Origin: Venturia oleaginea
Lineage: Eukaryota; Ascomycota; Dothideomycetes; Venturiales; Venturiaceae
Direction: 5' to 3'
NCBI GenBank assembly: GCA_013176395.1
Contig: JABMLP010000027.1
Span: 548,448 to 612,447 of the forward strand
Length of the DNA stretch: 64,000 nt
A program made the translations under genes and the position numbers. The notes below the pieces were generated by a model. The model had not been told where the DNA came from, searched no databases, and worked only from the letters and a program-made list of their open reading frames with translations. This document shows, in pieces, positions 1 through 64,000 of this stretch (its first letter is position 1; every line of letters begins with the position of its first letter).

Positions 1-1034
1 GTCCGCAATTCTTCAAAATTCAGGTCCTGGTCCCATTTCAATGATAGTCGTAATCGTTCAACTTTATCCAAAGGTGATACGCAAGGTGTGGTATAATATC
101 CAAGAACATCTGGGCTAGGAAAGTCGTCTGGTATCTTTAGTGCCTTGTGTTTGCACTTGAAGAACTTGCTTTCATTCGTCCGAAGTTCATAAGCAAGCTT
201 CTCTCGCCAGATAGTGAGGGCGGCCTTGTCTTTCTTAGGGATCTTGTAGAGTTCGTGACCAAATCCAGCTCTCGCGGCCTCACAAGCAATCTTCGGTCCA
301 CAGCCAGGAATTCCTTCTGGGACATAGTCGCCCCCGCTCATCAAGGCGATCAGTATCATGCCTTCCCGGTCGAGTCCAGAGCCATCCTTCGTCTTCTTTG
401 CATCGTAGAGATTCACATGAGAGGGAGTCTTGTTACTCTTGCCAACCTCAGATGACCAATTGCGTAAGGTGATGCCGCAGCCGAACATGAGGGTGTCCAC
501 ATCCTCACTGAGAACGGCATCCACGATGCCTTCTCGTTGTAGCAAAGCACATTCTGCTTCTGCTTCTCCTGGCGCGATATGGTAGACCAGACCGAACTGT
601 TTGAGCAGTTGCTTCGCTAGGAATTCCGGTATGGAGGCGACGTTTGGACCGGTTCGCTTGCTTCTTTTAAAAGGTGGCTTGCTCGGTCCATCGAAGACAA
701 AAAGAGGGTGGATGGAGTGGGAGATAAGTCGTAGTAATCGGTAGTAGAAAGTTCGAAGCGCAGGATTTGTGCCGCCTGTTCACAATGTCAGACGAATGTC
801 GTTTGACTCCTTGAGAGAGACTGAAACCTTTGCTCGCTTGTATCTGGAAGAGCCAAATAGAGATATCAATAGCAATGCGCAAAGGCCTCCCAGTCTCCTC
901 GAACTTGTCTACAGCGAGCTTGGAGAGGGCGATCCGCTGGCCTGGACCAATTTCCTTGTAGATGCTGTTGGATGGTGTTAGTTACATGTATCTGTAAATA
1001 CCCTTCAAGAAGTACTATACCCATGGATACCCAT
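1..1034 (-). CDS. YEN1: Yen1/GEN1-type XPG-family Holliday junction resolvase, N-terminal part (gene runs off the left edge)
   Basis: Structure-selective nuclease of the Rad2/XPG family, expected to cut Holliday junctions in the nucleus. I read three exons: 1034-1021 (starts MGIHG), 964-828 and 775-1, with GT-AG introns 1020-965 (branch ACTAAC) and 827-776. The spliced N terminus reads MGIHGIYKEIG, followed by an XPG-N domain with IAIDISIWLFQ and LFVFDGPSKPPFKR, then an XPG-I domain with the acidic signature GEAEAECALLQ and VDAVLSEDVDTLMFG, and a helix-hairpin-helix-like part with LMSGGDYVPEGIPGCGPKIA. MGI-GIYKEIG at the N terminus and the FKR after the DGP motif are typical of fungal GEN1/Yen1 rather than FEN1 or Exo1. 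The C-terminal chromodomain-like and regulatory region lies outside the window. Divergent from the AT-hook gene at 1980. Confidence 0.9.
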
Positions 1035-1979
1035 CTCCAATCCGATATGTTCCGTGTACAGACTGCTTTGTTATGGTCGGTCGAGTTGATGTTTGTCACT
1101 TTTCGTCCGAGCTTCTGATTGGCGGGCGTTTATTTACTATATTTACAGTATCGCAAATGCAACAACAAAGCCACCACGATCCGGCATAGAGACCACACCA
1201 ACTATATAACGACCTCCTGACCTGTGAAATCGAGTCGCGTAGTAAGCAGCTGCTCTGTTGTGTATTCTTCGGCCTTGCGCCTGTCTGTCGCGGTATGCTT
1301 CCACTATCATTGTCTCTTTTCCATCTCGTACACAGAAGTCACTACCCGTTCCTCACGAGTCTTTTCGTCTGGTCAGTTTGCTTGCCATAGCAATTTTCGC
1401 TTACCATTGTAATCTTTCGCTATCCATTGTCCTGATGTCGCTGACCAGAACACTAGAGCGCTCCAGGATCCAAACACACTCTCAATCCGACTCGTGCCTT
1501 TCAAACGAAAAAAGCGATCACTTGGATCCCGCCCTCGACGACCTGATACCGCCTCCATCTCTCTTCATTGGTACCTAGATTCGAAAAAAATACTTCCAAA
1601 TCACCCTCGTACAGTTCTGGTTCCTGTGGATTTGCGTCCTAATACTACCTGGTCGAATTGGGGAGCCTTCCCTTCGCAGGTTAAAGGCACACTTGGTCAT
1701 ATCTTACCCACGCCTCAGGGAAAGGAGACGGAGAGGCACTCACTGGAAGCCTGATGCCATTATCTATGCACTTTTGAGGGCCATCGAAATATCGCCGTAC
1801 ACCAGCAATTTTGGCCTGTCAATCCTCAATCACTACAGAAGCTTGTGACCTGCCGAGAGATTCGCTGTCTTCTTTCTCCTCTCTGGATTCGAAACCCCAG
1901 AAATAGGCCCACTCTTCGTGTTTGGACTTACCTTGTGCTTCAAGGTAGCAATCCGCGTTAACGGGCTGGGCATCCCGAG
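1035..1979. promoter_or_regulatory. Divergent intergenic region between the YEN1-like and AT-hook genes
   Basis: No convincing exon is seen. Short open frames on both strands (for example 1258-1578 + and 1373-1558 -) overlap one another and have no recognisable composition or motif. A frame stop (TAA at 1959-1961) lies upstream of the ATG at 1980, so the AT-hook gene either starts there or has an unseen 5' exon. The stretch presumably holds both promoters and 5' UTRs. Confidence 0.5.
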
Positions 1980-4900
1980 ATGGTATCGCGAGCTTTGAAC
2001 ACAGGACATGTGGCAGACACCAGTGGCATCGATGCTTCATCCATAGATGAGTTGGCACTGTCGATGCTGGGAGGGCAATCCCCCTTTGCACCTCGATCGA
2101 CCAACACCAAATTGCAAAAGGTCAACCTCATCGCAACTTCAAAGCTTCAATTATCCCCGAAGAAATCGTTCTATCTCGAGACTCCAGGGGTCCCAGGCAG
2201 CAGTCCGGCAAGGATCAAGATTACGATGCAGGCAGAGCAAATGGACGCCCAAGATGAGCCTGGGACGCCCTCGAAGCGTGGGAGGCCCAGGACAAAAGTG
2301 ATCAAAGTGCCTCTCAACGATGCAGATGAGCCAGTAAAGCGGAAACCTGGGCGACCACGAAAATCAGACGTTGAACCTTCAGCCATTCGGAAGAGAAAAG
2401 CAACTCCCATCAGGAGGCAATCGAAACGACTGTCTGGAAGTTCAGAGGTGCAAGATGACTTTGAGATCCAAACTTTGCCAGCGAAGAAAAGGGGGAGGCC
2501 AAGCAAAATCGCACCACAAACTGATTCCGGCGTGGACACAAAATCGCCGAAAAAGAAGGTGGGCAGGCCGAAGAAGTCACCGCAGACTGACACCAGTAAA
2601 GAGCCCCAATCGCGCCAGAAGAAGCTAGAAAGGCCAAGCAAGATAATCCCACAAGAAAAGCCCGAATCCGACCCGATCGATGAGGGATATATGGACGATG
2701 AGCAAGCAGATGAGGAGCAGGCAGGAAACGCTGAGGCTATCTTTGCAGGACAAGAGCTTCTAGAACCACCAACAGGGTCCTCGGATGGAGCAACGCCAAT
2801 GTCAGATACCCCTTCGATTGGGCAATCGTCGCAGCAATATATGGACGGAAGAAAATTCGAGTCTTTTAGGAGTCCAACCGGTACCAGGCGTGCTGGGTTG
2901 TCCGAATCAAGTAAGGAATACGACTCCAATTCAATTCGGCATCTTTCTCAGGAATCGCCCGAATCTTCATCTTTGCAACAACCATCTACTAAAGCGCAGG
3001 CTGGACTCGAACCTAGCAGTGCGTTGTTGCAATTCGACTTCGCCAATCTGACTCCCCTCCATGAAAAGCACACTATTACGCCCACGGAACCAATACAAGC
3101 ACAAATGCCTGCTCAATCGACGCCACGACCGAAAGCAGGGGAACCTGTTCTAAGGAGGCAGGAGAGAAATGAGCCTAAGAATGCTGAGCATTCTCAGATG
3201 AAAAGCCTCTTCTTACAACAGTCTGCTTCTCCAGAAAATGCGCAGGACCTATCTTCAACAAGAAGCAGCAGATATAGAGAACCAAGGCCTGTACCGATCC
3301 AATTTGGACAGAGCCAGCCATCCGAACAGGGGTCTACGACTTCGGCAGAGGAGCAGAACGATGAGCAGAAGCAAGATGACCTGATGTGGCGTGGGATGAT
3401 TTCACATCGAGATGACAACCATTCCACCGATGAAGAAGCAACGCCAGCCTCTGACTCTGACGATTCAGACTACGGAGGGATGGACGATATGACTGGCCGT
3501 CCGATGGGCGAGGTGACGCTCATGCAGAGCGAGGAGTTCAGTATGGTTTCACTCCATTCACTGGAAAGCGTCCGCGAACAAAATAGCAGTTTTGTAGGCG
3601 GTAGTCAGGCTGAACGTTCGATGAACGAACCTCAACAGACGCCTGGCACATTAAGCAATATCCCCCAACAATCAACATCAGTCAAGCACCCTTCAAAGCT
3701 CAAGCAAGTGTGGCTTCCTGAAAGCTCGTCCGGTGCACACTTATCTCCAAATGTTTCCGTGCAGCGAGGAAGGCAATCGTCACGACCACTTTCATCTCCA
3801 TACCCTGCCAAATCATACTCAAACGGTGGTAAACCTAGCCCACAACATCAGTCCCAGAACGATGTGGGCAGACGACTTGGCTCTCGCCTATCTTTGAACG
3901 ATCTTGAAAGCAGCCCAGTGGGTGCAGCTCCGATCAGCTCTTTCTTGCTGTCGAATATTCAACAAAGACTTAGGAATGGATCTTCACCTAGAGAGGGTAG
4001 TGTCAATAATGACAATTCACTTACTAAACCACCGCTTGCACCACATTCCGCAAACGGCCGTCTCCCAACACCAAACTCTGCAGACAAAGAAAGCCAGAGC
4101 ACCAGCAGCTCTCGGCTTAAAACTCGAACTGCTCTTGCTGGGCAGCAATCTCAACGCACCACGGCCTTGGAATCTGACTACAGCCCAGCCAAAAGCGATA
4201 GCGTGGCTAGCATGCAAAGTCATACACCGGCTGCAACTGAACAAGGTTCTTCTCCTATTCTTGAGGACGCTACGGACCTGATTCGTAACACGACTTTCCA
4301 ACAATTGCCGTCATCGCCCCCAGCCCGAATAGAGCGGTCGGGTGGGCTAGAGGAATCAAGAGCGTGGCTACGAACGCAAAACGCCATGGAGAAAACATGG
4401 CGGAAAGCAAAGGAGCAGTTGAGCCCACCATCCCAACCGCAAAACCGCTCCATCATTATTTCTGACGATCAGAGCTATAGTGACGAAAGCGAAGAGGGCG
4501 AAGAAGTTGCAAGGAACCAAGGCATGGCGATTGAAGAGGATATCGAAGACCTGTGGCAGGAAGAAGCAAGCCGCGGGTCTAATATTGATGATTCTAACCT
4601 GTCAAATCGACCACGGAACGGCAATACTCAGCTCAAGCGCAAACTTTTCTCTACTGGGGAGAGACCTCAATCATCAAGACTCGTCAAAGTACCTCGAACA
4701 TCCAAACCATTCAGCAGCTGTCCTGAGCAACAACATCCAATACAAAACAAAAACCCTGAAAAGCCTCAGTCGTCGAACCTCGCCGAAGCTCCTCGAACGT
4801 CTAGATCTTTCAGCATTAGCACCGAGCAAGACATCCCGGCACACGCCCAAGGTCGTGCGAAGGCCCAACCGCCACGGCTTGCAAAAGCGCCTCTAACATC

Positions 4901-6281
4901 CAAGCCTTTCAGTGCTAGCCTAGGACAGGTTCGCCCTGTTGAGAGCAAGAAGCAATCTACGGATCACGAGCAAGAGAGACAGAAGAAGGTCTATTCTACC
5001 ATTGACGACTTGTTCGAGAATATCGCAGGGAGTAGTACACATCGTGGACCCCGGGATGATGCAAGCTCGATCAAACCCGTGGATGGCAGCAAGGGTAAGA
5101 ATCAGGTACAGCAAAGAATCTCAACATCAGGGGACCGCGGTGAGTCTTCGCTACCAGCAAAGCCCACAAGATCTAGTCAGCTCAGGGGTCAATTATTACC
5201 AGAGACCGATGCCTCTTTTGCAAAGCAGACGGACTCTTTTCTATCTGTGGCATCAGATGTACAACAATTACGCAATGATATGATTTCCTCAAATAACTCG
5301 CCGTCGAGAGAGGAAAGACCTGCCCCTCAGACCGCTTCCGCGCAAGCGTACTCAACACGAACCACGACGCAGAAGGTGCCTGTCAACTTAAGGTCTATCG
5401 ACGCCTCTATTCAGAGTGAAAGTGGGAGATATGACGGCAGCTCCCTGTTGTCTCTCAATCCCAAGCAAACAGCCAAACCATTATTTCATGCACAGAGGGA
5501 GAGTACGAACCCAGCCGTCGCCCAAAATGCTCAGCCGACCGAAACGACGCAACTCAAGGCCGCCACGCAGCCGAAAGCAGCCCCACCAAATGAACAACCA
5601 CGAGCCAGAGAACAACCGATCAAAGATGCACCGCTTGGACCTGGCATCTTCACCCGTCTCAAGACGCACATTCCTTTTCTCAATCCCTCGGCAGATATCA
5701 GCATCAACGGCCCACCGCGCCCGAAACACAGTTTACTCTCCAACCTGCCTCTCCTGCCCATGACGCTGCCTTTTACCAAGACGCACTACATCGTCCTCGA
5801 GGAGCTATGGAAACGTTACAAAGCGGCGCCGGAACTCTTCCTCACGTCCAGACCTGAAAATGCAGGACTGATGACGAAATCACTCAATAAATGGAGTGAG
5901 GCTAGATTGAGCGAATGGGGATATGAATGCACTCTCAAACCATCTTGTTTGATTCTCGTAGCGCTGTATTGCAGGTTACTCGTCTTGAAAGATGCTCAGG
6001 AGTTCAAGAGCATAGAGGGCAGGGAATTAGAGATGGGTAAGCCGGGCATGTTATGGCTTGAGCAGAGGAAACGAGAAAAGTCCGAGGGAAAGACAAGGTG
6101 GAAGATGGATGAGTTGATTATTAGGGAGGCGTATGTCACGGTCAGGCTTTTTTCGGTCATGGTTTGTGAGATTGTTAGGGAGGATGAGTCGAAGGGGGTG
6201 GGCATTGATAGGGAGTTGAGGTTCAAGTGGAAGGCCAAAGGGGAGAGGGGCTGGAATTTTTCGTTTTTGGTGAATGAGTGA
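1980..6281 (+). CDS. Large AT-hook DNA-binding protein, 1433 residues, single exon
   Basis: Probably a chromatin-associated nuclear protein. Four AT hooks with GRP cores lie near residues 98-105, 121-129, 169-176 and 192-199, each in a Lys/Arg-rich setting, with a degenerate fifth (ERPSK) near 217. A long Ser/Gln/Pro-rich low-complexity region with acidic patches follows (for example SDSDDSDYGGMDDM). Near the C terminus a more ordered region has a KTHYIVLEELWKRYK segment and a predicted-helical block rich in Trp and Leu. This arrangement matches the fungal proteins usually called 'AT DNA binding protein', whose role is not well defined. The frame is intact over 4.3 kb without an intron. The start is the first ATG after an in-frame stop. 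Confidence 0.85.
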   Translation: MVSRALNTGHVADTSGIDASSIDELALSMLGGQSPFAPRSTNTKLQKVNLIATSKLQLSPKKSFYLETPGVPGSSPARIKITMQAEQMDAQDEPGTPSKRGRPRTKVIKVPLNDADEPVKRKPGRPRKSDVEPSAIRKRKATPIRRQSKRLSGSSEVQDDFEIQTLPAKKRGRPSKIAPQTDSGVDTKSPKKKVGRPKKSPQTDTSKEPQSRQKKLERPSKIIPQEKPESDPIDEGYMDDEQADEEQAGNAEAIFAGQELLEPPTGSSDGATPMSDTPSIGQSSQQYMDGRKFESFRSPTGTRRAGLSESSKEYDSNSIRHLSQESPESSSLQQPSTKAQAGLEPSSALLQFDFANLTPLHEKHTITPTEPIQAQMPAQSTPRPKAGEPVLRRQERNEPKNAEHSQMKSLFLQQSASPENAQDLSSTRSSRYREPRPVPIQFGQSQPSEQGSTTSAEEQNDEQKQDDLMWRGMISHRDDNHSTDEEATPASDSDDSDYGGMDDMTGRPMGEVTLMQSEEFSMVSLHSLESVREQNSSFVGGSQAERSMNEPQQTPGTLSNIPQQSTSVKHPSKLKQVWLPESSSGAHLSPNVSVQRGRQSSRPLSSPYPAKSYSNGGKPSPQHQSQNDVGRRLGSRLSLNDLESSPVGAAPISSFLLSNIQQRLRNGSSPREGSVNNDNSLTKPPLAPHSANGRLPTPNSADKESQSTSSSRLKTRTALAGQQSQRTTALESDYSPAKSDSVASMQSHTPAATEQGSSPILEDATDLIRNTTFQQLPSSPPARIERSGGLEESRAWLRTQNAMEKTWRKAKEQLSPPSQPQNRSIIISDDQSYSDESEEGEEVARNQGMAIEEDIEDLWQEEASRGSNIDDSNLSNRPRNGNTQLKRKLFSTGERPQSSRLVKVPRTSKPFSSCPEQQHPIQNKNPEKPQSSNLAEAPRTSRSFSISTEQDIPAHAQGRAKAQPPRLAKAPLTSKPFSASLGQVRPVESKKQSTDHEQERQKKVYSTIDDLFENIAGSSTHRGPRDDASSIKPVDGSKGKNQVQQRISTSGDRGESSLPAKPTRSSQLRGQLLPETDASFAKQTDSFLSVASDVQQLRNDMISSNNSPSREERPAPQTASAQAYSTRTTTQKVPVNLRSIDASIQSESGRYDGSSLLSLNPKQTAKPLFHAQRESTNPAVAQNAQPTETTQLKAATQPKAAPPNEQPRAREQPIKDAPLGPGIFTRLKTHIPFLNPSADISINGPPRPKHSLLSNLPLLPMTLPFTKTHYIVLEELWKRYKAAPELFLTSRPENAGLMTKSLNKWSEARLSEWGYECTLKPSCLILVALYCRLLVLKDAQEFKSIEGRELEMGKPGMLWLEQRKREKSEGKTRWKMDELIIREAYVTVRLFSVMVCEIVREDESKGVGIDRELRFKWKAKGERGWNFSFLVNE

Positions 6282-6698
6282 GTGGTTGCTCCTCCAGATG
6301 TATGTTTGCTTTGCGCATATTCTTTGCAGCCGACTTTTGGGTGCTCTGTGTAGGTCCTTTTTTGAAGCGTTGGTGTTTGGATGTGTAGATACCCATTTGT
6401 ATGCCGTTGACGTTTTTGTGGATAGTTATGATTGCATTGGCTATATCTCTTCTTTTTTTTCTCTTCTTTGGTGTCCTAGACTCGATTACTATTCATTCCT
6501 ATCGCGCCTGTCCGATTCGTCCTATCAATGAATACATACACAAACATTCCGCTCCATCTGGTATCTCAAAAACTCGATCAATACCAATTTGCGCCTTTCC
6601 GCTCCGTATCATGTCCTCTCACCATTACCATAGCAAAGAGATACTCGATCGCATCGTATCTTTCCCTTTAGCCCTTGATGTTCATACATACCAACAAC
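6282..6698. other. Convergent 3' intergenic region
   Basis: T-rich sequence between the ends of the AT-hook gene (+) and the membrane-protein gene (-). No gene or RNA is recognised; it presumably holds the two 3' UTRs. Confidence 0.5.
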
Positions 6699-7893
6699 TC
6701 AAACATTCTTCCTCTCCAACTCCAACTTCTTCCTCTTGCTCGCGGCGAAATTTTTGTGACTAATTGCAGCGATCATATTGTAGAAATAAATCACGACAAA
6801 GACAGTCCCGACAAAGACCAACAACGCGGCCACCATGGCGATGCTGAACACTACGAATCCGAAACTGGCTTTGTTAAAGGCATTGTTGTCCTTCAGATCT
6901 AGCACCGTTGTTCCTACCTGCATTGCCGAGAGCACGAGAGAGAACCATACAAAGACGACAACGACCCATGCGACGTTCCGTTTGAAGAAGACGACGTAGC
7001 GGTTGTAATTGTATAGGTAACCACGTACGAAGTGGCCTTGGGCGAGATGAGGTGTGGTGCGGTAGATTGTGTTTATCCTTCCCAGACGTAGTTCACCGAA
7101 GTGGTAGCGTTCGTTTACTTGGTGGAGTGTATCTGGGTCTATGGATTTTAGGAACTGGGATACGAGGGTTTTCCATTGGGTCCATTTTAGGGTAGTGGGG
7201 ATGAGGTTGTTGTCGATTGCGATTTGGAAGTCGAGGGGGGAGCGGAGGAGCCAGATGTACGAGAGGAGGAAGCCGGCGGCTAGTTTATGGAGTTTCTGGT
7301 CGTGGTTGAGATGGTTGATCCAGGCTTGGGGGCAGAGGAGGTAGGAGGGGAGGGGTTTTATGAGGAGGGTTGTGTCGTAGAAGAGGAGGTGTAGGTCTGC
7401 CTGTTCTGTTTTGACGATGACTCTGTTTTCCAAGAGTTGTCTGTGTAGTCCTCGTGCGTTCATGGGACGACCGCATGTCCACATCTTGTTATGAATTCGA
7501 TTCAGGCGGTCGAGGTTCAGGTCCACGGCCACGAAGGCTTGGATGTTGTCTCTGACTTGGAGGACCGTCTTGAGTTCGTCATAATCGTGTCTGATGGTTG
7601 GGAGACTCTCCAAGACAGCTTCTGGGAGCTCGGGCGAGATTGTGGTCACGACTGGAGCAGCTTCTGTACTTCGGTTTGTAGTCGTGTCGACTGTGCCATT
7701 GCTGATTGAACTGGGCGTCTGAGCAGACGTGAGAGGGTTGAATTTAGGATCAGGCGCGAATATATCGAGCGTGAATGGGCATTTCAGTGTTGGTGTTGGT
7801 TCCTACACATGGTTAGTCGTGTCCAGGTCGCAATGAAGTACTCACGGTACCAGCGACCTGGGCAGTTCTCTCGTCAGCTGCCGTGGTATTCAT
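6699..7893 (-). CDS. Uncharacterised membrane protein with two C-terminal transmembrane segments, two exons, about 383 residues
   Basis: Exon 1 is 7893-7846 (starts MNTTAADERTAQVAGT), the intron is 7845-7803 (GTGAGT ... CTAACCATGTGTAG, 43 nt), and exon 2 is 7802-6699. The soluble N-terminal two thirds is rich in Leu, Asp and His (for example QAFVAVDLNLDRLNRIHNKM) and has no motif I can name. Two hydrophobic stretches follow: one around VAWVVVVFVWFSLVLSAM and a second around GFVVFSIAMVAALLVFVGTVF, which runs into VVIYFYNMI. The protein ends with a Lys-rich tail (SKRKKLELERK). This looks like a fungus-specific protein family of unknown function. The start was chosen because the spliced ATG keeps the frame and restores a normal N terminus; the longest simple frame begins only with GTG. 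Confidence 0.75.
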
Positions 7894-8779
7894 GGTAGAT
7901 TGTTTGACAACGTCTGTTCGACATTTCGGCAGGATCTATGTATTGGCGGCGCAATCGTGGAGGACGAGCCTGAGTGGCTTGACGCTTTGTTGGAGAGGCA
8001 AAAAGGGGGAGGCTGTTTGACCATCGGGAGGCTGCTCCCTACCGTGCTCTCCTCTCAATAAACTTTCCTTCGCCCACATCTCACAAACACAAAACTTCTT
8101 TTCAAGCCCATGTCTGTCCATCTGGCCAAGAGATACCACGGTAGAGACTTTTTGAAGTCCTAGAGCTGGGTGTTGCATTGACTAGACCAGACCAGCTTTG
8201 GAAGCCATCGAAATGATGGGTAAACTCTTGACACCAAATACATACATGATCTTTGAAGCCTTATGATCAACAAGTGAGTCCGCACACCCACACCAGAATA
8301 ATTTCAGTCTTTCCGGTATAACTTCAACATTAATCAGCACTCGATTTTCAATCTCTCAGCGTTCATCAAACAATCTGCAGCACTGAAAAACAACCATGTG
8401 ATCGAGTTGACCAAAGCCTGCTATTTCAGCATTTTTACCCATCCATATTCATTTCTGTATATACCATCATTCTATACCTCAAGATATAAACACCGGCCAG
8501 GGAAGTAAGGCTATAGAGCGTCATTTTCGAGTGAAATAAAGATCCTTGTTATGTCCAGGTTCATCATCTCCCGTTTTATAGCCATCGATAACGATCCTAC
8601 AAAGCCCCACCCCAATATTTCTTCTTCGAAAGTACCCTCATATTGATTCTTGACGTGATTCTCAAAACGCTCTGAATCACTTTGCTGTTGCTCAGTTACA
8701 ACATCCGCTAAAGACCGAGGTTTAACAATTGTTGTTGTTTATGCTATATAAGATTAACTGAAATTTCATGTCTAGCAGT
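7894..8779. other. Intergenic stretch upstream of the tRNA gene
   Basis: No gene is supported. One 80-codon frame (8178-7936, minus) has no recognisable content. The sequence is moderately AT-rich and presumably holds the promoter of the gene starting at 7893 and 5' flank of the tRNA gene. Confidence 0.45.
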
Positions 8780-8913
8780 GGCAATGTGGCGGAGTGGTTA
8801 TCGCGATAGACTAGAAATCTATTTCCTTCGGGAGCACAGGTACTGTCGAAGTGGACTGAATCAGTAGAGACTGGTACTAATAACGATATCAGGTTCGAGT
8901 CCTGTCATTGTCG
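8780..8913 (+). tRNA. tRNA-Ser (anticodon AGA), T arm interrupted by a 53-nt insertion
   Basis: Acceptor GGCAATG pairs with CATTGTC (one G-T pair) and the discriminator is G8913. The D stem is GCG/CGC. The anticodon stem ATAGA/TCTAT carries loop CTAGAAA, giving anticodon AGA (Ser). A class II variable arm follows, TCC-TTCG-GGA. The A box TGGCGGAGTGG and B box GGTTCGAGTCC match the Pol III consensus, and a T run follows the discriminator. A 53-nt insertion at 8840-8892 sits between the variable arm and the T loop. Removing it gives a perfect T arm (ACAGG TTCGAGT CCTGT) and an 81-nt tRNA of normal serine type. There is no canonical intron at the 37/38 position. The gene could still be non-functional if the insertion is not removed. 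Confidence 0.85.
8840..8892 (+). other. Spliceosomal-type GT-AG intron-like insertion inside the tRNA-Ser T arm
   Basis: The insertion begins GTACTG, has a branch-site-like TACTAAT at 8875-8881, and ends ATATCAG. The branch-to-3' site distance of about a dozen bases matches the mRNA introns in this window. Cutting exactly at GT and AG joins ACAG to GTTCGAGTCC and restores the T stem. CAGGT occurs at both junctions, so the exact boundary is ambiguous by a few bases, but the GT-AG placement is one that works. Confidence 0.7.
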
Positions 8914-9151
8914 TTTTCTTTGCGTGCTTTTTTACTATTTGATAAAGGTAGAAAAAAGAGGTAGTACGCTGTAATTACCTTTTGCTTTTTAATTGGTGGC
9001 GACTCTGCTTTCTTTCTTTCTTCTGTGGAACGATTGCTTGGAAGGCTCTTCTTCTCAGTGAGGGATTGGGATGAGGATGTATGGAAGAGGTAAATTGAAT
9101 GATGTATGCGAAGGTCGAAACCTTCGATTCGAGATAGTACTCGCTATACTT
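8914..9151. other. Short intergenic region after the tRNA
   Basis: Contains the T-rich Pol III terminator directly after the tRNA and the 3' flank of the MFS gene. Nothing else is recognised. Confidence 0.5.
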
Positions 9152-11094
9152 CTATGTTTCTTTCGTATGATTACCGTTAATTTGGACGACTTCATCTTCA
9201 GGCGAACTGAGCGAGAAGGAACTGGTCTGATTGTTGACAATGGCCGCGCGCTCGTTTTGTCTACAGGGTGGTTAGTCGAGCGGCTCAACGGCGAAATACC
9301 AAGGCCGTACCTTTGCAGGTCCTGCTTCTTATGCAGATACTTGATTACAAATGTGGTGACGATAAGAAGAACCGAGAGACAAGTGACAGTGATATAGCCT
9401 GTAAAGGATTAGCGAAACGACACAAAAATAAAAAAGTGACAAAATCTCACCTTTGCGGTACTCAGGCGCATCAACTTGTTGCCACACAATAAGTGGCAGC
9501 CATGCTTGCAACACATAAGACATCTCGTTCATAGTGGCCACAACGATAGCTCGCTCCTCATTATCTTCGGAGCAAAGTTCGTGGGCCCATGCAAAACACA
9601 GACCACTGAGACCACCTCCACAGCCAGCGAGAATGAAACACGCCCATTTCCATCGTCTTGAAATGTCCCAGATAGCAAGGCTGACATACACAATGATGTT
9701 CGCGACACCGCCAAACACGATCGCAGGCCACCGGACACCTTTGAAAACGGAATCGGAGGTCCAAGCATAGATTAACGTTGTGACGACCTGCACTCCGGAA
9801 GTTGCTGATGGGATGTTGTTGATCTGGTCGACTGAGTATTTGGGGTCGGTTGAAGCCTTGAGATATTGTTGGAAAACCGGTTGCGACAGTGCGCCTCCGT
9901 TGTTGAAGCAAATATACAACAGGGTGAGGAGATAGATCCGCCAGGAGATGAGAATCTTCTTGACCTTGGCCTTTGTGTAGGGCTCTCTATTTTTACGACC
10001 TTCCAATTCCATGCGCTTCTTTCCATAGGCGATGTCTTCCTTTGTAAGATAGAAGGCCTTGGATATTTCGGGAACGTCGGGAAGCATGAAATATCCAGCA
10101 ATGGCGATCGGGAGGCTAATGATTCCATCCACGATGAACAACCATTGCCAGCCTTTGAGACCTCCTTTCCCACCTAGATGATACACACCGGCCATGAGGT
10201 AGCCAGAGAACATGGATCCCAGAGCACTACTTGTATGGAAGATACAGGAGCGTTTGGCCAATTCGTCCTTTCGATACCATGACCCAATGATGTATTGCAT
10301 CCCAGGATAGAATGTGCTCTCGGCAAGGCCAATGAAGAACCTGAGCACGTAAATCTGTGTAGCTGAGTTCGATTTACTCAAGATGAACGTCAAGACTGCC
10401 CATATAACCTCGGCAGTAGGAATGATGTAGCGAGGCCTGTATTTGGTGAGGAGGATATTGCTTGGAATCTCTCCAATAACGTAGCCCACTTTGGAAAGAT
10501 GTCAGCACAGTACAAATATTTAGATCTCAGGGCTCCTACCAGTCCAGCATGTCTGCATGTAATTAAGCTGGTTCTGATATAGCTCAAGATCCTCCTTCCT
10601 GATGACCATGTCAGTTACGTCGATTCGTATAGTTGGAACCGATTATCAATCAACTCACATTCCAGAGACAAAAGCATTGTTGATGTTGATTTGGTCCAGA
10701 TATTTAATGAAGTAGCCAAGAGACGCGTATGTCAGGATTGCCGCGTCCAATTTAAAAAGAAACTTTCGCTCCTCGGGACTCTTGTCAAATGTATCCCATA
10801 TGTAGGAGAACTATATCTATACATGTTAATCGATCATGCCAAAGCTAGTGTACGACTGTGGAATTAAACAGAATATTCTGAGCTACAGGGTGAAAACTGG
10901 GCGAAATATCGAGAACGCTTTCGGACTGCATGTTCGCTGCCGCCAGGGTTTGGTGAGCACGCGCAACAAGAATTGGCTATCTTTTCTCATTGAGGCTACA
11001 GGAATATGACAGATAGAAAGTTCCATACCCATTGTTTCTTCGCTTCTTTGTGTATCACAGCATCAGCTTTTTGTGAAGGTATATCGTCTGACAT
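9152..11094 (-). CDS. MFS transporter, anion:cation symporter (Dal5/allantoate permease) type
   Basis: Plasma-membrane permease of the fungal Dal5/TNA1/Soa1 type. Exon 1 (11094-11029) reads MSDDIPSQKADAVIHKE... and joins to FSYIWDTFDKSPEERKFLFK, then GYFIKYLDQININNAFVSGM, TCWTVGYVIGEIPSNILLTK and further membrane spans. The C-terminal end needs two more introns: after YRKG, resuming as GYITVTCLSVLLIV, and before QNERAAIVNNQ. The stop is at 9152-9154. The family's usual length of about 500 residues fits. Family substrates include allantoate, nicotinate, pantothenate and, for yeast Soa1, sulfonates and sulfate. The first intron (about 217 nt) is long for this window, so the 5' exon pattern is the least certain part. 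It lies next to a flavin monooxygenase and a TauD-type dioxygenase, which suggests an organosulfur substrate. Confidence 0.85.
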
Positions 11095-11740
11095 TGGAAG
11101 ACGGTGATCAGCAGAGAGAGAGAGCCAGAATGTTTCAAGAACAAGGAGATGCTAGAAAGCATGTAAGGGATCAAGTACAGGAATCTTGGTACTGGCCTTT
11201 GAGGAGATAGCAATGATTCTGGCTGGAGCGGTAGGAACTCCAGAATTCAATGTCAAGGTAGTCTATCTTGATATGAAAATAAAGACTAAGCAGAATCAAG
11301 CTACAAGGCGTGATGCTTGGTGCTATGAGACGCTGTGCTCTCTTTCATTAAGCGTTTGGACGCTTGAAAGCTCATCATATGCCCTTGCTCTTGCGTGACG
11401 CCGATCTGCTTGCTAATTGCATAGTCACGGGTAGACGTGTGGGGTGAGTTCAACTGCGGATGCTGACACTGCTGGCGACTTATTTCGCAGGTTCAAGAAC
11501 AAGGAAGATTGATATTGCTGGTAGAGGTGTGGGTATGGAAGAAATCCGAGGGCAAAGGAGAAAGGTGACGAAGAAAGATAAGCGCGACAGCCGGCGGATA
11601 TCGGGTAAGAACCCAGAACGCGAATGGAACTGTTCGACGCGTCTTCATCATACATCAAACATCGTACATACAGTAGTACACAGCAATAGGCAAATCTATA
11701 TATATTAATTATCACACCCTCAAAAAATATACGTCTACTC
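11095..11740. other. Intergenic region between the MFS and FMO genes
   Basis: Holds the MFS promoter and the 3' end of the monooxygenase gene. An AG-repeat tract (agagagagag) lies near 11115. No gene is supported. Confidence 0.5.
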
Positions 11741-13446
11741 TTAACATGGGGGTAGCGCTAACGTTTCTTGCGCAATCCCGGTGCCCTCGATCATCTTCTT
11801 CATTCTTTCGTAGAATTCTTCTTTTGCCTGATGCCACAACTCAGTATGACCCTCAATCCTTTTCGTTCCACGAGCTTCGCCCTGCGCGTTGACCCAGCCA
11901 AGTAGTTCGTTCACATACTCCACCTCCACGCCTCTGAGTGAGTGGAACGATTTTCCAAAGCCCTTCTGTCTCACCCGTTCTTTATACTCTTCCCTCATAG
12001 TCTGTTCATCTGGCAAATCTGCTCTCCCGCTCAGAACTTGGGCGACTACGAGAGCCTGAAACTCAAAAAGACTGAAGGTTGCAGTGAAATATGGTACTCC
12101 CACGAAGAGAAGGGTAGGGTCGGGTATGTAAAAAATATCTTTGTGGAGGTTGTGTATTTGCTCGCCATCCGTTACCAAGACAGTCTCACTTGCCTCTGAC
12201 GGTTTTGTGTCGTCCTCGTGTAGATATCGAAGGAATGGCAACGCCATATGATACCCTGAACAGAGAATGGCATAATCGATGTTGCAAAGCTTCTCTCCTG
12301 ACTTGAGAGTGACAGTTGAGCCGACAGGCCCAGCATCTGAGGACCGACTTCCTGACGACTCTTCTTGCTCATTCAAATCAAAATACTGGACCTCGCTGAC
12401 ACGAAAGGCATTTTCCGGAAGCATGCTCGCTGGGTGGTCAAACTTTCCGTTTCGATGGCTCTGGTAAATGTTTTTGGCCAGCGGACCAAGCTCGCGGGCG
12501 ATATCCGTCGAGGATGTACCAGCTCCAACCAGGAGCACATTCTGATATCCATCAGCAAGTGCCTTGCACTAGCTCTCAAACACCAAACTCACCTTCCCAC
12601 GAAACTCGTCCGGTCTTCGATAAGACTTGCTATGCCACACACGAGACGGCCAACGTTGTTTCCATTCTTTGAGTCCTGGGATATCCGGGACCCGAGGCGA
12701 GTGGTAATGTCCCGAAGCAATCACCACATTATCGAATTTCTGTCCACATCAGCATTCGGACCTGACTTTGATATCGCTTTCAACTCACTAGGGAACGCTC
12801 TTGCTCTTCAACCTTGCTGTTCAAGGAATCCCTGCGCAATGTCGTGAAGCGCAAATTCCATTGCTTGTCGGCTGGGTCCTTTTTCAGGTCTACCACTCGA
12901 GCTCCATATATGGTCAACGCGTCTACGCCGTGGAGCCTAGACATCTCTTGGATGTAGTCTTTCAAAACATGATGGCTAACATAATCAGGTGTTCCAGGGG
13001 GCCAGTCGTTCAAAGTCGTTTTCATTAACCTCGTAGGCACGTTATTTTTCAAGCCGACGTAGCATGGGCTATCCAGTCAATCAGTTAGCAGCTTCAGCAT
13101 CGTCGCTTGAACCAGCTACTCACCCAGGAGGCGCGTGTTGGAGGTCTCGAAACGTGAGTTTGTCGAAACTCGCTTCCTTACTGTCGACGTAAACGCTGTC
13201 GGCTACCGAAGCCTTGGATGCTGGATACGTTGGTTCAATAGGGTTCCGTTCATCAAAGATCCTAATCAGTAGTGAGCCGGACATATGTCAGAGTTTTCGC
13301 GTATTTACTGACCACGAACCACCTGAAGCACGATTTCGCTCGAAGACGGTAACCTCAATGCCTGCATTTTTTAGATGGGCTGCTGTTGCGACTCCGCTAA
13401 TGCCTGCTCCAATGACAGCTACTCTTTTAGCTTTGGGTATGTCCAT
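11741..13446 (-). CDS. Flavin-containing monooxygenase (FMO-like, FAD- and NADPH-dependent)
   Basis: N-terminal FAD fold at VAVIGAGISGVATAAHL and an NADP-binding fold further on at LLVGAGTSSTDIAREL; both fit GxGxx(G/S). At least four introns: inside SGGSW (resuming IFDERNPIEPTYPA), after LQHAPPG (resuming PCYVGLKNNVP), after the RSLVS segment, and before NVLLVGAG. The segment with FDNVVIASGHYHSPRVPDIPG resembles the FMO FxGxxxHxxxY/F fingerprint. The C-terminal half has a Rossmann-return segment with CNIDYAILCSGYH and FYIPDPTLLFVG. The start ATG 13446 (MDIPKAKRVAVIG) puts the FAD motif at the usual distance from the N terminus. The stop is 11741-11743. It is divergently transcribed from the TauD-type gene, suggesting joint regulation. 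The substrate is not readable from sequence; an S- or N-oxygenation is likely from the family. Confidence 0.9.
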
Positions 13447-14003
13447 GATTTCCTGCTTGCCTTGCTCTTTCACGTTGCTTAGGAGTACCTATCTCTGTCT
13501 CTGATGAACACGAAACCTGCCGATCGCCTAATAGTCAGGCAAGGAAACGAAAGACGGCGAGATGCGCGATTATGCATGTACTCTTTGCTTACTATGTACC
13601 CTCTGGCGAAACCGTCGCGATGTACTCCAGTGGACTAATCACGTGCAATTGAGCAGGGATTTATGTCGCCATACTTGCAGATTATTGTTACTCTCGTGAG
13701 GCCAACGAGGCCAACGATAGACACTCACTATCGTGACATATTTAAACGAGAAGAACCGAAGCTCAGGTCAACGAGCATGGGGCCCGATACCATGGGACGG
13801 ATCGTGCGGAACTCTAGCCTCGTCTGCGATAGAGCTTCAATCGTCGAGTGGCCATCCATGCTTTGAAATGCTTCTTTCGCAAGAACCACGCAAGATGATG
13901 TGATTAACCCCGCTCCAGGTATTACTGATCAGCCTGAGAATCTGTTGATATAAGAGACGCCTACCGGATGAGGCAAGAAATAAGCCAAAGAATAGAATCC
14001 AAA
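13447..14003. promoter_or_regulatory. Bidirectional promoter of the FMO/TauD pair with sulfur-regulon-like sites
   Basis: A TCACGTG box (13639-13645) equals the Cbf1/Met4 target of the yeast sulfur regulon. About 18 bp away, ATGTCGCCAT at 13663-13672 matches the Neurospora CYS3 consensus ATGRYRYCAT in nine of ten positions. A direct repeat GAGGCCAAC occurs twice near 13697-13714. The sites are seen in sequence; their function is inferred. Confidence 0.45.
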
Positions 14004-15337
14004 ATGGCTCCAATAGCAATTGAACCAATCCATCCAAAAATCGTCGACGTCGCTCTGCCTAGGAAGGACACTCTTGATCTCCCAGCGACCACCCGGGCCC
14101 GTCTTGAAAAGGGCGGTGTCGACCTGTCCAACGGCTATCCATATCGGCCAGCAAGGCCTCTTTATCTCGACGACGTTTACGCGATCAGAAATGAGGACCG
14201 TGAGTACGTCGACGCGGGATCACGTGCAGACCCAGAGAAGAAGGCCTTACTCTCCGCTGCTAAAGAGGTCATCCACTTGACTTCTCATATCGGTACTGAG
14301 ATAGTAGGATTGCAACTGAAAGACTTGACGGATCAGCAGAAGGATGAGCTTGGATTGTTGATCGCAGAGAGAAGCGTTGTATTTTTCAGAGATCAAGATA
14401 TTTCTCCTCAACAACAACTGGACCTTGGGAAATATTATGGAGAAGTTGAAGTGCATCCTCAAGTGGCTCAAGTTCCTGGTCACTTAGGCGTGACTGTCAT
14501 CTGGCCAGCTCTTCAAGCTACTGAGCGCAAGGTGGATTTCCGAAGACCAGGTGGCGCGGCTGGATGGCACACAGGTAATGATCACCTTTCTTATCTTCGC
14601 AACTTCGACTGACGTGACAAGATTTGGTCCACGAGAAACAGCCAGCAGGTGTTACACATCTTCACAACGATACAGTACCTTCGATCGGTGGCGATACATT
14701 GTGGGCCAGTGGCTATTCCGGTATGTTTGGTGCTGGAAATGGCTGCTACAACTCTACTGACCAGCCCTCCAGCCTACGACAAGCTGTCTCCTGAATTTAG
14801 AAAAATAATCGATGGTCGTATAGCTATTTATCGAAGCGCCCACCCTTACCTCGACCGCAACAATCCCACTGAAGGTCCAAAGTATATAGAGAGAGAGCAT
14901 CCTCTCGTAAGAGTACACCCAGCAACCGGATGGAAAGCCCTCTGGGTGAACCGCGCCATGACAGTTCGCATTGTCGGTCTCGACAAGGCTGAGAGCGACG
15001 TTATCCTAAATTACTTGTATGACGTTTATGAGAAGAATGTTGATATTCAAGTGAGGTTCAAGTGGACACCTCAAACGAGTGCGCTATGGGATAACAGGTG
15101 ATTTGTATCCTCTTTCTTGGTGGAACTCAACTGACCATTCTCAGAATCACAATCCACAATGCCAGCTGGGATTATGAAGGTGCTGAGCCCAGACATGGCA
15201 CCAGAGTTACCTCTTTGGCAGAGAAGCCGTATTTCAAGGCTGATGCGCCATCAAGACGACAGGCTCTTGGACTTGCTGGTCCGGATGCGGGACTTGCAGA
15301 GGATGGTTTGTTGGATCGGCTTTGTACACGTGTATGA
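14004..15337 (+). CDS. TauD/TfdA-family 2-oxoglutarate and Fe(II)-dependent dioxygenase (sulfonate dioxygenase-like), 395 residues
   Basis: Exons 14004-14574, 14622-14720, 14773-15097 and 15145-15337 give 395 codons with all junctions GT-AG. The Fe-binding HxD lies at the first splice junction (WHTDLVHE, Asp made by splicing). GVTHLHNDTVPSIGGDTLWAS is the usual TauD core, and the distal His with its downstream Arg lies in ITIHNASWDYEG...PRHGTRVT. Yeast Jlp1, a sulfonate dioxygenase, belongs to this family, which uses 2-oxoglutarate and O2 and releases sulfite from alkyl sulfonates. I chose ATG 14004 (MAPIAIEPIHPK) because its context (AAAATGGC) is better than that of the upstream in-frame ATG at 13968. 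The last 21 coding-region bases around 15288-15308 recur beside a repeat at 43789. Confidence 0.9.
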
Positions 15338-15499
15338 AATAGTAATGAAATGATAATGTAACGATAATGAAATGATAATGAAATAAACATATATGGATAA
15401 GTCTCTTGTATTCTTGATTGTTCTTGTTCTTCTTCGAACATTGAAGTATCCTTGAGATGCAGAAATTGCACCGCCCCTGTCGGTGCCAAGGATACGACA

Positions 15500-16141
15500 T
15501 GGTTGGATAACAAGAAGCTGTTTTTAGGACTGATGTGCAGTGGAATCCTTTGGGCGCACAAGAGGGGACTGGTGCAACCAGGTCAGTCCTAATAGAGAAT
15601 AGTACGTGCAGGAGTCACGTGATGTTCCCACAGTTCCCACAGCACTTGGCATTGCCCACAGTGTGGGAAGTGTGGGAAGAGCCAAGAGGTGTGGGAATGC
15701 ACCTTGGCACCCAGAACCAGAAGGGTATATATGGAGGACGTTGGACGGACTTTCCTTTCTCTCGGTGTGGTTATCTCATGTTATGTTTCTCACATAGGAG
15801 CTTCTTCGACCTACTACAGGAACGACCTTTTACTTAGATACAATCAAGCACAAGTCATATGCACACGAAGCAAGCCCACCCCCAACCTTCATACTAACCG
15901 ACAAACGTTCAGGATTGATCTGAGGATCAAATCAGTTAGACGACAATTGAATTGGGAGATACATCGGACGGCTAGGATCTAGTGAGCCTCCAAAGAACCT
16001 GAGCAAGGGAAGGTACTTAAGGTAAGTACTTCCAGACTGATATTGCCCTTACCCCAAACCCGCGGACCAGAACAAGAGAACACAGGTGTCAAGAAGGTCT
16101 TGACATAATCAACTGTGTTGAGAAACGAGTTCCCCGTAACA
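15500..16141 (-). mobile_element. Solo-LTR-like repeat, copy 1
   Basis: About 640 bp, nearly identical in the same orientation to 43805-44446. Read on the minus strand it begins TGTTACGGGG and ends CCAACCA, fitting TG...CA LTR termini. It contains CACGTGA and a TATATATGG stretch. I see no 5-bp target duplication. Short frames inside occur in both copies and look incidental. Confidence 0.6.
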
Positions 16142-18288
16142 ATGAGTAGGATTATCATTATGATTGATTTTTTATCGACGTCTGTCACTTCGTTGTCTAT
16201 ATGTACGCACGATTCAGCACTCATTTCACATCATTTTTCCTTTTAGTGAGTAAAGTTTCTATTGCATACCTTAGCCTAGCACTCTCATAACACGCCTGCG
16301 AGCGCAATATTCCTTCTTCAACCCCGTTCGTTGCACTTGCTGACGATTAAGGCACAACTGTTGACATTGGCTGTAATGTGTCAGCAAGAATACTTCGTTT
16401 GTGGGAGTGGGTTACTTACCCGCGAGGCTGGTGTAATAGTCACATGCGGTCCGTCAACACCATCTTGCGCCTGCACCCATTGACGGCGGGGTCACCAGCA
16501 AATTCTGGTCTTGGTCACTCGTCCCACGTCCTGTATTGGATGCATTAGTTTGGAGCGGGAGCAGGATGGCAAGGCCTGCAAAGGTCGTGAATAGAGAAGG
16601 TGCCTTAGTGCTGGTTAACTTTGTATAAAATTAAAGCGACGGCTGAGTTCATGATGAAAGATGACCTGAGGATCCTCGGCGGGACTCACCCGACGGATGC
16701 TTACGGTGGCGTGGTGAGCATGCGTCTCGTAAACAGGTATAGGCAACTTAAATGTGAGATTGAGCTCGATTGGATGGGGTCAAGTGGAGCCTGCCGAATA
16801 TCACCTGCCAATGAAGATTAGTCGACCCGGCGGCCTCAACGTCCCCGTTCGCCGCGAAATCGATGCTAATGAACCTTTTCTCGGAATGAGTCTGCCACGA
16901 GGGCAAATGGTTCCGGATCTTCTGGTGGCTCTCGAAATAGAGAAGTCTAATGCAACATCATGAGCTATCTCGTATCCATGTCTCGATTCCCGCTTTATAA
17001 AGTATTCGATGAGTGTTGATTGTTGAACTAGAACATATTGTCCCTCGGCTGAATACACTTATCTTCCCGAAATTACGTGCAGTTCCCATACTCCCTTGCC
17101 TATCCTTCGATGAGATGCCAAGAGTTTTGCGTTCAACTCCAGCTTTCTCTTTACACGATCTAGCGGGGCACCTTGTTGCCACTAGAGGCCGTGCAAGTAC
17201 ATCCTTCAAGTGGACCTATGTAGGCTAGATCTATTAGCTCTTCATCGCATCGCCTGATTCTTCCAGCTTATAACATACACGGCCACCCAGTACACCCGAA
17301 ATTTAACGTTCTTTTGGCGTGCCATAGAACTGATACGGTCTTTGGCCCGGACACCACAGTACTGCACCGGGAAGTGAGGCCAGTGAAGGCCAGTGAAGGC
17401 CACAAGAGGAGGATAGTGGTGGTGGTAGAATAATGGCGGAGCATCGTGATCGAGATTCGTCCATCCATCAGGTCATTCCTATGCCATCTCTTGGGCTTGT
17501 ACACGACCGACGTTCAAGCCTGGCAGAATAGACTCCGTGGAAGAAGAAAACGAAGACCGGGCAAGTTCCGCCAACGATAGCCACGCATACCTCTCCAACA
17601 ACGACCTCTATCCCTGGAACCACGAATATCGAACTGCGCGAATCGACTGGAGAACAAACAATCTGGCCGACGCTTTGAAACTTCGTGCCGGGAACACGAG
17701 TCAAATATCCGGATTTTGGCTAGAGATCTCCCGCCAGACGGCAATCTCTTTACTGTGGTAGCACGATATGATATTAATAACGGGAAGCTATACTATTAGT
17801 GGATGGTATGCGAACCAGGAGCAGCCTGACGGAAACACCGGTACCTGGTCGAAGATCTGAAGGACGGTCAACACGCTTATGCCACCACACGCATAAGAAG
17901 AGCCAAATAATGACACTGCCATGTTGGTACAAACTTCCCATGTCACTTCTCCTTCTAGTTGTGGCTTGCCGCTGCTGGATTTACCATTCACGGAACCTTG
18001 CTTCCTTGTTGCTAATAGTGTGTTGGCCAATCACAAGCGTCACGAATATATTCTGCAATATCGAGGGCAATCGGCACTGGCGCACGTACGAGTCCTCGAG
18101 CATGGTTCAATATTCTAATGCCGGCAAATTTGTTGAACATCACCTCACCCTCATTTTTCTCTTTCTAACTTGGTCGCAGGCGTCCTGCTGTACCTCTGTA
18201 TAGCATCTTCTATCATTCGTTGACCAGACCATGACACTCTCTTCTTATTCTGGACTCTAATTTTTGACATTCTTTCCATCCTGCAACC
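16142..18288. other. 2.1-kb stretch without a supported gene
   Basis: Only short overlapping frames on both strands with no recognisable motif. A short tandem CCAGTGAAGG repeat lies near 17380-17400. The last part is presumably the promoter of the secreted-protein gene. Confidence 0.45.
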
Positions 18289-20126
18289 ATGAAAATCTCC
18301 TCCCTCGTTTTCGCGTTGATGCTACTGTTCGAGAACATCGTTGCCCAACCTGATAATATCAACATAGCTGTACAGATTGGATCATCGACTGCGCTTCCGG
18401 CACTGCAAACGCCATCCGTAGAGCTCCCATCTTCCTCCTACTTTGAAAGTGTTTGGGCAAAGGTCTCAGATGGGATCAATACCGAATGCAAAACATGTCC
18501 GAACTCGCTGTGCCCAAACAAGAATTTCTATGGAGGCCTGCTTATGTTCAGAGCAACGTGTTGGATAACTGGTCAGAGGATCAATGCTACAGAGTATGGG
18601 CTTTTCTAGTAGTAGTAGACCATTGCTGACAAGCGATTTAGCATGTGGCTATATTCAGAGGAAGGATGCTTTGTGACCGTCCAAGATACTTATGAATACT
18701 GGCGGAATTGTAGGCTAGTGGCGCTAAATATCGAAATTCGCTGATTATAGGTCTAGACACACAAGACTTGAAGCCATGCCAAGTTGTTCCGAAGCCGGCA
18801 CCGACACCGCGATGGATGTCTGCGAAGAATGAATCCGAATGCAAAAGGTGTCCAAACGACAAGTGCGAGACTATGAAATCGTATGAACGAAGAAGTGAAA
18901 TATCCATCACTTGTCGAGCACAAGCACTTCCAGACTGTCTGGAGAATTGTTTGCCTTCAGATATACTACCAGTAAATAAGACTACTGTTTTTCCATGGCT
19001 GAAGACAACGTCGAATTGCTATGTCAAATCGACTTCGCTTGCACAAAAAAGTTGTAAGAGTACATTTATCCCCCTGGGCATTGCTATCCTAACATTGATC
19101 AGGGCAGACTCGCCCCTTCGAAGATTGCGGACCAGTCCCGTACCTGGATTTCACGTTTAGAGCACCGCCTCCAGCTCCACCCCCAGCTCCGCCCCCAGCT
19201 CCGCCAACCACAGTCACGGTTATTTCCACTCTGACTATGTGGTATCCTATAACGACGACCGTAATTATCCACAAAAATCCGTGCGAGGGTCCAAATTGCC
19301 CACCTCTTATTTGGGCATTTACGCCTCCTGTTGCTCCGACCCCCAGCCCACCATTCATCTTCCCAAATTCGACGGGAAACATCACTTCGACACCAACATC
19401 CACTGGTGGAATTACCCTTGCACCAACTTCGACCGCGGGGATCACATCAATCCCCACTACGATAACATCTAAGCCCACTCTGCGTACAAATTCTACTCCT
19501 ACTGCCCCAAAGCCAACCACTCTTACTGGAACTACACCTCTCAATACCTCAATTACGGGCTCAACGTTCTCTACGAATCTGACCAATAGTCAAGCGTCTG
19601 TCCCAAATCACGCTCCCCTAATGCCAACCGCTCTTACTGGAACTACACCTCTCAACACATCAATCACGGGCCCAGCGTTCTCTGCGAATCTGACCAATGG
19701 TCAAGCGGCTGTCCCAAATCACGCTCCCCTAACGCCAACTGCTCTTACTGAAACTATACCTCTCAACACAACAATCACGAGCCCAAAGTTCCCTACGAAT
19801 CTTACCTTGGTATCTCCCATTGGTCAAGCGGCTGTCCCAAATCACGCTCATTCGATTCGAGTGCAGGCAGATGAACACTGCAAATGTGCGCCTATGAAGT
19901 GTCCCGAGAGTGGCGACGAGGTATGTTACATTTCTCTAGCTGGAGGACAGGTGGATGTGAGGCATTGGCTAATGTATGTGTGTTGTAGGCTGATGCATGT
20001 CGACTCGTGTATATGGCGACTTGTTCTGTGGATTGTGGACGCGGGGCGCCGGCGAGTAAGGTTGTTTATGGAGGGTCTACCGTGTTGATTATTGCGCAGT
20101 TGGTTGCGCCTAGTGCGGCGGTGTGA
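18289..20126 (+). CDS. Secreted Cys-rich protein with a Thr/Ser/Pro repeat region, 543 residues
   Basis: Exons 18289-18593, 18642-18709, 18751-19053, 19103-19920 and 19989-20126 total 544 codons with clean GT-AG junctions. MKISSLVFALMLLFENIVAQ is a signal peptide. Two similar Cys modules follow (ECKTCPNSLCPNK and ECKRCPNDKCETM), then a Pro-rich stretch (APPPAPPPAPP). A Thr/Ser/Asn-rich region next has three tandem units of about 40 residues built on 'LTGTTPLNTSITG...NLTN.QA.VPNHAPL', many with N-glycosylation sequons. The protein closes with Cys pairs (HCKCAPMKCP, CSVDCGRG) and a hydrophobic tail (VLIIAQLVAPSAAV) that could be a GPI signal. Likely a cell-wall or extracellular glycoprotein; no family recognised. 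Confidence 0.8.
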
Positions 20127-20842
20127 TATATATATATATATATAATGCTACCTCTTTTTTGTTCGGTTGATGGAATTTTCAATTACTTGGACTAGACTGG
20201 TGTGTCTAAACCGCCAATTGCTAGGAATCGGCATCGCTTAATCATAACTGCATTTGAGTCTCTCTCTTACTTCGAAGGTCCCTCTTGGTTTGCGTACTCG
20301 GTACCATTTTGAGTGCTATGTATCGTGCTGGGGGAAATGACCTTTCCCTTTTAGTGGGGGGTCTCTCAAGGGCCGTCAAGCGTGACCATCACTTTCAAAA
20401 AGCCATGCATGAGTAACTTCTAGTACTCCTGGGTAATTCTCAGTCTAGGGCTAGAGCATAGGTATTCTACCTATTCTAAAATATACTACATAGTGATAGA
20501 GACTTCCCGTATAAGGGCCTTCTCGAAAAAATGTTCACGCTTTGAGACGCAACGCTAAACATGAAAAGGTCTTTTCCGCCAGCACAATATTATGTAACCA
20601 AGTGCTTGAACCATCTGGAATGCCATCGGCTCTACCCGTCTTCCGTAGATCCAGAATATCTATTTTCGGAAATCCGATCTCATGTCATCCTCATCATTCT
20701 CATCCTCACTCTCGGACTCCGACAAGCACCATCATCTTATGTGGTAATAAAATCCTCACCTTGCTTACTTATAGGTATCCTTTCCTCTTTCTCTTTCCAA
20801 AATTAGATCATAGACTCTACGAATCGCACCTATACACACAAA
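20127..20842. other. Intergenic region with a (TA)n microsatellite
   Basis: Begins with an alternating TA tract at about 20125-20143. The rest is presumably terminator and promoter sequence. Short overlapping frames (20542-20862, 20561-20806) lack recognisable content. Confidence 0.5.
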
Positions 20843-21634
20843 ATGACCTCGACGACCCCTGACCCAACCCTCAACCTCCCCCGCATCCTTTGTCTCCACG
20901 GCGGCGGTGTAACAGGGGAAGCCTTCAAACTCCAATCCCGCACCCTAATTGCCCGTCTAAAAACAACCTTCCGGCTCGTCTTTGCCGACGGCCCGTTCCT
21001 CTGTAACCCCGGTCCAGGAATCCTCCCCGTCTACGCCGATTTCGCTCCCTTCCGCCGCTGGTTACGCTGGCTACCGGAACACACAGAGATCGATGCCGAG
21101 TCTGCGATTGACGAGGTGTTTTATCAGATAAAACTTGCCATGGATACGGATGATGGCGAGGGAGGGACAGGAGAATGGGTTGGGTTGATGGGGTTTAGTC
21201 AGGGTGCGAAGGTGTCGGCGGGGTTGCTTTACGAGCAGCAGATCAAAGAGGCTATTAAGAAGGGGAGTTCGGGTACGAGTTGGAGGTTTGGGATTTTACT
21301 TGCTGGAAGAGCACCACTTGTCTCTTTGAGTGACGATACGGCCGGGAATAAAGCATTGGTACACGCGGCTGAGATTTCCGAGGGATTTGAGACCGTGGAT
21401 CCAGAGGTGTGGGATGGATGGAAGAAGCTGGAGGTGCCAACCTTGCATGTTCATGGGACGGAGGATCCGGGTTTACACTTGCACAGACGGTTGCTGAACC
21501 AGTACTGTGAGCCGAGCAGTACGACTGTGGTGGAGTGGCCTGGAAATCACAGGGTTCCTATCAAGAAGACAGATTGTGATCCCATTGTGGCAGCGATCAT
21601 GGATATTGCGAGGAAGACGGGTGCGATATCTTGA
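20843..21634 (+). CDS. FSH1-family serine hydrolase (DUF341), 263 residues
   Basis: An alpha/beta hydrolase. The oxyanion-side motif LCLHGGG lies near residue 20, the nucleophile elbow GFSQG near residue 117, and the acid and His of the triad are in HVHGTEDPG and WPGNHRVPI. Length and motif order match yeast Fsh1 and the LovG-type esterases. No intron. No polyketide or other biosynthetic gene is adjacent, so a housekeeping or unspecified esterase is as likely as a pathway enzyme. Confidence 0.9.
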   Translation: MTSTTPDPTLNLPRILCLHGGGVTGEAFKLQSRTLIARLKTTFRLVFADGPFLCNPGPGILPVYADFAPFRRWLRWLPEHTEIDAESAIDEVFYQIKLAMDTDDGEGGTGEWVGLMGFSQGAKVSAGLLYEQQIKEAIKKGSSGTSWRFGILLAGRAPLVSLSDDTAGNKALVHAAEISEGFETVDPEVWDGWKKLEVPTLHVHGTEDPGLHLHRRLLNQYCEPSSTTVVEWPGNHRVPIKKTDCDPIVAAIMDIARKTGAIS

Positions 21635-22499
21635 AGGAGTGTACAAAGGCATGTATTTTCATATTCTTGTTATATGGATTAGGATGGGAGACCTCGATGA
21701 CGAAAGCCTTACGGGTAGGATCGAAGGTGAGCTCCATCTATCTTGACGCTCCAAGTCACCCAGATCGAAGTAGAGATGTTGTACTGTACCGAATTGATGA
21801 GTGGCGTGGAGACGATAGGTTTCTATTTACTTTTGATACACCATCTCACTCCACTGGAGCCACGATTTCGACAATTTTGGAGAGAATACTAAAGGTTCAA
21901 GATGAGCTTTGAGAAACACAAACATGTGGACGGAAACGACAGGGCAGCGGTCGAGCTACGAGAGTTAAAGGCTACACGAACCTCGTGAGAATGACAGATT
22001 AGGTGAGCAGGGTTTCACGATCCTCATGTCCGGTTTGTGGCCTCGAGATCACGACCAGAGAGTGTAACATTCCTCTTACTATCCACATACAAACAAAACA
22101 ATCGAGGTCCATCAATCTTTCCACCACCCACCCAGCTAGATCCTCACGCCTGTCGTGGATAGTGCTGATATGATGGCATGTGCTCCTCGCATGCAAACTT
22201 TATAGACGCGTGATCCATTGCAAGATCAAAAGGTGATTTGCGCTTCGTCAAGAGGTATATAACGATAGCAAATGTTGAGCCAATGTCGCGCGCAAATTTG
22301 TAGGTGAGAATTACCCCAGTTGAAGTTGGAAGCATATGCTGTGTAAGCAGCCCAAACCTCGTGACGTGCGTATATTTGCCATCGATATATAAACTTTTGT
22401 GACCTCCAAGGATCGTTTTGTAGCCGCGAGAGACCTCGGTGATGTGAACCTGGAAAGCGGCGCCTCCTATCACAGCCGACCAATTTGACGCACCAAAAA
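21635..22499. other. Intergenic region, with an open frame on the minus strand after the lectin gene
   Basis: The frame at 22557-22144 (minus, 137 codons) overlaps the end of the lectin gene in another frame and continues past its stop. It could be a shifted continuation or chance. Nothing else is recognised. Confidence 0.35.
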
Positions 22500-23660
22500 T
22501 CAAGTCGCTGTAAAAGCACCACCAACCCCCTCCCATCCAGTCTGCGACGGCCCCCATCGACTCCCATCCCAGAACTTGTGATACATCTGATTATCAGTCC
22601 CATACCCAAAAACGTCCAATCGATTACCAGACCACGCAACAGCCTCCAGCGCCGAATTGAAGACACCGCCCAAGTTCTCCCATCCAGTCTGCGATGGGCC
22701 CGGGGTCCAGAACTTGTGATACATGGCCTTGTCCGTTCCCAACCCAAAGATATCCAGCCGATTAGTACCCCAAGATGCAGCTGCGGCTTCGCTTTGAAAG
22801 ACACCCCCAAGAGCCTCCCAGCCGGCTTGAGAAGGAAGCCAGCGATTCCCATCCCAGGCTTTGTGGTACATCTGATTATCCGTCCCCAAGCCAAAAATGT
22901 CGAGACGGTTCGTGCCCCAAGAAACAACGGTAGGCGGACTGTTAAACACGCCACCTAGACCCTCCCAACCAGTTTGGGAAGGCAGCCACCGGTTTCCATC
23001 TCAAGCCTTGTGATACATCTGATTATCCATTCCTAAGCCAAAGATGTCGATGCGATTTGCACCCCACGAGACAGCAGCAAGTGGACTGCTAAAAACACCA
23101 CCGAGAGCCTCCCATCCAGTCTGAGAAGGAAGCCACCCGTTCCCATTCCACGCTTTATGAAAAGCCTGATTATCCGTCCCAAGTCCGAAGACATCAAGTC
23201 TCCCCGCGCCCCAACTAGCAACACTCAATCGACTTGTGAAAACACCACCTAAATCTTCCCATCCTGTTTGACTGGGTGACCAACCGGGGTTCCAGGCTTT
23301 GTGGTAGCAGTGATTGTCTGTTCCGCGGCCGAAGATGTCGAGACGATTGGACGACCAGGAGACGGCGTCGGGGGCACTAGTGAAGATGCCGCCGAGATTT
23401 TCCCATCCGAGTTGGGAGGGCGACCAGCCTGGGTTCCAGGCTTTGTGGATCATGGCGTTGTTTGTTCCTTAGCCGAAGATGTCGAGGTGATTAGGGCCCC
23501 AGGCAGTGGCAGCGATGGCGCCTTGTTTGAGGACACTGCGGAGGGCGACCATGTTCGTGCTGGTGAGTCGTTAGTCCTTGTATGACTAGAAATGAGTTCA
23601 CGTTGATGCGTCAGCTATGAAAGCACTGAGGGGAAGACGGACATGAATTGACAGATCCAT
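22500..23660 (-). pseudogene. PLL-type seven-bladed beta-propeller lectin gene with two premature stops
   Basis: Exon 1 at 23660-23602 reads MDLSIHVRLPLSAFIADAST. The intron is 23601-23560 (42 nt, with CTAAC) and exon 2 begins at 23559. Seven tandem units of about 45-48 residues follow, each close to 'W.PSQTGWE.LGGVF.S...[23 protein letters not shown]'. This is the repeat of PLL-like fucose-binding lectins, and seven blades is a complete propeller. In-frame stops occur in blade 1 (TAA after HLDIFG) and at the Trp position that ends blade 4 (TGA after MYHKA). Both could arise by C-to-T type transitions, such as RIP. Otherwise the frame is intact, so inactivation appears recent. The short N terminus is not an obvious signal peptide. 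Confidence 0.8.
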
Positions 23661-24640
23661 CCCGTTCAGTGAGATTTTTTTTCACTATGGCTTGGTAAAA
23701 ATTAAAGGTGATGTCTCAAGGCTGACGAGCTGTAGTGAGAAAGCAAGCATTCTATATAGTAGACAACACGAGGACATATCATCATCTGATAGGTCTCCCA
23801 GCAGAGAAACTTGATCGAAGGACAGCCTTGTGCTAGCAGTGTGGGTAGGACGGCAGCCTTAGGTCGCCCAGTCATATAGGGCTACGATCGTATGATAGCT
23901 TTGTACTGCAGAAGCTCTTCGCAATATTACGCCGCACCTCCACTTTCGTTGGCCTATATCAGCTTTCAAAGCTGAAAGGCATGCAGATTTCAGCTCTGTT
24001 AATTTCCTGTGGTGTTAATTGGTACAACAAAAGGAGCATCAGCTCACACAGCCAACAGCCAGCCAAGCACAATAAGCGAGAGAGGAAGAGGAGGTCGCAG
24101 AAATTGAAGGCAGGAAGGAGACTCGCAATTCCGAAAACTGGTTTTCAGCTCTCAGCTCTCGTAGCCAAGTAATGCAAGTGAGGATTGCGTGAGGGAATCT
24201 TGCGCGCGTTTCAAACGAGACTCACTTCGAAAAGTCTCTATGGGTTTGCTGTCCTCAGCCTTAGACCCTTTGATCTTCAGCAGAAGCTAGACACAAGAGG
24301 ACAAAGAGCTGAACTCACTCCACAATGTGTGAACAATAAAGCAGTGTACTGATCCCTGCGAACCAGGGAGTTGTGCTACGACGCCACATGTCTGATTCTA
24401 GAATTCGTGTTCCGTGCATGTTGTGTTATTGTAATGACCTGACAATGTGAGAAGATGTTATGTAAAATGGTGTGACCAGCTTCCACTTCCGGTGGTTGGG
24501 TTAGGTACATTGTCCCTCGATTCCGGAAGTGTGCCAGACTCGTCTTTATCCTACCATAGTGGCATGCACGAAAGGTGTGATCCTCCATGTCAGTTATCTG
24601 CTCGGTTGCGCGATCGCGCTAAGTGTCATCGTTTCGGGTT
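23661..24640. other. Intergenic region upstream of the lectin pseudogene
   Basis: Nothing convincing. Short frames (23981-24172, 24376-24588) have no recognisable content. The proximal part presumably was the lectin promoter. Confidence 0.45.
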
Positions 24641-25015
24641 GTACTGCTGTAGTTGGATCGTATCAGTCTCTGTGAGTCCTGAAGGTCCTCGAAAGGGTTG
24701 AGTGAGGACGCACAGGCAGTGGACAACGAGGAACTGTTGTTTGGCGGTGGCACGAGATTTTTGGTAGCTATCCTCGATTAGAAATAGTTTGTGAGTCTGC
24801 GTCAAGACACAGGCAATAAAAACTTACCATGGATAGTCTCAAACTTCAGCTCCAGCTCAGAAGATTCGAGGTGTGTACTACAACTCTTGGCTGGACATAG
24901 TTGAATGATTCGATTAGAGTCTTCAGGGCGACTTGAGCTGTTCACCCTCTCGGTAGACGCCGATTTCCCAAGCTTATGCGTGGGACAGAGGTGCCAGAGA
25001 TCGATTGATTTTCAT
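24641..25015 (-). CDS. Possible short spliced coding segments, hypothetical
   Basis: On the minus strand an open stretch of about 60 codons (about 25012-24831, including DLWHLCPTHKLGK and IIQLCPAKSCSTH) ends in a good donor (CATG|GTAAGT). A branch-like CTAAT and acceptor GATAG near 24775 lead into another open stretch (starts ATKNLVPPPNNSSS) that stops near 24640. No start codon or upstream exon is clear, and an alternative frame covers part of the same DNA. It may be the remnant of a larger gene. Confidence 0.25.
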
Positions 25016-25062
25016 CGAAGGATGAGGTCTTAGAATAAAGATCATGTGAGAAGAAGGCCCTT

Positions 25063-25345
25063 TCATGCTTCAATAAGTCCTTCATCATGAACCGAGTATC
25101 CGATCTTGGCCAAGTTTGCCGAGTTTCTCATGAAGTTGATAAGTATCTGACAGGGCCGCGGCGGGCCGGCAGCCCGGGCACTTTCCCCGATTTCTTTGAC
25201 AACAACGTCCTTAAGAATTTCATTCAGACATCCTTCCATTGCATTCCGATCGTCTGACGACAATTCGTCCACGTTTGTATCCGATATGATGGCCATGTGG
25301 GACAGGAGGCCGGCAAACTTATCGGGCATGGATATCGAGAACATA
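25063..25345 (-). CDS. Possible small open frame downstream of the octanoyltransferase
   Basis: A minus-strand frame, open from MFSISMPDKFAGLLSH to DEGLIEA and its stop at 25063, has plausible protein composition (FAGLLSHMAIISDTN, NEILKDVVVKEIGES). No family is recognised. It could be an alternative 3' part of the octanoyltransferase transcript or a separate small gene. Confidence 0.3.
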
Positions 25346-25351
25346 GATGTG

Positions 25352-26205
25352 TCATGCTGGTGTACTCCTTCGATTCCTACTACCCGCGTTAGTCGAGTAC
25401 AAACTGGGAACTTGCGAGATCTTTGTTGGTAAATGTCCGGCAGCTTCGAACTTAATGCCTTACGTTCATTTTTACCACATTTGTTAGACAACCAGGAAAC
25501 TTATAAACCAGAGAGTTCAAATGTGATTAACCTACCTGGTATGGCTTTCGCCAGTTCTTCAACAAAGATGTCATCCACGTTGTCCAAATCTGCGGGATCC
25601 CGACCTTCTTCTTGAAAACTTGTTGCTCGTTTGTCGGCCAGGCCACAAGCTACTATCCTTTCAAACCAAGGTTTGACCGCATCCGTTATGTTCAGTGCTA
25701 TACCGTGTGATGTGACATGCCTTCTCATATGTACGCCAATTGATCCAACTTTTCTGTCCTCAGACAACCATACACCAGTGTCCTTTGTTCGGAATGCCTT
25801 CAGGTCATATCTTGCGCATGTTTTGATCAGAGCTTCCTCCAGGAGATGGACATAGCATCGTGCTGAGAGACCATGATGCTTAAGGTCGATGATGGGATAG
25901 GCAGTCAATTGTCCAGGGCCATGGTAGGTCGTTTGTCCTCCGCGAAGAGCAGCGTGGAATTCTGCGCATCCGTATTGAGTCTCGGCGGTCAGGTAGTCTA
26001 TCTCATCTTGGGACAGCTTTCCGGCGTCGCGTCGGCCTGTTGTGTATACAGGTCTGAACTCGGAGGTAATAACGTGGGGATTTACGTATAAAGGAGCACC
26101 CTTCTTGGCGGCGAGGAATTGGTTGACAAAAGTGTCCTGCAGTTGCAAGACGGCTTTGTATTGCGAAAAGCCTTGTAGAGCAATATGTCTGAGCTGGTTG
26201 CTCAT
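25352..26205 (-). CDS. LIP2: Lipoyl(octanoyl) transferase, LipB/Lip2 type, mitochondrial
   Basis: Transfers octanoyl from acyl carrier protein to lipoyl domains, the first step of lipoate synthesis. RGGQTTYHGPGQLTAYP is the family signature. The catalytic Lys lies in RKVGSIGVHMRRHVTSHGIALN and the catalytic Cys in VACGLADKRATSF. The start is ATG 26205 (MSNQLRHIALQ). A 77-nt intron (25535-25459, CCAG|GTAGGT ... CGTAAG) after KAIPG lets the frame continue as IKFEAAGHLPTK to a stop at 25352-25354. Without splicing the frame stops ten codons later at 25501. The catalytic domain is complete either way; the C-terminal exon is less certain than the rest. Confidence 0.9.
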
Positions 26206-26384
26206 TGTGTCTCTGTGTATAGAGGAAACGCGTGGATTGGTCCAGACAGACTTTAAGAATTCAATATGCTAAAAATAGCTTTTCTACCTCCGCTGCTTCG
26301 GAAGTGCGTCTGCAGGGGCCACGCGACTTAATCATTTGGTGCAATACAAAAGCCTTCAATTCATTAAGTTTAAAGGCTAACGTA

Positions 26385-27751
26385 TTCGATCACCCAACCC
26401 GTCGGATCACCCAACCCGTCAAAATTTCTTGGCACGACCATCTTATATTACGACTCTTTAATTTCATCGCTATTAACAATAGATTCTAAGTCCGTCGTGC
26501 TGCTATCTGATTCAGATGATATCTCGATATCTTTTTTACAAGTTCGCGCATTATGCCCAGTTGCGCCGCAGTGCCCACAGCGCCGTTGAGTTGGTCGGAC
26601 TGTTTCTTGATCACCACGTCCACGAGCCTTCTTCGATCCCTGAGGCGCTACAGACGCCTCTGCAGCTACCTGCGCTGCTGCAGTCCCATACTCTATAGTA
26701 CGACCTTGCTGGATCCACTTCCTTTTGCGCCATTTTCGCTTCGTCATTACTGCCAATTGCTCTTCAAGCTCGCGGTTGCGCGCAACAAGTAGAGCGTTTT
26801 GGTGCAGCATCAATTCAGCGCCCTTGACAAGCTGGGAAAAGCCTGCCTGCGCAGTAACTGGTGACCGAGTAAAAGACTCGCTTACGAGCTTGGATTGGGA
26901 TCCAAATTCATGAGTATTGCTTGGAGTCTTTGACTGCCACGGCGTTTCTGGGAGACGGGGTTCTGGCGGGGTACGTAGCCGTACTTCAAGGCGATCTAAC
27001 ACCACCTGCGCGTCGATAGGGACCAGCCCTACTGTCTCAAAGGCCTTTTGACAGTTCTCTTTTGTAAATACGTTGAAAAACGTGTCTTTGAAGGCAGGGA
27101 GAAAGCCTTCCTTGTTGATATAGTAGACGTGTGGGCGTGCCAAGTCCCGGACGCGTTGGGAGTACTTGCGCTTCAACGGCGAGAAGCAGACCACATCAAG
27201 GGGCTGGAGTATATGCGACGAGTGCAATGGCATGCAGAGGGTTAGGATCTTATTTTCGAGGCAGTAGTCCTTGAAATCCTGGCTGAGATGGCTCTCATGG
27301 CCGTCCAAAGCTCATCTGAGCGCTATACGAACCTCTCAGCCCACTTTTCGCCTACTGGCTCTCCACCGCGTATACCCAACAGTTTATCCGCCATATCTGC
27401 CACCTCACACAGCCGGGGCGCAAATCCTCGCGAATCGAGGTCGAGGATATATCGGACAAGCGTTTGCTCTTCGGTAATGGTAAGTTTCCGACCGTTTGGT
27501 GGTCTTTCGAGGATAAATGGGACTCCTCTGACGCGATCGGAGAGGGTTTGTTGTTTAACGTTGAAGGCGCTCGCAGCAGCCCGTTGGCTTCGGAGTTGGC
27601 CGGTATTCAAAGCTTGGATTGCAAGCTGAATTCTCCCTTCGTGTTGGAGTAGTAACTCATTACGTTGTTGAGACATTGTAGAATAAGAAGAGTAGTTGGG
27701 GTCTTGGCAAATTTTGACCGGTTGGGTGATCTGACGGGTTGGGTGATCGAA
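26385..27751 (-). mobile_element. Pogo/Fot1-like DNA transposon with an internal deletion
   Basis: Terminal inverted repeats start TTCGATCACCC and continue with a second GATCACCCAACC copy 17 bp further in. The flanking TA is duplicated (26383-26384 and 27752-27753). The minus strand encodes the transposase N terminus with its CENP-B/Tc5-type helix-turn-helix (27676-27323) and, in another frame, the C-terminal DDE region (27308-26448) with DGHESH, LQPLD and a CCHC knuckle (CGHCGATGHNARTC). The middle, with the first catalytic Asp of the FDETG motif, is missing, so the copy cannot make active transposase. Confidence 0.9.
26448..27676 (-). pseudogene. Deleted pogo-type transposase gene
   Basis: The N-terminal part (MSQQRNELLLQHEGRIQLAI... 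to EKWAERF) carries both halves of the CENPB-type DNA-binding region. The C-terminal part starts at MDGHESHLSQDFKDYC, the second catalytic Asp region, and contains HSSHILQPLD (third Asp), a coiled-coil segment (ARNRELEEQLAVMTKRKWRK) and a CCHC zinc knuckle. The junction near 27305-27325 both removes the middle and shifts the frame. Confidence 0.85.
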
Positions 27752-27777
27752 TACGTTATATTTATTCTTTATAATAA

Positions 27778-29369
27778 TGATTGATTGATTGATTTTATCC
27801 TACTCGGTTGCAGCCGCTTAATCACGCAGCTATGTCCGGTTAGGAGGACTTCATCAGACAGCCGACACGTGATAGATTATATAATCCACCGCGCCCCACT
27901 TCGCCCCGTTCACTGAAACAAGACCAGCTGTCCCCTCCGTCCTCCCTCTTTTCCCTTAACCAGTATCTCCAAATGCCCGCTGGCTCTTGTAGATACTGGT
28001 TATTCTGCTAGTATATCTGTGCTATGTAGACTCAAGAGGCAATGCCTCGTGTTTCGCTATCCTTCTACCTACAGTCTCCCTCTAATGCTCAGCTTGTCTA
28101 TCTATTTCGCCTTATCCCTCAAGGCCAATGGGTTCCCTAAGTATGTTTCTGCTTGTGAAAGTTGCCTTGCACCAGATTCCTATGCGGCGGTGTATTTGGT
28201 TGTGTGATGCTGGAGACAATAGTAACCATCGTAGTCGCGATTTCGCTGCTTGGGTGTGATACTCCGGGTATGCCCGTGGACGAGGCTGTCTGGTAGCTGC
28301 CGTATTGTATGGCGCCGATCGTGCTATAGACCTGCCGTCTTATAGTCGGAGCCTATCTGCTGCTAGTCGCTCTCCCTACTTGCTATATCGCGCTCCTACT
28401 CTTGCCAATGCCATAACTGGGACGCAACAGTCTGGGGAGAGGCTCAAGGCTACGTCTGCTGGCTTGTAGGGAGGGGATTTGCCGCCAATAAGCTCCTTCT
28501 ATACGTCCTTACTGCTTACTGTGTTGCGCACCTACTCTTGCCAATGCCATAACTGGGACGCAACAGTTTGGGGAGAGGCTCAAGGCTCTGGACATCAGCT
28601 TGCAGCAGGACGGTTTGCGGAGACGATAGTAGATGAGGTTCTCTAGCAGCTGCCGTATCGTGTCGCACCGATTGTGTTGTAGACCTGTCGTCTTATAGTC
28701 GGAGCCTATCTGCTGCTAGTCGCTCTCCCTGCTTGCTATATCGCGCACCTACTCTTGCCAATGCCATAACTGGGACGCAACAGTCTGGGGAGAGGCTCAA
28801 GGCTACGTCTGCTAGCTTACAGGGAGGGGATTTGCCGCCAATAGGCTCCTTCTATGCGTCCTTACTACTTACTGTGTCGCGCACCTACTCTTGCCAATGC
28901 CATAACTGGGAGGCAACAGTTTGGGGAGAGGCTCAAGGCTCTGGGCAACAGCTTGTAGCAGGACGGTTTGCCAAGACGTTGGGAGAGGTTGTCTAGTCGT
29001 TGCAGTGGTGTGTGGTGCCGATTGTTGCGCACCGGGCGTCTGGTGTTTGAGTTGTGTTGAAGGTATTGCCGTTCTAGCAGTGACTCGTCGACTCGGAGCG
29101 TTGCAGTGTCATCTGGGGTGATGGACTAGCCGGGAGATAGTGACTAGATGGTTGCTGTTGTCTTTGGTGGACGCATCGTTCGTGTAGCTTGCTCATGTAT
29201 TCGTCTGCTTGCTCTGCCGTGGCCGCGACGGCGACTCTAGAGATATCTCATCGACGCTGAGGGACGCGCGATGGCCTCTAGAGGCCGGAGCGGCCACTGG
29301 CAGAGGTGTTTTGATGATCCTTAGATGATACTTCTGTAAATTCCAAAAATTGAGTTCTCGCTGTGTGTG
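27778..29369 (-). repeat. 1.6-kb repeat of unknown class, copy A (inverted to copy B)
   Basis: Inverted copy of 42151-43748 with scattered, mostly transition differences. Read in the copy-B direction it ends TAGGATAAAATC(AATC)n, a short-repeat tail as seen in non-LTR retroelements. It contains four diverged copies of a unit with CTCTTGCCAATGCCATAACTG, at about 28398, 28534, 28753 and 28889. It also has a perfect 14-bp palindrome GGCCTCTAGAGGCC near 29274. No reverse transcriptase or transposase is encoded; only short frames are present. Confidence 0.75.
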
Positions 29370-29416
29370 CTGTTTTCTCTTCTTTATAATAATTCCAGTA
29401 GCTTGGTATCAAGTCC

Positions 29417-29679
29417 TGTTACGGATACTGTCACGTGGAACGCTTAGTGACATGTATAGCGCATTTCCTTTATGATTGGTTAGTTGTTACATGGGATCGG
29501 GAGGATCACGTGAGCGCTCGAACCTTGGCAGGGCGAGCGCTCGACACGCTCGATACGCTCGATTGTGAGCGCCACGAGCGCAGGATTTCTTAGGAGATGT
29601 AATCTTCATATATAGGACGAGACTCTGCTCTCTCAGTGTCTCGTATCTTCACTCTCTAGTTACTTCGCTATTGCTTTTA
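29417..29679 (+). mobile_element. Left part of an LTR of the TGTTACGG family, split by another LTR
   Basis: Matches the first about 260 bp of the intact solo LTR at 44620-45011. It contains repeated GAGCGCTCGA-type palindromic motifs and a TATATA element. The sequence breaks at TTTTA (29675-29679), where the second LTR family begins. Confidence 0.75.
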
Positions 29680-29934
29680 TGTCACGATACGACCGCGGAC
29701 AAGTCCTTCCCGCCGTTGGGGTGGCCCCACGGTACGTGATCAAGGCAGAACCGTAGTTCTGCCGAGGAAAGGTTTTAAAGCCTGCGTGGCTTCAACCAAT
29801 TCGTAGCTCTTTGAGCTACGTCCTGTCGTTAAACCTGCCTGTTGGTTTGCCTGCCAGTTCGTATATAGCCTGTTGAATGATACCTGTTCCTGCTGCTGCT
29901 CCTTCCTCCTAATACCCGAACCCGCCCCGTGACA
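29680..29934 (+). mobile_element. 255-bp solo LTR, family TGTCACG...CGTGACA, copy 1
   Basis: Starts TGTCACG and ends CGTGACA. It is the reverse complement of 30073-30327 with three differences in 255 bp by eye. It holds several perfect short hairpins (GGCAGAAC/GTTCTGCC, CGTAGCTC/GAGCTACG, GGGG/CCCC). Confidence 0.75.
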
Positions 29935-30072
29935 ATGGCTCAAAGTAATCTAGCTGGATTTGGCTAATCCGTACAATAGGGTTCAAGTGGTCAGAGGCGA
30001 CAATATCGTATCAAACAAGTGAAGCGAAGTTTGCAAGATATAAGAGTCGTGAATTGTGCTAAGTAACTAAAA
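29935..30072 (-). mobile_element. Right part of the TGTTACGG-family LTR, in inverted orientation
   Basis: The reverse complement matches about 44861-44996, that is the continuation of the LTR interrupted at 29679, but it is flipped. It ends TAAAA (30068-30072), the complement of the TTTTA at the other side. Confidence 0.75.
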
Positions 30073-30327
30073 TGTCACGGGGCGGGTTCGGGTATTAGGA
30101 GGAAGGAGCAGCAGCAGGAACAGGTATCATTCAACAGGCTATATACGAACTGGCAGGCAAACCAACAGGCAGGTTTATCGACAGGACGTAGCTCAAAGAG
30201 CTACGAATTGGTTGAAGCCACGCAGGCTTTAAAACCTTTCCTCGGCAGAACTACGGTTCTGCCTTGATCACGTACCGTGGGGCCACCCCAACGGCGGGAA
30301 GGACTTGTCCGCGGTCGTACCATGACA
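30073..30327 (-). mobile_element. 255-bp solo LTR, family TGTCACG...CGTGACA, copy 2 (inverted)
   Basis: Reverse complement of copy 1, same length, about 98.8% identical by direct comparison. Confidence 0.75.
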
Positions 30328-30752
30328 TATAGCTAGCTATATAATAAACTTGCCCCGAGCAAAAGAGTCAATCTTGAATGTAACTGTGCTTCATAGCTAG
30401 GATGGACAAATTAAGGTTCTGCTCGTTAACTGGGCTATTAGGCCGAAAGCAGTCTAGTCGTGATTTACAATTGCTTATATACGGTTTAGAATAACGAAGC
30501 TATACTTTGGCGCTAAACCCAGCGCATTTGAGCTTGCAGCTAAGCTAACCTCGAACGACCTTCACCAATGATACAGCCCCGAGCGGCTAATGGTGCCAAG
30601 TTGCAGTCTGCTTGTTGCATATCGCCAGTGTTGCACTCGAAACATGAACAATTCGAGAGACACGTACCGCTGTTCTCTTACTACAATTTCTTACCTATCT
30701 TCTACTCAACCTTAACCGGCATTCCCTACTCGTGCGAGAGCATGCAAGCGCC
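30328..30752. other. Region upstream of the NLR gene
   Basis: AT-rich sequence with no recognised repeat or gene. It presumably holds the promoter and 5' UTR of the HET-NLR gene. Confidence 0.5.
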
Positions 30753-33700
30753 ATGGTGCGCCTGCTGAAGCACTCACTAAACGGTGATCTGGAGCTGATT
30801 TCCATCGACGACGAAAACCTTCCTCAGTACGCTATTCTATCGCACACTTGGACTGACGGCGGAGAAGTCACATATGACGAGCTAGTGGCCGGCACAGGCA
30901 AGGACAAGCCTGGCTACGCCAAAATCCGCTTCTGTGTTGACAGAGCCGCTGAGAATGGGCTACAGTATTCCTGGGTAGACACATGTTGCATCAACAAATC
31001 TACTGCCCAGGAGCTTCAGACGGCCATTAATTCCATGTTCCAATGGTATCGGCGGGCAAGCAAGTGCTACGTATACCTATCAGACGTCGAGGTGCCAGCC
31101 GAGATCATCACCGCCCAAGACTGCCGGATTACATGGGTGGAAGCGTTTCGAAGAAGCCGATGGTTCACGAGGGGCTGGACGCTGCAAGAGCTTCTGGCGC
31201 CGGCCACTGTTGACTTTTTTTCCAAGGAGGGCAAGCGTCTAGGGAGTAAGATATCGCTGGAGCAAGAGATCCATGAAATTACTAAGATTCCCATCACGGC
31301 ATTGAGAGGACAAAGTCTCTTAGAGTTTAGCGTTGAGGAGCGAATGAGCTGGGCAGCCAAACGTATAACAACCTTTAGGGAGGACAAAGTATACTGTCTC
31401 CTAGGGGTCTTCAGTGTATTCTTACCGCTTATATACGGAGAAGGAGAGGCATACGCAAGAGTACGGCTAAGAGAGGAGATACAAAAGCGACAGGAAGGGC
31501 GGGGAATAGTGGGTTTGCAAGACTTGACAGGTAAATTCTTATTCAGACAGAGTAGCACTCTTTTGTAAGGGTTCTTTGCAACTAACAAGATACAGTCTCC
31601 CCACCGTTGCCCTTCCCAAAGAACGAATCCTTTGTCGGACGCGAAAAGGAGCTACAATTTCTCGAACAGTTCCTCCTCCCAAACAGCCATCAACGCATCA
31701 CATTATATGGGCTAGGAGGCTGCGGGAAATCCGCACTTTGCCTTGAGTTTGCCTATCGTGCGATGGCTGGACACGCTGTACAACTGGTCTTCTGGGTGCC
31801 CGCTATCAGCCAAGAGAGCTTCGAGCTCGCATATCGGGAAATCGGCATTCGTTTGCGTGTACTAGGGATAACAGAGGACAACGCAGACGTGAAAGGGCTG
31901 GTTAAAAATGCGTTGAGCTCGGACAGTATGGGGCAGTGGCTGATGATTGTTGACAATGCTGACGACCCTGGTGTCCTGAAGGGTAGTACTGCTAGTAACA
32001 GAGGGTTAACTCGACTCCTCAATTATATCCCATACAGCAGTAAAGGCAAAATCCTCTTTACGACACGAAGCAGGAAAGTTGCTGCAGACTTGACTCCCAG
32101 CAATATGTTGGAGCTGAAGGATATAAGCAAAGCTGAAGCTGGGCAACTACTGGCGCGACGAGTATCAAAGAATGAACTCGTTAGCAACGAGCAATCCGTC
32201 GACAAATTGCTGGAGCTACTTGCGTATCTACCGCTCGCTATTGTGCAGGCAGCCGCGTTTATCAACAGTAACGATACTTCAGTATCCGATTATATTTTAT
32301 TGTTCCAAAACACAGCTACCGAGACTGAGCTTTTCGGCGAGCAATTTGAGGACCCCAGCAGATACCGAGAGATGGACAGTACAATTGCTAAAACGTGGCA
32401 TATCTCATTCGATCAGATACGAAAGCAAGATCCACTTGCTGCAGAGTACCTTTCGTTTATAGCGTGCATCGATCGTATCAACATCCCTCAGTCACTGTTA
32501 CCTCCCGCAAGTTCCGCGCTACAGCAAATCAAAGCAATCGGGACGCTTAAAGGGTATGCATTTATCACAGAACATCAAGCGTTGCAAGAACTAGAAAGCG
32601 AGAAGTTGTTCGATATGCACCGACTGGTGCACATAGCATCAGAATGGTGGCTGAGCGGACATGATGAGCAATTATCTTGGACAGGCAAAGTGGCAGCCCG
32701 ACTCAAGGAGCTCATCCCATACGGTGGGCATGAAAGCATGGAGGTATGGACAAAATACCTCTCGCACGCATTGCACGTGGCTGGACAAGATGGAATACTG
32801 GAGGAGACGGCAAGGGCTTCACTTTTTGATCGGGTTGGGCGATGTCAGTCAAGCCTAGGTCGATACTCAGCCGCAGAGATGACACACCGACAATTTCTTT
32901 TACTTAATAAAAAGAACTTTGGGGCAGAGTATCCTTCCACGCTGACGAGCATGAGCTTGCTGGCGGGAGTGCTAGAGCGCCAGGGCAAGTACGAGGAGGC
33001 GGAATCGATGAACAAGCAGACGCTGGCGCGGACAGAGAAGGTACTTGGGGCAGAGCATCCAGACACGCTGACGAGCATGAGCAACTTGGCGGGAGTGCTG
33101 GAGAGCCAAGGCAAGTACGAGGACGCGGAATCGATGAACAGGCAGACGCTGGCGCGGACAGAGAAAGTGCTTGGGGCAGAGCATCCAGACACGCTGACGA
33201 GTATGAGCAACTTGGCGCTTGTGCTGGAGCGCCAAGGCAAGTACGAGGAGGCGGAATCGATGAACAGACAGACGCTGGCGCGGACAGAGAAGATACTTGG
33301 GGCAGAGCATCCAGACACGCTGACGAGCATGAGCAACTTGGCGTTTGTGCTGGAGAGCCAAGGCAAGTACGAGGAGGCGGAATCGATGAACAGGCAAACG
33401 GTGGCTTGGTATGAGAAGGTGCTTGGGGCAGAGCATCCTTCCACGCTGACGAGCATGAGCAACTTAGCGGGAGTGCTGGAGCGCCAGGGCAAGTACGAGG
33501 AGGCGGAATCGATGAACAGACAGACGTTGGCGCGGAGAGAGAAAGTGCTTGGGTCAGAGCATCCAGACACGCTTACGAGTATGAACAACTTGGCGCTTGT
33601 GCTGAGGAGCCAAGGCAAGTACGAGGAGGCGAAATCGATGAACAGACAGACGTTGGCGCGGACAGAGAAGATAATTGGGGCAGAGCATCCAGACACGTTG

Positions 33701-33931
33701 ACGGGCATGAGCAACTTGGCGGGAGCGCTGGAGCTCCAGGACAAGTACGAGGAGGCGGAATCGATGAACAGACAGACGCTGGCGCGGAGAGAGAAGGTGC
33801 TTGGGTCAGAGTATCCTTCCACGCTGACGAGCCTATACTGCCTCGCTCACCTCCTTGCAAATGTGCGACGAACCGACGAGCCTATTGTTCTATATAAAAG
33901 GGCGTACACGGGGTATAGCATAGTTTTCTAA
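30753..33931 (+). CDS. HET-NB-ARC-TPR NOD-like receptor (incompatibility/NLR protein)
   Basis: Two exons. Exon 1 starts at ATG 30753 (MVRLLKHSLNGDLELISID) and the intron starts after DLT (donor GTAAATTC at about 31531). The acceptor GATACAG is near 31595, and the frame resumes SPPLPFPKNESFVGREKEL. The N-terminal HET domain has YAILSHTWTDGGEVTY, YSWVDTCCINK and RWFTRGWTLQELLAP. The NB-ARC has P-loop GLGGCGKSAL, Walker-B-like WLMIVDNADD, ILFTTRSRKVA and LPLAIVQAAAF. The C terminus has seven 42-residue kinesin-light-chain-type TPR units, nearly identical to each other, plus degenerate units at each end. HET-NLRs sense non-self and trigger heterokaryon incompatibility or cell death. An intact gene among transposons. 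An upstream in-frame ATG at 30732 is possible. Confidence 0.9.
32934..33815 (+). repeat. Seven tandem 126-bp TPR-coding units within the NLR gene
   Basis: Each unit encodes P(D/S)TLTSMSNLA.VLE.QGKYEEAESM followed by NRQTLAR.EK.LGAEH. Differences concentrate at a few positions (G/L/F before VLE, R/S before QGKY, LARTEK/LARREK/VAWYEK). High nucleotide identity between units suggests recent expansion or concerted exchange. Confidence 0.9.
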
Positions 33932-34559
33932 GTAATAATCAAAATCCCTCTGAAAGATGTAGATCTATACAATTTTAAATATGCAGCACGTGCTATCGAC
34001 GGATGGATGGATAGATGAATTCATTTTACCCGTCGGGCCAGTTTGGCTCCAGGGGAACACTACTAACTCTCTATTGTACATTATATCTAACCGGCAACGT
34101 TCCCTTTATTCCAGGCTCGAACTTAAATTTTTATGCAACATCTTTTCCAACATACTTAAGTATTAAATTGACCACAACTCCAGAAACAACAACCAAAACG
34201 AAAGGTGTCACGGCTAGTAGTAACTAATGAAAGGCGTGAGCAGCAATCAGGTATGGACTAAATGTGATAGCGAACTATAGGTAGCTATGTAAATGGGGGC
34301 TGGGGGCAAGGTCACTTATAGGTCTTGCTGTGGCCCGTGTACTGTGGCGCCTTGTTAGGTGCTTGGACACTGTGGTTGTTTCAGTAGTCTAGCAAGCCGT
34401 CACATGGCTCGTGTACTGTGGCGCCTTGTTAGATCGGTCGCAATCCTCCAAATTTCCTTCGTAGATAGCAGAGTAGAAAATCAGTCAGTTAAGCAATAGC
34501 ACGCAATCTTTTACTCTTGCGTCTTTTTCTCCTTGAAAGGGGAGTTTCCCCCATGTGTG
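33932..34559. other. Intergenic region with a short direct repeat
   Basis: CGTGTACTGTGGCGCCTTGTTAG occurs at about 34336 and 34408. No gene is seen. It may be decayed end sequence of the gypsy relic that follows. Confidence 0.45.
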
Positions 34560-35263
34560 CTATCTCTTCAAGTTTTTCCCAGCGCAAATTTGGTGCAGAT
34601 GTCCCTTCCACTCTGGTCCCAGTATACAGTGAATCTCTGAATCCAGTGTAGATCTTGACTGCTGGCCGGTTTGGATTTCCATGCTCTTGGTGGATCGACG
34701 TTGTAGATTATCATGTGGCGTTGGCCGCGACCTGCGGTAGTCGGGCAACTTGTCCAGGTATGCCATGGAATTCTCCTCTGTTGTTCAATTGCTTTTCCTA
34801 ACCAGTTGTCGCTTTCGCAGCTAAATAGGGCGATGCCAGTCTTAGCTTCTTTCCAGGGTGTTTTCATGAATGTTGAGACTGTTTGCCGAGGTGTATAGTC
34901 GTCTGGATGCATTCGTGATTTCCAGTTCCTTTTTAGTCATTTTTATTGGCTACGGTGATCGAGGGTAGTAGGGGATCATTTCCTGCTGTGAATCCTCGGC
35001 GAGAGATTGCCGTATTTGGTGTAGAAGCAAGTTCGTCGTCTTTGTGTATCACGTGGTTTTCGTTTTTTTGGTTTGCATCCAGCCAAGATTGGAGTCTCTT
35101 AGGTGGGCCGGGCTTAGTTGGGTTCTCTTTCCAGTACTGTTCGAGTAAGAGGGCGGAGTTCTTGAAGTTGGAGGCGAGGTACCATGTTTGGTCTGGGTCC
35201 CAGCCTAGCCAGTCAACTTGGTATTGAAGTTTACCCTGGTGGATTCTGCTGAAGAGTATCTTG
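34560..35263 (-). pseudogene. Relic of a chromodomain Ty3/gypsy element, 3' end of pol
   Basis: Minus-strand frame about 35268-34933 carries a chromodomain-like segment (ILFSRIHQGKLQYQVDWLG, DQTWYLASNFKNSALLLEQYW) similar to but distinct from that of the adjacent complete element. A second frame (34912-34568) contains IPWHTWTSCP and DLHWIQRF and is unassigned. The relic is cut exactly at the LTR of the neighbouring element. Confidence 0.65.
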
Positions 35264-35453
35264 GTCACGGCAGCGATAGGATGTATAGAATGAAATAGGG
35301 TTCTAAGAACTGAGTGTGATAATAGACTTTACGGTAGAGAACGAGTTACTACGAGGGCGCGAAGATATCGCGCCTTAGCCACAATGTGGCTAAGCCGATA
35401 CGCCCGAACCATGAAGTAACGTGACGGCAAAGGAGCCATGCCGTGCCGTCACA
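35264..35453 (-). repeat. 3' LTR of the gypsy element
   Basis: 190 bp. Read on the minus strand it starts TGTGACGG. It contains nested perfect hairpins (GCGCGA/TCGCGC, TTAGCCAC/GTGGCTAA, GTGACGGCA/TGCCGTCAC). Confidence 0.9.
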
Positions 35454-35634
35454 TTACCCCCCCAAAAAGAAAGCCCAGTTATCCCGAGAGGAATCAACTT
35501 GGCTGGCCACATTGCTAGCAAAACATATACCAAACGCCCCTTCAATCTGAATCCCTACTGCCATTGATTTGAGAATACAAAACACCCATAGCTGGAAGGA
35601 GATAAAGGACTCAAAGGAGCAAAAGGTCCATAGC

Positions 35635-37450
35635 CTAGCGCCTATTCATCCTTGTGCGCATTCTCGTCATTCCCCCCTTGGAGACCGCCGCATTATCGTC
35701 CTCATGCGGTGGATCCTCAGTCTCTCGGTCATAGGCGTCCTGCCATTCTGTCAACCTCAATAGCGGACCATCTCGCTCGGGGTGATCCTGGTGGTAGAGC
35801 CTGAGCAGCTTCGGTGAGTTCTTAAAGCTCTCAGCATCATACCATGTATTATCTGGGTCCCAACCTTTCCATGATACCATGTATTGTAGCTTTTGTCGGT
35901 GAATACGGCTTCCAAGGATGGCCTCAACCTCCCACTCGACATGGCTGTGCACTTCGTAGGCATCATTTGGATCGTTGGTATTGATTTGACCCGGGAGCCC
36001 CTCTGTATCCGCTTTCCTCAATCGATCATAGTGAAAAACATTGTGTATCTTGTACGATTGTGGTAACTGAACCTCCCAACTATGTTCTTTTTTTCCAATG
36101 ATTGGAAATGGGCCTACCACAGGGTTATCCAACTTGTCAGACGGTCGATCAGTGCGCCAGGCTCTCTTGGTGACGTACACCATATCGCCTATGCCTGTGG
36201 TGTCGTCAAAGCCGAAGTCTTCAGGCCTGCGCTTCTTGTTTGCCTGCAGAGATTGCCGCTGTTGGGCCTTGAAGAGTTGAGTCTTTGCGAAGTTCCATGC
36301 CTCGTACATACGAGTAGCGTAACGTTGTGCTTCCCCGCGATTGAGCTTCTCAAGCGACGATTGTCCTTTCATTGGCTTGCGAGCCTCCCAATCGTAATGC
36401 ATTCTAGGCACAAAACCCATTTCAACCTCCGATGGCGATAAGCCCGTAGACTCATGAGGTGCCGACGGTGCAGCGAAGTCCATTGCAGGTAACAGCTCAG
36501 ACCAATTGTCTTGGTAATGATTGACAAAGATCCTTAGTTTCTGTTGCAATGCCTGGTTGACGATCTCAGTCTGGCCATCAGTTTGAGCATGTTCTGAGGT
36601 ACTCTTACGCAATTGGATGCCCAGAATAAGGCTCAATTCGTCCCAGAACTGCGACACAAATCTCGGATCCCGATCGCTGACAATAGTATCAGGCAGCCCA
36701 TACATAGATGCGGTAGATGTGTTTGTAGTACAGCCATGCAGCATCTTTGGCCTTCACTTCTTTGTGACATGGTAGAGAGAAAGGGCGCTTTCCTAGACGA
36801 TCCACTACTACCATGACATTGTCATATCCGTGCTTGTCTTTGTTGAGGGACATGAAATCCATTGAAACGTGCTGCCAGGGCCTCTCGAGTATTGGCAATG
36901 GTTTCAGCAATCCCGGAGTCTTGTCCCTAGGAACTGATGACCTCCTGCAATCCTGGCATGCCGCAATATATTGATCAATGTCTGCATTCATCCGCGGCCA
37001 GTAAAACTGCCGTGCGACAATCTTTCGAGTTTTGTTGCGGCCAGGGTGGGTAGAGGGTAATGTTGTATGTACCTCATCAAGTAGCTTTCGGCGGAGTTGA
37101 TCATTCTCTGGAATAAAAAGGCGACCCTGGTGTAATAGGAGTCCATCTTCAAGGCGGAGAGTCGTATGGTCATCGCTAGCGACGTCTCTGAACTGCTGCA
37201 GTGATTGTGCGGTCCGATTGGCGTTGAGTAGCTGGTCCACTAGGTGTAGCTGTTCTGCGTTGATGTTAAGCGCCTGGATCTGGGCACCAATCTGGTCATC
37301 TTTGATGAGCTGTATTGTGCGGGCTGCGTTGGCAATTGCCTTTTGTGACTTCAGTTCATCCGATTTCCGTGACAGGGCATCTGCAATGGTGTTTTCCTTG
37401 CCAGGGCGGTAGACAATAGTAAAGTCATAGTTACAGATACCTCTGACCAT
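35635..37450 (-). pseudogene. Gypsy RNase H end, integrase and chromodomain region
   Basis: Frame 37450-36689 begins with the RNase H end (YRPGKENTIADALSRK) and continues into the integrase zinc-binding HHCC part and the first core Asp (VSMDFMSLNKD). Frame 36744-35635 carries the second core Asp (DTIVSDRDPRFVSQF), Glu (AQTDGQTEIVNQAL) and a C-terminal chromodomain (KLQYMVSWKGWDPDNTWY). The frame change near 36720 breaks the integrase. Confidence 0.85.
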
Positions 37451-39462
37451 CGAGCTTGTCGTGCATTCAACATCCTCTTGGTGGTAAAGTATTCCAGTGC
37501 GCGGTGGTCAGTAATAGCCACAAATGGCTGCTGCAAACCTCTCAAAAATACGCTCCATTCTTCAAGGCCTTTGATTAATGCCAGTAGTTCCTTGTCGTGA
37601 ATCTCGTAGTTCAGCTCGTGTACGTTCATTGTCTTGCTGAAGAAGGCTACTGGGTGCCATTGGTTATCTTTTCCTTTCTGAGATAGGACACCTGCAACTA
37701 CTCCGTCAGAAGCATCAGTTTCCATCCGGGTTAGTAGCAAAGGGTCGTACAATGCGAGGACTGGCGCAGAGGTAAGGGCTTGCTTTAGCATATCAAAAGC
37801 TTCTATACACTCTTCGTTGAAATCAAAGATGTGTACTTTGCGAGTAAGCCGAATCAATGGGCGGGCCATCCTGCCAAAGTTCTCGATAAATCTCCGATAG
37901 AAGTTGCAGAAGCCAATGAAGCTTTGAACTTGTTTGACGGTGCGGGGCTGCTTCCAGTACTTAACAACAGCAATCTTGTCCGGGTCAACCCTGATGCCTT
38001 CGGTGCTGATGATGAAGCCTAGGTACTTGGTTTCAGTAACGTCGAACTCACTCTTTTTCATGTCACATTGTAAGCCTGCAGCGCGCAGTCTTTCAAGCAC
38101 CTTGTGAACGTGCTCTGTGTGCTGCAATAGGTCTTCCGAGAAGATGAGGATATCATCAAGGTATGCGGTGCAGAAGTCGTCAAGGTATTCCATTAGGATC
38201 GTATTCATGTACTTCTACCAGGTAGCAGGGCCATTAACCAGTCCCTCCATCATGACTTTGCATTTGAAACTTCCATATCGGGTGCGAAAAGTGGTGAGCT
38301 CCTCAGATGCTGGATCTAGCCTGATCCGGTGAAAGGCCTGGCGAATGTCTAGTTTGGTAAAGACCTTAGCTTTTGACAGACGTGCTATGATCTCAGTAAT
38401 TAGTGGAATAGGATACCTATCCTTCTTGGTCAGAGCATTGAGTTTACGATAGTCAATACAGAAGCGGAACTTCTGCTTCTCATCCACCGGCGTGGACTTC
38501 TTGACGATGAGTACAGGCGATGCGAATGGGGATGTGCTTGTCTCAATAAAGCCTGAGTCAAGATTCTTCAGTAGCCATTCTTTGACGAAGTTCAGCTCAT
38601 CCAATGACATGTTGTACAGAGGGCAGAATCCAGGCGAAGCCATGCCTCCACCTTCTTTGTAGGTTGCCAATCGATTCGAGTCTGCTTCTGAAAAGACATC
38701 CTTAAACTTTGCATGCTTTGCCGGTAGCTTGTTGTCAATGAGCTCCTTCATGTCCGCAGACTCATCTGCAGGTAGTCGTCCATCCAATGATGCCAACGAT
38801 AGCCTTAATCGCTGTGCATGGTCTTCAGGCGAGTCTCCTTTGGCTTCAGCTTGCTGCTGCGTCAGTTCACATATACGGAGCTCAACCTCATGCAATGATA
38901 TGGAGCCTGCGATGGCTTCCTTATCTTTTAAAGCTAGTCGAAATCCTGCAGCGCTGATGAGGCAGAGATCAACTCGGTCTTCTGAATACCAGGATCTGGT
39001 GCGATGGTCAAACTCCAATGCCTCAATCTCCACCTGATGGTTGCTTCTCTTGAGCTCTTTATCCATTATGTTGTATCCCCGGGCTCTACTCCATTGGAAA
39101 GAGTCTCCATAGCTGACGTACAGCTCTTCATTTTCATCCTCTTCGCTGTCAGTGCTATCCTCGAAATCAGATAGGTCTGAGCATCCACTGTCGGAATCGC
39201 TGTCAGGGTAGTCCTCATTAGGATCTTCTTTGACTGTTGGAGGTGGTGCTGGCGTGGTAATCTCGCGTAGAGTTGGCGTCAGTTTCGTGTTCTGCGGAAC
39301 TGAGGGCTGGTCCAAGGCCAAAGTCAAGTCAACTGGCTCATTCTGAGTCAATTTGCGCAGTCTTTTCGAAAAGGTATTGTCCAAATTAGGCCTAGCCTGT
39401 CCTGCTTGATGCCTGACCTGGCTAAGCCGTCCACCTTGATTCCTCCTATCCTGCAGTTTCAT
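37351..39462 (-). pseudogene. Gypsy reverse transcriptase/RNase H region with an in-frame stop
   Basis: Frame 39462-38215 ends in the RT fingers region (KDRYPIPLITEIIARLSKAK, VFTKLDIRQAFHRIRL). A TAG stop (CAG to TAG fits) precedes frame 38208-37351 with the catalytic box AYLDDILIFS and the RNase H start (METDASDGVVAGVLSQKG). A frame shift near 37440 leads to the next segment. Confidence 0.85.
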
Positions 39463-40043
39463 TGCCTGCTCCCGCTTATTATGTCCTTTTGGATTGCGCT
39501 GACATTGATAGCTTCCGCTGGTATGTATGCATTGTCTTCCACCATAACCCTTCGCTGGAGAGGAGCTACTTTAGGCCTTGATTCTGGCCAGTGCAATCGA
39601 TGGCGCTTGCAGTCCGGGGAGATATCATTGTATGCCAACCATGTCCTGCCTAAAATCAAATCGTGGTGTCCTAATGTCACCTCTAAGATGGGAACATTGT
39701 ACTCTTGCCTGCCATCCAATTCTATGTGTAGCAGCGTCGCATGTGTGATGCCTTCCTCCTTGTGGTCCTGGTATCCGGTGGCTTTGGCTGGCTTCTCAAG
39801 AGGTCGTCGCTCAACCTGAGGGAATCGTGAGGATAATCGCGCTGCACACTTGCGGTCCATGAAGGCGTAGCCGTTGGCTCCTGTATCAATCAGTGCCCGG
39901 AGAGTGACTCTCATTCCATTAAAGTAGACAACGATGTCAAAGATGAAGGCAGGGCCGCCAAACATCTTTGAAAGATTCAGTTCATGCACCATGTAACGAT
40001 ACTCAATGTCTCTGTTACTGGGGCCCGGTGTGGTGACTTCCAC
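39459..40043 (-). pseudogene. Gypsy aspartic protease segment
   Basis: Contains the retropepsin-type active site ALIDTGANGYAFMD and a second conserved segment HHDLILGRTWL. It follows gag and precedes RT in element order. Confidence 0.8.
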
Positions 40044-40048
40044 CGAGC

Positions 40049-41623
40049 CTAGTCGTTTAAAGGCAGCTCAGCAACCACTCCATTTAACTGTAAGGCGGTG
40101 ATTGTAGTAGCTTGGCAATTTCGTTGTTGGTGACCTTCTTGCTTACATTTAAAGCACTTGTTCTCTCGAGTCAGTTGAACAGCTTCTTCGAAGGTTAGGC
40201 CAAAATCCTTGAACTTGTTGAATCCAGTGTCTCGTTGCTCAAAGCGACCACCTCCGCTGCTAGAGGGGTTGGGTCTGCTGTTGTTGAATCCTCTATTGTT
40301 GAATCCTCTATTGCTGAATCCTCCATTCTGGCCATTGTTGCCTCCATTCTGGCCATTGCCATTGCCGTTGTTGTTGAAGTTGTCCTTAGGCTTTTCATTG
40401 CGCCTGCGCAGTTGGTCCTCATCATATGTCTTCTTGTATGTGCGGCTTAATGCAGTGGCGGCATTGCAGAGTTGCTGGTAGGTGACTGAGTAGTCTCCGA
40501 CTTCTCGTGCTAGGCCTCTCGCCAATGCAGAGTAGAGTCTATCAACCATTTCACGCTTCATGATCTTACTGATGTTGTCCGCACCTGTGAGGCCTTCAGT
40601 GAGTCCAGAGACCGCTGCCTTGTATTCAAAATCATTCTTGAATTCAGTGAAATCCTGATATGGCTTCATCAACAGTGTCTTGAATGATTGCCGCGCGTTG
40701 TCTGCCTCGAATGGATCCACAAATCTGGTATCCAGCACAAGGTAGAGGTCTTCCTTTATCAGCTCGCTGTAAGTCTTACCCAATGTTCCGGGTAGAATCA
40801 GGAGCGCATTCTTTGTGGCTTCTCCTGTGACTTATATCATGATCAGGGCTTTCTGTGCGACGAGGCTCATCTCTTCTGCGTCAATTTTGAGATCGATGCT
40901 TGACTTCCACTGCCTATATTCTATCGATGTAGCGCTATCCTTGAGGTCCTTTGGCATGGGCATCTTGGTCCGGCTTCCACCGCCACGGTTGGAGACAATG
41001 CTGTCATCGGTTTCTCCATTCATCTTGCGCGCCTTGAGGGCATTGAATTTCTGTGTCAAGTCGGTGTGTTCATCGAATTCCTTGGAGCGCATATTCTTTT
41101 CCGCTTGGAGGTCTGATATAACTCCTAATACTTGCTGCTGCAAGCCTTCCACCTCTTGAGTACGCTGGCTTACTTGGTCAAGGGCTATATTCAGCTCATT
41201 CTGTTTTCCCACCACCTTTGCGTTGCAGACGGTGGTCTCATTTGCTAGTAGGGTAGCGCCTTGTGTCTTCATGTTTTTGAGTGTCTTTCCTAGCACGTTG
41301 ATTTGGTCGGTCTTGACTGCAGAGCTCTTGTATGCCAGGACGATTGTTTCTAACGCTAGGGATGGGTCTGCAGTAATAGCTTCTTGTAGGTTGTCTACCG
41401 TCAAGGCCCATGTCTTCTTGCTACCAGTACTATCCGTGAGTGAGAATTCGAGAGGAGCCATAACCTTGTTATCCAGATGGGCCAGGCGCTTTTCGTAATC
41501 ATCTTGAAGTATGGCTGCTTTCAATTCTTCAATGGCATCCCAATCCTCTGCTGATTCTCCGGTAAGGACCTCGTCTCTCAACTTGGTGAGCTCAGTTTCT
41601 CCTGCGAAGAACCTATCCGCCAT
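40049..41623 (-). pseudogene. Gypsy gag with zinc knuckle, split by an in-frame stop
   Basis: Frame 41623-40832 (starts MADRFFAGETELTKL) stops at a TAA directly followed in the same frame by 40828-40049. The latter has a capsid-like segment (RQSFKTLLMKPYQDFTEFK), a Gly/Asn-rich linker and a CCHC knuckle (CFKCKQEGHQQRNC). Confidence 0.8.
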
Positions 41624-41963
41624 AATGCTGCTTGGGTTTCTCTTTCTGCTTGGGTATATGTTCGTTTCGTACGAGGGTTGCGATCCGTGGATGGCTTGCT
41701 TTTTTGCGGTTTCTGGCGGTCCTTGGACGGCTTTTGCTTCGATACTTGAAAAGATACGCTCTTACAGTGTTTGCATGCGGTGCCTCGTGCGTGAGGGCTT
41801 TTGCGATATACGAGGTGTTGCTATTGCTAGACAAAAGGCTTTGTCCGTATGCTGTTTCCGGTGTCAAATTGACGGCTATCCAAGTATGCGACTTGCGACA
41901 GCGGGGATACGTCTTTGTACAAGACGCTGACCTTCCCAGGTAGATGTATTGACCGTAAATAAT

Positions 41964-42153
41964 GTCACGGCAGCGATAGGATGTATAGAATGAACTAGGG
42001 TTCTAAGAACTGAGTGTGATAATAGAATTTACGGTAGAGAACGAGTTACTACGAGGGCGCGAAGATATCGCGCCTTAGCCACAATGTGGCTAAGCCGATA
42101 CGCCCGAGCCATGAAGTAACGTGACGGCAAAGGAGCCATGCCGTGCCGTCACA
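41964..42153 (-). repeat. 5' LTR of the gypsy element
   Basis: 190 bp, three differences from the 3' LTR. On this side the end reads TGTCACGG when base 41963 is included, the canonical TG terminus. Confidence 0.9.
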
Positions 42154-43748
42154 CACAGCGAGAACTCAATTTTTGGAATTTACAGAATTATCATCTAAAA
42201 ATCATCAAAACACCTCTGCCAGTGGCCGCTCCGGCCTCTAGAGGCCATCGCGCGTCCCTCAGCGTCGATGAGATACCTCTAGAGTCGCCGTCGCGGCCAC
42301 GGCATAGCAAGCACACGAATACATGAGCAGGCTACACGAACGATGCGTCCACCAAAGACAACAACAACCATCTAGTCACTATCTCCCGGCTAGTTCATCA
42401 CCCCAGATGACACTGCAACGCTCCGAGTCGACGAGTCACCGCTAGAACGGCAATACCTTCAACACAACTCAAACACCAGACGCCCGGTGTGCAACAATCG
42501 ACACCACACACCACTGCAACGACTAGACAACCTCTCCCAACGTCTTGGCAAACCGTTCTGCTACAAGCTGTTGCCCAGAGCCTTGAGCCTCTCCCCAAAC
42601 TGTTGCCTCCCAGTTATGGCATTGGCAAGAGTAGGTGCGCGACACAGTAAGTAGTAAGGACGCATAGAAGGAGCTTATTGGCGGCAAATCCCCTCCCTGT
42701 AAGCTAGCAGACGTAGCCTTGAGCCTCTCCCCAGACTGTTGCGTCCCAGTTATGGCATTGGCAAGAGTAGGAGCGTGATATAGCAAGCAGGGAGAGCGAC
42801 TAGCAGCAGATAGGCTCCGACTATAAGACGACAGGTCTACAACACAATCGGTGCGACACGATACGGCAGCTGCTAGAGAACCTCATCTACTATCGTCTCC
42901 GCAAACCGTCCTGCTGCAAGCTGATGTCCAGAGCCTTGAGCCTCTCCCCAAACTGTTGCGTCCCAGTTATGACATTGGCAAGAGTAGGTGCGCGACACAG
43001 TAAGCAGTAAGGACGCATAGAAGGAGCCTATTGGCGGCAAATCTCCTCCCTGTAAGCTAGCAGACGTAGCCTTGAGCCTCTCCCCAGATTGTTGCGTCCC
43101 AGTTATGGCATTGGCAAGAGTAGGAGCGCGATATAGCAAGCAGGGAGAGCGACTAGCAGCAGGTAGGCTCCGACTATAAGACGGCAGGTCTATAGCACGA
43201 TCGGTGCCATACAATACGGCAGCTACCAGACAGCCTCGTCTACGGGCATACCCGGAGTATCACACCCAAGCAGCGAAATCACGACTACGATGGTTACTAT
43301 TGTCTCCAGCATCACACAACCAAATACACTGCCGCATAGGAATCTGGTGCAAGGCAACTTTCACAAGCAGAAACATACTTAGGGAACCCATTGGCCTTGA
43401 GTGATAAGGCGAAACAGATAGACAAAGCTGAGCACTAGAGGGAGACTGTAGGTAGAAGGATAGCGAAACACGAGGCATTGCCTCTTGAGTCTACATAGCA
43501 CAGATATAGTAGCAGAGTAACCAGTAGTCTACAAGAGCCCGCGGGCATTTGGAGATACTGGTTAGGGGAAAAAGGGGGAGGACGGAGGGGACAGCTGGTC
43601 TTGTTTCAGTGAACGGGGCGAAGTGGGGCGCGGTGGATTATATAATCTATCACGTGTCGGCTGTTTGATGAAGTCCTCCTAACCGGACATAGCTGCGTGA
43701 TTAAGCGGCTGCAACCGAGTAGGATAAAATCAATCAATCAATCAATTA
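42151..43748 (+). repeat. 1.6-kb repeat of unknown class, copy B
   Basis: Inverted relative to copy A (27778-29369). Begins CACACAGCGAGAACTC directly at the gypsy LTR and ends TAGGATAAAATC followed by (AATC)n. It includes the GGCCTCTAGAGGCC palindrome near 42235 and four diverged internal units. No protein domain is recognised. Confidence 0.75.
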
Positions 43749-43804
43749 ATCTGTTACAGATTACCTCAAGACCGAAGAGCAGGGACAACGGGACTTGCAG
43801 AGGA

Positions 43805-44446
43805 TGGTTGGATAACAAGAAGCTGTTTTTAGGACTGATGTGGAGTGGAATCCTTTGGGCGCACAAGAGGGGACTGGTGCAACCAGGTCAGTCCTAAGAG
43901 AGAATAGTACGTGCAGGAGTCACGTGATGTTCCCACAGTTCCCACAGCACTTGGCATTGCCCACAGTGTGGGAAGTGTGGGAAGAGCCAAGAGGTGTGGG
44001 AATGCACCTTGGGACCAGGAACCAGAAGGGTATATATGGAGGACGTTGGACGGACTTTCCTTTCTCTCGGTGTGGTTATCTCATGTTATGTTTCTCACAT
44101 AGGAGCTTCTTCAACCTACTACAGGAACGACCTTTTACTTAGATACAATCAAGCACAAGTCATATGCACACGAAGCAAGCCCACCCCCAACCTTCATACT
44201 AACCGACAAGCGTTCAGGATTGATCTGAGGATCAAATCAGTTAGACGACAATTGAATTGGGAGATACATCGGACGGCTAGGATCTAGTGAGCCTCCAAAG
44301 AACCTGAGCAAGGGAAGGTACTTAAGGTAAGTACTTCCAGACTGATATTGCCCTTACCCCAAACCCGCGGACCAGAACAAGAGAACACAGGTGTCAAGAA
44401 GGTCTTGACATAATCAACTGTGTTGAGAAACGAGTTCCCCGTAACA
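43805..44446 (-). mobile_element. Solo-LTR-like repeat, copy 2
   Basis: Near-identical to 15500-16141. Preceded by 21 bp (43789-43809) identical to the end of the TauD-type coding region, overlapping the repeat start. No target duplication seen. Confidence 0.6.
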
Positions 44447-44619
44447 CAATCCTCTTACAAATAGATCCTTCTAGAATGTATCTTTAAATGGAACATGACA
44501 GCTTGCAAAATAACAAGAGAACAATTGAAAATCCAGTCATGGATAAGCTAGGGAGAAGGATTCCATCCCTTAACATATCCTTCCTGTACTTACACTTTCT
44601 TCCTTGTACTTAGATACTT

Positions 44620-45011
44620 TGTTACGGATACTGTCACGTGGAACGTTTAGTGACATGTATGGCGCGTTTCCTTTGTGATTAGTAAGTTGTTACATGGGAT
44701 CGGAAGGATCATGTGAACGCTCGAGCCTTGGCAAAGCGAGCGCTCGATTGCGAGCGCCACGAGCGCAGGATTTCTTAGGAGATGGATCTCTATATAACGG
44801 ACGAGACTCTGCTCCCTCAGTGTCTCGTATCTTCACTCTCTAGTTACTTCGCTATTGCTTTTAGTTACTTAGCACAATTCACGACTCTTATATCTTGCAA
44901 GCTTCGCTTCACTTGTTTGATACGATATTGTCGCCCCGGACCACTTGAACTCTACTGTACGGATTAGCCAAATCCAGCTAGATTACTTTGAGTCATAGCC
45001 TCTGCGTAACA
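44620..45011 (+). mobile_element. Intact solo LTR of the TGTTACGG family
   Basis: 392 bp, starts TGTTACGG and ends GCGTAACA, with a perfect 5-bp target duplication TACTT on both sides (44615-44619 and 45012-45016). It is the reference copy for the rearranged LTR at 29417-30072. Confidence 0.9.
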
Positions 45012-46002
45012 TACTTTCAATTAAGTATTCTTCTCTTCTTTGCGAAATATCACTTAGGGAAGAACTCTTACAGTAGGTGTTCTTACTCCGCTCCTCCCGG
45101 GCGCGGCAATACGACTATAGTAAACGTTCTTAGTAGCTCTATAAAAGTATAAATAAACACTTGGGATTTTTACTATCTTTAAAACTTTACAACTGTACTA
45201 TATTCTACATATTTTATACTAATTGCAAAGAATAGGGCTATCAATTTTCTATCTAGTGATCTAGTCAATAATAATCTATGCTCTACCTACTAGAGTACTA
45301 TATTACAATTTACATAACATCTAGGTTGTTCTCCACGTCCATAGCAAATCTCACCAGGCCGCTTCGTAGTCAACGATTCCTTCCTCCGGCAGAACAAATT
45401 TGAGTAAGTGATAGCTCCACAAACTCATAAGGAATAATCACGAAACCTTCAACGTCATACAATCTAAATCCTCTTGATACTACTGTCATTCGTGACCTTG
45501 GTTCTGAACCTTGACGTCGAAAATCTTCACAGTTTGCTACAACATTCAACCAATAACCTTTGAATTGCATGATCCCCTCCCTCAAACAAACTATTTGGCA
45601 ACAAAAACACTAAGACAATGACACATCTCCTCGCCCGAAGCTAGCAAATCAAAATATATCCTTGAAGAACAAAAGTACCTTCCAGCCAACAGATATCTGC
45701 ATTTCCATTCGGTCATCCATTTTCGGCTCCAAATTCCGTTTGCCAGAGACAAGTGTTGTATCTTACAATTCCATTATCCACCCCAACCCCAATGTTTTGT
45801 CGAAAAGTGAGGGACAGTGCCATCGCGGTTGGGCTTGAGGATTCGATTCGATGCAATTTGGTGCTCATTCTTTCACTGATGTCGATTGCTGGATTCCTAG
45901 AGACAAGAAGAAAAAAGAAAAGTTTAGACGCATATTTGAGACCAAACAAGTATCGCTCTCCTGTACAGCGACAGTCCAACCCAATCGAATTTCTGCCCAA
46001 TT
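45012..46002. other. AT-rich intergenic region with a possible gene remnant
   Basis: On the minus strand between about 45585 and 45350, two adjacent frames look protein-like (GFRLYDVEGFVIIPYEFV, then in another frame FVLPEEGIVDYEAAW and a stop). They may be the degraded 3' end of a gene. Nothing else is recognised. Confidence 0.3.
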
Positions 46003-47697
46003 CTAACAGAAGTCGCAATTCTCATCGCCACACAGACCCTTTGTCTTCTTTACTGTTACTGCTGCCCCACCGAAGGGACCCGGAACCTGTAAGAACGCCT
46101 TCAAGGAGGCACCAGCTTTCTGTGGGCTTGGATGCCGAAGTGTCTGCTGGTGCTGAGCTGGATCTTGATGATGAGGTGGCAAATGATGATGATGCTGAAC
46201 GGGAGCCTTTAAGTAAGCTGGCTGTGGCGCCCGGGTAGGTTCAGAAGGCGCACTCCCACCATAAGGCACAGATTGAGGGCGCGTGATTATGTCTTCCTTC
46301 GAGACTTTCGTGGCGCCTTTCTTACTGCTAGTGCGGCTGTCAGAGGACTTCGGACGAGTGTGCGATAGATCGGCACCCAGCACTGGCCAGTCCGCTGAGC
46401 TGACGCGTGAGCTGCCCTGCGATTGTGTGTCTGGAGTCTTAGCCTTTGGACCCTTTGGAATATTGGGATCGTGCTGGAGTGGATGTGGAACCTTGTGGTG
46501 AGCTGCGCGTGGTGGTTGGGTGAGCTGGTATCGAACATCTTGTGAATCGAATTTGGGCTGAGGAATTGGAAAGCTTGGCGGTGGTGGGAGAGGGCCCATT
46601 GTGGCACGAAAGGTGCTTCCGTTGGTGTATCCCGCGAGCATGGGAGGGTGAGATGGTCCGCTGTTGACAAGGTACGGGAAGCTGGGAGCCGTGTGGCCGG
46701 GTGAGACGGAGTAATTTACTGTGCGGTGGGCAGCAGTGCAGCCAGGTTTGACGAAATCTGCGAGTGGCACGTAAGGTTGACGGCCGCGATAATGGGGGGA
46801 GTGCGGGAGGAGTGAAACGGACTCGAGATGCCAGAGACGGTTATGTAGAAGCTCTAGAAGGTTCCCAGGCTTTGGTCCGGTTGTCGTAATATCGACGCCG
46901 AGGATCTTCTCAATCAGAGCACATTTTCCAGTGAACGATTTTCCGAGAAGATCGATATCGTTCTTGGACGCGTCGCCAGTTGAGAGATCACTCTTCTGAG
47001 ACCGGCTCAGGCTGTTCTGAGACGCCTGTAACGCGCCCAGATGTTCCTCCACCCGCGTGAGTTGACTTTGTAGGCGTTCAATAATGGAATTCGTGGCCAC
47101 AGAAACTGCGTGCTGTCGGTCAAGGGTGTGAATGTGCTCGTTGAGCATCTGATTTTCACCCTGGAGACTGATGATTGTCTTTTCAAGGCCAGCGATGGTA
47201 GATGTGTGCTTTTCGCCCGAGGAGTTGCGCTCAGGCGTGAACAAATTGGAAGGGATCAGGCCTCCGCCGAATCCTGGCGACAATGCCTTCTCTGCTCCTA
47301 GTCCTGGGAGGATGGGGCCGTTGTCGAAATTGATGAACATCGCGCTCTGTTCCCTGACCCAGTGATCGTAACCGCTCTTTACTTGTGCTTCTCGGAGAAT
47401 GAAATCGTCGACAGCTTCTTGAGGGATGAACTCGTCTCCCCAGTATTGTAGGAATTCTTGTTTGCGTTGAAGGAGATTGGAGTTGTATTGAGAATCCCAC
47501 TCTTTCCGTAGTCTTGCTAAAGTCTGAGTAGTGAATGCCTTATCAAAGCTGTTGTTGGAAGACCTGATTGACGAAGCGCTGTCGATTGAGGGGTCGTGTG
47601 TGCTCTTATTTGACGACGAGCTGTTGTTGGTCAGTGTTGATGCTGAGATAAGCGGCGATGTCATGTCCTCCGGAGTTGGTGGTCTTCGTTTGTCCAT
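46003..47697 (-). CDS. Uncharacterised coiled-coil and low-complexity protein, 564 residues
   Basis: Single exon. Start ATG 47697 (MDKRRPPTPEDMTSPLIS); the longer frame only adds a GTG. A Ser/Asn-rich N terminus leads to LARLRKEWDSQYNSNLLQRKQ and a Trp/Glu-rich helical block (FLQYWGDEFIPQEAVDDF), then a coiled coil (IAGLEKTIISLQGENQMLN, and IIERLQSQLTRVEEHLGAL). A Pro/His-rich tail follows (HHHHLPPHHQ). The C-terminal end is compact and Cys-containing, GLCGDENCDFC, and might bind metal. I know no function. Convergent or divergent partners give no hint. Confidence 0.8.
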   Translation of the reverse strand: MDKRRPPTPEDMTSPLISASTLTNNSSSSNKSTHDPSIDSASSIRSSNNSFDKAFTTQTLARLRKEWDSQYNSNLLQRKQEFLQYWGDEFIPQEAVDDFILREAQVKSGYDHWVREQSAMFINFDNGPILPGLGAEKALSPGFGGGLIPSNLFTPERNSSGEKHTSTIAGLEKTIISLQGENQMLNEHIHTLDRQHAVSVATNSIIERLQSQLTRVEEHLGALQASQNSLSRSQKSDLSTGDASKNDIDLLGKSFTGKCALIEKILGVDITTTGPKPGNLLELLHNRLWHLESVSLLPHSPHYRGRQPYVPLADFVKPGCTAAHRTVNYSVSPGHTAPSFPYLVNSGPSHPPMLAGYTNGSTFRATMGPLPPPPSFPIPQPKFDSQDVRYQLTQPPRAAHHKVPHPLQHDPNIPKGPKAKTPDTQSQGSSRVSSADWPVLGADLSHTRPKSSDSRTSSKKGATKVSKEDIITRPQSVPYGGSAPSEPTRAPQPAYLKAPVQHHHHLPPHHQDPAQHQQTLRHPSPQKAGASLKAFLQVPGPFGGAAVTVKKTKGLCGDENCDFC

Positions 47698-48439
47698 TGT
47701 TGAGGTTGGTTTCACTCCTGAGTTGTTAGCATTCGAAGTTGGTCATGAGGCTTTCATGCTTACGTATTTGTTGATGGTAGAGTCAGTACACGTGAACACG
47801 TGTTGTTTGTTTTCGCACAGTACCTTACTGAAGTCGGTTTTCACGTGGCTGTGGTATATACGACAGCAGCTTGGGTACTGAGCTCTACTCGTTCAAGATC
47901 AATGTCCCTAAAACCCTGGCTGATTCAAGAAAGAGCTTGAAATCTTCAGGAGTGTATCGGTGACAATTTAGACTTGAACCTACTCTTTTCCGGCTCAGGC
48001 TTTATCGAAGAGCAGTGAAGTGACGAACTGGCTAAGCGGGTGTGTTGATCAATGATCAGAATTTGCTGTGGCTCGAGTCCGATTCAATCATGTTAACAGT
48101 GGCCGTATTTATGCGAAGATAGCAACCAGGCCCATTTGAAGAGCCATGAAATCCGTATTGCTTGATACGTGGAAGACAAAGCTGAACAGGCGGCCAAACG
48201 GCGACATGTGTAGCCGGACAAGAATTTTACCGGAATGGTCTAGAAGTATCAGCTTGATCTGGCCCAAGAAAGAGGCCGAAGGACTTTCCATCTCTTGCTG
48301 GACTGGGCAGCTTGTATGCTAAAGGCCGAACCAAACGGAGGGTATAGAAATTTATGATACAGTGCGTTTACATAAGCTGGCGAGCCAGTTTCAAATACGA
48401 GCGAGCAGAGATGTCACTGTCCTGCATTCATGTGTCTAC
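47698..48439. other. Intergenic region
   Basis: Promoter side of the coiled-coil gene and 3' side of the SDR gene. Contains ACACGTGAACACGTG near 47788-47802 (two overlapping CACGTG-type E-box half repeats). No gene is supported. Confidence 0.45.
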
Positions 48440-49608
48440 TCACTTATACTGAGCAGATTCCTTCTCGCACCACTTCCAAAGCATCTCGGCCGCCCCACTA
48501 CCGCCCTCGGCCTCAGTCTTCGTTCCTGCTTCGATGTCATTTCTGACATGTAGAATTCGTCCCCAAGGAGCGACGTAGGCTCCATTTTGGGCGCTGGTAA
48601 TTCCGTCCGAGCATGCCGCATACAGCTCCGTGTATGCACCGAATTTGGTATCGTACAGCAAGGTCCAGTTCATGATGTTAGCCTGTATCTTTGGCAAATG
48701 ACGTTGAAGCTCTGATCTGAGGTTTCCAGGGTTCCATGACACTGAGACGATGCCAGATTTGGCATGATATTTGGCGAACTCATTTGCTAGGAAGTAGTTT
48801 CCAGCTTTAGACTGAGCATAGTTCCTCTCCTTCACTTCATGGATCTTTGGTGCTCCTGTTGCTTCGAACTGGACGCCGCCCTGGGGAGACACAAGATCAA
48901 CAGCCAAGGAGGCCGCCCATGTCACACGGACGGAATCTTTCGGTGCGGTTGCAGCAGTTCTCTCGAGAATTGGCACGAGAGATTCTGAGAGAAGATATGG
49001 ACCCAGACAGTTTGTGCCCATTTGTTGTTCGTGGCCATGCGAATCGGTCGAACCGATGGGTGGTACCATGACCCCTGCGTTGTTAGTCAATGTGTCCAAG
49101 CGTGACTCTTTAGACATGAACTGTTCGGCAGCAGGTTTGATGGAGGCGAGGTTGGCGAGATCGACTTCCAGGAAAACAATCTTGCCCGTCGAATTGGGGA
49201 ACTCCTTTTTGATGCTCTAAAGAGTAAATCAGCATTTGTATTTTTGAAAAGGTCTTCCAGTACGAAGACAGAGCACAGGCGTGAATCACGGGTGCTCCAT
49301 AAACCGCTCAGAATTGTTAAGATCTCGGGACAAATCGACAGCCATTTCACACTTACAGCAATAGCTTCGTCTGCCTTGTCTTTCGAGCGTCCAGCCATAT
49401 ACACAGTGGCATTTTTCTGGTAGAAGATCTTCGAAAGCCCAAAGCCACATCCTGCGTAACCTCCAGTAACGATGTGGACCTTTCCTGCATGTTGTTAGGA
49501 GGTACATGCACTGTTCGTAGGAGTTTACTCACCAGTCTGATCAGGTAGGTGCTCTTCGGTCAAGGTTGGAGCTGGAATAAAGAAGCACTGGCTGAATGCG
49601 TTACCCAT
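48440..49608 (-). CDS. Short-chain dehydrogenase/reductase (SDR)
   Basis: Start ATG 49608 (MGNAFSQCFFIPAPTLTEEH). The first intron falls after DQT, resuming as GKVHIVTGGYAGCGFGLSK, the TGxxxGxG cofactor motif. A second intron follows DKADEAI, resuming as SIKKEFPNSTGKIVFLEVDL. Then come TNNAGVMVPPIG, WAAS (catalytic Ser region) and YAQSK (catalytic Tyr and Lys), with the C terminus at KWCEKESAQYK and stop 48440-48442. Length and motifs fit classical fungal SDRs related to retinol dehydrogenase/WWOX-like enzymes. Substrate unknown; NADP(H) is likely. Confidence 0.9.
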
Positions 49609-49844
49609 CGTGGATCAGTAGATAAACTTTATTGTTGAGGTTTGAAATGATTTTGCGGGCTTCAATCTAATTCTACCGTATCATCTCGTTCCAAACCTTT
49701 GATTAACAGGGATTAATCCGCGGACTCCGGTGAGACGTCATGTCACGTTTAACTGTAGGCTAGGACAGGCCAGAATGCCTTGCCGAAATCCGCACGGATC
49801 AATCCCTGTTGAGCTAAGGTTAGTAACGAAGTCATACTGTGGTA

Positions 49845-51667
49845 ACGTAATCCATCATCGAGCGGTACACACCACCGAGCGGTACACATTTTCGTATCCT
49901 CATCGATTGACCCACAATGCCACCACAACTAGTCAATACAAAGCCCAGAAAGAGGGTCAACTACTCCTTGCTCATGACGCTTATTTGAAAGGCCATTTTC
50001 CAAGTATTCGAAAGGCCGCTGATGCCTATTCTGTCCCATTTACTTCCCTTGCCTCCCGCCTTCGCGGACGCGCTTCACGCGTCGATTCGCGCCCAAATTG
50101 CCAAAAGCTTACGGATACGGAAGAGGAGGTCGTTGAGCATTGGATACTATCTATGGATGAAAGAGGTTATCCATTGACCGTTACTGGGTACGCGATGCGG
50201 CAAAAATCGTACTCGAGCAGCGTGTAGGCTCAGATTGCAAAATCGGTGTCAATTGGCCTCAGCGATACATCAACCGCCTCCCTAGCCTCAAATCGCGATA
50301 TTCATGCAGCTACGATAATCAAAGGGCAAGATACGAAGATCCAGCCCTTATTGGGGCCTGGTTTCGGCTTGTACAAAACACAATCGCTAAATACGGCATC
50401 CTCAATAACGATATCTACAACTTCGACGAAACTGGCTCTGCAATGGGCCTTGCAAGTACCTCACGCGTAGTTACTGCCTCAGATAGGCGTGGCAGACCCC
50501 CTCAATTACAGCCTGGCGATCGCGAATGGGTTACGGCAATCGAATCGATCAATGCGCTGGGTTGGAGTCTCCCGCCGATGGTGATCTTCAAAGGCAAGGT
50601 ACATATATCATCTTGGTACGAAAACAACAATCTACCGCCTGATTGGACAATCGCTTTGAGTACAAATGGATGGACTAATGACAAGCTTGGATTACATTGG
50701 TTAAAAGAGGTTTTCGAGCCAAATACAGCTGCAAGAAAGGTTGGTAGTTATCGACTACTAATTCTGGATGGCCACGGCAGCCACGCAACGCCAGAATTTG
50801 ATCAATTTTGTGCAGACCGGATGATTATTACTCTTTGTATGCCACCGCATTCATCACATCTTCTTCAACCTCTCGATATTGGTTGTTTTTCGGTCCTCAA
50901 GCGTACCTACGGCCACCAAGTCTCGGAATATATGAGGCTTGGCATAAATCATATCGACAAAATTGAGTTCCTTCACGCCTTTAAAATTGCTCGAATTAGT
51001 GCCCTAACACTAAGCAATATTCAACGCAGCTTCACTGCTGCCGGTCTCGTACCTTTTGATCCAGATCAGGTACTTTCAACCATCCAGATTAGGCCATCTA
51101 CCCCTACAGCGCCCTTGGCCGCAAACCAAGAGCAATGACAACCAGAAACACCTCAGAATCTAACCCAGTTAGAGCTGCAGGTAGCTACAATCAAAGGCTA
51201 TCTTAAGAGACGTTCAAAAAGCCCACCAACACCAACAGATCAGGCCCTTAATCAGCTTGTCAAGGGCTGCCAGATCGCGATGCAAGGCGCCGCTTTACTA
51301 GCTGCGGAAAATGAGAAATTAAGGGCTGCAAATGAGAGGCAGAAGCGAAAGAGGCAACTAAAAAGGAGATATATTAGTCAATCAAGCGCTTTAACTGTTG
51401 CAGAGGTCTCAAGCTTACTTCAACTTTCTAAAGAAGCTTCGGTTATCAGCAGTAACCAGGTTGATCAAGAGCCTTATATTGAGGAAGAACCACCAAATGA
51501 AGAGGAGAACATTGTTATTACTTGTTTTATTTGTCGCAGTGGTGACCATTTTGCAATCAACTGTCAGAAATATAGATAGGAATATTTAAAAATGAGAGAT
51601 TTATTGGTGCATAATAGAGTAATTGATGAGTATACGAAAATGTGTACCGCTCGATGGTGGATTACGT
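49845..51667 (+). mobile_element. Pogo-like DNA transposon 1 of a tandem pair, nearly full length
   Basis: TIR starts ACGTAATCCA and contains CGAGCGGTACACA (two copies 17 bp apart at the left end). Flanking TA is at 49843-49844 and 51668-51669. The plus strand encodes a transposase with CENPB-type HTH (about 49918-50227), FDETG, LLILDGHGSH and LLQPLDIGCF (the three Asp), and a C-terminal CxxC...C knuckle. It is interrupted by frame shifts near 50215-50400 and a TGA at 51136-51138. Confidence 0.9.
49918..51579 (+). pseudogene. Pogo-type transposase gene with frame shifts and a stop
   Basis: Segments 49918-50227, about 50230-50440 and 50443-51138 lie in different frames, then 51139-51579 continues in frame after TGA. 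All three catalytic Asp regions are present. The C-terminal coiled-coil (LAAENEKLRAANERQKRKRQ) and zinc knuckle (CFICRSGDHFAINC) are intact. Confidence 0.85.
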
Positions 51668-51669
51668 TA

Positions 51670-52793
51670 ACGTAATTCACTAGCGAGCGGGCCACACCAC
51701 CGAGCGGGCTAACGAATCGATCATTTCATCTTTGCAAGCCTCTACACCACCACCTCATGCCTTCTAAAGCCCAGCAAGAAGGCCGATTACTTCTTGCTCT
51801 TCAAGCCTATCAAAAAGGCCAAATCACAACTATTTGCCAAGCTGCATTAGCTTATAATGTACCATACAGTACCCTCAAATATCGCCTCTCTGGACGCGTT
51901 GCACGCGTCGAAACGCGCGCAAACAGCCACAAACTTACTCCACAGAGGAAGAAGTCTTAACTCAATGGATTATCTCAATGGATAATCGAGGCTATCCTGC
52001 TCGAGTCTGTGCAGTACAGAATGCGGCGAAATTACTGCCTTCAACAACGCGTCGGTCCCTCAGCCTCAATCGTATCAACTGGTCTGCCAGGTTCATCAAG
52101 CGACAGCCTACCCTGCAATCGAGATTCAATCGCAAGTACGATTATCAGCGTGCTCAATGCGAAGATCCAGAGCTTATCGGAGCCTGTTTCGGCTTGTGAG
52201 TAATACAATTCAGAAATACGGCATTCAAGAGGAGGATATCTATAACTTCGATGAGACTGGCTTTGCAATGGGTATTGCAAGCACCTCACGCGTCGTTACT
52301 ACCTCAGATCGACGGGCAAGCCACCTCAATTACAACCAGGCGATCGGGAGTGGGTTACAGCAATTGAAGCGACTGTTGGCAGATGAGAATGAGGAAATTG
52401 AGAGCAGCGAATGAGAGGCAAAAGAGGAAGAGAGCAGTCAAAAAAAAGCAGATCTCAAAGAAAATAACACTTACAGTTGCAGAGGCACAAGGCCTGATGG
52501 AGAATACTGTACAGCAGCCTATACAGGCAAGTGTTGCTCCTATACAGCAAACAGTTGTTGCAACAGCCTCGTCATCAAGTAGTGCAAGTCAGGGAATTGC
52601 TTGGGTTTACCTAGTTGTTTTGTATGTAAGGGCTTTGACCATGCTGCGAGCGATTGCCCTAAATATCGATAATCTTCTGTATAATAGATAGTCTTGATTA
52701 ATAAAGGCGTTGTGGTGGTGTAAGCTTGCAAAGATGAGATGATCGATTCGGTGGCCCGCTCGGTGGTGTGGCCCGCTCGCTAGTGAATTACGT
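51670..52793 (+). mobile_element. Pogo-like DNA transposon 2 of the tandem pair, internally deleted
   Basis: TIR starts ACGTAATTCACTAG and contains CGAGCGGGC twice at 17-bp spacing. TA flanks are 51668-51669 (shared with element 1) and 52794-52795. It keeps HTH coding (51757-51960 and 51978-52199), FDETG (52240 region) and the zinc-knuckle end. It lacks the middle DDE part (second and third Asp), so it is non-autonomous. Confidence 0.9.
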
Positions 52794-52993
52794 TATAGAG
52801 ATTGAATCATCTGGGTCACGAGTTGCTGCCCTGATCTCACGCAAATAGACCCACTTCCATACTTCGGGGGGGGGGGACCTAGCGTACTTCAAACTGACCA
52901 GGGTTTTCGTCCCCGCGTAGATTTTCATTCGACCTTCACTTGGAGCTTTGGCTTTCCCTTCGACTACTTCTATTCATCTACAACACACTCATA

Positions 52994-55792
<2,799 letters not shown>

Positions 55793-57432
55793 GCTGGGGC
55801 CTCAGACTCTGATGGGGCCCAATTGCTTCATATACTTGGAGTTGGGCAAAATAATGGGAATTTATGGAGCCGTGTCTTGGCTTGAGGTCTCCGAATATTT
55901 AAGGCCAAAACGATCATGTATGTATGATATCAAGATAGAGAAACGATTCTAGTTACTGATATCTTCACTTCCCGCAAGCCAGCTTGCTCGCCGGGACATT
56001 GCTCTTTCACCACGTTTCGTGTGCCCTCCAAGTTGCCATTGATTTCGGATGATGTTGAAGGTCGAGGAGATAACCTTGCTCAACCGGTTGCTTCGACAGA
56101 CTCTCCAAAAATCAGGAGCTACTCACTCATCCACCACAAGCGTTCCTGCCTTCACGGCAGTTACAAAAACAACAACGGTGGCGTGCTTCGATCGCCGACA
56201 TGCGGAACGGTCCACCTTTGCCACGCCCGTTCCGATCTGACAGCTCCACATGAATGATACAATTCGAGATCAACGCCAACAACACCATACGTTCACAGTT
56301 CATGCGCTGGAAATGAAGTCCCGCGTGTGGCGTTATGGCGCAGCTCAGCCCCACACAGACAGGAGGTTGAAAATGTGACAAGGCTCAGCAGCTGTTCTCT
56401 GCTGGAAGCTAGATGATAGGGTGCCAAACGGGCTTTTACTTAGCACGTTTCACGCCACTACTGTGTAGGGACGCCGTCTAATTATAATCATGTCCCGGTG
56501 CCTGACGGATTCACGCGAATGTTTCGTAAAAGTCATTGTTGCGATGAGTCGTTGTCGTTCTCGTGAGGCTTGAAAAGAACATGCAGCTTCTCCTTTATCC
56601 CACGTCGGAAACAGGAGCAGGTCCGTCACTCACACGCGCACAGGCCAGGGGATGGAGGGGATTGATTGATCTTCTTCGGGAGAGGGAGCCGAGAGTGGTG
56701 GGATTGGGCGACGAAACTAGAGTGGTTATGTCTGTAGAGAGACAATCGACGTGATCCTTGACTCACATCATCCTGTATTTGACTGCTTTGACTGCATGTT
56801 CGTACATGAAGGACAGCTGCAACGCTCTGACAAACGGTGGGCATGGCCCAATTAGAGAGGGCCAGATGGCTCTGAGGCTTCTGGCTACTTCGTTGGCAGG
56901 TGTAGCAGCCTATCGTTAATCGAGTCCCACAATGTGATTTGCAGCTCACCCCTGATAGCAAGCCGTGGACTGAGACTTCCAATTTCCTTCTTTCTTTTCG
57001 CGACAATCATTTCCTCGCCAAACACTCCAGTTCAAGCTTCCCTTCTTACCGATACGAGTACCGATACCCTCGACGAGCCCGGCCTGCCCTATTTTATTTC
57101 CCCGTCCAATTGCTCTGTTTGCTCGTCAGTCTTCACAACTCTTTGCTCGCCAACTAATGCACTGGAGCGCAACGCGTCCGATACAACTTTTTCGACTCTA
57201 CCGCATCCTTGCAGTAATACATCAACGTGTTATACCGCATCACTTCCACCTGCCAATTGGTGCTCTCGGCAACGAATTCATTGTTTCAACGACCCACAAT
57301 TCCTCCCATGTCCTGCAAATCAAGGCAAATCGACTGCAACTACCAGAACAGCCCCTAGACTGCAGGAGAGCTCACAGCTTTGGCGAATGCTACAAACTAC
57401 AATAACGACAAACCCGGCACACGATCGCTAAT
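55793..57432. other. 1.6-kb intergenic region before MSB1
   Basis: No gene is supported; overlapping frames (56626-57006 -, 56934-57431 +) lack recognisable content. C/T-rich sequence just before 57433 is presumably the MSB1 leader. Confidence 0.45.
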
Positions 57433-60400
57433 ATGCCATTCTTTTCAAATCTGTTCAAGCGGGATGCGTCCAGCAAGTCCAGGAAAAATGTCGCTCCGGG
57501 GAAAGACGTCGTACCGATCAAACCGCGATGGGAAGAGGCATGGTCGCGCAGAGAGGTGTCACCGGAAGAGGTTCAAGAACTCATCCACTATTGCTCCCAG
57601 GAAATGAAGTCAAGAGGTAAGCGTTCAGGCTTGTGCAACGGACCATCTAGGCTAATGTGAACTTGCAGCTCTGGATATGCCCTTCCTCCTCCTCCCATTC
57701 CGACCTGGCTCAGACCCCGTTGGCTCCAAGAGTTTCATACGCAACTTCTTCAGGGTACAATACGATGGCACCTTTCGCCAGAACAAGCAAGCCATTCAAC
57801 AGGAGGTTCGGCTTATGGATCCGTTGGTAGGCACATGCAATTGCCGCATAGAAGGACAACCCAGCTCACAAAATTTCACAGGTCCTCTGCAGTATCATGA
57901 AATGGTGTTGGAATAGGCTGCCCGGCGGAGTCGTGTCCTGGGAAACTTATGAGTTGTTTCGAACCGGTGAAATTGGTCAGTACTTGTTCTGAAACTGCAT
58001 TGATATGTTTACCAACCAGCGATTGTAGATGCTTCAATGGCAAAGAATGCCTTCACGGTCTTCATTCCGATGAGCACTGAATCCGAGGCTCGCAAAAAGA
58101 TCGTTTTTGACTTCTTCGACCTGCTAGCCGCAATCGCTGCGCGTGGAAAGACTAATGGTCTCGGCGGACGAAAGCTCTCAAGAATGGCCGGATGGTGGGC
58201 CTTTGAACACTCAGACAACGGAAAGGGGTTTGAGGGCGGCTACAAGTCATGGGCAACGTAAGTTTCGTGGATTGCTAACTCAAAAGCCAAGCTAATTACG
58301 AACAGCGCTGCGGATGCAACGAGTCATCTATTCTTCGCATATCTGCGTTCTCTTTCGCCCGATGCCACTGGTGGTGTCAGTGGTATTTCTCGCTTCCACG
58401 TTCGCTACAAGCTCTCCTTTCTCAAACAGAATATCCTCCCGAGACACCGACTTTGATGCTACAACAGACGCCCAGGGTGGTTATGATCGTCAACACAGTA
58501 TCCCCAACGCCTTTCGCCCTTCTTCGTCGCGCCAGAAACTTCGAATACCGGGATGATGACGAGGCTCTCCAGAAGTTCTCAGCATATGAGGATCCCGTGC
58601 AGACGTTGACGGAAGAGTGTAAACGTGTTTTAAACAGCATCTCGTCGATCAATCAGTCCACGATCCCAAACAACGATACAGCCGGTCAGCCAGTCCAGGA
58701 AGGTGCTTGGTCGAGATTCGAGGACATGGGCTTCTCTGGTCTCGCTGAAAGCCCTCAGAACCCTGGAGATTTGGCGAGCCCAAAGGACACTAATGGCATT
58801 AGATCTGCTGGCGATTCAAGAGTGGATGATGGAGCACGGCCAACAACACCATCTTGGGCAGACTTCTTGTCTTCTGGATTTCCTAACGACCGCAGTCCCA
58901 GTCTCCTCCCACCAGACAAAGCGCTTCCACTGCCTCTGTCCGAACAACCGCGCGGACACAGTTCTCAATCGCATGTGCGACCTGGCAAGCACGAAGATCT
59001 CGAGCCTGGCGAGTTGGCGAGCATTCACTCATTTGATCTTGACGAGACCTTTTGGTGGGTTTGGATGACCAGCCTCGCAGGCGAGGAGACTCCTGAGCGC
59101 AAGGCTGTTTTCGGTCGCTGCGCATTGATTGAGACTCAAATATCAGGCGCACACTGGTTTGTGATTGAAGAACAAATCAAAGGTGCTTCACCCGGCCAAG
59201 ACGAGGGCGTCTATCTTGCCGAGAAGAAGAGCAGGTTTAGTTGGACCAAGCGCGGCCGTCTTGGGAGACGTAAGACTATTGCGAAGAAGCCTGACAACAA
59301 GGCTCTCGTTGAAGAACCTTACAACCGCACGGCGACTGGAACGCCATCTAGCAGGATCGCGCCCGACCAGCATCGTAAGATCAAGGAGACCGCGGCCCGT
59401 CTCAAGAACCAGAACTTGAAGGGTGGCGAGAATGCTCAGCGACGCGGTCGCATGGACGACTCTGACTCGCAAAAGACCAACAGTGTGCTGACCTTGCAGC
59501 CAGCTATTCTAAGTGAAGCCGCACCTGCCATGAAATGGGCAAAGGACTTTGACAAGGAAATTGTTCGGGCGACATATCTTGGTGATCCAATTGCCGGCAC
59601 AGGCTCAAGCACGAACCTCACCATTCCGCGACCAAATGGGGCTTCTCCCAACTATGGAGGTTCGTCTACCAATCTTCGACGTGAACTGTCCAATCGTGAG
59701 TTGCCCTCTCTGCCAAAGGAGGCTTCGGCACCTGCATCTCCAGTACAGCGCAAACCTGTCAGGTCTCCTAGTCCTCCCGCGACACCTCGTGCTTTCAGTC
59801 CGGAGATTTCACCAGAGCCCGAACTCCCAGTTGAATTGCAAGAAAAGCCCAAGCTTGATAATGGTGCTCAGCATCCAGCACATCGTCCTTCAGCTTCTCC
59901 AGAACCCGTAAGAAACTCAAGCATGGACAAGCAGAACAAGGCAGAACGCGAGCAGTGGTCTGAAGAAGTTCTGGGGTCGCAAGCAGAAGCCTTCACCTTC
60001 TACACCAGAAAAGGCTCCTTCTGTCGTCGAAGAACCACCTCACAAGCATCAAAAGTCCCCTCAAATGAGTGTGCCGATCGAGATTCCATCTTACAAAGAG
60101 CCGACGCCAGAGCCCTCTATCGCAGAACCTTCGCCTGCTCCGAGCTTCACTCACCAGACGCCTGACCCATATCATGAAAGCCCTCAAGTTCCTCATGGCA
60201 CGAGTCCTCGCCATGATACCTCCACAATCGGCAGCAAAGAACAACAAGCTGCTGACCATGAATTCTCCCGCTTCGATCAAGGGCCCCTTGATGCACCTGC
60301 TTTCGTTCCTGAGGACATCACTCCGGAGCAATCTGTGGTCGCTGTATCGCCACTAACACAGTCCACTCCACTCAAGGCGCCGACACGTGGAATACCCGAT

Positions 60401-60886
60401 CTTGGTGCTCCATCACCGGTTCGCGAGGCAGCACCCACTCCGTCGCCAGCACCAACGCCAGCGCCTTTCCATGCACTAAGCAAGGCAACGAGCAGGATAC
60501 CGGTAGTCCCAATTGGTCGTTCCGCTCCTGGTCCAAGATCTCTGGCCTCTGACTCCACCTCTGACGACTCGGCCGACGCTACCCCTCGTGATGACAAAGT
60601 GCTAGATCGATGGGCGCAGATCAGGAAGAACGCTGCAGACCGCGCTCAGAGACTTAGTGAAGAGCAATCTGGACGCAGTCATACTGCCAGCCAAAGCGCG
60701 AAAACCGATGCTGACGAGGGTGACACCAGTGGTGAAGAAACCATCGAATCCCGTGTTGCTCGTATCAAGGCTCGCGTTGCTGAGCTCACAGGTACGCCGT
60801 CATATCCACTTCGTTGACGATTTGGCAATGCTAACATCGCGATAGGAAACATGGAAGGACCAAATGCGCCCGTCACTCGGCGGTGA
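57433..60886 (+). CDS. MSB1: Msb1-family (DUF1708) morphogenesis protein
   Basis: Yeast Msb1 acts with Rho1/Cdc42 in polarised growth and cell-wall signalling. Start ATG 57433 (MPFFSNLFKRDASSKS). Introns follow MKSR, MDPL, TGEI and KSWAT, all GT-AG with restored family text: ALDMPFLLLPFRPGSDP, VLCSIMKWCWNRLPGGVVSW, DFFDLLAAIAARGKTNGLGG, RKLSRMAGWWAFEH and ATSHLFFAYLRSLSP. After a single-base loss near 58392 the frame continues as TLMLQQTPRVVMIVNTVSPT, PFALLRRARNFEYRDDD. A long Ser/Pro tail follows; near 59955 a single-base gain restores the original frame (PSPSTPEKAPSVVEE). The last intron follows AELT and the protein ends GNMEGPNAPVTRR. The two slips cancel, as in the neighbour NCL1. Confidence 0.85.
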
Positions 60887-62840
60887 GCCATTTCGTCACG
60901 TACAGTATGCATCCCAGGCGCCTTAATATCGTAGCTTGATATGCTGACAGTCGCAGGAATAAAATAATCATCCCGCTGCACATACATGATACCCACAGCC
61001 TTTAGACCAGTACATCGGCGTCCAAATATGCTCTTGTCAGAAAACACACGCCAGTATCTTCTTTAATCTTTTCTTTTTTTCGCGCACATGTAGTTGCCCT
61101 CTCGCCAGATTGAAATTTGGCTGGCATACAGTTTGTTGGTTTTGTCTTCCTCATCTCTTCACAGCAAGCAAGCACGCAACCACACCCTAACCTAATTTTT
61201 ATGATACCAGATTGCTTAGCGTCTAATTCTTTACTTGCTCTTTCGAAATGTTCGGTTTGATTTTTTCTGTTGTTGTTGGTGGACGGCGGTATTTATATAG
61301 TGGAGGCGCTCTCAATTCTTCCCTGGCCCATGTAATGATTTTCTCTTTGCTGAGAGGAACTAGTGCGATGGGATTGAGTGGGTCGCTGTGGATAGAGAAG
61401 AGATGTGTTGATGATATACCCGGCGTTAATGCTTTCTCCTCTACCATACCACGCTTTTAGCCTTTCCCCCTTCTTTCGTTGTTGTAGGAGGCGCATTTGA
61501 ATGATGCTGGCGAGCGCTGTGATTTCTTTGTTGAGAAGGGATGGATGGATTGAGGGGGTAGATATCAAATACTTTCAGATGGGGATTTGGAAGAGTGGAG
61601 GGATTGTGGTGCTTAATAGCTATACATGGAATGGACTATTGTTGTTGTTGATTCATGTTTGCTCCTCTCTTTATATACTGTGATTGCATGTTGCGTGGCT
61701 TGCTAAGCATGGAGAAAGATTGTGAAAAACGTACAGCCTTTAGGGGGGTGCAATTGTCACTCTGACGAACTAGCAATTCACCGGAGGGTATTCGACAGTC
61801 CCAAAACCGTGTACTTGAAAAAAAAAAAAAAACTATACTGTAAACTTGATGATTATTATGTTCAACGCTACACGCTTTTTCATAGTAATCGTTGTCATCC
61901 ATATACTCTCTACCACCCCATCCCGCCGCTGTAAAAAGAAAACTGTAAAGATATTATATTAGCTCTATCTACTTCCCTTCCATATCCCGACCGACCATCT
62001 CCGATTCCTATCTTCCCAACACAAGCTACCAGGAAAAAAAAAGAGACTAATTATAGGAATATTTTCCTTTGGGCGTTATATTCGTTGTTGCTGGGGCACG
62101 TTTCAGTATCCGTCCGATTTTTTTGTGATGAAGTGTATTCACGACCTTATCGTCTTTGCGATTTCTTGGGGTATTTTGCGGTGGGCATCGTGGTCTCTTT
62201 GTGGGCTAAAAATTAATTTTTTTGGACTTTTGTGTGTGGGGTTCTTTTCTTGCGTTGTTGGGAGGTTGGTGGGGGTGGTTTGTTTGGTGGAGATGATGGT
62301 TGTGGTGGGGAGAGAAGGATGGTGGGGGTCAAGATGGATGTTATGATATCTAGGGCAGGAATGTGGATGTGAGCTTTGTAGATACGAGTGGGGGTCTTCT
62401 GGTTTGCAGAGACTTTTTTTTTTTTTTCCTGGTTCAAGCGGTGGGAATAGTGGTAATATCACTTGTTGTGTCTTTTTGGTTTCTTTACGTCTTCAATCAA
62501 GTATTGCTCTCTACTTGGTTGTTGATGTGGAGGGATGTAGAGGCTAATCCGATCTTAGTCCCGAGCCAGATGCTACTGCACATTGAAAGATAGAATGTTG
62601 TTGATAGCTATGTCAATTCTTTGAGTCTTCTTTCCATGCAGTGTCATAATTCGGGTGAGATATGCGTGATACCATGATTTCGGATTGATATCAACCTTAG
62701 TCGCTCAGCTGTGTATAAAGATGCAGGATCTTTCAGCCAATTCAAACAAGGAAAGAACTCTCTTTTAACGATAGAGGAATCAAGGCTGATCAGGACAGTA
62801 CCTTTTAAACATCTAAGACATGATATTCATTGGTGGGTTG
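60887..62840. other. 1.95-kb AT-rich region without a supported gene
   Basis: Contains homopolymer runs (A13 near 61820, T12 near 62415) and T/G-rich stretches. Overlapping short frames have no recognisable content. The proximal part is presumably the MSB1 3' UTR. Confidence 0.45.
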
Positions 62841-62846
62841 TTATTG

Positions 62847-62880
<34 letters not shown>

Positions 62881-62890
62881 TTATCCTAAC
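62841..62890 (-). repeat. Short-repeat tail of the 1.6-kb repeat type, third copy end
   Basis: On the minus strand TTAGGATAAAATC is followed by about seven AATC units. This is the same terminus as repeat copies A and B. It lies directly beside the pogo element at 62894. Confidence 0.6.
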
Positions 62891-62893
62891 GTA

Positions 62894-63997
62894 GTCTATA
62901 GGCCTATGCGCCATATATGCCTGTGCGCCAACCCCACCGAGTATTCTTACAAAAAACGTATATATTTCAACAACACCGCCATCTATAACAGTAATATACA
63001 TTTTAATTGGTTCTTTGACGCTCTGGGCAGATCCTAGCATTATGCTCAAGCGACTGGCATACGCTGCACTTTGGTGGTGCTCGTTGCCGTACCTGAGCAG
63101 GTACATTTTCAACCCCCTCAGTAGGCGTATTCTGCTAGCCACCAGAGACCTATCTCGTTGGTTGTCCAGCCGTTCTCGCTCACGCCAATTGCCCAATCTG
63201 GTGGTAGGATCCCGTCTGAATACCAGGCTGCCTGGTGCATTACTGCCTCGAAAATAACGAGCGGAGGGATTGGAAACCCTTTCGCACAAATAGCCTCAAT
63301 AACCGTAACCCACTCACGGTTGCCTGGCTGCGTTGTCCTCGGTCTCCCAGCCTTATCTGCTCCTGCAACAACCTTTGCAGTTGAAATTACCCCATCTGAA
63401 AACCAGTCTCGTCAAAATTGTAGATATCGTCATCGAGGATGCCATGCTCAGCTTGTGTACGTCGTGCGCGTTCAAACCAGGCTCGAATCAGGTCTAGGTC
63501 TTCGCATTTTGCTCGCTGGTAGTCGTACTTGCGGTTGTACTTCGATTTTAGTACGTCGTGGCGGTTAATAAAGTTGCGTACCCAGCATTGGCCTGCAGAG
63601 ACGAGTTGGTCATGTTGACTGGCTAAAAGGCTTGCCATAGTCCGTACGGCGGCAACAGTAGGTGGCATACCGCGTTCATCCATTGAAAGTATACGCTGTA
63701 CAAGGTACTCCTCTTCGGTGGGTGTAAGGAGGCGGTTTTTCGCGGTAGAACCAAGTCGTGGTTGAGTACCAGCAATACGGCGTTGCAGGGTATCTCGTGG
63801 GACGTCATAGGCTTGCGCGGTAGCTCTATAGCTTTGAAAATCGCCGTTTTTATAGGCTTGAACAGCTAGTTCAAGCCTACCTTCTCGGTGTAAGGCCTCT
63901 TGTCGTTGTGGCGGTACCCTCTCGTGTGGTAATGGAGGAACGCGTCGCGTTTGGTAGGGTTGGCGCACAGGCATATATGGCGCATAGGCCTATAGAC
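62894..63997 (-). mobile_element. Pogo-like DNA transposon, internally deleted, at the right edge
   Basis: Perfect terminal inverted repeats of at least 40 bp starting GTCTATAGGCC, each with CCTATGCGCC and CCTGTGCGCC 17 bp apart. TA flanks at 62892-62893 and 63998-63999. The minus strand encodes HTH and FDETG (63974-63387), a one-base frame break at the GFQMG position, a short continuation (REWVTVIEAICAKGFPIPP) and then a deletion. The second and third catalytic Asp are absent. Confidence 0.9.
63387..63974 (-). pseudogene. Pogo transposase N-terminal fragment
   Basis: Has HTH_Psq/CENPB-type DNA-binding text (GRLELAVQAYKNGDFQSYRA, VPRDTLQRRIAG, LTPTEEEYLVQRILSMDERG) and ends at YNFDETGFQMG followed by a stop. 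The same protein continues one frame away for about 100 codons. Confidence 0.85.
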
Positions 63998-64000
63998 TAC

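What the first reader, a model, noticed from the sequence alone, without database searches (positions are those of the whole stretch)
8780..8913. Spliceosomal-type GT-AG intron inside the T arm of a nuclear tRNA-Ser(AGA) gene
Seen: an otherwise perfect tRNA-Ser, with A box, B box, anticodon AGA, variable arm and terminator, is split by 53 nt at the T stem. The insert starts GTACTG, has TACTAAT, and ends ATCAG about a dozen bases later, like the mRNA introns nearby. Removal at GT/AG restores ACAGG-TTCGAGT-CCTGT exactly. Known: nuclear tRNA introns of fungi sit at 37/38 and are cut by the Sen endonuclease; ectopic tRNA introns are described in archaea and red algae, and mRNA-type introns occur in fungal U6 genes, probably by reverse splicing. 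Inference: this may be the tRNA equivalent of the U6 case, or a newly landed intron. It lies between the A and B boxes, so transcription could persist.
Basis: partly seen in the sequence, partly recalled or inferred. Interest (0 to 1): 0.9.

Follow-up and report, generated by a model that had tools for sequence, protein, structure and literature searches.

The report
mRNA-type introns inside fungal tRNA genes
In a fungus that looks related to the apple scab fungus, many transfer-RNA genes are cut by introns of the messenger-RNA kind, sometimes two or three per gene, so that the messenger-splicing machine would have to help make the cell's tRNAs.

Summary
Confirmed, and larger than the finding. 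Window 8780-8913 is a tRNA-Ser(AGA) split by a 53-nt GT...TACTAAT...AG insert at position 52/53. Without it, all 81 bases equal an intact copy elsewhere in the genome. In the same 46-Mb genome (a Venturia relative by protein similarity) I read 31 tRNA genes or relics with 45 such inserts at 14 positions of D arm, anticodon stem, variable loop and T arm. Each has one GT-AG placement (0.46 of 45 expected from random ends); 37 of 45 have CTRAY with 9-18 nt after the branch A (shuffles 5.6, in a wider range); none has a standard bulge-helix-bulge; ARAGORN reads 30 of 31 spliced forms as tRNA. Two Ser(GCT) genes share all exon bases but not their intron sequences. Leu-AAG (5 of 5), Leu-CAG (2 of 2), Pro-CGG (2 of 2), Arg-TCT (2 of 2, one damaged) and Gly-CCC (1 of 1) were found only split. 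U6 genes here carry the same kind of intron. Best explanation: spliceosomal introns removed from Pol III pre-tRNAs, beside ordinary Sen introns at 37/38. No RNA data; 5 of 31 look decayed; the census is partial. Ten searches of held papers found no such report.

The parts
8745..8751 (+). TATATAA, possible upstream Pol III TATA element
   Evidence: sequence; TATA-like in 8 of 21 such genes with at least 55 nt of upstream sequence held
8780..8839 (+). tRNA-Ser(AGA) exon 1 (A box 8787-8797, anticodon AGA 8813-8815, my count)
8840..8892 (+). 53-nt GT-AG spliceosomal-type intron at position 52/53; branch site TACTAAT 8875-8881
8893..8913 (+). tRNA-Ser(AGA) exon 2; with the last G of the intron it holds a complete B box (8892-8902)
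8914..8933 (+). T runs (TTTT at 8914, TTTTTT at 8928), probable Pol III terminator
   Evidence: sequence

Best explanation
The insert is a U2-type spliceosomal intron in a nuclear Pol III tRNA gene, one of at least 45 in this genome. Shown by sequence: GT-AG ends, a branch site at tight spacing, exact restoration of the tRNA, kept exons with diverged introns, and the same kind of intron in U6. Inferred: Pol III transcribes the whole gene; the unspliced RNA cannot fold a normal cloverleaf; the spliceosome removes the intron or introns first; end trimming, modification and, where present, Sen cleavage of the 37/38 intron follow. Where every copy found of an isoacceptor is split, the spliceosome would be an obligatory tRNA-processing enzyme.
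For: 45 of 45 inserts have exactly one GT-AG placement; 0.46 expected from random ends. CTRAY 7-25 nt from the end in 37 of 45 against 5.6 in shuffles (all 37 lie at 9-18 nt); length 47-60 in 42 of 45; GTNNG in 41 of 45. Two introns of the nearby Ncl1 mRNA gene have the same signals (50 and 63 nt). ARAGORN: 30 of 31 spliced forms are tRNAs, 27 with the isotype and anticodon that I assigned; of the unspliced, 23 none, 6 wrong isotype, 2 right. Ser(GCT) C23 and C15: all 81 exon bases identical, two introns each, intron identities 0.55 and 0.57 against 0.46 and 0.49 shuffled. U6 genes with GT-CTAAC-AG introns. Isoacceptors found only as split genes, in searches that did find uninterrupted copies of others.
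Against: No RNA evidence. For the window itself an intact identical gene exists, so the split copy need not work, and its 5' site is weak. 5 of 31 genes look decayed. The A-box pattern is absent from the unspliced DNA of 11 of 31 genes (3 of 31 lack it even spliced), the B-box pattern from 5 of 31 (3 of 31 even spliced). I recognised inserts partly by their GT-AG ends, so that count leans. The first pattern for the 52/53 class gave 19 hits against 23 in its control, only five of them split tRNA genes or relics. The census is partial.
Confidence: 0.86

Rival explanations
1. The inserts are ectopic tRNA introns of the archaeal/red-algal kind, removed by the tRNA splicing endonuclease (Sen) at bulge-helix-bulge motifs.
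For: Ectopic D- and T-arm introns are described in archaea, a red alga and nucleomorphs (PMC4090602, section 5 and passages).
Against: Standard 3-4-3 central helix in 0 of 45 (shuffles 0.96); relaxed offsets 7 of 45 against 8.0. It does not predict GT-AG, branch sites or the narrow length range.
Confidence: 0.04
2. The interrupted genes are pseudogenes: dead tRNA copies into which introns or other DNA landed, tolerated because intact copies exist.
For: Copies without insert of Ser(AGA), Ser(GCT), Leu(CAA), Ser(TGA) and Glu(CTC) exist; five split genes carry damage (C27, C19, C45, C5, and C20 with A at position 33).
Against: I saw no damage in the other 26 of 31 (by eye and ARAGORN). Ser(GCT) C23 and C15 keep all 81 exon bases while their introns differ almost as shuffled sequence does, which neutral decay does not give. 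Leu(AAG), Leu(CAG), Pro(CGG), Arg(TCT) and Gly(CCC) were found only as split genes.
Confidence: 0.07
3. Transposable introns (introner-like elements) are spreading by DNA transposition and happen to hit tRNA genes.
For: Introner-like elements are described in fungi (recalled; a title is cited in PMC11889510); flanking repeats of 0-5 nt occur.
Against: 9 of 45 introns searched against the genome hit only themselves; among 48 introns compared at E below 0.01 the only non-self match was 13 nt; the short repeats fit splice-site similarity.
Confidence: 0.03

Closest known systems
mRNA-type introns of fungal U6 snRNA genes
   Same: Spliceosomal GT-AG introns in a small Pol III RNA; found in this very genome.
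   Different: tRNAs are not spliceosome parts, so closeness to the catalytic centre, the usual reason given for U6 (recalled), does not apply; many genes, many positions, up to three introns per gene.
Introns of fungal U3 snoRNA genes (PMC5832005, passages)
   Same: Spliceosomal introns in a small structured RNA; that 2017 paper calls U3 and U6 the only small structured RNAs known to be often interrupted by an intron.
   Different: Different RNA; introns almost only in one stem-loop.
Spliceosomal introns in ascomycete rRNA genes (Cubero 2000, Bhattacharya 2000, as cited in PMC11889510, passages)
   Same: Spliceosomal introns in ascomycete structural RNA not made by Pol II.
   Different: Pol I rRNA, not tRNA. 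Reverse splicing is proposed in the passages I saw for group I introns of fungal rDNA and for an 18S intron family.
Ectopic tRNA introns of archaea, Cyanidioschyzon and nucleomorphs (PMC4090602, section 5 and passages)
   Same: Introns in D arm, anticodon stem and T arm; several per gene.
   Different: Cut by endonuclease at bulge-helix-bulge where known; GT-AG ends and branch sites are not described in what I saw.
Canonical nuclear tRNA introns at 37/38 (Sen)
   Same: Present in many of the same genes.
   Different: Other position, no GT-AG rule, protein enzymes.

Membership tests
U2-type spliceosomal intron | GT...AG ends | tested here: met
   45 of 45, one GT-AG placement each; 0.46 expected
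U2-type spliceosomal intron | 5' site consensus GTNNG | tested here: met
   41 of 45; the window insert (GTACTG) is one of the 4 without it
U2-type spliceosomal intron | branch site CTRAY at fixed distance | tested here: met
   37 of 45, 9-18 nt after the A; shuffles 5.6 for 7-25 nt; window TACTAAT, 12 nt
U2-type spliceosomal intron | looks like mRNA introns of the genome | tested here: inconclusive
   two Ncl1 introns match; a pattern count over the window gave 20 against 14 in the control at 47-60 nt but 96 against 130 in all
U2-type spliceosomal intron | removed as a lariat by the spliceosome | not testable with these tools
   no RNA data
Canonical nuclear tRNA intron (Sen) | position 37/38 | tested here: not met
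   14 other positions (assigned by me, tallied)
Archaeal-type ectopic tRNA intron | bulge-helix-bulge at the junctions | tested here: not met
   0 of 45 standard; relaxed 7 against 8.0 by chance
Introner-like element | near-identical copies across the genome | tested here: not met
   9 of 45 introns searched, self hits only
Functional nuclear tRNA gene | intact cloverleaf after removal | tested here: met
   window 81 of 81 equal to an intact gene; 30 of 31 by ARAGORN, 3 of them with another anticodon or isotype than mine
Functional nuclear tRNA gene | transcribed, spliced and charged | not testable with these tools
   no RNA data

The most novel reading that the evidence does not exclude
In this Venturiales-like fungus the spliceosome is an obligatory tRNA-processing machine: whole isoacceptors (Leu-AAG, Leu-CAG, Pro-CGG, Arg-TCT, Gly-CCC) reach the ribosome only after spliceosomal splicing of Pol III transcripts, some with two or three such introns plus a Sen intron; in one Gly gene two introns even flank a 4-nt exon (TGGT).
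Probability: 0.7. Interest if true: 0.95.

Novelty: new variant of a known kind. Interest (0 to 1): 0.9.

Why it matters
tRNA introns and mRNA introns are taught as two separate worlds with two separate machines. A genome where tRNA genes are invaded by spliceosomal introns joins them. It would show that the spliceosome works on Pol III transcripts that have nothing to do with the spliceosome, and give dozens of introns in genes whose exon sequence is nearly fixed, so that mechanisms of intron gain, such as reverse splicing into abundant nuclear RNAs, can be tested. It would also mean that tRNA finders can miss many genes of such genomes.

Tried and rejected
Bulge-helix-bulge endonuclease introns: rejected. 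A parent intron elsewhere in the genome: none found for 9 of 45 introns searched. Introns in other small RNAs: 33 of 33 listed 5S matches and 5 of 5 listed U2 matches (one below the cut-off) span no insert of intron size; the tool scores only its best candidates. Pol III termination pressure: no run of 5 or more T in 45 introns, but only 1.2 expected; runs of 4 or more 3 against 5.7; not significant. mRNA intron length by pattern in the window: 20 against 14 in the control at 47-60 nt, but 96 against 130 in all, so uninformative. Pattern for the 52/53 class: 19 hits against 23 control hits, five of them intron-bearing tRNA genes or relics; Rfam on 14 of the loci (one of them a decayed split copy that it did not list) gave one tRNA match. 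Pattern for the 51/52 class: 4 hits against 1 control; 3 were genes already known, the fourth (C14:980419) could not be read. ARAGORN's default run on the window found nothing. Not counted: the partial tandem pieces at C23:763700 (L148) and the many places of the B-box list (105 hits against 22 in its control) that I did not read, for example C17:384452 and C24:69045; of its 20 stretches read, 15 held tRNA genes and 5 did not (by eye).

Full report
What is in the window. Bases 8780-8913 hold a tRNA-Ser(AGA): Rfam's tRNA model covers it whole (44.2 bits). The gene is cut by 53 bases (8840-8892) that begin GTACTG, hold TACTAAT with 12 nt after the branch A, and end ATCAG. Spliced, the acceptor, anticodon and T stems pair, and the 81 bases equal an intact gene at C59:1044521-1044601 of the same genome. 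The insert ends in G, so the B box (GGTTCGAGTCC) is complete in the DNA. TATATAA begins 35 bases upstream of the gene and T runs follow it.

Where it is. The window is part of an unnamed 46.1-Mb genome (G000, contig C20). A DUF6601 protein of the window is 85% identical to Venturia inaequalis and V. nashicola proteins. For the Ncl1 protein the nearest hits are unnamed metagenome sequences (up to 91%), and the best named hit is Verruconis gallopava at 57%. V. inaequalis is in Dothideomycetes, Venturiales. I take the organism to be a Venturia relative; this rests on few proteins.

It is not alone. Searches of the whole genome and reading of stretches gave 31 tRNA genes or relics with 45 inserts outside the canonical site. 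By hand count over those further nuclear tRNA genes or tRNA-like copies have none; ten of these I saw only as hit spans. The searches score only their best candidates and many places were not read, so both numbers are lower bounds. Isotypes with inserts: Ser, Leu, Gly, Ala, Arg, Pro, Lys, Glu. Positions (my assignment, tallied): 13/14 (3), 15/16 (6), 18/19 (2), 20/21 (3), 21/22 (6), 26/27 (1), 29/30 (2), 30/31 (1), 47/48 (1), 50/51 (1), 51/52 (7), 52/53 (7), 53/54 (2), 57/58 (3). Thirteen of the 31 have two or three. A Gly(GCC) gene on C2 has two inserts separated by a 4-nt exon, TGGT. A Leu(AAG) gene on C59 has three plus a 37/38 intron.

They are of one kind. Each insert has 1 to 6 equivalent placements, and in all 45 exactly one is GT-AG; random ends would give 0.46. 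I recognised the inserts partly by these ends, so this count leans towards GT-AG, but in the stretches read I met no insert of this size at another position without them. Lengths are 47-89, median 53; 42 of 45 lie in 47-60. GTNNG is met by 41 of 45; the window's GTACTG is one of the four exceptions. CTRAY occurs in 37 of 45, with 9-18 nt after the A, against 5.6 in dinucleotide shuffles for the range 7-25 nt. In the Ncl1 mRNA gene of the window two introns (55415-55464, 50 nt; 53293-53355, 63 nt) have the same signals. A wider pattern count of mRNA-like introns in the window did not exceed its control in all (96 against 130; 20 against 14 at 47-60 nt), so the comparison with mRNA introns rests on those two.

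Removal makes tRNAs. ARAGORN, allowing introns, reads 30 of 31 spliced forms as tRNA, 27 with the isotype and anticodon that I assigned; the three others keep a 37/38 intron that it places differently, and one relic is not found. Of the unspliced forms 23 give nothing, 6 a wrong isotype and 2 the right one.

The exons are kept. Ser(GCT) genes on C23 and C15 share two intron positions and all 81 exon bases, yet their introns are 0.55 and 0.57 identical against 0.46 and 0.49 for shuffled sequence. Of 23 paralogous intron pairs that I chose, the clearest relatedness is among Leu(AAG) genes C2, C8 and C24 (z 3.1-4.6); the other pairs range from z -0.8 to 3.2, part of which shared splice signals will explain. 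Exon identity in that table (0.61-1.00) includes the 37/38 intron where present, pairs of different isoacceptors and a relic, so it understates conservation there.

Are they needed? Leu(AAG) was found in 5 of 5 copies, Leu(CAG) 2 of 2, Pro(CGG) 2 of 2, Arg(TCT) 2 of 2 (one with A at position 33) and Gly(CCC) 1 of 1 only with inserts. The same DNA searches did return copies without inserts of Ser(TGA), Leu(CAA), Ala(AGC) and Ser(AGA). Since the search scores only its best candidates and the assembly may be incomplete, this is strong but not final. For Ser(AGA) itself two genes without insert exist.

Against. There is no RNA evidence. Five of 31 look decayed: C27 (stem mismatches), C5 (a T-stem mismatch), C19 (acceptor and T stem), C45 Ala-like (not read by ARAGORN) and C20 Arg (A at position 33). 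The A-box pattern is absent from the unspliced DNA of 11 of 31 genes (3 of 31 even when spliced) and the B-box pattern from 5 of 31 (3 of 31 even when spliced). Only 8 of 21 with enough upstream sequence have a TATA-like element, so how the others are transcribed is open. The first blind pattern for the 52/53 class was no richer than its control (19 against 23), though five of its hits are such genes or relics.

Not another known kind. The standard bulge-helix-bulge is met in 0 of 45. Nine introns searched against the genome hit only themselves, so those are not copies of a mobile introner. The 5S and U2 matches listed show no such inserts. U6 does: of 7 U6 matches, two near-complete genes have an intron (C12, after CAGAGAA; C36, after GCATG), one degenerate copy on C2 appears to have one, and four are uninterrupted by their span.

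Mechanism. Most likely Pol III makes the whole precursor and the spliceosome removes the intron before the cloverleaf can fold. RNase P, tRNase Z and, where a 37/38 intron is present, Sen then act; Sen is thought to measure from the tRNA body (PMC4090602, section 5), so it should come after. The order is inferred. The origin may be reverse splicing into abundant nuclear RNAs, as proposed for group I introns and an 18S intron family of fungal rDNA (PMC11889510, passages); this is not shown here.

What is known. A 2014 review says that D- and T-arm insertions in eukaryotic tRNA genes are supposed to be mostly pseudogenes, describes ectopic introns in nucleomorphs and a red alga, and its text holds no word beginning 'spliceosom' (PMC4090602, passages and section 5). 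A 2017 paper calls U3 and U6 the only small structured RNAs known to be often interrupted by an intron (PMC5832005, passages). The tRNAscan-SE 2.0 paper treats noncanonical introns as archaeal in the passages I saw (PMC8450103). Ten searches of the held open-access library listed no report of spliceosomal introns in tRNA genes, judged by titles and abstract starts. Subscription papers and preprints were not covered.

Verdict. I score the mechanism at 0.86 and the obligatory-spliceosome reading at 0.7.

Noticed in passing
G000:C12:1178091-1178250 (L112), C36:59841-60006 (L113), C2:1122156 (L123): U6 snRNA genes with mRNA-type introns at two different sites (one copy degenerate), beside four U6 matches uninterrupted by their span.
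   Followed up: yes
window 53130-55600: The Ncl1 (tRNA m5C methyltransferase) gene is conserved, but near 53566 and 53917 the frame shifts by one base against homologs; assembly indels or a damaged gene.
   Followed up: no
window 35635-39462, 26448-27311, 50161-51135: Retroelement-like open frames (integrase/reverse-transcriptase-like, my reading of the translations) and two DDE_1 transposase matches.
   Followed up: no
L122 (G000:C15:296500-296720): Initiator-Met-like tRNA whose T arm and 3' end are followed by a repeated T-arm-like stretch.
   Followed up: no
L148 (G000:C23:763700-763960): Two tandem T-arm-like pieces, each preceded by a GT...AG stretch; possibly strongly split tRNA genes whose 5' parts were not read.
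   Followed up: partly
L053 and L054 (C19:646319-646392, C60:820814-820887): Identical tRNA-like matches with identical 40-nt flanks on two contigs, one near a contig end; a repeat or assembly duplicate.
   Followed up: no
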